The notes under the pieces: generated by a model | Database searches by the model: none | Seen by the model: the letters and a program-made list of their open reading frames with translations, nothing else | What the model was told of the DNA's origin: nothing | DNA from: Treponema sp. | GTDB lineage: Bacteria > Spirochaetota > Spirochaetia > Treponematales > Breznakiellaceae | DNA length: 33,350 nt | Assembly (NCBI GenBank): GCA_031258505.1 | Contig: JAIRMT010000038.1 | Coordinates: forward strand, 1-33,350 | Direction: 5' to 3' | In this document: positions 1-33,350 of the stretch, one piece after another | Layout: every line of letters begins with the position of its first letter | Position numbering within the stretch: the first letter of the stretch is position 1 | Program-made: the position numbers and the translations under genes

Positions 1-38
1 CCGTTGTTCCGCGCCCATTCGTTTAGGTCTTCTTCCAT
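1..38 (-). CDS. Start of a minus-strand gene, cut by the window edge
   Basis: An ATG at 36-38 (complement) opens a frame running off the window as MEEDLNEWARNN. A purine-rich GGGGAA lies about 6 bases upstream and could be its ribosome binding site. It sits directly behind the folded leader and intrinsic terminator at 50-358, so it is the natural downstream gene of that transcript. Twelve residues are too few to name a family; they do not resemble the starts of IscB or IsrB proteins, which was considered because those genes follow a structured RNA. Confidence 0.4.
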   Translation of the reverse strand, partial: MEEDLNEWARNN

Positions 39-358
39 TTGTTCTTCCCCTTACAAAAAAGCCGACCGACAAGCTGGGGGATGGCGCTCGCCGGTCGGCT
101 GGAATCCGCGACGTATACCAGCATCCCCTCCGGGATACGTCGTGTTGAGAGTGTCCACTCATACGAGCAGGTCTCTCATATATCTAGGCGGTTACCCGCC
201 GTTGATACCTATAGAACCCGCAGTGCGTGGCCGGGACGAATCACCGTATCCAACGCCGCTGCGGGTGATAAGCCCCGTGGCGCTGGAAGTCGCCTTGGGG
301 CAGCTGGTGCTAAACCGGCTATGAGGTCTTCCAGGCCCTCATAGCCGCTCTTTACTCT
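39..358 (-). ncRNA. Candidate structured 5' leader (attenuator/riboswitch-like) or independent small RNA, about 300 nt
   Basis: There is no convincing ORF here on either strand. The minus-strand transcript would begin near 358 from the promoter at 365-393 and end in the intrinsic terminator at 50-100. Strong local stems are visible: 316-326 with 337-347 (11 bp, CGGCTATGAGG), 109-116 with 135-142 (8 bp, CGACGTAT), and the terminator stem itself. Shorter GC-rich pairings lie around 190-205 and 245-270. It lacks the hallmark sequences of RNase P RNA, tmRNA (no TpsiC-like 3' end) and SRP RNA as I know them. Position before a start codon suggests cis regulation by termination; a trans-acting RNA is the alternative. 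The family is not recognised. Confidence 0.5.
50..100 (-). terminator. Intrinsic terminator at the end of the folded leader/RNA
   Basis: Arms AGCCGACCG (60-68) and CGGTCGGCT (92-100) pair perfectly over 9 bp. Read on the minus strand the stem is followed by a run of six U (bases 60-55). It lies about 20 bases before the start codon at 38, the position expected of an attenuator or of the end of a small RNA. Confidence 0.7.
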
Positions 359-364
359 ACTTAT

Positions 365-393
365 ATTGTCGGATATTTCAAACAATATGTCAA
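365..393 (-). promoter_or_regulatory. Sigma-70-type promoter for the folded leader/RNA
   Basis: On the minus strand, TTGACA (388-393) is followed after 17 bases by GACAAT (365-370). The -35 is perfect and the -10 matches four of six positions. The -10 hexamer lies inside one half of the 18-bp inverted repeat at 366-418, so a protein bound there would block it. Confidence 0.6.
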
Positions 394-418
394 GTAAAAA
401 GTTTGAATTTTCCGACAA
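366..418. promoter_or_regulatory. Operator-like 18-bp inverted repeat between divergent transcripts
   Basis: Half-sites TTGTCGGATATTTCAAAC (366-383) and GTTTGAATTTTCCGACAA (401-418) are inverted copies with a 3-base mismatch at the centre of each arm (TTGTCGGA-N3-TTCAAAC) and a 17-base spacer. The spacer holds the -35 box of the minus-strand promoter and the left arm covers its -10. The plus-strand HTH gene at 458 is a candidate for the bound regulator, which is inference. Confidence 0.55.
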
Positions 419-457
419 AATTTAATAATTTTTTGATATGATCCGATAACTAAGGAG

Positions 458-661
458 ATGGAAGGATTGACCCTAACTGAAATGTCTAAAATCTTAGACC
501 TCCCCCCCAAAACAGTTGAAAGACGTATCCAGCGGGCTGGATTCAAGCCGATAACACGGGAGGCTATGTACGCCCCTGAAGTCCTAGAAGCCATCCGCAA
601 CGTGCCGGGAAAGGGGAGGCCGCCTAAGAAGTCGAAGGCGCCTGAAAAACCGGATGTCTGA
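458..661 (+). CDS. Small helix-turn-helix DNA-binding protein
   Basis: A 67-residue product. Residues about 4-35 (LTLTEMSKILDLPPKTVERR) look like a MerR-like or excisionase-like winged helix-turn-helix, followed by a short helix and a basic, Pro/Lys-rich tail. The AAGGAG motif at 452-457 abuts the ATG at 458, so the TTG at 467, nine bases downstream of it, may be the true start. It is first of a tight three-gene operon (its last bases overlap the next gene by 8 bp) and diverges from the folded leader across an 18-bp inverted repeat. It could regulate that leader or act as an excisionase-like factor for the island; neither is shown by the sequence. Confidence 0.6.
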   Translation: MEGLTLTEMSKILDLPPKTVERRIQRAGFKPITREAMYAPEVLEAIRNVPGKGRPPKKSKAPEKPDV

Positions 662-899
662 CAAATTGCCTGTTGAACTAAATCCACATATGCCTTATAA
701 TCTTTATATGAACGATTTTTTAAGAGGAATGACCTCAGTCGGGCAGCTTTTTCCTGTTCCGACCCCTTATTTAAGCTATCCGTCTCAAAGTTCCGCATGG
801 CAAGGGGTGGCGAATTCGTTTTACCAGACAGGGAACAACCTTCGGGACGCAATAAAAGAGTTTTCTGATGCCCAGCGGAAAAGCAAGCAAACGCCTTAG
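654..899 (+). CDS. Hypothetical protein, second gene of the island operon
   Basis: An 81-residue product overlapping the end of the HTH gene by 8 bp, consistent with translational coupling since no clear Shine-Dalgarno sequence is present. It is rich in Pro, Tyr, Ser and Asn in the first half (MPYNLYMNDFLRGM) and ends in a charged helix. I see no signal peptide, membrane span or known motif and do not recognise the family. It ends ten bases before the DUF2335-like gene, so the three genes are likely co-transcribed. Confidence 0.5.
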   Translation: MSDKLPVELNPHMPYNLYMNDFLRGMTSVGQLFPVPTPYLSYPSQSSAWQGVANSFYQTGNNLRDAIKEFSDAQRKSKQTP

Positions 900-909
900 A
901 AGAGAACTC

Positions 910-1296
910 ATGACAAACCAGCCCCCGGCAACACAGCATCCCCAGCAAGTAGTCCAAGCTGTCCAGACCAGCGAACTTTATTCGGGGCCTCTGCCAGACC
1001 CGGAAACGCTGGAAAGGTACAAAAACGCCGATCCTTCCTTTCCCGAACGGATTATGCGTATGGCAGAAGCTCACAACGCTGCCGATATAAAGACCAAAAA
1101 CAGAATCTCGCTTTCCAACTTGATCATTCCGGTCATTGGACAGGTGTTTACGCTCATTCTTGGTGGAGGTGGTATTATGGCGTGTGTGTATCTTGCCAAA
1201 GCCGGTTTTACCGGTGGTGCTATAGCCGCCATTGTAAGCAGTTTTTCTCCAATGGTTATAAACGCCTTCAAAGGACTTCGGGAAGGGAAAAGGTAA
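910..1296 (+). CDS. DUF2335-like membrane protein
   Basis: A 128-residue product from ATG 910, preferred over an upstream in-frame ATG at 868 that would overlap the previous gene by 32 bp; AGAAGAG precedes 910. The N-terminal half is cytoplasmic and carries the pattern typical of the DUF2335 family: SGPLPDPETLERY, then a segment ending in ERIMRMAEAHN. Two hydrophobic spans follow (about residues 77-97 and 101-120: IPVIGQVFTLILGGGGIMAC and AGFTGGAIAAIVSSFSPMVI) and a short basic tail. DUF2335 proteins are common in mobile elements and have no established function; a holin-like or membrane-effector role is possible but unproven. Confidence 0.65.
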   Translation: MTNQPPATQHPQQVVQAVQTSELYSGPLPDPETLERYKNADPSFPERIMRMAEAHNAADIKTKNRISLSNLIIPVIGQVFTLILGGGGIMACVYLAKAGFTGGAIAAIVSSFSPMVINAFKGLREGKR

Positions 1297-1349
1297 TTTT
1301 TCCTTCCGCAACGTCCTCGGCAAAGGCGGCACCCAAGCTCAAGCCCGCC

Positions 1350-1399
1350 CCATGAAGCCCGCGCCCTGTGCCGCCGCTCGAAACAGGCTGGCAGAGGGT
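1350..1399 (+). repeat. 50-bp direct repeat, left copy
   Basis: Bases 1350-1399 match 2120-2169 at 49 of 50 positions (T at 1378, A at 2148). The shared block starts CCATGAAGCCCGCGCCCTGT and ends GGCTGGCAGAGGGT. The two copies lie 770 bp apart in the same orientation and flank a hairpin, a small minus-strand gene and a ribbon-helix-helix gene. Confidence 0.85.
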
Positions 1400-1498
1400 T
1401 GAGCTTGCCTTTCTGACAAGCTCTTGAGTTGACGGACTATATCGTTTGTCGCTCAAAACTCTGGGCAAAAGACGGTTTGTAGCCGCTTTGCCAACACA

Positions 1499-1566
1499 AA
1501 AAGGGATTTGCCTCCAGTCTCGCGGCTGTGCAGGAGTGCCGGCTCCTGCTGAAGCAAATCCCTTTT
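1499..1566. terminator. Bidirectional terminator-like hairpin
   Basis: Arms AAAAGGGATTTGC (1499-1511) and GCAAATCCCTTTT (1554-1566) are perfect 13-bp complements, with a second hairpin (GCAGGAG at about 1530 with CTCCTGC at about 1543) nested inside. The A-run and T-run at the outer ends give a U-tail on either strand. It separates the plus-strand operon ending at 1296 from the minus-strand gene ending at 1615 and could terminate both. Confidence 0.6.
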
Positions 1567-1614
1567 CTACCCTGCCGGCACAAGGTTAATCACCATTTCT
1601 AAAAATCAGCCCAA

Positions 1615-1782
1615 CTAAGGCTTTTTACTGTCGCCCGCATTGGTCGGCGACCTCACGATCTCAAGATCCAAGCCCCCCTCGTATTTTTCGCTGGGCTTGT
1701 GCTCAAAAATCACGTACCCAAGTTCAGCCAGAGCCTCAATGATCCGTTTCAAGTCGTCCATGCTCTTCATCCATCTGCTCAT
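1615..1782 (-). CDS. Small hypothetical protein, divergent from the RHH gene
   Basis: A 55-residue product starting MSRWMKSMDDLKRIIEALAE. The frame is open further upstream to a TTG at 1818, but that codon overlaps the -35 box of a good promoter (1790-1818), so a start at 1782 or one of the two following ATGs is more likely. The sequence is a helical charged segment followed by a short strand-like part (GYVIFEHKP) and a Gly/Asp-rich tail. The family is not recognised. It diverges from a ribbon-helix-helix gene, and both lie between 50-bp direct repeats, an arrangement that fits a small mobile or toxin-antitoxin cassette; that is inference. Confidence 0.45.
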   Translation of the reverse strand: MSRWMKSMDDLKRIIEALAELGYVIFEHKPSEKYEGGLDLEIVRSPTNAGDSKKP

Positions 1783-1789
1783 GTGATTT

Positions 1790-1818
1790 ATTGTATCACA
1801 TACAATCTTTTTGGTCAA
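1790..1818 (-). promoter_or_regulatory. Sigma-70-type promoter for the gene at 1615-1782
   Basis: On the minus strand TTGACC (1813-1818) and TACAAT (1790-1795) are separated by exactly 17 bases. Each hexamer matches the consensus at five of six positions. The start codon at 1782 lies only 8 bases beyond the -10, so the mRNA would have almost no leader unless one of the later ATGs is used. Confidence 0.6.
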
Positions 1819-1868
1819 GCACTTTCAATCACATTCAACCTTTTTTTGCTTCTGCCGATAATATTTTT

Positions 1869-2036
1869 ATGGGTAAAGAACAGATCAGCATCAGGCTTAT
1901 GCCTGAAACTCTTAAAAAAGTTGACGAGATTGCCGTCAGCGAAACGCGGACCAGGAACAACATGATCGAGGTCCTCATCGCCGAAGCCATTGCCATTCGG
2001 GAGAGCTCTAAAAAACCACCCCAACCAGCCCCATAA
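1869..2036 (+). CDS. Ribbon-helix-helix (CopG/Arc-type) DNA-binding protein
   Basis: A 55-residue protein from ATG 1869. It begins MGKEQISIRLMPETLKKVDE, the beta-strand plus first helix of an RHH domain (alternating polar and hydrophobic residues in ISIRL), then TRTRNNMIEVLIAEAIAIRE as the second helix, and a short Pro-rich tail. RHH proteins of this size are dimeric repressors and often the antitoxin of a small toxin-antitoxin operon. No Shine-Dalgarno sequence is obvious. No toxin follows on the same strand, so it may instead control the divergent gene at 1615-1782 through the 80-bp intergenic region. Confidence 0.7.
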   Translation: MGKEQISIRLMPETLKKVDEIAVSETRTRNNMIEVLIAEAIAIRESSKKPPQPAP

Positions 2037-2119
2037 GTAAGGCAGGAGGTAAAACCGTGTCAAAAGACAAGCCGTACAAGGTGGTCTCATTTGAGACCTT
2101 GTGATTCCAAAAGCCTTCT

Positions 2120-2169
2120 CCATGAAGCCCGCGCCCTGTGCCGCCGCACGAAACAGGCTGGCAGAGGGT
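2120..2169 (+). repeat. 50-bp direct repeat, right copy
   Basis: This is the second copy of the block at 1350-1399, with one mismatch (A at 2148). It starts at ATG-like text (CCATGAAGCCC), but the frame it opens shows no protein-like content. Confidence 0.85.
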
Positions 2170-2353
2170 GGGCGGGCGATAAAAAAGCCCTAAGAACGGT
2201 TACGGGCGTTCAAAGGGCAAGAGAGCCAACATCGGCGATACGCGCCGTAACTCGCGTACCGGTTCCCGCCGCCGCGCAAGTCCGCCAAGACACACGGCGT
2301 GGGGTAGTACCCTGTACCCGCTGGGAGGTTTCTGGATCGGCGGGTGAGAGTAC
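2170..2353. other. GC-rich intergenic stretch without a recognisable gene
   Basis: Between the right 50-bp repeat and the repressor operators there is no supported ORF; an open frame spanning it has Arg/Ala/Val-rich, shadow-like content. Short inverted GC words occur (for example GCCCT...AGGGC near 2187-2217), but no stem followed by a T-run was found. It may be an untranslated leader or decayed sequence. Confidence 0.4.
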
Positions 2354-2430
2354 GTACGATTTCTCGTACACTGCCCTTATAGTAATACTATATTTCGGAT
2401 TCGTCAACAGAATTCGTACGAGATTTCGTA
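2354..2430. promoter_or_regulatory. Two operator-like palindromes upstream of the XRE repressor
   Basis: Site 1 is GTACGA-TTTC-TCGTAC (2354-2369) and site 2 is TACGA-GATT-TCGTA (2417-2430). Both are TACGA-N4-TCGTA, and their centres are about 62 bp apart. The AT-rich stretch between them (CTTATAGTAATACTATATTT) contains plausible -10 sequences. Paired sites around a promoter, directly upstream of an XRE gene at 2455, fit autorepression. Confidence 0.55.
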
Positions 2431-2454
2431 ATTTTTTTTGACGATAAGATATAG

Positions 2455-2805
2455 ATGAACATCAATGGACATGATATAGTTAAACGTATTGATAATCGCT
2501 TAGTGGCTTTAGGTTTTGGGCGGAAAGTGCTTGCGATTGATTTGGGTATACCCAAGACAACCATATCATCGTGGAGTATCAAGAGCATTGTTCCAAGGGC
2601 AGATGATCTATACCGTGTAGCGCAATTTTTGAAGGTCCCTGTTGTATGGCTACTTACTGGCGAGGATGAGACTGGTCTTACCCCGGAGGAGCGCGAGCTT
2701 GTGGACTGCTACAGGCGGCTTGATGACCGGGATAGGGCGGAGGTGGTAGGCATCATAGCGCTCAAGCTGGAGCGCTACGGGCAGGGGGGAAAAGCTCTGG
2801 CGTGA
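2455..2805 (+). CDS. XRE-family phage-type repressor
   Basis: A 116-residue protein. Residues about 6-65 form a Cro/CI-type helix-turn-helix: VLAIDLGIPKTTISSWSIKS gives helices 2-3, and DDLYRVAQFLKVPVVWLLTG is the closing segment usual in phage repressors. A charged C-terminal helix (LTPEERELVDCYRRLDDRDR) probably dimerises; there is no peptidase or sensor domain. Two TACGA-N4-TCGTA palindromes lie upstream at 2354-2430, suggesting autoregulation. The orphan nuclease gene follows 100 bp downstream on the same strand. It is likely the master or immunity repressor of the island, though control of the nuclease gene is also possible. Confidence 0.8.
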   Translation: MNINGHDIVKRIDNRLVALGFGRKVLAIDLGIPKTTISSWSIKSIVPRADDLYRVAQFLKVPVVWLLTGEDETGLTPEERELVDCYRRLDDRDRAEVVGIIALKLERYGQGGKALA

Positions 2806-2905
2806 AGGCCGAGAGCGATAACATAGTAACGTTTGACCCCAGGCAATCAGGCCGTTGGCGCTGGCCGTGGGGCTGCGAAGTGATACCGTTTAGGAGGGAT
2901 TGAGT

Positions 2906-3733
2906 ATGATGGCTATGCCTGCAAAGTTTGTAAAGCGTGTTCAGGATTCGCTTAAAAAGTACCAGGGCGTTATTACGCAGATCAAGAAGAAGGATGCAAA
3001 CGAGTCAGATACCGTAACGGTTATTACTGATATTTTGCAAGATGTTTTCGGGTATGACAAATACTCTGAAATCACCTCCGAGTACGCTATTCGCGGTACG
3101 TATTGCGACCTTGCGATAGTTGACCAAAACAAGAAGATACGTTTCCTGATTGAGGTTAAGGCCGTTTCGGTTTCACTTAGCGACAATCATATTAAGCAGG
3201 CGATAGACTATGGCTCAAACGCGGGTGTTAATTGGGTCATACTCACCAACTCAGAGCGCTGGCTTGTATATAAGATTCGGTTTGGCCAGCCGATTGACAA
3301 AGAGCTTATCGCAGAATTTAATCTGCTTACAGTCAATCCTAAGTCAGAGAAAGACATTGAACCGCTTTTCATTATAAGCAAGGATGGGCAGGATAGGTCT
3401 GTCATAGATGAATTTTATGTCAACATTCAGGTTAAGAACAAATTTATCGTGGGAGCGATTCTGAATAGCGAAGAAGTCCATTCTCTTATTCGTCGCAACC
3501 TGAGAAAACTCTACAGCGATGTACAAATCTCTGTTGAAGAGATAGCTGACATCATGGCAAACGATATTATCAAGCGTGAGATAATTGACAGCGAAGAATC
3601 GAAGAAGGCGAAGAAGGACATTGAAAAAATGTACAAGAAGCTGGAACGTAAAAAAGAGAAGCTAAAGTCAGAGGAAGGGGCTAAACACGCTAAGTCAGAC
3701 GGTAAACCTGACGAGCAAGGGGAGAGTCAGTGA
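2906..3733 (+). CDS. Orphan type I restriction R-type nuclease-domain protein (HSDR_N-like)
   Basis: A 275-residue product from ATG 2906; AGGAGGG at 2892-2898 is eight bases upstream, favouring this start over the TTG at 2900. Residues about 35-130 match the N-terminal nuclease domain of type I restriction R subunits. D68 in TYCDLAIV and E83-x-K85 in FLIEVKA form the PD-(D/E)XK core, with Q98 in KQAIDYG as in motif QxxxY. Residues 130-220 carry a helical region without an ATPase. The C-terminus (about 228-275) is a Lys/Glu-rich probable coiled coil. There is no helicase, methylase or specificity gene nearby, so it is not a complete restriction system. It may be a stand-alone defence or element-maintenance nuclease. 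Confidence 0.7.
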   Translation: MMAMPAKFVKRVQDSLKKYQGVITQIKKKDANESDTVTVITDILQDVFGYDKYSEITSEYAIRGTYCDLAIVDQNKKIRFLIEVKAVSVSLSDNHIKQAIDYGSNAGVNWVILTNSERWLVYKIRFGQPIDKELIAEFNLLTVNPKSEKDIEPLFIISKDGQDRSVIDEFYVNIQVKNKFIVGAILNSEEVHSLIRRNLRKLYSDVQISVEEIADIMANDIIKREIIDSEESKKAKKDIEKMYKKLERKKEKLKSEEGAKHAKSDGKPDEQGESQ

Positions 3734-3859
3734 GCTGACTTGAGGCTTTGTGCAAACTCCGGTTGCTTAAGGTTGGGAGTGGCTGGTGAAGGAGTGGATA
3801 TAGATACGGCGGTGTCAAGAGTTGTATCCGATTGCCGATAAAAGAGGGGAGGTATAACA

Positions 3860-4045
3860 ATGGCATTAACATTTGGCGATGAAGACAAGCGCAAAGAGGC
3901 GATGGAAATGTTTATTAGGGCTTTACAGGCCGCTCCTGATTCCTTTATTAAAGCCCTCACTGGGAAAAGCTACGCTAAAGAACTGATAGACGGTGCGACC
4001 GAGTTCAAGGGATATCTTTTCCCGGAAGGGGAGAGAAAGAAATAA
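3860..4045 (+). CDS. Small hypothetical protein convergent with the integrase
   Basis: A 61-residue product with a good GGGAGG ribosome binding site 8-9 bases before ATG 3860. The sequence is helical and charged (EDKRKEAMEMFIRALQAAPD) with no membrane span or known motif; the family is not recognised. Its last 41 bases overlap the 3' end of the integrase gene on the other strand, so antisense interference between the two is possible. It follows the nuclease gene by 126 bp that hold no further gene. Confidence 0.5.
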   Translation: MALTFGDEDKRKEAMEMFIRALQAAPDSFIKALTGKSYAKELIDGATEFKGYLFPEGERKK

Positions 4046-5087
4046 TTTCTATTTCGGGAAGGGCATTGACAGCATTCATTCGCAGTTTGTCTGTTACTTT
4101 GGCATATTTCGCAACACTCGAAATGCTGGTATGGCCGAGTAGTCTGGCTACGGTGTAAATATCCGCGCCATTCTCCAAGGCCATTGTCGCAAATGTACGC
4201 CGGGCCGTATGCCAGCCTATGGTCTTTTTGAGACCTGCTTTCTTTGCCCAGTCCTTGAGATAGTTATAACTCGTGCGCCGGTTGTGGCCGGATAAGTTAA
4301 AAACATTCTCATCCGTCGTATGGGATTTGCCATCAACAATAATGGCCTGTACTGTTTTGTTCAATGGAATACACACGGGATTTTTTGTTTTTTCCTGGCT
4401 CTTTATTATTTGCATCGGATTGGAGTCTATCTTCCCCCATGTGAGAGTTTCAAGGTCGGAGACGCGAAGGCCAGTATAACAGGCGAAAAGAAAAGCGCGG
4501 CGCACCTCCGCTCCATACGGCTCATCAATAACCGTTTTCGCGAGGGCTTTCACTTCATCTACATTCAAGAATAACATTTCAGGCTCTGGGGCTGATATTT
4601 TTTGCACGACATCAGCCGGATTTTTTAGAATCATTTCATTGGATACTGCCCGCTTTAACGCTGAGCGCAATATTCTGGCATAGAAGGCCGCGCTGCCTCG
4701 TGACAGGTTATCTTTTTTCAACAGAAAATTTTGAAAATCGTCTACCCATTTTGGAGTTACTTGAATTAGCTGGATACTGCTACTGTGAAATTCTTTTATA
4801 TATTTTATGCAGCAATTAACAGCATTGGGGTTTTTATAATTCTTGGAATATTTCTCCATGTAGCCAATTAAAGAGATTTTACCGGCAATCGGATCGTTAA
4901 TATTCCACGCGCCAGTGAGCAGTTGCGTCTCTCGTTTTGACCGGCATATCTCAGCGAGCCGCCGTATTTCTTTATCCTGCGTTTTGTCCTTTGTAAGTTC
5001 AAGATGCAGGGCTTCCCATGTCCGCTTGCCGCTCTGGTATATATCCAGATACAGCTTACTACGCTTTTCGCGAACCTTTACACTCAT
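4005..5087 (-). CDS. int: Tyrosine recombinase (phage/island integrase)
   Basis: A 360-residue protein of full family length. The start at 5087 has GGAGG six bases upstream; the ATG four codons earlier (5099) would put that site inside the gene. The N-terminal arm-binding region (about 1-75) is followed by a SAM-like core-binding domain (about 75-165) and a catalytic domain (about 170-345). The catalytic set is complete: R208 (TGLRVSD), K234 region, H293-x-x-R296 (HTARR), H319 (LLGHTS) and nucleophile Y328 (AKYAKV). It catalyses site-specific integration and excision. The tRNA-Gly 3' fragment at 6555-6602 is the probable att site. Its promoter (5122-5150) is near consensus, with GTCTAC repeats just downstream that could bind a regulator. 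Confidence 0.9.
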   Translation of the reverse strand: MSVKVREKRSKLYLDIYQSGKRTWEALHLELTKDKTQDKEIRRLAEICRSKRETQLLTGAWNINDPIAGKISLIGYMEKYSKNYKNPNAVNCCIKYIKEFHSSSIQLIQVTPKWVDDFQNFLLKKDNLSRGSAAFYARILRSALKRAVSNEMILKNPADVVQKISAPEPEMLFLNVDEVKALAKTVIDEPYGAEVRRAFLFACYTGLRVSDLETLTWGKIDSNPMQIIKSQEKTKNPVCIPLNKTVQAIIVDGKSHTTDENVFNLSGHNRRTSYNYLKDWAKKAGLKKTIGWHTARRTFATMALENGADIYTVARLLGHTSISSVAKYAKVTDKLRMNAVNALPEIEIISFSPLPGKDIP

Positions 5088-5100
5088 ATAAACCTCCATT

Positions 5101-5150
5101 GTCTACAATACGTCTACGTAAAGTGTAAGATAAAAGAAAAGTATTGTCAA
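5101..5150 (-). promoter_or_regulatory. Integrase promoter with two GTCTAC repeats
   Basis: On the minus strand TTGACA (5145-5150) and TACACT (5122-5127) are separated by 17 bases, close to the sigma-70 consensus. Between the -10 and the gene, the word GTCTAC occurs twice in direct orientation on the plus strand (5101-5106 and 5112-5117, 11-bp period), a plausible binding site for an excisionase or repressor. Confidence 0.7.
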
Positions 5151-5263
5151 GTTCTATTACAAATGAGACAATGCCAACGGCTTACAACTTGTTATATAGC
5201 AAAGAATTAGAAACAAATGGAAAAGGAAAGTCAAAAATGGTTGATAATGAGACATTTAACTTC

Positions 5264-5438
5264 GCATAACAGGACTGTATATGCTGCGCCCGCAGTAGCG
5301 CCCTCGGGCTACGAAAAACCGCAGCCGGGCTAACGCCCTTTGTGCGGTTTTTCTCCGCCACATTTTTGCGGTTGCTGGAATGCTTCGCATTCCTTTATCG
5401 CAACCGCCAAACCGTCGCATACAGCCGGAACGTTATGC
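5264..5438. repeat. attC-like imperfect inverted repeat (possible integron cassette recombination site)
   Basis: The ends are GCATAAC (5264-5270) and GTTATGC (5432-5438), perfect complements. Just inside lie a second complementary pair, CTGTAT near 5275 and ATACAG near 5419, separated from the outer boxes by 4 and 7 bases. This two-box layout resembles the R and L boxes of attC sites. The interior folds into nested hairpins (GAAAAACCGCA with TGCGGTTTTTC; GCGGTTG with CAACCGC enclosing GGAATGC-TTC-GCATTCC). At 175 bp it is long for an attC, and GTTATGC departs from the GTTRRRY consensus at one position. A palindromic non-integron repeat is the alternative. Confidence 0.4.
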
Positions 5439-5493
5439 GCAAGTTTTTTGAGGCCAATGGTGTATAAAATATTATACATACCCATAAAAATAA

Positions 5494-5637
5494 TATTTGT
5501 CCTATCAGGCATATCAGCGGTTGGAAAATCCCCGAAAGTCTAACCCTACCATTAAGACTCTGGAAAGAATCGCTCATGCCTTTGGGCGGGAACTGAATGT
5601 CCAGATAGGGGCATCTACTCAGGAAGAGGGGCAGTGA
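5494..5637 (+). pseudogene. 5'-truncated HTH antitoxin remnant (HicB/HigA-like C-terminus)
   Basis: The frame opens after a stop at 5491 and reads YLSYQAYQRLENPRKSNPTI, then KTLERIAHAFGRELNVQIGA and a short tail to TGA at 5635. This is the recognition helix and closing helices of an XRE domain as found at the C-terminus of HicB-type and HigA-type antitoxins. The upstream helices and any N-terminal domain are missing, and no toxin gene flanks it. The break lies about 55 bp downstream of the attC-like repeat, so a recombination event may have removed the front. A very short protein from TTG 5497 cannot be excluded. Confidence 0.6.
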
Positions 5638-5755
5638 GGACAAGCGGGAGTAGCGAACGCCGGTCGCCCCCCGCTTGTCCTCCCGCGCTCTGCCTCTGGC
5701 GCTGCAACGCTCTATTACATGGAAGGAAGTTGTAACCATTACGCTTATTGCACTA

Positions 5756-5795
5756 TTGACATTATGGCGAGATAACCGATACTTTGAGGTATCGG
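5756..5795 (+). promoter_or_regulatory. Promoter and overlapping palindrome of the YoeB operon
   Basis: TTGACA (5756-5761) is followed after 16 bases by GATACT (5778-5783). The inverted repeat CCGATAC-N6-GTATCGG (5776-5795) covers the -10 and the likely start region, as expected for an operator used by a toxin-antitoxin complex. Transcription would run through the solitary CRISPR repeat at 5797-5828 and into the antitoxin gene at 5933. Confidence 0.5.
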
Positions 5796-5796
5796 T

Positions 5797-5828
5797 GTCG
5801 CGCCTCCGTGTGGCGCGTGGATTGAAAC
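5797..5828 (+). CRISPR. Solitary CRISPR repeat, type I-C-like, without array or cas genes
   Basis: The 32 bases begin GTCGCGCC and end GGCGCGTGGATTGAAAC, with the internal palindrome GCGCC-N5-GGCGC. This is the length, stem and 3' tag (ATTGAAAC) of type I-C repeats. I found no second copy within a spacer distance on either side or elsewhere in the window, and no cas gene. It sits just after the toxin-antitoxin promoter, so it would be part of that leader RNA. Confidence 0.6.
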
Positions 5829-5932
5829 GGTTGATTTCCGGTCTAAGAGCGCTACCCACAAAGGGGGCGTCAAGGCTGGGAGCGGCTGGCTGAGGCTGGT
5901 GAAGTAGATTATACCAAAGTAAGGAGTGAATT

Positions 5933-6109
5933 ATGATAGTTATGGATAGAGTTGCGGACAGAGAAAAATCAACACTGAAAGAAGACGATGTGCGTGCGGC
6001 GATAGAATCGTTGAAAAGAAGCGCCCCGTCTTCGCTAACATTCACCCCAGAGGAACTGGACGCTTATTCGGACAGGCTGGTAAATATCATTGATGAATAT
6101 CAAGTTTAG
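5933..6109 (+). CDS. Antitoxin partner of YoeB (short, atypical)
   Basis: A 58-residue product from ATG 5933 with AAGGAG about eight bases upstream (5921-5926). It ends LTFTPEELDAYSDRLVNIID and overlaps the toxin start by 17 bp, the translational coupling normal for toxin-antitoxin pairs. It is acidic and shorter than typical YefM (about 80 residues), and I do not see a clear N-terminal Phd/YefM DNA-binding fold, so its class is uncertain. The C-terminal half probably wraps the toxin, by analogy. The promoter palindrome at 5776-5795 is a candidate autoregulatory site. Confidence 0.6.
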   Translation: MIVMDRVADREKSTLKEDDVRAAIESLKRSAPSSLTFTPEELDAYSDRLVNIIDEYQV

Positions 6110-6353
6110 CAATAAGGCGTTTGATGGTTACAATGACTGGGCGCTGGAAAACAGGAAGGCGTTCTACAAGATAAGAGACTTGCTCAAAGAGATTCAGAGA
6201 ACGCCATTTGAGGGAACTGGAAAGCCGGAGCCGCTGAAAGGCAACTTGTCAGGATATTGGTCCCGACGAATAACAGATGAACACCGCATGGTTTATAAAA
6301 TTGAGAACGATACGGTTTTTGTTGAAGACTGCAAAGGTCATTACGAAGATTAG
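6093..6353 (+). CDS. yoeB: YoeB-family ribosome-dependent mRNA interferase (toxin)
   Basis: An 86-residue product; ATG 6093 is preferred to the adjacent TTG at 6090. It matches the Txe/YoeB family along its whole length: FSNKAFDGYNDWALENRKAF, then LLKEIQRTPFEGTGKPEPLK, LSGYWSRRITDEHRMVYKIE and a C-terminal KGHYED. The conserved catalytic elements of YoeB (Glu in the 40s region, Arg in SRRI, and the terminal His-Tyr) are present. The toxin cleaves mRNA in the ribosomal A site when released from its antitoxin. The gene overlaps the antitoxin upstream and is the last gene before the island boundary, where it would favour retention of the element. Confidence 0.9.
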   Translation: MNIKFSNKAFDGYNDWALENRKAFYKIRDLLKEIQRTPFEGTGKPEPLKGNLSGYWSRRITDEHRMVYKIENDTVFVEDCKGHYED

Positions 6354-6483
6354 CGCCCCGTCCCTGGTGCCGCGCTTCCCGCGCCTCACACTGTACCTCA
6401 CCGCGCCTGAGACGCTCTCATGGCAAGGTACTTTTTATCGTGCAGATATATTGCAATCTCTATCATTGTATGCTATAGTTGTA

Positions 6484-6514
6484 CTCGTTACAGTCTTGTT
6501 AAGAGTGTAACGAG
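6484..6514. repeat. Inverted repeat next to the putative att site
   Basis: CTCGTTACA (6484-6492) and TGTAACGAG (6506-6514) are perfect 9-bp complements around a 13-base loop, 40 bp from the tRNA fragment. The sequence from here to 6550 also contains repeated TTAAGAG/TTAG words. It may be an arm-type binding site for the integrase or a terminator-like stem, but no T-run follows. Confidence 0.35.
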
Positions 6515-6554
6515 CGTAACTTACGCCGTATTAAGAGTTAGCTGAGAGTTTATA

Positions 6555-6602
6555 GGAGCTTCCCAAGCTTGTAACGCGGGTTCGACTCCCGTCGTCCGCT
6601 TC
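6555..6602 (+). other. 3' fragment of tRNA-Gly(CCC): putative attachment site (attR/attL)
   Basis: The fragment contains an anticodon loop TTCCCAA (anticodon CCC), a variable region, a perfect T-arm GCGGG-TTCGACT-CCCGT and the acceptor 3' strand CGTCCGC followed by TTC. The matching 5' acceptor strand (GCGGACG) and a D-arm are absent upstream, so this is not a functional tRNA. Duplicated tRNA 3' ends are the usual product of tyrosine-recombinase integration. It lies 11 bp from the stop codon of pncB. Confidence 0.8.
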
Positions 6603-6613
6603 TTTCCCCTATC

Positions 6614-8056
6614 TTACAAATCCCCCTGATATGTTCTGATAAGCTCCAGCTTGAGCCTACGTAAGCGCTCTGTAATCGAAATCTTGTAAATATGCGGATT
6701 AAGAAGTCGTTTATAGCTGTTGTCAAAGGCTTCAAGGCTGCTTTGTGTATGCGCCCGGATCGCCTCAAGCGAAGGGCTGGGCGATACGAGCTTGCCATGC
6801 TCCAAACGCGGGCTGAGTAAAGGCTCGGCGTTTCCTTCAATAGTATGAGAAAAGTGCCGGTAATCTGTGGAGGTATGCCAGAAGGTGTAGCTGCGACCCG
6901 GCTCAATGGTGTCAGCGGAGGACGGGTCATCAATGCTGAGTACGTCCGCAACTGTCATGCCTTGGGTATCGGTGATGCGCCATACCTGCTTGACTGCGGG
7001 GTTGGTGGTTTTTTCCGGCGTGTTGGAAAACTTTATGGTCGGAATGAGCTTGCCCACGCCGTTGTCATAGGCCGTAAGCTTATAGACACCGGTAAAGGCC
7101 GCCTCGGTTCCACCAGTAACCATCTGCGTACCCACGCCCCATGTGTTAATGGGTGCGTGAGCGTTGGTGAGGTTCTGGATGATGGCTTCGTCAAGGTCAT
7201 TTGAGACTGAGATGGTCGCCTCTGGAAGTCCCGCCGCATCAAGCATCTTCCGCGCTTCAACCGACAGGTAATGGATGTCCCCGGAATCAAGGCGCACGCC
7301 GAAGTTTTTGCCCTGAGCGACCAGCGTTTTACCTACTTTGATGGCATTGGGGAGGCCGCTTTTCAGCGTGTCGTAGGTATCAACGAGGAAGGTTGTGTTA
7401 TCAGGGTAGATACTGGCGTAGGCCCGAAATGCCACTTCTTCACTTTCATGCGCCATGACCCACGAATGAGCCATGGTTCCCAGCGCGGGAATCTTGTATT
7501 CCTTAGCGGCCAGTACGTTGGAAGTGCCTGCGGCCCCGCCGATGAAAGCAGCGCGTGATGCAGACATGGCCCCGTCCCTGCCCTGGGCGCGGCGAAGCCC
7601 GAACTCCATGATCGAGCCTTTGCCGGAAGCCAGCCAGACCCGTGCGGTTTTAGTGGCAATCAGGCTTTGGAAGTTAATGGTGTTGAGGATCAGGCTTTCG
7701 AGTATCTGACACTCAATGAGCCCGCTGTCGATCCTGATAAGCGGTTCCTGTGGAAAGATTACGGTTCCCTCGTCCATAGCCCAGAGACTGCCGGTGAAGC
7801 GGAATGTTTTGAGGTAATCAAGAAAGCCGTCCTCAAAGCAACGCAGGCTTCGCAGGTAGGCAATATCGTCATCCGAGAAACCCAGGGTCTGGATTTTTTC
7901 CAGCAGGGTTTCCAGCCCGGCGAAAAGCGAAAAGCCGCCGTTAAAGGGCTGGCGGCGGAAGAACATCTCGAACACAGCCCGTCCGTTCATGCCCTGCTTC
8001 CAATAGCCCTGAGCCATGGTCAGGGAATAGAAGTCCGTGAATAACGCTGAGGTCAT
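6614..8056 (-). CDS. pncB: Nicotinate phosphoribosyltransferase
   Basis: A 480-residue protein of normal length for the family. It converts nicotinate, PRPP and ATP to nicotinate mononucleotide in the Preiss-Handler NAD salvage route. Family marks include the N-terminal FTDFYSLTMAQGYWKQGMNG, FEMFFRRQPF, FGLRRAQGRDGAMSASRAAF, the GTMAHSWVMAH segment holding the phosphorylated His, VRLDSGD for PRPP binding and GVGTQMVTGG. Its start overlaps the stop of pncA by 4 bp (ATGA), so the two are translationally coupled and work in series. The stop codon is 11 bp from the island's att scar; the integration did not touch the reading frame but may have replaced the operon's native terminator. Confidence 0.93.
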   Translation of the reverse strand: MTSALFTDFYSLTMAQGYWKQGMNGRAVFEMFFRRQPFNGGFSLFAGLETLLEKIQTLGFSDDDIAYLRSLRCFEDGFLDYLKTFRFTGSLWAMDEGTVIFPQEPLIRIDSGLIECQILESLILNTINFQSLIATKTARVWLASGKGSIMEFGLRRAQGRDGAMSASRAAFIGGAAGTSNVLAAKEYKIPALGTMAHSWVMAHESEEVAFRAYASIYPDNTTFLVDTYDTLKSGLPNAIKVGKTLVAQGKNFGVRLDSGDIHYLSVEARKMLDAAGLPEATISVSNDLDEAIIQNLTNAHAPINTWGVGTQMVTGGTEAAFTGVYKLTAYDNGVGKLIPTIKFSNTPEKTTNPAVKQVWRITDTQGMTVADVLSIDDPSSADTIEPGRSYTFWHTSTDYRHFSHTIEGNAEPLLSPRLEHGKLVSPSPSLEAIRAHTQSSLEAFDNSYKRLLNPHIYKISITERLRRLKLELIRTYQGDL

Positions 8057-8694
8057 AGTATAAATTCCTTTGTTTCAGCAAGCGCGATACCTGCCTCACG
8101 CATGGCGGCAAACGCTGCCTGCTCTGACCCTGCCGGCATATTCACTGCTTGCACCGCATCAATAAGTACGGTAACCCGATAACCCAGACGCACAGCGTCA
8201 AGGACGCTGTAAAGTACGCAGTAATCAGTAGCAAGCCCACCGATTAGCAGGGTAGTAACGCCAAGCGCCTTGAGATAACCGTCAAGACCAGTTGGTGTGG
8301 TCCGGTCATTCTCAAAGAAGGCGGAGTATGAATCAAGGTTTGGTCTGAATCCTTTTCTGATGATGAGTTGCACTGGGTTCAGGTTCAGGCTTTTGTGAAA
8401 CTGAGCGCCATTGCTTCCCTGTACGCAGTGGTCGGGCCAGAGCGCCTGGCCGCTGTTGCTGACAGCGTCTGAAGCCGCGGCATTATGTGCCGAAACGAAG
8501 GACACATGGCCGCGTGGATGCCAGTCAGCGGTGGCAATGACCCTGCCGCCGTGGTCTACGCAGTATTCCGCCAGCGCGTTGAGCGGGGCGACGACGGTTT
8601 CGCCGTCCCTGACCTCCAAGGCGCCGCCCTTGCAAAAATCGTTCTGTACGTCAATGATGAGCAGCGCTGTTTCAATAGCATTGATTCCTTCCAT
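8053..8694 (-). CDS. pncA: Nicotinamidase
   Basis: A 213-residue isochorismatase-fold hydrolase. It deamidates nicotinamide to nicotinate, the substrate of the next gene. The catalytic triad is visible: D15 (IIDVQNDF), K114 (IIRKGF) and C159 (TDYCV). The metal ligands D57, H59 and H63 lie in TADWHPRGHVSF, and the cis-peptide motif precedes the cysteine (GGLATDYCV). An AAAGGAG site sits upstream of ATG 8694. The 115 bp between it and the DUF6062 gene include the palindrome GGTGTC-T-GACACC (8781-8793), so pncAB may have its own promoter or regulation. Confidence 0.93.
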   Translation of the reverse strand: MEGINAIETALLIIDVQNDFCKGGALEVRDGETVVAPLNALAEYCVDHGGRVIATADWHPRGHVSFVSAHNAAASDAVSNSGQALWPDHCVQGSNGAQFHKSLNLNPVQLIIRKGFRPNLDSYSAFFENDRTTPTGLDGYLKALGVTTLLIGGLATDYCVLYSVLDAVRLGYRVTVLIDAVQAVNMPAGSEQAAFAAMREAGIALAETKEFIL

Positions 8695-8780
8695 AAAAAT
8701 ATGCTCCTTTCGGTGAGTTTAACTTGTTTGCCTGTGCAGGGAGCATATCGCTTTTTTGGCGCGTTTACAAGTTCGCTCTC

Positions 8781-8793
8781 GGTGTCTGACACC
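8781..8793. promoter_or_regulatory. GGTGTC-T-GACACC palindrome upstream of pncAB
   Basis: This is a perfect 13-bp palindrome about 90 bp before the pncA start. Near-copies occur in a cluster at 32639-32732, so it may be a dispersed element or a regulator site rather than one specific to NAD salvage. Confidence 0.35.
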
Positions 8794-8809
8794 CTGAGTA
8801 CATTCCTCG

Positions 8810-9451
8810 CTAGTCCCGATTTCCCCTAAGACTGAGCGCGAGCTCTTTCCAGACCAGCTTGTCCTTTTGGTCAAGTTTGGCAAACTCTTCCTGCCGGCCA
8901 TAAGCGGAAAGCTCAATAAACTGGCTGGTGCGCGTGAACAGGGTCTGGAACTTGCGCTCGTGAAACTCGGTGAGCCACGCAGGAATACGCCTGGCAAGGG
9001 AGAGGAGACGCGCATAATGCGGGATGCAGAGGCCATCAGAAGCAGTGAAGTATGCCTGCACTTCCTGCCCATTTTCGTCATGATCCGACTGGATAAGAAA
9101 CGTGAGGTATTCCTTTTCGATGCTGTCCTGCTCCACGCATACAGGACAGCGCTCGACGGGACGCCAGGGCTTGCGTTTCTTGAAGGCGATTAGCCGGTCT
9201 TCAAGAATGTCCCGCCCCAGAATGGCAACGGCAAGTCCGTCCCGAAAAGATTCAAGACCCCGCGAATGAAACGCGCAGAAGCCGCCAGCCAGCCGATACG
9301 CCTTGCGGAAACTCCGGTCTGAGACATGCTCAAAGAGCGTGTTGTCAATGTACTGTTCTGCCCGCCGCGATACAATACGGCAGAGCGGACAGCCTGATTC
9401 GGCGCAGGCGTCCCGTAATTCAAAGAAGTTGATGTGCTTGGCGACTGCCAT
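8810..9451 (-). CDS. DUF6062-like protein with two CxxC pairs
   Basis: A 213-residue cytoplasmic protein without a signal peptide or membrane span. It has paired cysteine motifs, CPLC near residue 21 and CPVC near residue 99, and isolated GGFCAFHSRG and GLCIPHYARL segments that repeat the same Cys-x-x-His layout. This suggests two halves of an internal duplication, each binding a metal (inference). It resembles the DUF6062 family, which has no assigned function. The ATG overlaps the rpiA stop by one base (TAATG), so it is translationally coupled to rpiA and is the last gene of the lipoprotein-aroDE-rpiA run. Confidence 0.65.
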   Translation of the reverse strand: MAVAKHINFFELRDACAESGCPLCRIVSRRAEQYIDNTLFEHVSDRSFRKAYRLAGGFCAFHSRGLESFRDGLAVAILGRDILEDRLIAFKKRKPWRPVERCPVCVEQDSIEKEYLTFLIQSDHDENGQEVQAYFTASDGLCIPHYARLLSLARRIPAWLTEFHERKFQTLFTRTSQFIELSAYGRQEEFAKLDQKDKLVWKELALSLRGNRD

Positions 9452-10152
9452 TATGGTTTGACCTCCACACTGCCATTGCTGCGGCCAATGAAAACTGTGG
9501 GACGCAGTTTCGTGAAAAAGCCGTTCTCCACAACTCCGGCAATCAGCTTGAGCCTTTCCTCAAAAGCGCGCGGGTCAACCGGCGTCTTGAAACGAATGTC
9601 TAGCAGGAGATTTCCGTGTTCCGTGATGATTGGCCCAGCCTTGCCAACCGCGCTTCTCAGTGTAACCAGAGCGCCCAGGCGTTCAAGGGTTTGGCAGATG
9701 GGAATCCTCGCCTCAGCGATGATTTCAAGCGGAACCGCGAAATCTATCCCCAGATTATCCACCCGCTTGGACTCGTCGATTACAATGGCGTAGGCGTCCG
9801 AACTGTAGGCTACGATTTTTTCCAGAAGTAACGCGCCGCCGCCGCCCTTTACACAGAGGTTCTCATTGTCAACCTCATCCGCACCGTCAATCGTGAGGTC
9901 GAGTCGTCCCGCGATTTCAGGCGAATTGAGCGAATACAGGGGAATCCCCAGTTCCTCACAGGCGATCATAGTCTGGAAGCTAGTGGGAACCACGCGAATA
10001 TCCCGTAAAACGCCCTGTTTCAGCATTGCCCCCACATGATAGACCGCATGAATGGCTGTGGAACCAGTTCCTAGCCCCAGTTTCATGCCGCTCTTTACCC
10101 GCGCTTCAACTACCGCCTTCCCGGTAAGCGCCTTGATTTCTGACTGTTCCAT
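9451..10152 (-). CDS. rpiA: Ribose-5-phosphate isomerase A
   Basis: A 233-residue protein of usual length. It interconverts ribose 5-phosphate and ribulose 5-phosphate in the non-oxidative pentose phosphate pathway. Family motifs are in order: GLGTGSTA (phosphate loop), TSFQT, LTIDGADEVD (catalytic Asp pair), VKGGGGALLLEK (catalytic Lys region) and a C-terminal GVVENGFF. An AAGGAA ribosome binding site precedes the ATG. It lies 18 bp downstream of aroDE and overlaps the next gene by one base, so the operon links ribose phosphate supply to shikimate synthesis only by co-expression. Confidence 0.94.
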   Translation of the reverse strand: MEQSEIKALTGKAVVEARVKSGMKLGLGTGSTAIHAVYHVGAMLKQGVLRDIRVVPTSFQTMIACEELGIPLYSLNSPEIAGRLDLTIDGADEVDNENLCVKGGGGALLLEKIVAYSSDAYAIVIDESKRVDNLGIDFAVPLEIIAEARIPICQTLERLGALVTLRSAVGKAGPIITEHGNLLLDIRFKTPVDPRAFEERLKLIAGVVENGFFTKLRPTVFIGRSNGSVEVKP

Positions 10153-10170
10153 ATTTCCTTATACCTTAAG

Positions 10171-11679
10171 TTAAAGTTGCATACGGGACATGAGATGGTA
10201 GGGGAAGTCCACGCCCAAAAAATGTCCGTATTGCAGTTGAGCCTGTCTGATGAGCATATCGAAGCCATTAAGCACACGACAGCCCGCTTCTGAAGCGCGT
10301 CTTAACAAAATGGTGCGCTCAGGCTTGTAGACAAGGTCCATAACCACCTCGAAGCCGCTGAATCGGTAAAACTCAAGTGGATCGTACTCTTCATAGCCTG
10401 TCATGCCGACTGAAGTGGTCTGGATGATAATGTCCGCGTATTTTTTTATGAGGTCAATGCCCTTGCTGTCGAGGTGGTTCCACGCGAAGTTGTACTGCTC
10501 GGCCAAATCCCGCGCCCTGACTTCAGTACGATTAAGAATAAGCGCCTTGCCGCCCAGCCTGAATACCTCTGAGGCGACTGAACGCGCCGCGCCACCCGCC
10601 CCAACAATGGTGATCCGCTTCCCTCTAAAGTTTTTCTTGCCAATGAAGTCCAGCAGTGAGCCTGAAAAGCCCTGGGCATCTGTGTTGAAACCATCCCAAC
10701 CCTTTGACGAGCGTATGATAGTGTTGCAAGCCCCGATGGATTTTACCTCTTCTGTAACAGAGGACAGATAGGGTAACACAGCTTCCTTATGCGGAATCGT
10801 TACTGACACGCCTTCCACGCCAAGTTCCTCGGCCAGTTTCAGGAACGCTTTGATAGAATCGGTCTGAAATGGTACATACACCGCGTCGAGGTTTTCAAAT
10901 TTGAAAGCAGCGTTAAAAAACGAGGGGCTCAGGGTGGTTTTCAGGGGGAAACCTGTAATTCCGAAGATGCGGGTTTGGGGGCTTATAGAATGGAATCTGA
11001 AGAATTCAGCCAGTTCCTGCGGATCAAACTGACCCGGAGCCGCGATTGGAGAATCAGGCTCGCCCTTTGCCGAAGTATATGATATTTGAGAACCAAACTG
11101 TTCTGCAAGTATACGGCTTGGCGCGCCAAACGGGCCCATGCACACAAGAATCTTGTCTATATCAGCGGTTTGCCTTGCAGCAATAAGTACCCTAAGCGTA
11201 TCTTCGATGGAATGAGGCATAACCGCGAGTTTTACCAGCTCATCACCCACCCGGCGCAGACCCCGTATCTGCGAGACCAAATCCTCGTCAACACCGTTGA
11301 TATTATGCTTTGAGCGAATGATTCGCGTACCAAAGCTCCTGACCGCCTCCTCAATGTTTGGCACATCAAGGTAGTCCTCAAGATCGACAAAGGCAAAGTT
11401 ATGCCGGCGATCCGCCTGAGCAAAGGCAAGCGCGCGGGAGAAGAGACCAATCCGGCTTCCCTCGCCGCTCGTGAAGTGGCCGCCATCCTCCTCACGCCGA
11501 ATCGTCAGGATAAGCGGCAGCCCAGCCATTGTCGGAAAGCGTCTGACATGCAGGCGCTCATCAGCCTCAAGACAATCGACCCGCAGTTCAGCGAGGTCCA
11601 CATACTTACGATACTTGTCAAGAATCTCTAAATCCCGCGCAAGGGTCTTGCCGGTTAAACAAATACATAGTTTCGCCAT
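10171..11679 (-). CDS. aroDE: Bifunctional 3-dehydroquinate dehydratase (type I) / shikimate dehydrogenase
   Basis: A 502-residue fusion. Residues 1 to about 225 are a type I dehydroquinase: ELRVDCLE, FVDLEDY, H125 in RSKHN and the Schiff-base K150 in VKLAVM. Residues from about 238 are a shikimate dehydrogenase: GITGFPLKTTLSPSFFN, the substrate Lys in VTIPHKEAV, GFNTDAQGF and the NADP loop IVGAGGAARSV. It performs steps 3 and 4 of the shikimate pathway. In the AroE substrate motif the usual His-Ser-x-Ser reads Thr-Thr-x-Ser, a conservative change. Plants and some bacteria such as Chlamydia carry the same fusion. It is second in a minus-strand operon, 19 bp after the lipoprotein gene. Confidence 0.93.
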   Translation of the reverse strand: MAKLCICLTGKTLARDLEILDKYRKYVDLAELRVDCLEADERLHVRRFPTMAGLPLILTIRREEDGGHFTSGEGSRIGLFSRALAFAQADRRHNFAFVDLEDYLDVPNIEEAVRSFGTRIIRSKHNINGVDEDLVSQIRGLRRVGDELVKLAVMPHSIEDTLRVLIAARQTADIDKILVCMGPFGAPSRILAEQFGSQISYTSAKGEPDSPIAAPGQFDPQELAEFFRFHSISPQTRIFGITGFPLKTTLSPSFFNAAFKFENLDAVYVPFQTDSIKAFLKLAEELGVEGVSVTIPHKEAVLPYLSSVTEEVKSIGACNTIIRSSKGWDGFNTDAQGFSGSLLDFIGKKNFRGKRITIVGAGGAARSVASEVFRLGGKALILNRTEVRARDLAEQYNFAWNHLDSKGIDLIKKYADIIIQTTSVGMTGYEEYDPLEFYRFSGFEVVMDLVYKPERTILLRRASEAGCRVLNGFDMLIRQAQLQYGHFLGVDFPYHLMSRMQL

Positions 11680-11698
11680 CAGGGTACTCCAAAATAAG

Positions 11699-12184
11699 CT
11701 AAAAGTCAGACCTATAGATACGGATCACTGACACCAGTGAATCAATGAAATCAAGACGCAACACAAGGGGCCAGCCCCGGCTTGGCAACGAATAGAGCGT
11801 ACAGTTGTCATAGTTCTCTACAGGCCAGCGGAGTATTGCCGCGCTTGAAGAACGGCTGTCCCCGATCTTAATCCCGTAAGCGCTCTGTAGAGAGATTTGC
11901 CACACACGATCCTTGTACACATAGAAGTTAAGGCCGTTGTTATACATGAAGATGACATCATCCTGCCAATCTTCTAGTCCCCGTTCAGGGTATACAGCCA
12001 CAGGAACGCCAAAAAGGGAAAATAACTCAGCCAAAGTCAGCCCAATGAACGAAGATGGGTCGTTAGTATCAATGGTGTTCAACTGAACCTCAGATGCGGT
12101 CCATTGCGGCGTGTTTGAACTCTGCGGCGAGAGCGTGGTACACGCGGCAAACGTAAAAAACAAAAGCCATTGGATATGTCGCAT
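11699..12184 (-). CDS. Small hypothetical lipoprotein
   Basis: A 161-residue product with a basic start, hydrophobic core and lipobox-like FAAC (cysteine at residue 15: MRHIQWLLFFTFAAC), so it is probably lipid-anchored. The mature part has a Ser/Thr-rich linker, then LTLAELFSLFGVPVAVYPER and a beta-rich segment with FYVYKDRVWQISL. This resembles small SmpA/BamE-like folds in outline, but the assignment is weak. No Shine-Dalgarno sequence is evident. The promoter at 12190-12218 places the transcript start almost at the ATG, hinting at a leaderless message. It heads the aroDE-rpiA-DUF6062 operon. Confidence 0.6.
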   Translation of the reverse strand: MRHIQWLLFFTFAACTTLSPQSSNTPQWTASEVQLNTIDTNDPSSFIGLTLAELFSLFGVPVAVYPERGLEDWQDDVIFMYNNGLNFYVYKDRVWQISLQSAYGIKIGDSRSSSAAILRWPVENYDNCTLYSLPSRGWPLVLRLDFIDSLVSVIRIYRSDF

Positions 12185-12189
12185 GGTTT

Positions 12190-12218
12190 ATTCTAACCGC
12201 AAACAGTGAAAACAACAA
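12190..12218 (-). promoter_or_regulatory. Promoter for the lipoprotein-aroDE operon
   Basis: On the minus strand TTGTTG (12213-12218) and TAGAAT (12190-12195) are 17 bases apart. The -10 ends 5 bases before the ATG at 12184, so transcription from it would be leaderless or nearly so. A second promoter further upstream was not seen. Confidence 0.45.
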
Positions 12219-12266
12219 GACGGTGTGGGGCTTTATACGCGCCGTTGGTATTTGATACGATGAGCC

Positions 12267-12902
12267 ATGAAGTTGTTCTGTTTTCTTTGGATACCGCTCT
12301 TCTATCTCTTCTGGTCATCAATATCATCGGACGAGCGGCTGGGTTCCGGCGGACTCTGGGCGTTACTGCTTGGGAGCATCTACGCGGTAGCGGTATTCTT
12401 TTTCGGCCCTTTTATCGAGGAAGGAGGAGGCTTTGGCTATTCCCGCTGGCTCAGTGTCAGCGTTGACTTGGTGAGCGTACCTGCGCTGGCGCCCTTCGTG
12501 GTCTTTGCGCTCTTCCTGCCATTCCGTGTATGCCGCGACTTCACCCGCTTTACCCTCCTGTGGCTCATTCCCGATATGCTTATCAGGATTATCGCGTGGA
12601 ACGTCCGAAATGATCCCGCCCAGCTCATCCTGGTGCCTATACTGCGAACCGCTATTGTTATGGGTATATCCGGCTGTATCCAGCTTATCATGCGCGGCAA
12701 AGTTCCGGGCATAATCAGCGCGAGTCTGGTTCTGCTTGCCCTGCCCTTTGGAGCCTCAAGCTGCTACTGGTTCTTCTTTTGCCAGCGCCCGCGTGAAGGT
12801 TTTATTCTGCTTGCCATAACCCTGATTCCTATGCTGCTTTATTGTGTGTTCCAGCTTATCAAAACGGGGGATAAAGGCGACAGCGTGGAGAAGATAGTTT
12901 AG
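12267..12902 (+). CDS. Polytopic membrane protein of unknown function
   Basis: A 211-residue, strongly hydrophobic protein with about six or seven membrane spans (for example FCFLWIPLFYLFWSS at the start, LVSVPALAPFVVFALFL, MGISGCIQLIM and GFILLAITLIPMLLYCVF near the end) and a short charged C-terminus. No conserved motif was recognised. It diverges from the lipoprotein-aroDE operon across 82 bp. It is alone on its strand. Transport, assembly and sensing roles are equally open. Confidence 0.65.
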   Translation: MKLFCFLWIPLFYLFWSSISSDERLGSGGLWALLLGSIYAVAVFFFGPFIEEGGGFGYSRWLSVSVDLVSVPALAPFVVFALFLPFRVCRDFTRFTLLWLIPDMLIRIIAWNVRNDPAQLILVPILRTAIVMGISGCIQLIMRGKVPGIISASLVLLALPFGASSCYWFFFCQRPREGFILLAITLIPMLLYCVFQLIKTGDKGDSVEKIV

Positions 12903-13139
12903 ACTAAACTCATAAAGAACAGAGAGCTTTCAAATCGTTAAAAAACGACCGCGTAAAGGATGGCGGCTCACCAAAGACAGGGTCGGCTCTTATGCTTTCC
13001 CTGGCGAGGATTTTCGCCGCACTGCTGCAAACCGTTCTCGGACCTTTCTACAGAACCTTCGTAGAACTCTACTAAAGTTTCGTAGAACATCGCCTAAAAG
13101 ACTGGATTCTACAAAATCCAAAGAAAAAGGGGTAAGATT
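12903..13139. other. Intergenic stretch with no supported gene
   Basis: About 240 bp without a credible ORF. The word TTCGTAGAAC occurs twice near 13047 and 13079 with further CTACA/GTAGA words around it, giving small imperfect hairpins. A GGGGTAAGATT sequence before 13140 may serve as the ribosome binding site of the following fragment. Confidence 0.4.
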
Positions 13140-13481
13140 ATGGCTGGAGATTTCATTCCTCATCAGGACGGGGTTTTTGGGGAGTGGGCGAAGACGCTTT
13201 TGGCGTATATACCGCCCAAATTGACGGTTTTTAACATTCCGCAGACGGCGGGAATGTGGTTAGATTTGGGCGGGCAGACGCAATTTGATATGATAAACCT
13301 TGATGCGGGAAATTGGACTGATTATCCTAAAAAGTATAAAGTTAGTGTATCAAATGACGGTGTCAGTTTTACAGATATAGAAACTGACACCTCAGACATC
13401 GGGTTTGGACAGAAAGTTATCTTATACCCTGTAAGCTGTTCCAGTAATTCCCGGTACGGCTCCCTTCTGCCAGCGCGATGA
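13140..13481 (+). pseudogene. Chimeric fragment: N-terminus of a Treponema-type repeat family joined to part of a discoidin (F5/8C) domain
   Basis: The 113-residue frame starts MAGDFIPHQDGVFGEWAKTL and continues LLAYIPPKLTVFNIPQ. That resembles the start of the protein at 30908-31561 (WVKSLLAYVQVHLTAFNIQ). From about residue 38 it switches to MWLDLGGQTQFDMINLDAGN and KKYKVSVSNDGVSFTDIET, the first strands of an F5/8 type C carbohydrate-binding domain. The domain stops near residue 92, and the last residues look out of frame. On the opposite strand, 13417-13519 reads like a separate coding remnant (KLIALAEGSRTGNYWNSL). It is best seen as a gene broken by recombination next to the GH42 gene, or a very small surviving protein. 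Confidence 0.55.
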
Positions 13482-13519
13482 GTTTTTCCGTCCACAGTGT
13501 ATACTTCGACGCCTCTCCC

Positions 13520-15529
13520 TCAATATATATTTGTTTCTGAACGCAGAACTTTTACCTCAAAAGGCTCAAGGCTGATTTCGGGTTTGCCGGATTCCGCCTG
13601 AACCTGTCTTTTCTCGTTGGTAAAATTCGTAAGAAAGACAAAATTCTTTTTGCCGTCACTGCGGACTTGGGCAGTAACACCCTCCGGTAAGTCCTCAAAC
13701 AACGGCCGGATACCCGCCTCCATTGTCAGATGGCGGTAAAAGACATCAAGAAAATCCTCCCCAGTTCGCGCCGCGATGAAGTAAGCCTGTCCTTTCCCCC
13801 GTCGATGCACTGTCAATGCGGGACTTCCAGCATAAAAATCACTGCCATAAACCCCAAGAACCTCTGCGCCCTCTCCATGGACAAGTTCACAAAGATCAAA
13901 CGCCCGGTACGTTCTGCCATCCCACTTGATGGAGTTTGTTTCTCCAGGATACAGAGCGTCAATTTCCTCACACCAGATACCCAATGTCTTTTTAAGGGGT
14001 CCGGGAAAACCATCCAGAAAAGTCAGGGCGCTCTCGTTTACATAGCCGGTAACGTAGGTGGCAACGAAGATGCCGCCATTCTGGACAAACTCATCAATTC
14101 GTTCTGCTGTTCCTTCCCGTAACAAGTACAGCATTGGAGCAATCACCAGACGGTATTTTTCCAAGCTCTGCCGGGAATCAATAACATCCAGGGGAATACC
14201 CCGTTTCCAAAACGCGCGATAATGCTCAATCAGGGTTTCTCCATAGCCGGTTTTTTTCTGCAAAAAGCCCTTAGCGTCTTCCAAGGCCCAACGTACCTGA
14301 TAATCGTGGATTAACGCCGTTTCTACCGGCGTGTCCATCCCCACCAGATCATCAAGGTCCTTCAAACATTCCCCCAGCTCGGCGACTTCGCGGAAAACCC
14401 GGGTGTTTTCGCCGCCATAGTGATCGACTACCGCGCCGTGGTATTGCTCCGGTCCTCCACGGCTCTTGCGGAACTGGAAATACTGAACCGTGTCCGCGCC
14501 ATGGGCCAGGGCATGGAGGGACTGGAGCTTATGGAGTCCTGGCCGATGGAGCTTGGCTATGGGACGCCAGTTAGTAGCGGACGGGCAGGACTCTATCAAC
14601 ATGAAGGGTTTTCGTTTAAGGCCCCGCATCAGATCGTGGTAATATGAGGTTTCGAGGCCGATCTTGCTGTTGCCCTCCGCGCTGGTCCATTGGGGGTAGG
14701 AATCCCAGGAGGCCACATCAAGGACTTCGGCAAGACGGGCGTAATCTATTCCCGTATAAGCGGCCATAAGGTTCGTAGTACAGGGAATCTCTGGGGTAAT
14801 TTCTTTGAGGGGCGCCGTTTCATTCAGATAAAAATCAACAAACTGTTCGGTAGTAAAACGGCGCCAGTCCAGCCTAAGCCCGTTGTGGCCTGCGTTGCCA
14901 AGGCTGCTGGGACTTTCAACCTGATCCCAATCCGTGATCGTGGCGCTCCAAAAGGTAGCCCACCATGCTTCGTTCAGGGCGTCTAGGGTCTTGTACCTAT
15001 TTTTCAGATATGTACGAAATTCGGCCTGGCAGAGAGGACAATGACATTCCCCGGAATACTCGTTGGAGATGTGCCAAACCGCCAAGGCAGGATGATCCTT
15101 ATAACGTCGCGCTAACTGCTCGTTAATAGCCCTTGTTTTTTCCCGATAGACTGGGGAGGAAAGGCAATGGTTATGCCGTTCCCCGTGAACATTCCGTAAG
15201 CGGGACTCGTTTACCCGCAGCACCTCAGGATACTTCCTGCTCATCCATGCAGGCCGGGCGCCGGATGGCGTACCCATGACGGCGGCAATACCGTTCTCGG
15301 CCAGCATGTCCATCAGCTCATCAAGCCATGCAAAGTTGTACTGCCCTTCCTCTGGCTCAAGAGCCGTCCATGAGAACATCCCCAGGGTCAGGGTATTGAT
15401 TCCCGCTAGTTTGGCGAGCCGCATATCCTCCTTCCAGATCGTATCTTTCCACTTTATCCATTGGTCAGGGTTGTAATCGCCTCCATGCAAGATATGAGGC
15501 ATTTTTTTTACTATTGGCGGATACCGCAT
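13520..15529 (-). CDS. GH42 beta-galactosidase
   Basis: A 669-residue cytoplasmic enzyme (no signal peptide) of usual family length. The TIM barrel (about 1-390) holds the acid/base E157 in WHISNEYSG and the nucleophile E313 in FMLIESCPS. C122, C162, C164 and C167 match the zinc site of trimeric GH42 enzymes. A glutamine-amidotransferase-like trimerisation domain (about 395-600) and a small beta domain follow. It releases galactose from short beta-galactosides. AAAGGAG precedes the ATG. It diverges from a PocR/AraC regulator with the palindrome ATGTTG-GTAA-CAACAT between them, which suggests local control by sugar availability. No transporter gene is visible next to it. Confidence 0.93.
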   Translation of the reverse strand: MRYPPIVKKMPHILHGGDYNPDQWIKWKDTIWKEDMRLAKLAGINTLTLGMFSWTALEPEEGQYNFAWLDELMDMLAENGIAAVMGTPSGARPAWMSRKYPEVLRVNESRLRNVHGERHNHCLSSPVYREKTRAINEQLARRYKDHPALAVWHISNEYSGECHCPLCQAEFRTYLKNRYKTLDALNEAWWATFWSATITDWDQVESPSSLGNAGHNGLRLDWRRFTTEQFVDFYLNETAPLKEITPEIPCTTNLMAAYTGIDYARLAEVLDVASWDSYPQWTSAEGNSKIGLETSYYHDLMRGLKRKPFMLIESCPSATNWRPIAKLHRPGLHKLQSLHALAHGADTVQYFQFRKSRGGPEQYHGAVVDHYGGENTRVFREVAELGECLKDLDDLVGMDTPVETALIHDYQVRWALEDAKGFLQKKTGYGETLIEHYRAFWKRGIPLDVIDSRQSLEKYRLVIAPMLYLLREGTAERIDEFVQNGGIFVATYVTGYVNESALTFLDGFPGPLKKTLGIWCEEIDALYPGETNSIKWDGRTYRAFDLCELVHGEGAEVLGVYGSDFYAGSPALTVHRRGKGQAYFIAARTGEDFLDVFYRHLTMEAGIRPLFEDLPEGVTAQVRSDGKKNFVFLTNFTNEKRQVQAESGKPEISLEPFEVKVLRSETNIY

Positions 15530-15554
15530 AGTACACTCCTTTTTAGGTTAAGGT

Positions 15555-15570
15555 ATGTTGTTACCAACAT
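15555..15570. promoter_or_regulatory. Operator-like palindrome in the GH42/regulator intergenic region
   Basis: On the minus strand this is ATGTTG-GTAA-CAACAT, a perfect 6-bp inverted repeat with a 4-base centre. It lies about 26 bp before the GH42 start, between a possible promoter (TTGCAT-N18-TATCTT) and the ribosome binding site. A repressor there would block the GH42 transcript. AraC-type activators usually bind direct rather than inverted sites, so a LacI-type protein encoded elsewhere is also possible. Confidence 0.45.
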
Positions 15571-15691
15571 TCGTTTAAGATAAGAATGAATTCCGTTTCC
15601 ATGCAAGTCCATGACTTTTTACATAAAAATCTAGGACTATTCCATAACTTTCTTGTTTCCTTTGTACTTGAAAGATGGTATCATCCCTAGC

Positions 15692-16582
15692 ATGAAGGTG
15701 CTAGATGTCTTTTTGGAAGAAAAGGCTAAGAAGCTGATAAGCAGTTTTTCCCATTGTTTTAAGGTATGTATCTCTATCTTCTCTGCGGATGTACAGAAAA
15801 ACTTGACTCTGGGATTCAATCCGCTCTGTAATTATTGCACACTTGTCAGGGGAAAACTTCATTATGATCATTGTTGTATCCAGATGGACCATGAGATGTG
15901 TCTTCGTTCTACAAATAGTTTGGTTCCTTTGGTTTATCCCTGCCATGCTGGTCTTGTAGACGTGGCATTCCCCATTAAGCTCAATGATGAAGTCGTTGGG
16001 TATGCCATGATAGGTCAATTCAGAACTCGAAATACTATTCCTCCCACAATACTCCATGACTGGGGGAAAAACGGATTTGATCCGGCTGTTTTGAACAACG
16101 CCTTTACTGAACAACCGCTTCTTAATAAAACCTCACAGGATGGCATGATTAATCTTTTTTCCATGCTTTGTGATTATATTATTTGTAAGGGATATATCAG
16201 AACCTATCAACGTCAATTAGATATTACTGAGGAAGTCTTACGCTGGATTGAAAACCATATCTCAGCCCCTATGTTGTTCCGAGAACTAGCAGACCATTTA
16301 GGTTTTAGCCAATCAACAATATTAAACGCCCTTAATACAAAGCTGCATATAAGTTTCAAACAGCTTTGTATACTTAAAAAGATTGAACGATTTGAAAGTA
16401 TCGTAACCACAGACCCGCTCATCTCCATTGAAGAAGCGGCATTAAAAGTCGGTTATCATGATGTCTCATATTTTTCCCGCTTATATAAAAAGGTCCGTTC
16501 TACAACACCATCCTTATTTATCAAATCTATCAGTAGTGATGGAAAGCCCGCTCATATCAATGCGGTCAGCGTCCAGATATGA
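15692..16582 (+). CDS. PocR-domain sensor with AraC-type HTH (transcriptional regulator)
   Basis: A 296-residue protein from ATG 15692; the frame is open to a TTG at 15653 but with no better start signals. The N-terminal part (about 20-150) is a PocR-type ligand-binding domain with the expected cysteines and FNPLCNYC, then CHAGLVDVAFPI and GYAMIGQFR. The C-terminal part (about 190-285) is an AraC double HTH: FRELADHLGFSQSTILNALN and SIEEAALKVGYHDVSYFSRL. The middle links them. It diverges from the GH42 gene and is the obvious candidate to regulate it. Cells of this family often sense small carbon metabolites (established for PocR with propanediol); the ligand here is unknown. Confidence 0.85.
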   Translation: MKVLDVFLEEKAKKLISSFSHCFKVCISIFSADVQKNLTLGFNPLCNYCTLVRGKLHYDHCCIQMDHEMCLRSTNSLVPLVYPCHAGLVDVAFPIKLNDEVVGYAMIGQFRTRNTIPPTILHDWGKNGFDPAVLNNAFTEQPLLNKTSQDGMINLFSMLCDYIICKGYIRTYQRQLDITEEVLRWIENHISAPMLFRELADHLGFSQSTILNALNTKLHISFKQLCILKKIERFESIVTTDPLISIEEAALKVGYHDVSYFSRLYKKVRSTTPSLFIKSISSDGKPAHINAVSVQI

Positions 16583-16701
16583 TTTCGATGTTCCCGACGG
16601 AATCCCTCTTGTCAAAGTCAGCTTTCATAGACCTATCTCCTTTTCTTTGGTGGTGTGCTTAATGGTAATGGCGGCTTGAGCGCCCCATGCCGGATGAAAC
16701 G

Positions 16702-16752
16702 CTTGTTCGGAACCTTTGCCAGCGACTTGCTTTAGCGCGGTTTCCGAACAAG
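16702..16752. terminator. Hairpin between convergent regulator gene and oad operon
   Basis: Arms CTTGTTCGGAACC (16702-16714) and GGTTTCCGAACAAG (16739-16752) pair over 13 bp with one bulged T. It sits between the converging stops at 16582 and 16766. Only a short T-rich stretch (CTATTTTA) follows on the plus strand, so efficiency is uncertain. Confidence 0.4.
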
Positions 16753-16765
16753 GCTATTTTAGCAA

Positions 16766-18139
16766 TCAGCCATAGACGGCAATCATCACGCCTGCGGCAA
16801 TGGCAGTGCCAATGACGCCGGCCACGTTGGGACCCATTGCGTGCATCAGCAGGAAGTTGCCCGGATCGAACTCAAGGCCAACGCGATTCGAGACACGCGC
16901 CGCCATTGGAACTGCGGACACGCCGGCGGAACCAATGAGCGGGTTGATCTTTTCCTTGAGGAAGAGATTCATCAGCTTGGCAACGCAGACGCCCGTAGCG
17001 GTCGCTACACAAAAGGCGATAAGGCCGGTTGCCACAATGAGGAGCGACGAGGGGTTCAGGAACTTCTCCGGCGTCATCTGGCTGCCAACGCCCAGAGACA
17101 GCATGATCGACACGATGTTCATCAGCTCGTTCTGCACTGTCTTGGAAAGCCGCTCAACTATGCCGATTTCCTTGATGAAGTTACCAAACATGAGGCAGCC
17201 AATGAGCGGCGCTGATGGCGGTAATAACAAAATTGACAGCGCAAATACCACAAGCGGGAAGAACATCTTCTCGACCTTAGACACATTCCGCAACTGGCGC
17301 ATCTTGATCAGGCGCTCTTCCTGTGTTGTGAGCAGCTTCATGATAGGCGGCTGAATCAGCGGTACCAGCGCCATGTAGGAATAGGCCGCCACTGCCACAG
17401 TCGCCAGAAGGTGCGGAGCAAGTTTTGCCGCGATGTAGATCGTGGTGGGACCGTCGGCGCCGCCGATGATGGCAACCGCGCAAGCCTCTTTAAGGTTAAA
17501 GTTGACGCCGGGAATCGCGTTCATAGCGGTCAAGGCAAAGAGAGTGCCAAAGACGCCGAACTGGGATGCCGCGCCTAAAAGCGCTGTCTTAGGATTGGCG
17601 ATGAGCGGCCCGAAGTCGGTCATTGCTCCAATGCCCATGAAGATAAGCAGTGGGAAGAACTCGTTACCCACACCGCCGTCATAGATAATCTTGAGGAAAC
17701 CTGGGATGCCGTCTTCAGACTGCCACATGTGCGCCATGGGGATATTGACGAAGATCGTGCCAAAGCCAATGGGAATGAGCAAGATTGGCTCAAAGCCCTT
17801 GACCGCGCCCAAATACACGATGAGGAAACCCACCGCCAGCATGAGGAATTCCTGCCAGCCATACACAACGGTCGTGCCGCCGCCGGGGGTTTCCATTTCA
17901 TGGGCATCGGTGAAGAACGCGGCAAGACCAGTGGTCTCCGCGATGTTACGGGCAAAACTGCCAAAGGATATGGGCTTGATGTTCTCACTGCCCGGAATAA
18001 TCCCTTCGTTTGAAGTGGATGTTGCCGACGGCGCTACTTGCGCCACTACTCTCGGCATGAAGGTAAACACAAACGCTCCGATCAGAATAGCGAAGCATAT
18101 TTTCGTTACCCACACCGTGTCTCGTTTCTTGTTAAACAT
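16766..18139 (-). CDS. oadB: Oxaloacetate decarboxylase beta subunit (Na+ pump)
   Basis: A 457-residue integral membrane protein. After a cytoplasmic or signal-like start, many hydrophobic spans follow, with the beta-subunit signatures [30 protein letters not shown] and [20 protein letters not shown]. The conserved Asp in GGADGPT is the key residue of Na+ translocation in this family. It uses the carboxybiotin produced by the alpha subunit, releases CO2 and exports Na+. It is the last gene of oadG-oadA-oadB; the 75 bp before it contain a terminator-like hairpin, so it may be made at a lower level. The start region has only a weak AGGA ribosome binding site. The N-terminus (about residues 30-85) is longer than in classical OadB. 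Confidence 0.9.
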
Positions 18140-18159
18140 GGAATTGTCCTGTTGTTAAT

Positions 18160-18206
18160 GAAAAAGGTTGCCATTTTGTTTTACTACAAAACGAAACAGC
18201 AACCTT
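18160..18206 (-). terminator. Terminator-like hairpin between oadA and oadB
   Basis: On the minus strand GGTTGC...GCAACC pairs (AAGGTTGC at 18164-18171 with GCAACCTT at 18199-18206), extended inward by TTTTGT/ACAAAA pairing, and is followed by a U-run (bases 18165-18161). It lies inside the operon, so it probably attenuates rather than ends transcription, or stabilises the upstream oadA mRNA. Confidence 0.6.
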
Positions 18207-18214
18207 CTCGACCG

Positions 18215-20014
18215 CTAGTTGATTTCAGCGATCGGCTGTTGGGCCGCGATCTGCGTACCGGTGGGGACGAGGAAGCGCACCTTACCAGCAACAGTAGCTT
18301 TGATTTCCAGTTCCATCTTCATTGATTCGATAATGATGATGGTATCGCCGGAGACGACCTGGGCGCCTTCGCTGACTTGATGTTTAAGCAGGGTGCCGGC
18401 GACTGGCGCGGGAATGACCGTGCCGCCTGTGGGCGCGGCGGGCGCTGGAGCGGCGGGAGCCGGAGCAGCGGGAGCCGGAGCGACTGGCGCGGCTGATACC
18501 GTGAACTCGCCAGTGGCGGGTTTCACAATAACGTTATAGTCAGAGCCATTTACGTTCACCACATACTTTGCCGGTTCATTAGACGGCGCGGGTTTGGGAG
18601 CCGCAGGTGAAGCTGGCGGCGGTGAAGCTGGCGGCGCGGGAGGCTTCACTGCAAAGGAGGCGGAATCCACCGGCCCCTTTGCGCGATCCCTGAAAAAGTT
18701 CGGCGCAACCTTGGGGAACATCGCATAGGTAAGGACATCCTCAACGCTATTTGCGCCAACTGCCTTTGCCTCAGCCTCGATTTTGGCGAATTCGTTGGGG
18801 ATTGAGTCAGCCGGGCGCGCCGTAAGTACCGCGTCGTACTTGTTCTGGATAAGCGCCTTCTTCACCAGCTCAGGATTTGCGGGCGCGGCAAGCGCTCCGT
18901 AACGGCCGGTTACCAAGTCGGCAGTTTCCGACGTGATTTTCTCGTAGCGTCCGAACAGCACGTTAAACACGGCCTGAGTGCCTACGATTTGGCTGGTCGG
19001 GGTAACAAGTGGGATATAGCCACAGTCTTTCTGAACAGCCTGAATCTCCTTGAGTACCGCATCGATCTTGTCAGCAGCGCCCTGTTCCTTGAGCTGGTTT
19101 TCGAGGTTTGACAGCATACCGCCGGGAACCTGCGACGCGAGAATACGGGTATCAGCGCCGAGAAAGCTGGACTCGAACTTTGCGTAGTTCTTGCGGACAT
19201 TGCGGAAGTAGGCGGCGATTTCGAGCAGGGCGATAATATCAAGGCCCGTATCGTATTCCGTGCCTTTGAACGCCTCAACAATGGTTTCAGTGGGGCTGTG
19301 GCTGGTTCCCATGGACATTGACGAGATAGTCGTATCCAGCAGCTCTGCTCCGGCTTCAGCCGATTTCACCAGGCTTGCAACTGAAAGGCCGGTGGTCGCG
19401 TGGGTATGAATCTCTACTGGAATGTCAACTTCCGCCTTGATCGCCTTGACCAGGTCATAGGCTTCATAGGGCTTGAGCAAGCCGGACATATCCTTGATGC
19501 AGATGGAGTCCGCGCCAAAGTCGGCGTAGGACTTGGCAAGCTTGGCATAGATTTCCTTGGTGTGGTACGGCGTAGTCGCGTAGGAAATGGCCATCTGCAC
19601 GTGCTTACCAGTTTTTTTGGCAGCGTCAGCGGCGCGTTTGAGGTTACGCGGGTCATTACAGGCATCGAAGATGCGGAAGACGCCAACGCCGTTTTCAGCC
19701 GCCTTTTCAACGAATTTGTCTACGACATCGTCGGCATAGTGGCGATAGCCTAGCAGATTCTGCCCCCGCAGCAACATCATGATTGGGGTATGAGGCAGAG
19801 CAGCCTTGAGCTTCCGCAGGCGCTCCCACGGGTCTTCGTTGAGGAAGCGGATACACGAGTCAAAGGTTGCCCCGCCCCATGCTTCCAGCGCCCAGTACCC
19901 GATTTTGTCGAGCTTGTCGGCAATCGGGAGCATATCCGCCGTAACCATACGGGTAGCGAACAGTGATTGGTGCGCGTCCCGCAACACCAGATCGGTAAGT
20001 TGAACTTTAGCCAT
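18215..20014 (-). CDS. oadA: Oxaloacetate decarboxylase alpha subunit (carboxyltransferase with biotin domain)
   Basis: A 599-residue protein. Residues 1 to about 450 are the carboxyltransferase barrel of the PycB/OadA type: LRDAHQSLFATRM, LEAWGGATFD, the metal-binding HTHATTG and IKDMSGLLKPYEAYDLV. A Pro/Ala-rich flexible linker follows (about 455-525). The C-terminal biotinyl domain has IIESMKMELE, with the biotinylated K566. It transfers CO2 from oxaloacetate to its biotin and passes it to OadB. Pyruvate carboxylase subunit B is similar, but flanking oadG and oadB fix the assignment. A GGAG site lies before ATG 20014. The Ala/Pro linker codons are repetitive and could vary in length. Confidence 0.94.
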   Translation of the reverse strand: MAKVQLTDLVLRDAHQSLFATRMVTADMLPIADKLDKIGYWALEAWGGATFDSCIRFLNEDPWERLRKLKAALPHTPIMMLLRGQNLLGYRHYADDVVDKFVEKAAENGVGVFRIFDACNDPRNLKRAADAAKKTGKHVQMAISYATTPYHTKEIYAKLAKSYADFGADSICIKDMSGLLKPYEAYDLVKAIKAEVDIPVEIHTHATTGLSVASLVKSAEAGAELLDTTISSMSMGTSHSPTETIVEAFKGTEYDTGLDIIALLEIAAYFRNVRKNYAKFESSFLGADTRILASQVPGGMLSNLENQLKEQGAADKIDAVLKEIQAVQKDCGYIPLVTPTSQIVGTQAVFNVLFGRYEKITSETADLVTGRYGALAAPANPELVKKALIQNKYDAVLTARPADSIPNEFAKIEAEAKAVGANSVEDVLTYAMFPKVAPNFFRDRAKGPVDSASFAVKPPAPPASPPPASPAAPKPAPSNEPAKYVVNVNGSDYNVIVKPATGEFTVSAAPVAPAPAAPAPAAPAPAAPTGGTVIPAPVAGTLLKHQVSEGAQVVSGDTIIIIESMKMELEIKATVAGKVRFLVPTGTQIAAQQPIAEIN

Positions 20015-20033
20015 GTTTATCTCCTTAATAATG

Positions 20034-20309
20034 TTAGTTATGATTTTTTCGATAAGTGCTAACCGCAGCGCTGATAGCGGCGATTATTGCAGAATCTTGG
20101 TTGGCGACGACACTCGCCCCCACGACAGCAGGCACAGGCAGCGGCGCTTTCGGCTTTGCCGCTTCCGGTTCTTTATCCCAGCCTATAGCGTGCACAACCT
20201 TCCCCAAGCAAGTGATTGCCGCAATAAGAATGATCAGAAACCCGAATACCACGCCCATTCCCAGCAGGGTAAGCACCGTGCTCTGCTCAAACATCTCAGT
20301 AATGTTCAT
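20034..20309 (-). CDS. oadG: Oxaloacetate decarboxylase gamma subunit
   Basis: A 91-residue protein with one membrane span near the N-terminus (VLTLLGMGVVFGFLIILIAA), a polar Pro/Lys linker and a short C-terminal helix (DSAIIAAISAAVSTYRKNHN). This is the size and plan of OadG, which assembles the alpha and beta subunits and binds a zinc ion through C-terminal residues. It is first of the operon, 19 bp before oadA, and has a strong GGGGGA ribosome binding site. Sequence alone is short, so the call leans on operon position. Confidence 0.85.
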   Translation of the reverse strand: MNITEMFEQSTVLTLLGMGVVFGFLIILIAAITCLGKVVHAIGWDKEPEAAKPKAPLPVPAVVGASVVANQDSAIIAAISAAVSTYRKNHN

Positions 20310-20337
20310 AGATCCCCCTAAATAAGTAATTAAATGA

Positions 20338-20366
20338 AGTATGCAGAATCAATGGTTTTTTATCAA
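20338..20366 (-). promoter_or_regulatory. Promoter of oadGAB
   Basis: On the minus strand TTGATA (20361-20366) and CATACT (20338-20343) are 17 bases apart, and the -10 ends 28 bases before the oadG start. The leader is short and shows no riboswitch-like structure. Confidence 0.5.
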
Positions 20367-20523
20367 GCGCCATATTGAACAGCAGCAATTCAAAGTATCA
20401 CCTGTCAGGCTCATCTCCCAGACAAAAAGGATAAAAGCCTCCCCATTTTCATGGAGAAACCGGCACAAGGCGTACTTCAGCGCCATATAGAAATTGTCCC
20501 GCCGCCCGGCGCGTATACGGACT

Positions 20524-20757
20524 TTAACCATAGTTAAGAGATTCTCTTAACTATGGCTTAGAGACCATCTTAACTACGCTTAAGAGATGCTCTTAACTAC
20601 GCTTAAGAGACCATCTTAACTATGCTTAAGAGACGCTCTTAACTATGGTTAAGAGACGCTCTTAACTACGCTTAAGAAACAATCTTAACTATGGCTTAGA
20701 AAGAATCTTAACTATGGCTTAGAGAGAATCTTAAGAGATGCTCTTAACTATGCTTAA
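20524..20757. repeat. 23-bp tandem repeat array of palindromic units
   Basis: About nine units of 23 bp run from 20546, the clearest containing CTCTTAAC-TATG-GTTAAGAG as a perfect palindrome. Units differ mainly at two places: TAYG[GC] in the centre and a 3-4 base variable end (CCAT, TGCT, CGCT, AGAAT). One unit is shortened to 13 bp near 20730. The left end (20524-20557) is itself a long palindrome, CCATAGTTAAGAGA and its complement. It lies in the gap between divergent oadG and gltB and encodes no protein. Confidence 0.85.
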
Positions 20758-21070
20758 CCTACCGACGGCAGCGCCGTGAGCCTAAACACGGTTTCAGGTT
20801 GTTCCTCCCGTGTTGGTAATCCAGCATCGACTGGCGCTGAAAGAAAATACGCCGAAGGCGCTTTTCACGACAGCGGCGATGCTGCAGCGTTCATTGCGTC
20901 CGGGTCGCCTTGGAATCAGGCATTTGTTCGCGCTCCCGGCTAAACGTCTCTATGAGTCTCTTAAAGATTCCCTGTCCCATGCCTCTGGTTAGCATGAAAT
21001 CTCGATACTTTGAATTGCTGGTTGAACAGTCTGAAGGTTTTGCCGCGCTTGATTTGGGCGTTTGGGTCTG
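20758..21070. other. Intergenic stretch before the gltB promoter
   Basis: About 300 bp without a confident gene. A 55-codon frame from GTG 20776 to 20943 (RKYAEGAFHDSGDAAAFIAS) and a 26-codon frame from ATG 20994 (MKSRYFELLVEQSEGFAALD) both have protein-like composition and may be gene remnants. The 17-base word GATACTTTGAATTGCTG at 21003 also occurs inverted at about 20383-20399. Confidence 0.4.
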
Positions 21071-21099
21071 TTGAAAGGAGCGCGCGTAGCTTGTATGAT
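21071..21099 (+). promoter_or_regulatory. Promoter of gltBD
   Basis: TTGAAA (21071-21076) and TATGAT (21094-21099) are 17 bases apart. The expected start near 21106 leaves a short leader with AAGGAGAG at 21117-21124 before ATG 21133, which supports that start over the longer open frame beginning at 21010. Confidence 0.65.
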
Positions 21100-21132
21100 A
21101 ACAAGAATACTTTTATAAGGAGAGCTTATTTC

Positions 21133-24100
21133 ATGGAACACGCGGAGGGGGCTGACCAACGCGCCCCACAGGGCTTATATCGAGCGGCTGATGAGCATGA
21201 TTCCTGCGGCATTGGGTTTGTCGCTGACATCAAGGGCAGGGCTTCTCACGACATTCTTCGGCGGGGACTTGAGGTTCTGGAGCGAATGGAACACCGGGGC
21301 GCGGAAAGCGCGGATAACAAAACTGGTGATGGGTCAGGGGTTCTCTTGCAGATACCCCATGATTTTTATAAAAAGCTGTGTGTGCAGCTTTCTGAACCCG
21401 GAACGTATGGAACCGGCCTTCTCTTTTTCCCCAAAGTAGAGGAACAACAGACCTTAATTATGGATAAAGTCGCGGCGCTGGCAAAAGACAACGGCTTCAC
21501 ACCGCTTTGGCGCGATGTATCCACCAATCGGGACGCGCTCGGTTCTATTGCCGCCAGCGTGGAGCCGCTGATTCGGCAGCTTTTTTTGATACCAGCCGCG
21601 CCCGCGCCAGAAAAGGCGGATAGAGCCGGCCTTGAGTTCAGGCTTTATGCGTTCAGAAAGAAGTTTGAACGCTTTGTTATGGAGAATGAAGCGCTCAAAG
21701 CTGCGCGGGTCTACTTCCCTTCGCTTTCATCGCGGACCATCGTCTATAAGGGAATGTTAATGCCAGCGCAACTGCGGCTCTTTTACCCGGAACTGGAAGA
21801 TAAGACGCTCAAAACAGCGGTAGCGCTGATTCATTCGCGCTTCTCAACCAACACCTTCCCAAACTGGCCCCTTGCCCAGCCCTTCCGCATGATTGCCCAC
21901 AATGGCGAAATAAACACGATCAAGGGAAACCGTTTCTGGATGACGGCGCGTTCAGCGCTGTTTCCCGCTGAATGGCAGGAACTCCTGCCTATCATTGAAC
22001 CGGAAAAGAGCGATTCAGCCAGCTTTGATAATGCGCTGGAACTGCTCGTTATGGCCGGACGAAGCCTGCCTCACGCGCTGATGATGCTGATTCCAGAGTC
22101 GTGGAATGAGAAGAACAATATTCCGGCTGAACTAAAGGAATTTTTCCAGTACCACGCCTGTATGATGGAGCCGTGGGATGGTCCCGCGTCTATGGTGTTC
22201 TGCGATGGCCGCTATGTGGGCGGAACCCTCGACCGTAACGGACTGAGGCCGTCGCGGTACACCATCACAAGGGATAACCTGATTGTCATGGCGTCTGAAA
22301 CCGGCGTACAGGACTTTAAGCCGGAAGAAGTGGTTTACAAGGGGCGCCTCCTGCCCGGAAAACTCCTGCTAGTGGATATGCTTGAGGGCCGTATCATCCC
22401 TGACCTTGAGGCAAAGCGCTCGGTGTACCAGAGTAAGCCCTTTGCTGAATGGACTAAGCGTATTATCACGCTGAAGCAGGAGCTTGATATGTCTGACCCT
22501 ACCAGTGAAGCAACCGTAACGCCGGATACCGCGCTCTCAGCGCCGGCAACCCTGTTCATGGAACGCGCCGCTGGCTATACGCGGGAAGACCGGGAGCGGC
22601 TTCTGATACCCATGATCGAGACCGGTCAGGAACCAACTAGTTCTATGGGAACCGATACCCCGCTTGCCGTGTTCTCTGACAAGAGCCAGCGGGTCTACGC
22701 TTATTTCAAGCAGGTGTTTGCTCAGGTTACCAATCCGCCGATTGACTCAATCCGTGAAGACCTGGTTATGACGCTGACGAGTTTCGTGGGGACTCAAGGC
22801 GATCTGCTGGAGGAAACGCCTGAACACTGTCGCAGAATAAAAGTGTTACACCCGATTATGACGCGGGAAGACCTGCTGACCCTGCAAAACATCGCGCCGC
22901 GCGAATTTAAGTCCCATACGCTGGACGCCACGTTCTATGTGCCGCTCGTGGGAGGCGCGGATACTGCCGCCACATCCGCGCTGGAGCAGACACTCGACCG
23001 CTTGCTTACCGAGGCGAAGAAAGCCATTAACGATGGCGCGTCGCTGATCACCCTGTCTGATCGCGCGTGTCTGTCGCCAGAGGCTGGGCGCTGCGCAGTT
23101 CCGGCGCTATTGGCTGTGGGCGCGGTTCATCACGGGCTGATTAAAGCCGGACTGCGGATGAAGGCGTCGCTCATCGTGGAATCAGCCGAGCCTCGTGAGA
23201 TTATGCACTTTGCCCTGCTCTTTGGGTATGGCGCTGATCTGATTGTGCCTTATGGAGCGCTGGCTTCCATCAGGGCGCTCTGTCAGAGTCCAGACGCCGG
23301 ACGGGTCGGGGATTTTGCCCACGCGAGAAAGTCGTATCTCAAAGGGCTTTCTAAGGCAATGCTCAAAGTTATGTCCAAGATGGGGACAAGTACGCTCCGC
23401 TCGTATCGGGGAGCGCAGGTGTTTGAGGCCATTGGCTTGGGCCGCGCGGTTATAGACAAGTGTTTCATTGGAACCCTGAGCCGTATTGGCGGCGCAGGGT
23501 TCGCGGAACTTGAGGCAGAGGCGCTTACTGATTACCGCGCCGCACGGAATGCTTGGGCGCGTATGAGCGAGACACTGAACGCGCCGGACCTTCTGCTCCC
23601 CGGTATAGGGCAGTACCGCTGGCGAAAGCTAGGCGAAAAACACGCATGGAACCCGGAAACCATACACCTGCTGCAATGGGCAGCCCGCGACGGCAATTAT
23701 GCGCGTTTCAAGCAGTTCTCCGCCGCTGCCAACAGCCTTAACCAAAGCCCCCATGTCATTCGCGGCTTGCTGGACTTTGCCCCAGCTACTCCGATTCCCA
23801 TTGAAGAAGTGGAGCCTGTTGAGGAAATCATGAGACGCTTCACCACTGGCGCAATGTCCTTTGGCTCCATCTCACGGGAGGCGCATGAAACCATCGCTAC
23901 AGCAATGAACTCCATCAAAGGCCGTTCCAATTCTGGCGAGGGTGGCGAAAATCCAGAGCGTTTCCACCCGCGAGTCGACGGAACCTGGACACGGAGCGCC
24001 ATCAAGCAGGTGGCGTCAGGGCGCTTCGGCGTAACCAGTGAATATCTGGCTAACGCCATTGAGTTACAGATAAAGATTGCTCAGGGCGCAAAGCCTGGCG

Positions 24101-25773
24101 AGGGCGGTCAGTTGCCCGGGCATAAGGTTGATGTAAACATTGCCCGCACACGCTATTCAACGCCCGGAGTAACGCTCATCAGCCCGCCGCCGCACCACGA
24201 CATCTATTCTATAGAAGACTTAGCCGAGCTTATCTTTGACCTCAAGAACGCCAACCCACAGGCGCGGATCAGCGTGAAGCTGGTGTCAGAGAACGGCGTT
24301 GGCACTGTGGCCGCAGGCGTGGCTAAGGCTCATGCGGACAACATCCTCATCTCTGGCTATGACGGCGGCACGGGCGCAAGTCCGCAGTCGAGTATACGAC
24401 ACGCGGGGCTGCCCTGGGAAATCGGCCTTGCCGAGACTCATCAGGTGCTGGTGCAAAACGGACTGCGAGGGCGCGTCCGCCTTATGACTGACGGCCAACT
24501 GAAAACTGGCCGCGATATTGTGATAGCCGGTATGCTCGGCGCTGAGGAGTTTGGTTTTGGCACCTCAATACTCATCGTGCTTGGCTGTGTGATGATGCGA
24601 AAGTGCCACGAAAACACCTGCCCTATGGGTGTCGCTACTCAAGACCCCACGCTCCGAACCCGCTTCACTGGCAAAAGCGAGTACCTGATCAACTTTTTCA
24701 GGTTTATAGCCCAAGAAACGCGGGAGATCATGGCGTCCCTTGGGTTCCGCCATTTCGATGAACTCATCGGCAGGGCAGATATGCTGGTTCAGCGCAAGAG
24801 CGATAAGCCAAAGTCAGCCCATATCGACCTGAGTCCCCTACTCTTCAAGGCGGAATGTTCGCCGAATATCCCTAATGGGCAAAGCCTGCACTGTACTCAT
24901 GATCAGATTCACAAGATACACAATGTGCTTGATCGCACTCTCATTGATAAGTGTCTGCCTGCTATGGATAAAAAGATTCCGCTGGCGCTCAACCTCCCGA
25001 TTCACAACACTGACCGCGCTGTTGGCGCAATGCTCTCCTACGAGGTGAGCAAGCGCTATGGCAGTCAGGGCTTGCCGGAAAACTTCATCACCGTTGACTT
25101 CACCGGTTCCGCTGGTCAGAGCTTTGGCGCGTTCCTTGCAAAGGGCATTACCTTCCGCCTTGCCGGAGACACCAATGACTATCTGGGTAAAGGACTTTCC
25201 GGCGGGCGCATAGTGGTTTCGCCGCCGCGCGGCTCCAAGTTCAAGAGCAATGAGAACATCATTGTGGGTAACACTGTGTTGTATGGCGCAACCTCTGGCG
25301 AACTCTATGCAGCAGGTGTTGCGGGCGAGCGTTTCTGTGTGCGGAACTCTGGCGCGATTGCTGTTGTTGAAGGCGCTGGCGATCACTGCGCCGAGTACAT
25401 GACTGGCGGCAGTCTCATTGTGCTGGGCAAGGTTGGCCGCAACTTCGCCGCTGGTATGTCTGGCGGCATTGCATACACCCTTGACCTCGACGGTAACTTC
25501 ACTTTCTTCCTTAATAAAGGCATGGTGGAGCTATCCGGCCTTGATAATGAGGAAGACGCAAGCTTTGTCAAAAACACACTGGCGCGGCACCTGTACTGGA
25601 CAGGTTCAGCGTATGCCCAAGCCATCTATGACGCTTGGGATACTTACCGGCCTAAGTTTATTAAGGTACTGCCGGTGGAATACAAACGGGCGCTTCAGCA
25701 GATGAAGCTGGCGGAACTGGACCGGAAGCTCTATGAGATCCGGGAAAAACAAGAATTAACGGAGAAGAACTAA
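21133..25773 (+). CDS. gltB: Glutamate synthase large subunit
   Basis: A 1546-residue protein from ATG 21133, chosen because promoter and ribosome binding site lie just before it. After a 24-residue propeptide, C25 (HDSCGIGF) is the N-terminal nucleophile of the glutaminase domain (about 25-430). A central domain, the FMN/2-oxoglutarate-binding synthase domain (MSFGSISREAHETIA, GGTGASPQSSIRHAGLPWEI) and the C-terminal beta-helix follow. C1152, C1158 and C1163 (CVMMRKCHENTCPMG) hold the 3Fe-4S cluster. It makes glutamate from glutamine and 2-oxoglutarate with electrons from GltD. The stop overlaps the gltD start (TAATG). The 23-bp repeat array lies about 400 bp upstream. Confidence 0.96.
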   Translation: MEHAEGADQRAPQGLYRAADEHDSCGIGFVADIKGRASHDILRRGLEVLERMEHRGAESADNKTGDGSGVLLQIPHDFYKKLCVQLSEPGTYGTGLLFFPKVEEQQTLIMDKVAALAKDNGFTPLWRDVSTNRDALGSIAASVEPLIRQLFLIPAAPAPEKADRAGLEFRLYAFRKKFERFVMENEALKAARVYFPSLSSRTIVYKGMLMPAQLRLFYPELEDKTLKTAVALIHSRFSTNTFPNWPLAQPFRMIAHNGEINTIKGNRFWMTARSALFPAEWQELLPIIEPEKSDSASFDNALELLVMAGRSLPHALMMLIPESWNEKNNIPAELKEFFQYHACMMEPWDGPASMVFCDGRYVGGTLDRNGLRPSRYTITRDNLIVMASETGVQDFKPEEVVYKGRLLPGKLLLVDMLEGRIIPDLEAKRSVYQSKPFAEWTKRIITLKQELDMSDPTSEATVTPDTALSAPATLFMERAAGYTREDRERLLIPMIETGQEPTSSMGTDTPLAVFSDKSQRVYAYFKQVFAQVTNPPIDSIREDLVMTLTSFVGTQGDLLEETPEHCRRIKVLHPIMTREDLLTLQNIAPREFKSHTLDATFYVPLVGGADTAATSALEQTLDRLLTEAKKAINDGASLITLSDRACLSPEAGRCAVPALLAVGAVHHGLIKAGLRMKASLIVESAEPREIMHFALLFGYGADLIVPYGALASIRALCQSPDAGRVGDFAHARKSYLKGLSKAMLKVMSKMGTSTLRSYRGAQVFEAIGLGRAVIDKCFIGTLSRIGGAGFAELEAEALTDYRAARNAWARMSETLNAPDLLLPGIGQYRWRKLGEKHAWNPETIHLLQWAARDGNYARFKQFSAAANSLNQSPHVIRGLLDFAPATPIPIEEVEPVEEIMRRFTTGAMSFGSISREAHETIATAMNSIKGRSNSGEGGENPERFHPRVDGTWTRSAIKQVASGRFGVTSEYLANAIELQIKIAQGAKPGEGGQLPGHKVDVNIARTRYSTPGVTLISPPPHHDIYSIEDLAELIFDLKNANPQARISVKLVSENGVGTVAAGVAKAHADNILISGYDGGTGASPQSSIRHAGLPWEIGLAETHQVLVQNGLRGRVRLMTDGQLKTGRDIVIAGMLGAEEFGFGTSILIVLGCVMMRKCHENTCPMGVATQDPTLRTRFTGKSEYLINFFRFIAQETREIMASLGFRHFDELIGRADMLVQRKSDKPKSAHIDLSPLLFKAECSPNIPNGQSLHCTHDQIHKIHNVLDRTLIDKCLPAMDKKIPLALNLPIHNTDRAVGAMLSYEVSKRYGSQGLPENFITVDFTGSAGQSFGAFLAKGITFRLAGDTNDYLGKGLSGGRIVVSPPRGSKFKSNENIIVGNTVLYGATSGELYAAGVAGERFCVRNSGAIAVVEGAGDHCAEYMTGGSLIVLGKVGRNFAAGMSGGIAYTLDLDGNFTFFLNKGMVELSGLDNEEDASFVKNTLARHLYWTGSAYAQAIYDAWDTYRPKFIKVLPVEYKRALQQMKLAELDRKLYEIREKQELTEKN

Positions 25774-27230
25774 TGGGTTCGCCAAGAGGATTTTTGGAAA
25801 TACCACGGCAGCTTGCGGATTATCGCCCCGTGGAAGAACGGCTTAATGATTACAGTGAGGTAGAGCTCACGCTGACTGACGAAGAGCGCCGCGCTCAGGC
25901 GGCGCGGTGTATGGACTGCGGTGTTCCTTTCTGCCACTGGGCCTGTCCTGTCTCAAACATCATGCCCGAATGGCAGGATCGGGTCTATCGGGGTGATTGG
26001 GCAGGCGCTTGGGCGCTTCTGGAAGAATGTAACCCCTTCCCGGAGTTCACGGGGCGGGTCTGTCCCGCGCTCTGCGAGGCGTCCTGCGTACTCGGCGTGC
26101 ATGACGAGCCTGTTACCATCAGGCAAAACGAGCTTGCGGTTATTGAAAAGGCGTTTGAGCTGGGCATTGTAAAACCGCGCCCGCCCAAAACGCGCAACGG
26201 GAAGAAAGTCGCCATCGTGGGCGCTGGACCTGCCGGCCTTTCAGCCGCCTACTTCCTTAACCGCGCTGGTTTTGGGGTAACAGTCTATGAGGCAGACCGC
26301 AAACTCGGCGGCTACCTTCGCTACGGCATCCCTGACTTCAAGTTTGACAAGAGCTTTTTAGACCGCCGTATTGCACTCATGGGCGAAGAGGGCGTCATCT
26401 TCAAGACCAACGCTCGTGTTGGCGCGGCTCGTTACAGTTTTGGCGTGGTGGATAATACTGACACGGAACTTATCGACGCCAAGCAACTAGAGTCTGCGTT
26501 TGACCTTGTGTTATTAACGATTGGCGCGCGCGAACCCCGGGACATAAACATTCCGGGACGCGAAAACGCCGGCATTGTACAGGCGCTTGATTACCTTGCC
26601 CGGCAGAACCGCGTTCTTGCTGGTGAAACCCACCGTTCAGCCGAAGGCGGCATCACCGCCTTTGGCAAGCGTGTAGTAGTCATTGGCGGCGGCGATACTG
26701 GCTCAGACTGCGTTGGCACTGCCAATCGCCAGGGCGCTTTGCGGGTATCGCAAATCGAGGTCTTACCCAAACCGCCGCTCCACCGCCCGCCCGAAGAACC
26801 CTGGCCGCTCTGGCCTAAAGTCTTGAAAACCTCAAGTTCACACCTTGAAGGGGGCGAGCGGTTCTGGTCTATCAACACCAAAGCCTTTATTGGCCGCAAT
26901 GGAAACGTGGAAGCTATCCATGCCTGCCGTGTTGAGTGGACCCAGAAAGATGGCCGCTGGTTAATGAGCGAAGTTCCCGGTTCTGATTTTGAGATTGGCG
27001 CTGACCTCGTGCTGCTGGCAATGGGCTTTACCCACGTTGTGCAGGACGGCATTGTCGCCGACCTCATGCTTGAAACCGACGAGCGCGGCAACATCCGCAC
27101 TCGTGGCAGTTTTCACACCTCGAACCCCAAGGTCTGGGCTGCCGGCGACTCCCGCAATGGCGCTAGTCTGGTAGTTCGCGCTATTACCGACGGACGCAAC
27201 GCTGCGGAAGCGATCATCAAAACACTGTAA
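25773..27230 (+). CDS. gltD: Glutamate synthase small subunit (NADPH-type)
   Basis: A 485-residue protein of usual length. The N-terminal region carries two 4Fe-4S cysteine sets: CMDCGVPFCHWACP and CNPFPEFTGRVCPALCEASC. The FAD loop is VAIVGAGPAGLSAAYFLNRA with the following GGYLRYGIPDFK, and the NAD(P)H loop is VVVIGGGDTGSDCVGTANRQ. A C-terminal segment, VWAAGDSRNGASLVVRAI, closes the FAD site. It oxidises NAD(P)H and passes electrons to GltB. The ATG overlaps the gltB stop by one base, which couples the two. A stem-loop follows the stop at 27239-27273. Confidence 0.95.
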   Translation: MGSPRGFLEIPRQLADYRPVEERLNDYSEVELTLTDEERRAQAARCMDCGVPFCHWACPVSNIMPEWQDRVYRGDWAGAWALLEECNPFPEFTGRVCPALCEASCVLGVHDEPVTIRQNELAVIEKAFELGIVKPRPPKTRNGKKVAIVGAGPAGLSAAYFLNRAGFGVTVYEADRKLGGYLRYGIPDFKFDKSFLDRRIALMGEEGVIFKTNARVGAARYSFGVVDNTDTELIDAKQLESAFDLVLLTIGAREPRDINIPGRENAGIVQALDYLARQNRVLAGETHRSAEGGITAFGKRVVVIGGGDTGSDCVGTANRQGALRVSQIEVLPKPPLHRPPEEPWPLWPKVLKTSSSHLEGGERFWSINTKAFIGRNGNVEAIHACRVEWTQKDGRWLMSEVPGSDFEIGADLVLLAMGFTHVVQDGIVADLMLETDERGNIRTRGSFHTSNPKVWAAGDSRNGASLVVRAITDGRNAAEAIIKTL

Positions 27231-27238
27231 TTTTTAGG

Positions 27239-27273
27239 CACAGGGAAGCGCGTCCAAAGGCGCGTTTCCTGTG
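27239..27273. terminator. Stem-loop between convergent gltD and the repeat lipoprotein pseudogene
   Basis: CACAGGGAAGCGCG pairs with CGCGTTTCCTGTG around an 8-base loop with one mismatch. It lies between the converging stops at 27230 and 27278. There is no proper U-run on either side, so a terminator role rests on position and stem strength. Confidence 0.45.
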
Positions 27274-27277
27274 TTCA

Positions 27278-29559
27278 TTAGGTCCCTCCTTGTTGAGCCA
27301 TAATGATAACGCTGGCAGCGCCTGTATCAGTAGCAACAGGCGCTGCCAACTCGTAGGTTCCCGATTCCCGCGCATTGGGGTATAGCCTGACGAAGTTCGC
27401 CCTCTATTGCCGCTCCATCCCAATACCATACGTAAGCGTTGTACCGCTGCCAATGGAGAACACTGCCGCCTTGGTTCACGAGTAGGAGCGCGCTGGAAAG
27501 CGGGAGCTTGTCCCATGCGGGCTGCAGGCTTACTTGAACGGAATCCTCGACTATCCATTTGGCGTATACCGTTATATTCGCGCTTACCGTGCTTGCCGCA
27601 GTAAACGCTGTGCCGCCGCCGTTCCGCTCCGTATACCGGCCGTCAAAGGTGTAGCCGCTCCTGGTCGGCGCAGGCGGGATTATGAAACTGCCCGCGTCAG
27701 CGCTTGATACCTTAAACCACGCGCAATCCGAGCCTGAGCTTATCGAGGCGTTCTTCTGATACCCTATCTCGACAAAATGATCGCCCGCCGTTGGAACAGG
27801 TATCGTTACGCTTACTGATTCCGTGCCGGATACTTTGCTGTTGGTATAATAACCGCTCTCGTATGTGGCGGAATCGTTGTCCAGCGTGCTGACAAAGGCA
27901 TAGTCCAACCCTGATTCCGAAGACACATCAAGCTGTATGCTTATGGAGGCGCTATCCGCCGCGCTAGTAAAGTCGATCCGCGACTTGGTTATGCCGCGGT
28001 GGGCAATGGCGGGAGATTTGCGTCTGCCGTCGTTTTCTAAGGCCCACGCGCTGCCTGAAACAGAGCTATACACGGATATTGCGGATTACGCCGCTGTTCA
28101 CCGTCAAGGTACGCGTGGCAGGCGTTCCCCCGTCCGCGTCAAACGTTACGGTGTATTGATCCACCCAGCCGCCCTCAGCTTCGCCTAAAGAGCTGTTCAG
28201 GGTAACGCCGGGTCCAGCCGTGCTGTTGCGCTTCTTGCCTCCAGACTCGACATAGACCGCGTGGCCGCGAGCATCGCTGCTGGCGGTGTTTTTCAGCGCG
28301 CCGCTTGCATCCGACCCGTAAATGGTTCCGCCCGACTCCTTGGTAAACGTCCCGTCCACATACGCCCCGTTGATATACGTTCTGCCCACATACACCCCGC
28401 CGCCGGAGTAGCCGGTGTTTCCGCTGATTGTCCCGCCGCTCATCGTAAACGTCCCGTTACCTATATACATCCCGCCGCCGGAGTTGCCGGTGTTTCCGCT
28501 GATTGCCCCGCCGCTCATCGTAAACGTCCCATTACCCACATACATCCCGCCGCCGGAGTAGCCGGTATTTCCGCTGATTACTCCGCCGCTCATCGTAAAC
28601 CTCCCGTAATTCACATACACCCCGCCGCCGGAGTAGAAGGAGGATGCGGATGCGGTGTTTCCGCTGATTGCTCCGCCGTTCATCGTAAACGTCCCGTTAT
28701 ATACATACACCCCGCCGCCGGAGTAGGAGGAAGATGCGGATGCGGTGTTGCCGCTGATTGCCCCGCCGTTCATCGTAAACGTCCCGCCATACACAAACAC
28801 CCCGCCGCTGGAGGAGGAGGAGGAGCCGGAGTACTGGTAGTCCCAGACGGTGTTAGTGTTGCCGGTAATCTTCGATCCGCTCTCCATGATCAGAGTTCCC
28901 CCACTGTTCACCCGTACAAGCGACTTCGTATTGTCGCTCCGGCCCAGCAAGGTAACATTGTTTCCGAGCGTCAGGGTTACGCCGCTTTCTACGGTGAAGA
29001 GCGAGCCACTCGAATTCAAGCGGACGCTCCGTTCCGCCGCGTCGCCTTTAATGGTCAGGCTAAACGCTCTTCCCCCATAAAGCGACTTAGGTCCAAAGGA
29101 CTCATCCGCGCTTACGGTAATGGTATAGTCCCCGCCTTCCGCCGCGTGTGAAGCAAGCCAGGTGAGTGATTCCTCAAGCGATAGGTTGGAAGGCAAAGGC
29201 TCCACCCACCTGGCGTACACCGTTATATTCGCGTTTACCGTCGTATCCGCAGTAAACCGTGAGCCGCCGCCATTCCGCGAAGTCCACCAGCTACCGAAGG
29301 CGTAGCCGCTCTTGGTCGGAACCGTCGGCATATTTGACCCCAGCGAAGCGCCCCTGTTCACAGTCTTGGTCTGTGCAGCAGGCGTTCCCCCGTCCGCGTC
29401 AAACGTTACGGTATACTGCTTAACCGTGCCATCCGGGTTGTTCTCAGTCGAGCCTTCCGGGTGAAACAAGTCCTTGCACCCGACAAGCATGACCGCGCAC
29501 ACGCACAGAACCATTCCAAATAACGCCGCCATGAGCGCGGCGCGTGTTGGCTTACTCAT
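27278..29559 (-). pseudogene. Frameshifted repeat-rich surface lipoprotein (InlB-type and GGVYV-type repeats)
   Basis: The first frame (29559-28066, 497 residues) begins with a signal peptide and lipobox VMLVGCKD, then an InlB-like beta-repeat (TVTFDADGGTPA...ITVYARW), a beta-helix-like region and six copies of a 25-30 residue unit around GTFTMSGGAISGNT. A second InlB-like repeat starts, then the frame breaks near 28075 and stops. The next frame (to 27327) resumes with SSVSGSAWALENDGRRKSPA and a third ITVYAKW repeat. A second break near 27400 moves the end to yet another frame (NFVRLYPNARESGTYELAAP...QQGGT, stop 27278). Together the three frames give one surface protein of about 760 residues, so two indels have inactivated it. 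Such proteins are common in treponemes and of unknown function. Confidence 0.75.
28388..28830 (-). repeat. In-gene tandem repeats of 75 and 90 bp encoding GTFTMSGG units
   Basis: The word TACA[CT]CCCGCCGCCGGAG recurs at 28391, 28466, 28541, 28616, 28706 and, in altered form, 28796: three spacings of 75 bp and two of 90 bp. All are multiples of three, so unit gain or loss keeps the frame. The 90-bp units have an added Ser/Ala/Tyr segment. The repeats lie in the first frame of the pseudogene. Confidence 0.85.
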
Positions 29560-29570
29560 TTCCCGCCTCC

Positions 29571-30866
29571 TTAAAACTTCAGCGTATACGACAGGCGTAT
29601 CGCTGCTCCGCCCTGTTCCGCAGGCGCAACCGCCACTCGCGCCCCGTCCATCAGGTCCGCCAGGGCGCGGTTACTGTTAAACACCACCGGACGGATAAAC
29701 CCGTACAACACCGCGAAGCTCGCCGCGCCAATGCCCAGCGCGCCCGGAATCCCAGCCATCTCGCGGTCATCAAGCGACAGCTCCCAGAGGACAAGCCCGG
29801 CTGCCGCGCCATAAGACAACAGCGTCAGCACCCCGCCGCCAATATCCCCTTGAATAAACGAGCCAAGCCCAAGCGCCAGGTTCAACATCCCGTAGTTAAA
29901 CACTGCGCCGTCTGAGCTCCGCGCTGGTTTAGCTGCAGGTTCCGGTGCGGCGCGTATCTCCGGCACGGCGCTTGTATCCGGGGCGCTTCCGGTGGATACG
30001 CCAGTCAGCTCCCGCGCCAGACTCTCCATCACTGTTATCCCGTCGTCCAGCGTGTCATAATTCACCGACAGCCCAAGCAGCTGCGCGCCAGACTCTAGGT
30101 TGATAAGCGACGCGTTAAACATATTCCGGGTTCCCAGCCGCTGCGCCGCCACTGACAGCACCATGCGCGGGTTATCAACCCTGCTCATGTCAACCACGTT
30201 TTCGTCCGCCACCGCGCCACTCAACTGGGTGTCATATTCCGCCTGCACCTGTTCCAGCGTTGCCGTGCGCGGATACACCGCGTATTTCCCGCTCCTTATG
30301 ATGTTTATGGAAAGTATCTGCGCCAGCGTGTCCGCCATGCGGGAGTCGATATTCCCACCGCTCAACGCGACCGGCAGCACCGCCAGTTTTTCAAATCCTG
30401 ACGAATCTATCTCTACCGCGTTGATGATATTCCGCACCATATCCGGCAGCTTGTCCTGTATCTCCTCGACTCTGGCATACGTCTGAATATCGCCGGCGAT
30501 CTGTCGCAAGTCGTCTATCTTGAGTATTGAGATAATCAAGAGATTGCGGTTGCCCAGCTGCGCGATATTGCCCGCGACCACGTATTTCGCGCCCAGCTGT
30601 TTGCCGATAGCCGCGATAGTGTCCGGGTCAGTCATACCCGCGCTGGTCTGAAACTTTTGCTCGTTACTGATAGCCCGCGAAATACTGGTGCGCGGAATCG
30701 GCACGAACACCTCGTTTAACTCTCTGCTGAAAGAGAAGAGTTCCGCTATGGTTTCTCCTTCTTCGCCCAGTCCGCCGCTAAACGGCAAGACAGCAAGCGT
30801 GTCCTTAGCCGCAAGCGCGGCGCTGAATACCACAGCGCATACTATCGCGGCGCTGATTCGTTTCAT
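29571..30866 (-). CDS. Exported protein: CsgG/LpoB-like N-terminal domain fused to a P13-like membrane C-terminus
   Basis: A 431-residue product. A signal peptide (KRISAAIVCAVVFSAALAAK) precedes a domain of the CsgG/LpoB class (about 22-300): TLAVLPFSGG, then a helix with TSISRAISNEQKFQTS, GKQLGAKYVVAGNIAQLGNR and a second half starting KLAVLPVALSGG. A short Pro/Ala linker (about 305-330) leads to a C-terminal region with several hydrophobic spans (FIQGDIGGGVLTLLSYGAAA, IGAASFAVLYGFIRPVVFNS) that resembles the Borrelia P13 family. It is likely an envelope protein; porin, lipoprotein-transport or peptidoglycan-activator roles are possible. It follows the pseudogene on the same strand by 11 bp and has weak start signals. 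Confidence 0.6.
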   Translation of the reverse strand: MKRISAAIVCAVVFSAALAAKDTLAVLPFSGGLGEEGETIAELFSFSRELNEVFVPIPRTSISRAISNEQKFQTSAGMTDPDTIAAIGKQLGAKYVVAGNIAQLGNRNLLIISILKIDDLRQIAGDIQTYARVEEIQDKLPDMVRNIINAVEIDSSGFEKLAVLPVALSGGNIDSRMADTLAQILSINIIRSGKYAVYPRTATLEQVQAEYDTQLSGAVADENVVDMSRVDNPRMVLSVAAQRLGTRNMFNASLINLESGAQLLGLSVNYDTLDDGITVMESLARELTGVSTGSAPDTSAVPEIRAAPEPAAKPARSSDGAVFNYGMLNLALGLGSFIQGDIGGGVLTLLSYGAAAGLVLWELSLDDREMAGIPGALGIGAASFAVLYGFIRPVVFNSNRALADLMDGARVAVAPAEQGGAAIRLSYTLKF

Positions 30867-30907
30867 ACAATCATTCCTTAAAAAATAGAAGGACTTTGCC
30901 CCTCTGA

Positions 30908-31561
30908 TTACGGCACGACCGCGCTCACAAGCGCGCCCCAGGGACCCTTCTCCCCCTTGTTATTCTCCCAGCGCAGGCAGAAGTACACTCTTTTTCCCTG
31001 TTTATCCCCGGTAAACACGAAGACATGAGGCGTCCGGGTAGCGAATTCCGAATTGAGCAAGTCCTCAGCCTTTGCCGGCGCGTCCTCTCGCAGTTCCCAG
31101 CGAATCTCCGCGCCGTGTACGCCTTTAGGCTTTCCCCGCTGCTTGGTTCCCGCATCCCAGAACTGCAGGGATAGCTGATTAGGAACCGGCGTATCAATGT
31201 GATACTCCGGGAACGTACTGGGCGGCGGCACGGGCGTGGGCTTCCTGTCATGAATTGGCAGCTGCATCTCATTCCGTTCCTTGTCGCTGACGAACGGGCT
31301 GTATAGCAGAAACGCCTTGATGAAGGCGCGCAGCGCCTTTTCCAGCGCCTCCCTCGCGCGGTTTTTCTCCGCGATGTCCACCGGACCCCTATTGGGGTTC
31401 AGGGCTTTGGCGTAGGCTGCTTCCCAGTCCGCGTTCAACGCCAGAATTGGTTGAAAAACCGCGTCTTGAATGTTAAACGCCGTAAGATGAACTTGCACAT
31501 AAGCGAGCAAGCTCTTGACCCATGCCGCGAATGCGGCATCCTTTGTAGGCACGTAAGCCAT
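30908..31561 (-). CDS. Treponema-type hypothetical protein with Fn3-like C-terminal domain
   Basis: A 217-residue product. AAGGAGG lies six bases before ATG 31561, which I prefer to the adjacent TTG at 31564. The first 100 residues are helical (WVKSLLAYVQVHLTAFNIQ, EKNRAREALEKALRAFIKAF), then comes a Pro-rich linker (DRKPTPVPPPSTFPEYHID) and a beta-rich domain with VHGAEIRWEL, VYFCLRWENN and KGPWGALVSAVVP, like a fibronectin type III fold. No signal peptide is visible. This family is repeated in treponeme genomes (from memory) and its N-terminus is shared with the broken gene at 13140. Its role is unknown. It lies directly after the 21-bp repeat array. Confidence 0.65.
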   Translation of the reverse strand: MAYVPTKDAAFAAWVKSLLAYVQVHLTAFNIQDAVFQPILALNADWEAAYAKALNPNRGPVDIAEKNRAREALEKALRAFIKAFLLYSPFVSDKERNEMQLPIHDRKPTPVPPPSTFPEYHIDTPVPNQLSLQFWDAGTKQRGKPKGVHGAEIRWELREDAPAKAEDLLNSEFATRTPHVFVFTGDKQGKRVYFCLRWENNKGEKGPWGALVSAVVP

Positions 31562-32345
31562 CAAATACCTCCTTGGTAATAAGTTGTGCTATTATGCTCA
31601 TAGTGAGAGCCGCTCCGGTTGTAGCGGGTAAGGCTCTCACTGTAGTAGCAGCCGTTCTGGTTGTAGCGGGAACCTTTCCCGCTGTAGTGGGAGAGTCTCC
31701 CGCTGTAGTAGGAGCTGCTCTGGCTGTAGCGGGAACCTTTCCCGCTGTAGTAGGAGAGTCTCCGGTTGTAGCGGGAACCTTTCCCGCTGTAGTAGGAGAG
31801 TCTCCCGCTGTAGTAGGGACCGCTCCGGCTGTAGCTGGAACCTTTCCCGCTGTAGTAGGAGAGTCTCCGGTTGTAGCGGGAACCTTTCCCGCTGTGGCAG
31901 GAGCCGCTCCCGCTGTAGTGGGAGAGTCTCCCACTGTAGTAGGGACCGCTCCGGCTGTAGCTGGAACCTTTCCCGCTGTAGTAGGAGAGTCTCCCTCTGT
32001 AGTAGGAGCCGCTCCGGTTGTAGTAGGAGAGTCTCTGGTTGTAGCGGGAACCTTTCCCGCTGTAGTAGGAGCCGCTCCTGTTGTAGCGGGAACCTTTCCC
32101 GCTGTGGTGGGAAACTCTAGCGCTATCGTGAGGAAGTTTCTCGCTATTGTAGTAAGAAAGGCTCCAGCCATAGCGAGGAATTTGCTGGCTATGGCGCGAA
32201 AATTGTGGAACAGAGCGCCCATATACAAAACATTTCTTGAATAGACCGGTTCTTTTTCCACCAAGTAATTCATCCAGCTTTGCATCAACGCGTTTATTGA
32301 GAAAAAATATGCTATCGAGGGAAAAACAGCGATTAAATCCGCCAT
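31473..32345 (-). CDS. ORF spanning the 21-bp repeat array (heptapeptide-repeat protein)
   Basis: A 290-codon frame. The first 90 residues are unique (MADLIAVFPSIAYFFSINAL, MQSWMNYLVEKEPVYSRNVL), then about 25 heptads such as TAGKVPATTGDSPTTAG, then a unique end that overlaps the next gene by 89 bp in another frame. The plus strand is also open (31573-32244), because the unit is 21 bp and largely palindromic, so openness is weak evidence of coding. The unique N-terminus makes the minus strand more credible. A C12 tract and TATAAT abut the start codon, suggesting phase-variable expression. A non-coding array is the alternative. Confidence 0.4.
   Translation of the reverse strand: MADLIAVFPSIAYFFSINALMQSWMNYLVEKEPVYSRNVLYMGALFHNFRAIASKFLAMAGAFLTTIARNFLTIALEFPTTAGKVPATTGAAPTTAGKVPATTRDSPTTTGAAPTTEGDSPTTAGKVPATAGAVPTTVGDSPTTAGAAPATAGKVPATTGDSPTTAGKVPATAGAVPTTAGDSPTTAGKVPATTGDSPTTAGKVPATARAAPTTAGDSPTTAGKVPATTRTAATTVRALPATTGAALTMSIIAQLITKEVFDGLRAYKGCRIRGMGQELARLCASSSYGV
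31600..32187. repeat. 21-bp tandem repeat array with three palindromic core types
   Basis: From 31600 to 32124 there are 25 uninterrupted 21-bp units, then degenerate ones to about 32187 (one unit 24 bp). Most begin GTAGYRGG. The core is GGGAACCTTTCCC, GGAGAGTCTCC or GGAGCCGCTCC, each an inverted repeat, and the three types are mixed in a quasi-regular order. Arms change together, for example GGGAGA with TCTCCC beside GGAG with CTCC. Read as protein it gives heptads on both strands. Confidence 0.9.
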
Positions 32346-32361
32346 TATAGGGGGGGGGGGG
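32344..32361 (-). promoter_or_regulatory. C12 tract abutting TATAAT and the start of the repeat ORF
   Basis: On the plus strand 32350-32361 is twelve G in a row; on the minus strand this is C12 followed at once by TATAAT (32349-32344), which overlaps the ATG at 32345. The tract can act as the spacer between this -10 and a weak upstream -35, as known for poly-C/poly-G promoters in Neisseria, or as a slippery stretch joining two reading frames. In both cases a change of one base would switch output. Confidence 0.6.
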
Positions 32362-32581
32362 CGTTAGGAATATAATGATTACAGTACGAGAGGAGATTAG
32401 CTCTAAAAAAATGTTTCATCCCCCTTACTAAAGGCATAGACCCTCCCTTCAGACTGAATAGCGCACCGAAACACAGCCGCCAAAACCTGCCAAGCGCTTC
32501 ATCCCGCGAGCAATTCGCCGCCCGCCAACCTTCTTGGGGAGTCAGAGTGTACACTAGCCTATAACATTCTTCACTATTCAT
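32345..32581 (-). CDS. Short ORF reading into the poly-C tract
   Basis: A 78-codon frame that passes through the C12 tract (NAPPPL) and stops at TAA overlapping the ATG of the repeat ORF. Internal start MPLVRGMKHFFRANLLSY has GGGAGGG before it and may be the real beginning. With one extra C (13) the frame would continue into the repeat ORF and give a fusion. No family is recognised. The composition is not clearly protein-like in the first half. Confidence 0.3.
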   Translation of the reverse strand: MNSEECYRLVYTLTPQEGWRAANCSRDEALGRFWRLCFGALFSLKGGSMPLVRGMKHFFRANLLSYCNHYIPNAPPPL

Positions 32582-32638
32582 CGAAGCATCCTAGCAGAAC
32601 TAAAAAACCCCTGTCAAGTGATGAGGCGTTTTATTGTA

Positions 32639-32732
32639 GTGTCTGGCGCCATGACGAACCGGTGTCAGAACCGCAAACCAGTGGTGTCTGGCGCCGATAG
32701 CCGTATGCGGCAAACCTGTGATGTCTGACACC
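32639..32732. repeat. Cluster of GGTGTC-type palindromic words
   Basis: Four related words lie in 94 bp: AGTGTCTGGCGCC (32639-32651), GGTGTCAGAACC (32661-32672), GGTGTCTGGCGCC (32683-32695) and GATGTCTGACACC (32720-32732). The perfect form GGTGTC-T-GACACC is at 8781-8793. They lie upstream of the poly-C locus and downstream of the J-domain gene and may be protein binding sites or remnants of a dispersed element. Confidence 0.5.
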
Positions 32733-32921
32733 AGCTATGGTGAACGCCACAGTGGTTAGGCATGAGGAATTGTTACTACCTCATGTTACGCAGGAAGAAA
32801 AAACGGTAAGAATTTGTCATCGAAGGGACGCTAAGATACGCGAATATTTCATTTCTCTAAAGAAGATTCGCGTTCATTCGCGTAATTCGATGATCTTTTT
32901 CTTTCCGGCGCGTAAGGCGAG
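32733..32921. other. Short intergenic stretch without a recognised gene
   Basis: About 190 bp between the palindrome cluster and the J-domain gene. One frame is open but its content is not protein-like. AAAGAAGATTCGCGTTCATT and similar words give a weak imperfect dyad (GAATATT/GATTCGCG), without a T-run. Confidence 0.35.
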
Positions 32922-33350
32922 TTACTGCTTGCTTTGCCGCCAGTTCTCAATGCGGTCGTAGGCGGCGTTGATGCGGGCTGACTTCGCGGTTGCTTTGCGC
33001 ATATTCTCCGCGTGTCCAGCGTGACGGTCAGGGTGGTGTATCTTGAGCAGTTTCTTGTAAGCTGCCTTACATTCATCAGCGCTGGCGCCAAAAGGAAGCC
33101 CCAGTTCCGCGAAGTCCTGGCGCAGGTCTTCGGGAATGTTGGCGCTACGCTTGCTGCCATAGGCGCGAGAACTTTGGCTACGCGCCTCATAGTCAAACGA
33201 AGCTCGAGACTGCGTGCTTGTCTTGTCGTTCAGGTACTCGTTAAGTTCCTTGTACGCTGCTTCATAATCGGGATCGCTACGCCGTCGGGTCTTGCCAAAG
33301 GGCGCTTCATCTTCATCGTTAAGATAACTTTTGATTACATCCTCAATCCG
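32922..33350 (-). CDS. J-domain (DnaJ-like) protein, 5' part outside the window
   Basis: An open minus-strand frame of 142 codons reaches the window edge without a start codon. The last 70 residues are a J domain: FAELGLPFGASADECKAAYK, KLLKIHHPDRHAGH (the HPD tripeptide that stimulates DnaK ATPase) and SARINAAYDRIENW. Before it is a Ser/Arg-rich, low-complexity region with DEDEAPFGKTRRRSDPDYEA. The J domain at the C-terminus, and the lack of a Gly/Phe region or zinc finger after it, mark it as a type III co-chaperone rather than DnaJ. Its DnaK partner is probably encoded elsewhere. Confidence 0.85.
   Translation of the reverse strand, partial: RIEDVIKSYLNDEDEAPFGKTRRRSDPDYEAAYKELNEYLNDKTSTQSRASFDYEARSQSSRAYGSKRSANIPEDLRQDFAELGLPFGASADECKAAYKKLLKIHHPDRHAGHAENMRKATAKSARINAAYDRIENWRQSKQ

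Follow-up and report, generated by a model that had tools for sequence, protein, structure and literature searches.

An array of palindromic 21-bp repeats in a draft Treponema genome lies directly upstream of a gene for a protein with a predicted fibronectin-III domain, and arrays of this kind are a property of the paralogous gene family to which this gene belongs, the period of 21 bp being their most conserved feature; neither point had been part of the preliminary description of this DNA. Within orthogroups the period, the position and a frequent dyad symmetry are kept while copy number and sequence turn over, a pattern suggestive of a DNA control element of a type not recognised so far. The window, that is, the whole stretch of 33,350 nucleotides that was analysed, is contig 72 in a 191-contig draft Treponema MAG (2.06 Mb, 69% complete), a genome that was examined by stretches. 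Among named genomes the closest to it are MAGs of Treponema and Spirochaetaceae, which we take to come from termite-gut samples. Nearly all of the compared genomes are draft MAGs, and the unit numbers given below are rough because arrays may break or collapse in such assemblies.

The array was found where the preliminary description had placed it (31600-32187), and its locus comprises the following features.

31604 to 32107, no strand assigned: 21-bp array of 24 contiguous units in one register, each with a stem-loop core and the constant spacer TGTAG (from the sequence).
32108 to 32200 (end approximate), no strand assigned: decayed continuation of the array on the side away from the gene, about four units (by eye).
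31562 to 31603, minus strand: 42-bp gap between the array and the start codon, with the Shine-Dalgarno sequence AAGGAGG at about 31568-31574 (from the sequence).
30908 to 31561, minus strand: downstream gene of a large paralogous family, 217 aa from its ATG, with an N-terminal helical bundle and a C-terminal fibronectin-III domain (ORF, AlphaFold2, Foldseek).

Each unit is exactly 21 bp long and the units follow one another head-to-tail in a single register. Three core types (GGGAACCTTTCCC, GGAGAGTCTCC, GGAGCCGCTCC) and their variants alternate, as described earlier, with about eight units each; in all of them positions 3-7 pair with 9-13 and the spacer is TGTAG. The earlier figure of 25 or more units is reached only when decayed units are added to the 24 clear ones. 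A CRISPR array was rejected as a candidate, the units being contiguous, the sequence between stems constant (TGTAG) and unique spacers absent. The array had no match in Rfam and no relative was found in plasmids, and a literature search on such arrays returned nothing relevant. An intergenic run of about 13 G (32349-32362), a type of tract that can change length, adjoins the array.

The symmetry of the window array is significant when compared with column-permuted units (z 4.8, p 0.003). Over the 17 distinct units, 89.4% of the cells of the inner five pairs are paired (shuffled mean 81.9%) and nine cells are changed on both sides (shuffled mean 5.0), values as high being reached in 1 of 500 shuffles in either case, and pairing drops when whole right arms are permuted between units (p = 0.002); as the units are copies of one another, these within-array p-values are not counts of independent events. 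Slid pairing registers are clearly worse than the chosen one. Repeated covariation is confined to the inner pairs 6-10 (G-C/A-T) and 7-9 (C-G/A-T); most variants of pairs 3 and 5 are G-T and the outer pair 2-14 is mostly broken. The proposal that each unit is its own palindrome with arms that change together is thus borne out as to the dyad and the excess of compensated changes, but only two pairs covary repeatedly.

The start codon of the downstream gene lies 42 bp from the array and is preceded by a good Shine-Dalgarno sequence. For the protein of 217 aa, AlphaFold2 predicted helices in the N-terminal part and a sandwich at the C-terminus (mean pLDDT 78.8, pTM 0.44), and Foldseek related the sandwich to fibronectin-III domains (best E 3.9e-5). 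No meaningful match was obtained from Pfam, NCBIfam or PHROGs, a search of the PDB by sequence gave nothing convincing, and no relatives were found in phages or plasmids. The family is large, with 28 matches in the partial window genome and up to 41 in its relatives; in a wider sample of the phylum, 4 of 296 genomes, the window genome among them, contain a match at E 1e-8; a Bacteroidales MAG also has a member (locus L174). A further member occurs in the window, next to a short repeat.

13047 to 13088, no strand assigned: 21-bp repeat TCTACAAAACCTTCGTAGAAC in two units, left over from an element of this kind (repeat search).
13140 to 13481, plus strand: family member that directly follows this repeat; it has the shared N-terminus and matches F5/8-type-C weakly (ORF, profile match).

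Tandem repeats of another type, 75 and 90 bp long and within a gene, are found at 28385-28824 of the window, in a minus-strand ORF (28066-29559) in which SGGAISGNT-type motifs recur.

Upstream sequence was taken for homologues in about 20 genomes, and the 82 loci with at least 200 bp of it were counted. Under a criterion of at least 60% identity over 63 bp, the best upstream repeat period is exactly 21 bp in 66 of these loci and 22 bp in one; two more show 21 bp beside a 14-bp signal, and 13 fall below the threshold, 21 still being the best lag in seven of them. The arrays comprise 3-23 units and end at a median distance of 83 bp (31-233) from the start codon. Association with the family was quantified in 393 kb of a related genome, G003, on the basis of simple ORF calls: a 21-bp array occurs within 300 bp upstream of 7 of 9 family genes and of 10 of 313 others (Fisher p 1e-8), on contigs that were chosen as carriers of family genes, a choice that affects the number of these genes and not the comparison of family with other genes. 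The density of repeat arrays is 9-15 per 100 kb in the sampled family-rich genomes, and no 21-bp array was detected in about 360 kb sampled from five family-free genomes (G013, G005, G017, G030, and G036). G031 and G025, which have some family genes, yielded one 21-bp array each, that of G031, a complete genome in a single contig, from a stretch picked for its family gene (locus L154). No remnants of lost family genes were found near the 21-bp arrays that lie away from the family. Perfect 7-bp tandem repeats (CCCGGCT, TCACGGC, CGGCTCC) were also seen farther upstream of family genes, often at contig ends (L081, at about -750 to -640; L089; L108; L177, positions 1-100).

In homologues with 65-95% protein identity the arrays are often still recognisable, with different unit numbers (10/17, 4/3, 7/12) and with about three or more of the 21 consensus positions changed; the copy-number differences come from comparisons of species (orthologues) or of recent paralogues. 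The orthologue of the window gene in G003, 78% identical, is preceded by unrelated, still palindromic units built on GGACGATCGTCC. A dyad at p ≤ 0.05 was detected in 33 of 68 homologous arrays against column-permuted units, with a combined p of 1e-26 that is too optimistic because the arrays are related to each other; in the remaining half or so the dyad is below significance. Pairing in even-centred arrays involves offsets 3-7 from the dyad, the central four positions being unpaired and variable. Symmetry is still more frequent among the 22-24-bp arrays at other places in these genomes (20 of 26), many of which were fetched by homology to one family and hence are not independent.

A period divisible by three raises the question of whether one strand of the array encodes a heptapeptide-repeat protein. 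Open frames of 223 and 290 aa cover the window array on its two strands, and the plus-strand frame matches Pfam PF21300 (ice-binding) above the cut-off (E 5.7e-14); the minus-strand frame, however, enters the downstream gene out of frame, and the PF21300 match is read as a chance spelling of the 21-mer because the orthologous array in G003 is unrelated in sequence. The variability of the columns was tested for a period of three in 64 arrays, and a single one reached p < 0.05 (combined p 0.99); heptapeptide coding is therefore not the general constraint. In a stop-codon test of 64-66 arrays open frames are only slightly commoner than in column-permuted arrays, and none of the six frames is open in the arrays of L090 and L175. 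As a general constraint coding was rejected by these two tests, and we regard a protein-coding array as very improbable, although the window array on its own may be translated. The array of the Bacteroidales locus L174 (upstream of 3001) is possibly a coding exception, since a coherent heptad frame (INDNIGN) is kept, by eye, even in its diverged units. The preliminary description had proposed selection on symmetry in addition to, or instead of, coding. The lack of a codon period and the recurrence of dyads in arrays of differing sequence speak in part for this view, with a constraint on symmetry rather than coding that may concern a hairpin or a protein site and may be kept by selection or by a mutational process. 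About half of the arrays have no significant dyad, and substitutions confined to codon positions with palindromes lost in relatives were not what the comparison revealed.

Such units could also derive from palindromic elements of the REP/BIME type, which RAYT (Y1) transposases amplify and disperse and which are tolerated between genes. The window unit, TGTAG with a short stem-loop, resembles published GTAG-tagged REPs (PMC2817692, PMC3733652), but GTAG is present in 9 of 68 array consensuses with 9.8 expected, and CGTC in 8 with 10.0 expected. RAYT-like genes number 6-11 in array-rich genomes, are lacking in several array-free ones and in some cases have arrays just downstream, and the window genome has six Y1_Tnp matches; against this, no RAYT hit was obtained in G008, G028, and G031, all of which contain 21-bp arrays (G008 and G028 being incomplete). 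Common to REPs and the present arrays are short intergenic stem-loops of 20-40 bp, compensated stem changes, the TGTAG tag of the window array and RAYT-like genes in the genome; a further likeness is seen in Thauera, where exopolysaccharide genes are flanked by arrays of GTAG-1 repeats whose stems have 5 bp. Most REP families have few or no head-to-tail dimers (PMC2817692, PMC3733652), whereas the present arrays are strictly head-to-tail at 21 bp and private to each gene, with a tag that is unconserved between homologous arrays. They also track the family genes by descent, and the window array is not dispersed, having one blast match in its own genome (69% complete) and none in 57 relatives. 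Membership of the window array among REPs was rejected for want of a conserved GTAG tag and of dispersal and because arrays occur in genomes with no RAYT hit, and an origin of this kind is considered improbable. The window contains, in addition, an array of a second class.

20531 to 20760, no strand assigned: array of 23-bp palindromic units (TTAAGAGACGCTCTTAACTATGG), intergenic, before a gltB-like gene; the same repeat family occurs at many places in the genome (repeat and homology search).

Arrays of this class (22-24-bp palindromic units of the TTAAGAG...CTCTTAA type) are dispersed in the genome and often stand at contig ends; they were also seen at L065-L071, L074, L077, L078, and L100. 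With one common sequence at dispersed places, the 23-bp arrays may be REP-like. Several of the RAYT-like Y1 genes at L229-L248 are flanked on the 5' side by GTGTCAGACAC-like palindromes and have a 21- or 23-bp array no more than about 300 bp from the 3' end, and several GTGTCTGGCGCC / GTGTCTGACACC palindromes at 32640-32760 of the window are like those in the 5' flanks of RAYT-like genes.

In 17 of 67 loci, against about three expected, the interval from array to gene contains a sigma-70-like promoter (p ≤ 0.05), which would place the array upstream of the start site and outside that mRNA; no outstanding promoter was found in the 42-bp gap of the window locus. Antisense promoters reading into the array were predicted at 11 of 68 loci and sense promoters at 16 of 68. 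The position of the evident promoters argues against a transcribed array that acts through RNA hairpins, for example as an antisense RNA or a stabilising leader. The RNA of the window array folds far better than shuffles (z -13.3 for the plus strand, -10.6 for the minus strand), as expected of any inverted-repeat array, and one-sided changes mostly keep a G-U pair on the plus strand; over all arrays, however, the asymmetry of G-T and A-C changes on which RNA-level selection was judged, and rejected, is not significant (64 vs 80 events, p 0.21). Action at the level of RNA appears quite improbable.

The explanation that we favour, tentatively and at somewhat less than an even chance, is that the array is a cis-acting DNA element of the downstream gene, composed of tandem operator-like dyad sites and usually located upstream of the promoter. 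Counted in its favour are the recurrent period of 21 bp, the association with family genes, the dyads, the promoters between array and gene, the copy-number differences between relatives and the absence of codon periodicity. The spacing of paired half-sites at 3-7 bp from the dyad in even-centred arrays puts the half-sites about 10 bp, or one helical turn, apart, and neighbouring units would be separated by 21 bp, or two turns; factors bound to the units would then be aligned on one face of the DNA. Such an array could tune or silence the fibronectin-III gene, and a change in its length might alter expression as at repeat-controlled promoters; protein binding, regulation and phase variation are inferred. 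Several points count against an operator: dozens of unrelated arrays are more than a single sequence-specific regulator could read, no clear promoter separates array and gene in the window locus, half of the arrays lack a significant dyad, 21-bp arrays occur off-family, palindromic 22-24-bp arrays are not helically phased and the period is possibly just inherited. The reader of the arrays would have to be a set of locus-specific dimers or a factor that senses shape. An element defined by geometry alone, with dozens of private-sequence and often dyad-symmetric 21-bp arrays per genome whose reader is either a factor specific for structure or a set of private regulators evolving along with them, is possible, if doubtful.

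The main rival is a neutral satellite, according to which a module of array and gene has been duplicated often, the period is inherited because a change of period cannot easily spread through an array, and symmetry arises by a mutational process such as quasi-palindrome correction in replication. The arrays of orthologues are related by descent, so that a fixed period needs no selection; the homogeneity of the units indicates rapid concerted turnover, and the off-family 22-24-bp arrays of the same genomes are palindromic too. A period of exactly 21 bp across genera and in the Bacteroidales MAG, even in arrays with no recognisable sequence kinship, and the strong preference of the arrays for the upstream side of family genes argue against this explanation, which is a serious contender but, in our view, an unlikely one.

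An operator-like element of this type would share features with known systems. The hmw genes of Haemophilus have phase-variable promoters with 7-bp tandem repeats upstream, and here, too, a variable number of tandem repeats precedes the promoters of paralogous genes, with the repeat tract at the median distance given above and a promoter-like site close by in about a quarter of the loci (not clear in the window); unlike the hmw repeats, the units here are 21 bp long, symmetric and different at each locus. With iterons and tandem operators the arrays have in common head-to-tail sites at about two helical turns, dyad symmetry and a position near the promoter. Iterons share one sequence that is read by one protein, whereas here many arrays per genome have unrelated sequences.

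Several sister arrays stand at contig ends, and arrays of this kind probably also break the assemblies of these genomes. If neutral, they would provide a clean system to study how bacterial satellite DNA acquires and keeps symmetry. If functional, they would represent cis-elements with complete turnover of sequence and a fixed period and position, often with symmetry, which motif searches would never see, and they would show by what means uncultured spirochaetes diversify the expression of a large fibronectin-type protein family.

Follow-up and report, generated by a model that had tools for sequence, protein, structure and literature searches.

A poly-C tract in a Treponema contig probably acts as the length-dependent element of a switch in which a short leader reading frame is, or is not, translationally coupled to the start codon of the operon behind it; from sequence comparison, this phase-variable coupling is assigned a probability of about 0.7. 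The stretch analysed, here called the window, is 33,350 nt long and is one whole contig of a 2.06-Mb genome that is 69% complete. The genus comparison covered this genome and those of four congeners (11.4 Mb in all). Relatives traced through the 217-aa protein encoded behind the leader are metagenome bins of Treponema and other Spirochaetaceae, with some Bacteroidales and Planctomycetaceae, and the series to which the bins belong suggests that the relatives' samples came from termite guts. The initial annotation had proposed a phase switch for a repeat-containing frame; the switch gains comparative support from tracts throughout the genus, orthologues in ON and OFF phases and coupled frames, but not by the mechanism proposed there.

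The leader frame and the operon behind it

The C12 tract reported by the initial annotation was confirmed on the minus strand at 32350-32361 (G12 on the plus strand), with TATAATGG directly 3' of it on the minus strand, and is the proposed slippage site. The only promoter-like site within 31450-32950, one that the initial annotation had missed, is of the sigma-70 type, TTGACA-N18-TAGGAT with an extended -10 (32588-32617, minus strand), and the gap from its TAGGAT to the ATG of a 78-codon frame (32345-32581, minus strand) is 6 nt. Because the site stands so close to this ATG, the frame is read as leaderless and the tract as transcribed: the transcript is probably leaderless, and the C12 tract most likely lies inside a leaderless, translated leader. 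Shuffled sequence yields approximately 0.9 such sites, so that a single promoter-like site proves nothing alone and the case is its recurrence. The five genus genomes contain 20 matches to the combined promoter and start, CTTGACA N TAKRAT N ATGARY, and 0 to the reversed control, and a MSYEERRKAAYSLIPQ-like leader N-terminus precedes many other tracts, at times in two or three copies approximately 126-132 bp apart.

As assembled with C12, the 78-codon leader meets a stop codon 2 nt past the tract (OFF), and the 290-codon repeat frame (31473-32345, minus strand) begins there, both as the initial annotation had described. Its further proposal, that 13 C fuse these frames, is correct in that the fusion is open over 369 codons in all, but this is probably the wrong frame for a switch, since the ATG of the repeat frame has no ribosome-binding site (RBS), the fusion overshoots the start of the next gene by 86 nt, and many sister loci have endings of another type. 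That type is found in a third frame, absent from the initial annotation, which is read with C11 or C14: it extends the leader to 339 codons (31561-32581, minus strand; proposed ON), crosses an array of 21-bp repeats and stops at a TGATG that is the start (ATG at 31561) of the 217-aa gene. The repeat frame was rejected as the main switch target, and it is probably not a protein of its own. An upstream frame ending at or overlapping the start of an RBS-equipped gene, the geometry of a coupled pair, is thus present at C11 and C14 and absent at the assembled C12, and in silico a change of repeat units flips the frame ON or OFF, as at contingency loci.

The array (31607-32118, minus strand) is a minisatellite of partly palindromic 21-bp units with periods of 42, 63 and 105, and is open in the coupling frame; units of 21 bp preserve the reading frame. 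Its RNA has a strong predicted structure (z of -8.4 versus shuffles), and such structure may contribute to silencing of the gene whenever the leader goes untranslated. In three close relatives the same place is occupied by 21-bp arrays with a different sequence.

The 217-aa gene (30908-31561, minus strand), the proposed first target of the switch, is preceded by the Shine-Dalgarno sequence AAGGAGGT (31567-31574, minus strand); its product has no Pfam match but belongs to a conserved family of presumed termite-gut bacteria. Behind it on the same strand are genes for a 431-aa protein with an LpoB/CsgG-like stretch and a signal peptide-like N-terminus (29571-30866) and a 497-aa putative surface lipoprotein with a Listeria-Bacteroides repeat (Flg_new; 28066-29559), and, next in line, a 248-aa frame with a Flg_new domain (27327-28073). 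Of 72 homologues of the 217-aa gene, some of which come from the same genus genomes and so are not all independent, 20 are preceded on the coding strand by C≥9 at a distance of up to 1.5 kb, and none by G≥9. Among the nearest relatives, one has C10 (L097) and two have no tract (L096, L098).

The proposed switch would begin with transcription from the sigma-70 promoter, giving a leaderless mRNA that starts at the ATG at 32581; ribosomes would read the leader into the poly-C tract, and slipped-strand mispairing in living cells would alter its number of C. With C12, the early stop would leave approximately 780 nt of strongly structured RNA untranslated ahead of the next gene. At C11 or C14, translation of the leader would continue across the array to the TGATG, where terminating ribosomes, together with RNA kept unfolded and protected from Rho, would feed translation of the 217-aa gene and of the surface-protein genes behind it.

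Tracts, phases and coupled frames across the genus

According to a dinucleotide model of the window, approximately 0.005 runs of C or G≥12 are expected in the window and 0.3 in the 2.06-Mb genome, in which 16 tracts of C≥12 are observed, and the four congeners have 14, 6, 20 and 26; tracts far longer than chance would produce are a mark of contingency loci. At least one C14 is present in 41 of 58 relatives. The lengths of the genus tracts peak at 14-17, and there are just ten runs of exactly C8 in the five genomes, for which the model gives hundreds of runs of at least eight, indicating that long tracts are kept or made and middle-sized ones avoided. Loss of mismatch repair was rejected as a cause of the tracts, mutS being present and intact.

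Coupling was assessed at 80 genus tracts by asking whether any of the three frames is open from the tract to a stop codon overlapping the start of a gene that has an RBS and lies 60-900 nt downstream; 47 tracts, from five species, have such a gene. Exact ATGA or TGATG coupling was found at 19 of them, against an expectation of 4.8 from 327 control starts matched in distance, or of 2.4 from intergenic starts with operon members left out, and at 0 of 24 when read from the other (G) side of the tract. When related tracts are collapsed to 21 families, 9.2 are coupled and 2.2 expected (P ~5e-4). The array in the window is crossed by two of the three frames and control genes give approximately 0.18 at these distances, so the exact overlap is not decisive for the window alone and the case rests on the genus. 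The 28 of 47 tracts that are not exactly coupled imply that other modes of action exist; they include those of a family of paralogous outer-membrane protein genes (L015, L049, L054, L076), which have C14-C16 approximately 270 nt upstream and no coupled frame, and for which another mode of action is likely. Two other genera have no clear excess of coupling (G012, 2 versus 1.0 expected; G013, 3 versus 1.9). The latter genome, a relative that is 94% complete, has the largest set of tracts so counted (135 of C≥12 in 2.5 Mb), and tract-to-start coupling was scarce in the sample taken from it.

Sister loci differ in tract length and phase, as homologous contingency loci are expected to do. Read from the promoter-proximal ATG, three loci are in the coupling phase as assembled (L012, L066, L078) and four are one C away from it (the window, L048, L041, L073); at L053 a change of one C would bring the stop to 5 nt before the gene start, and the leader of L036 is interrupted ahead of the tract. 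A lipoprotein pair of the 603-aa class is ON at L020, L077 and L083 and OFF at L062, and a solute-binding lipoprotein whose own N-terminus contains a G tract is ON at L033, L068 and L047 and OFF at L081. The stretch between tract and gene differs by multiples of three in four sets of orthologues and by non-triplet indels in two others; the dN/dS of approximately 1 in one of the four suggests that the frame, not the peptide, is kept.

Genes downstream of tracts include those for chemoreceptors, fn3 and BspA-type surface proteins, CsgG/OMP proteins and solute-binding proteins. The chances are roughly even that the genus, presumably one of termite-gut treponemes, has genome-wide contingency loci of a single design, in which repeated cassettes of a leaderless promoter and a poly-C tract in a leader frame, often open across 21-bp minisatellites, would couple that frame to the start codons of surface, chemoreceptor and glycan genes; slippage would then take place in a leader that is dispensable, and would switch whole operons while leaving their proteins untouched.

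Alternative readings and known switches

The same frame switch might instead be OFF mainly at the level of transcription, with Rho or the hairpins of the array ending transcription before the operon and reinitiation being secondary. Polarity on untranslated RNA is established (review PMC12548453), and the long untranslated RNA of the OFF phase and an array that folds far below shuffles both fit this explanation; however, exact overlap of stop and start at 19 tracts exceeds what protection of the RNA would need, and the leader past the tract is short at many loci (82-205 nt), which makes a mainly transcriptional effect rather unlikely. A neutral hot spot of mutation, or an artefact of assembly, is a considerably less probable source of the tract. 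Some runs of C84 and C96 at contig ends do look like sequencing artefacts (L039, L058), and the coupling in the window, taken alone, could be chance; but the window tract is internal (989 nt to the contig end), tracts are found repeatedly at orthologous positions and follow a strand bias and frame rules, and the strong depletion of C8 and the intact mutS also speak against neutrality.

Both mechanisms of the initial annotation fare worse still. A fused repeat surface protein, ON at C13, has in its favor the open frame of 369 codons, but the repeats can be read without a stop in two frames of the minus strand and also on the plus strand, so that openness says little; the fusion has no Pfam match and does not begin with a signal peptide, the arrays of relatives in this place are unrelated in sequence, and the frame that recurs at sister loci is the coupled one. 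Such a protein is very improbable. The idea that the tract is a spacer between a -35 and the following TATAAT draws on the TATAAT directly 3' of the tract and on the existence of such a type in Treponema pallidum (tp0126; PMC7864442). TATAAT does adjoin the tract, but TATAAT and ATG overlap in a single TATAATG, the TATAAT has no -35-like hexamer to pair with, the sole promoter-like site is upstream of the tract, and TATAAT within 12 nt of a tract is found at just two of the 80 genus tracts and so is not conserved; the spacer was rejected, as the least probable of these readings. Judged from the predicted promoter, the tract is neither between -35 and -10 nor directly upstream of the transcription start.

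In-frame homopolymers cause translational phase variation at the contingency loci of Neisseria, Campylobacter and Helicobacter, which share with the window a C or G homopolymer, proposed slippage, a frame that is ON or OFF, and surface genes. In those loci the tract is normally inside the switched gene, whereas here it is in a separate leader frame, the stop codon of which meets the start codon of a gene up to 788 nt downstream. The poly-G switches of T. pallidum are likewise homopolymers upstream of surface-protein genes in a spirochaete; at tprE/G/J/L and tp0126, a poly-G of approximately 7-11 in the promoter acts on transcription (PMC7864442), whereas the poly-C of 12-20 described here is in transcribed, probably translated sequence behind the promoter. 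Known ATGA/TGATG translational coupling (PMC6728339, PMC12548453) has the same overlaps and a downstream gene with its own RBS, but both frames are usually stable genes, and in the present case a homopolymer creates or disrupts the upstream one. Phase variation and coupling have been treated as separate causes of frame transitions (PMC3711429). In the literature searched, the coverage of which was incomplete, no report was found that joins phase variation, translational coupling and a homopolymeric tract; the novelty is therefore provisional, and leader-frame coupling is provisionally regarded as a new form of homopolymer phase variation.

Phase-variable coupling of the leader would imply a large phase-variation repertoire in insect-gut symbionts, in which the switched protein itself has no repeat tract. 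Homopolymer phase variation is known mainly from mucosal pathogens. Because the tract may be up to 0.8 kb before the gene, such loci would escape a search limited to tracts within genes or between the boxes of a promoter; the layout predicts, for each locus, ON and OFF lengths that are simple and can be tested.

Other tracts and arrays

Tandem arrays number 94 in 614 kb of sequence from the genus; for 48 of them the period is divisible by 21, and many of these adjoin poly-C tracts. The 21-bp minisatellites are locus-specific, often with palindromic units, and are found in the window and at L011, L018, L019, L022, L029, L036, L037, L057, L061, L063, L079 and L096-L098. Long runs at contig ends (C84 at L039 4980-5063, C96 at L058 14-109 and A118 at L059 5080-5197) are probably sequencing artefacts, and the C84 and C96 runs were left out of the tract set.

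The hexamer CTAACG adjoins the C tract on its 5' side in the window (32362-32367) and at L009, L014, L017, L067 and L081. CTAACG followed by C9 occurs six times in three genus genomes (four in that of the window and one in each of two congeners) and 0 times in the reversed control; it was considered, and not adopted, as a conserved entry motif for tracts.

In solute-binding lipoproteins (L033, L068, L047, L081; L026, L075), poly-G directly follows the signal peptide, and whether it is in frame varies among species. One glycan cluster (L027; G004:C9:1-14000) contains five tracts of C14-C17. Tandem nucleotidyltransferase-like genes have three of these at their 3' ends, and from each of the three a frame couples to the next gene.
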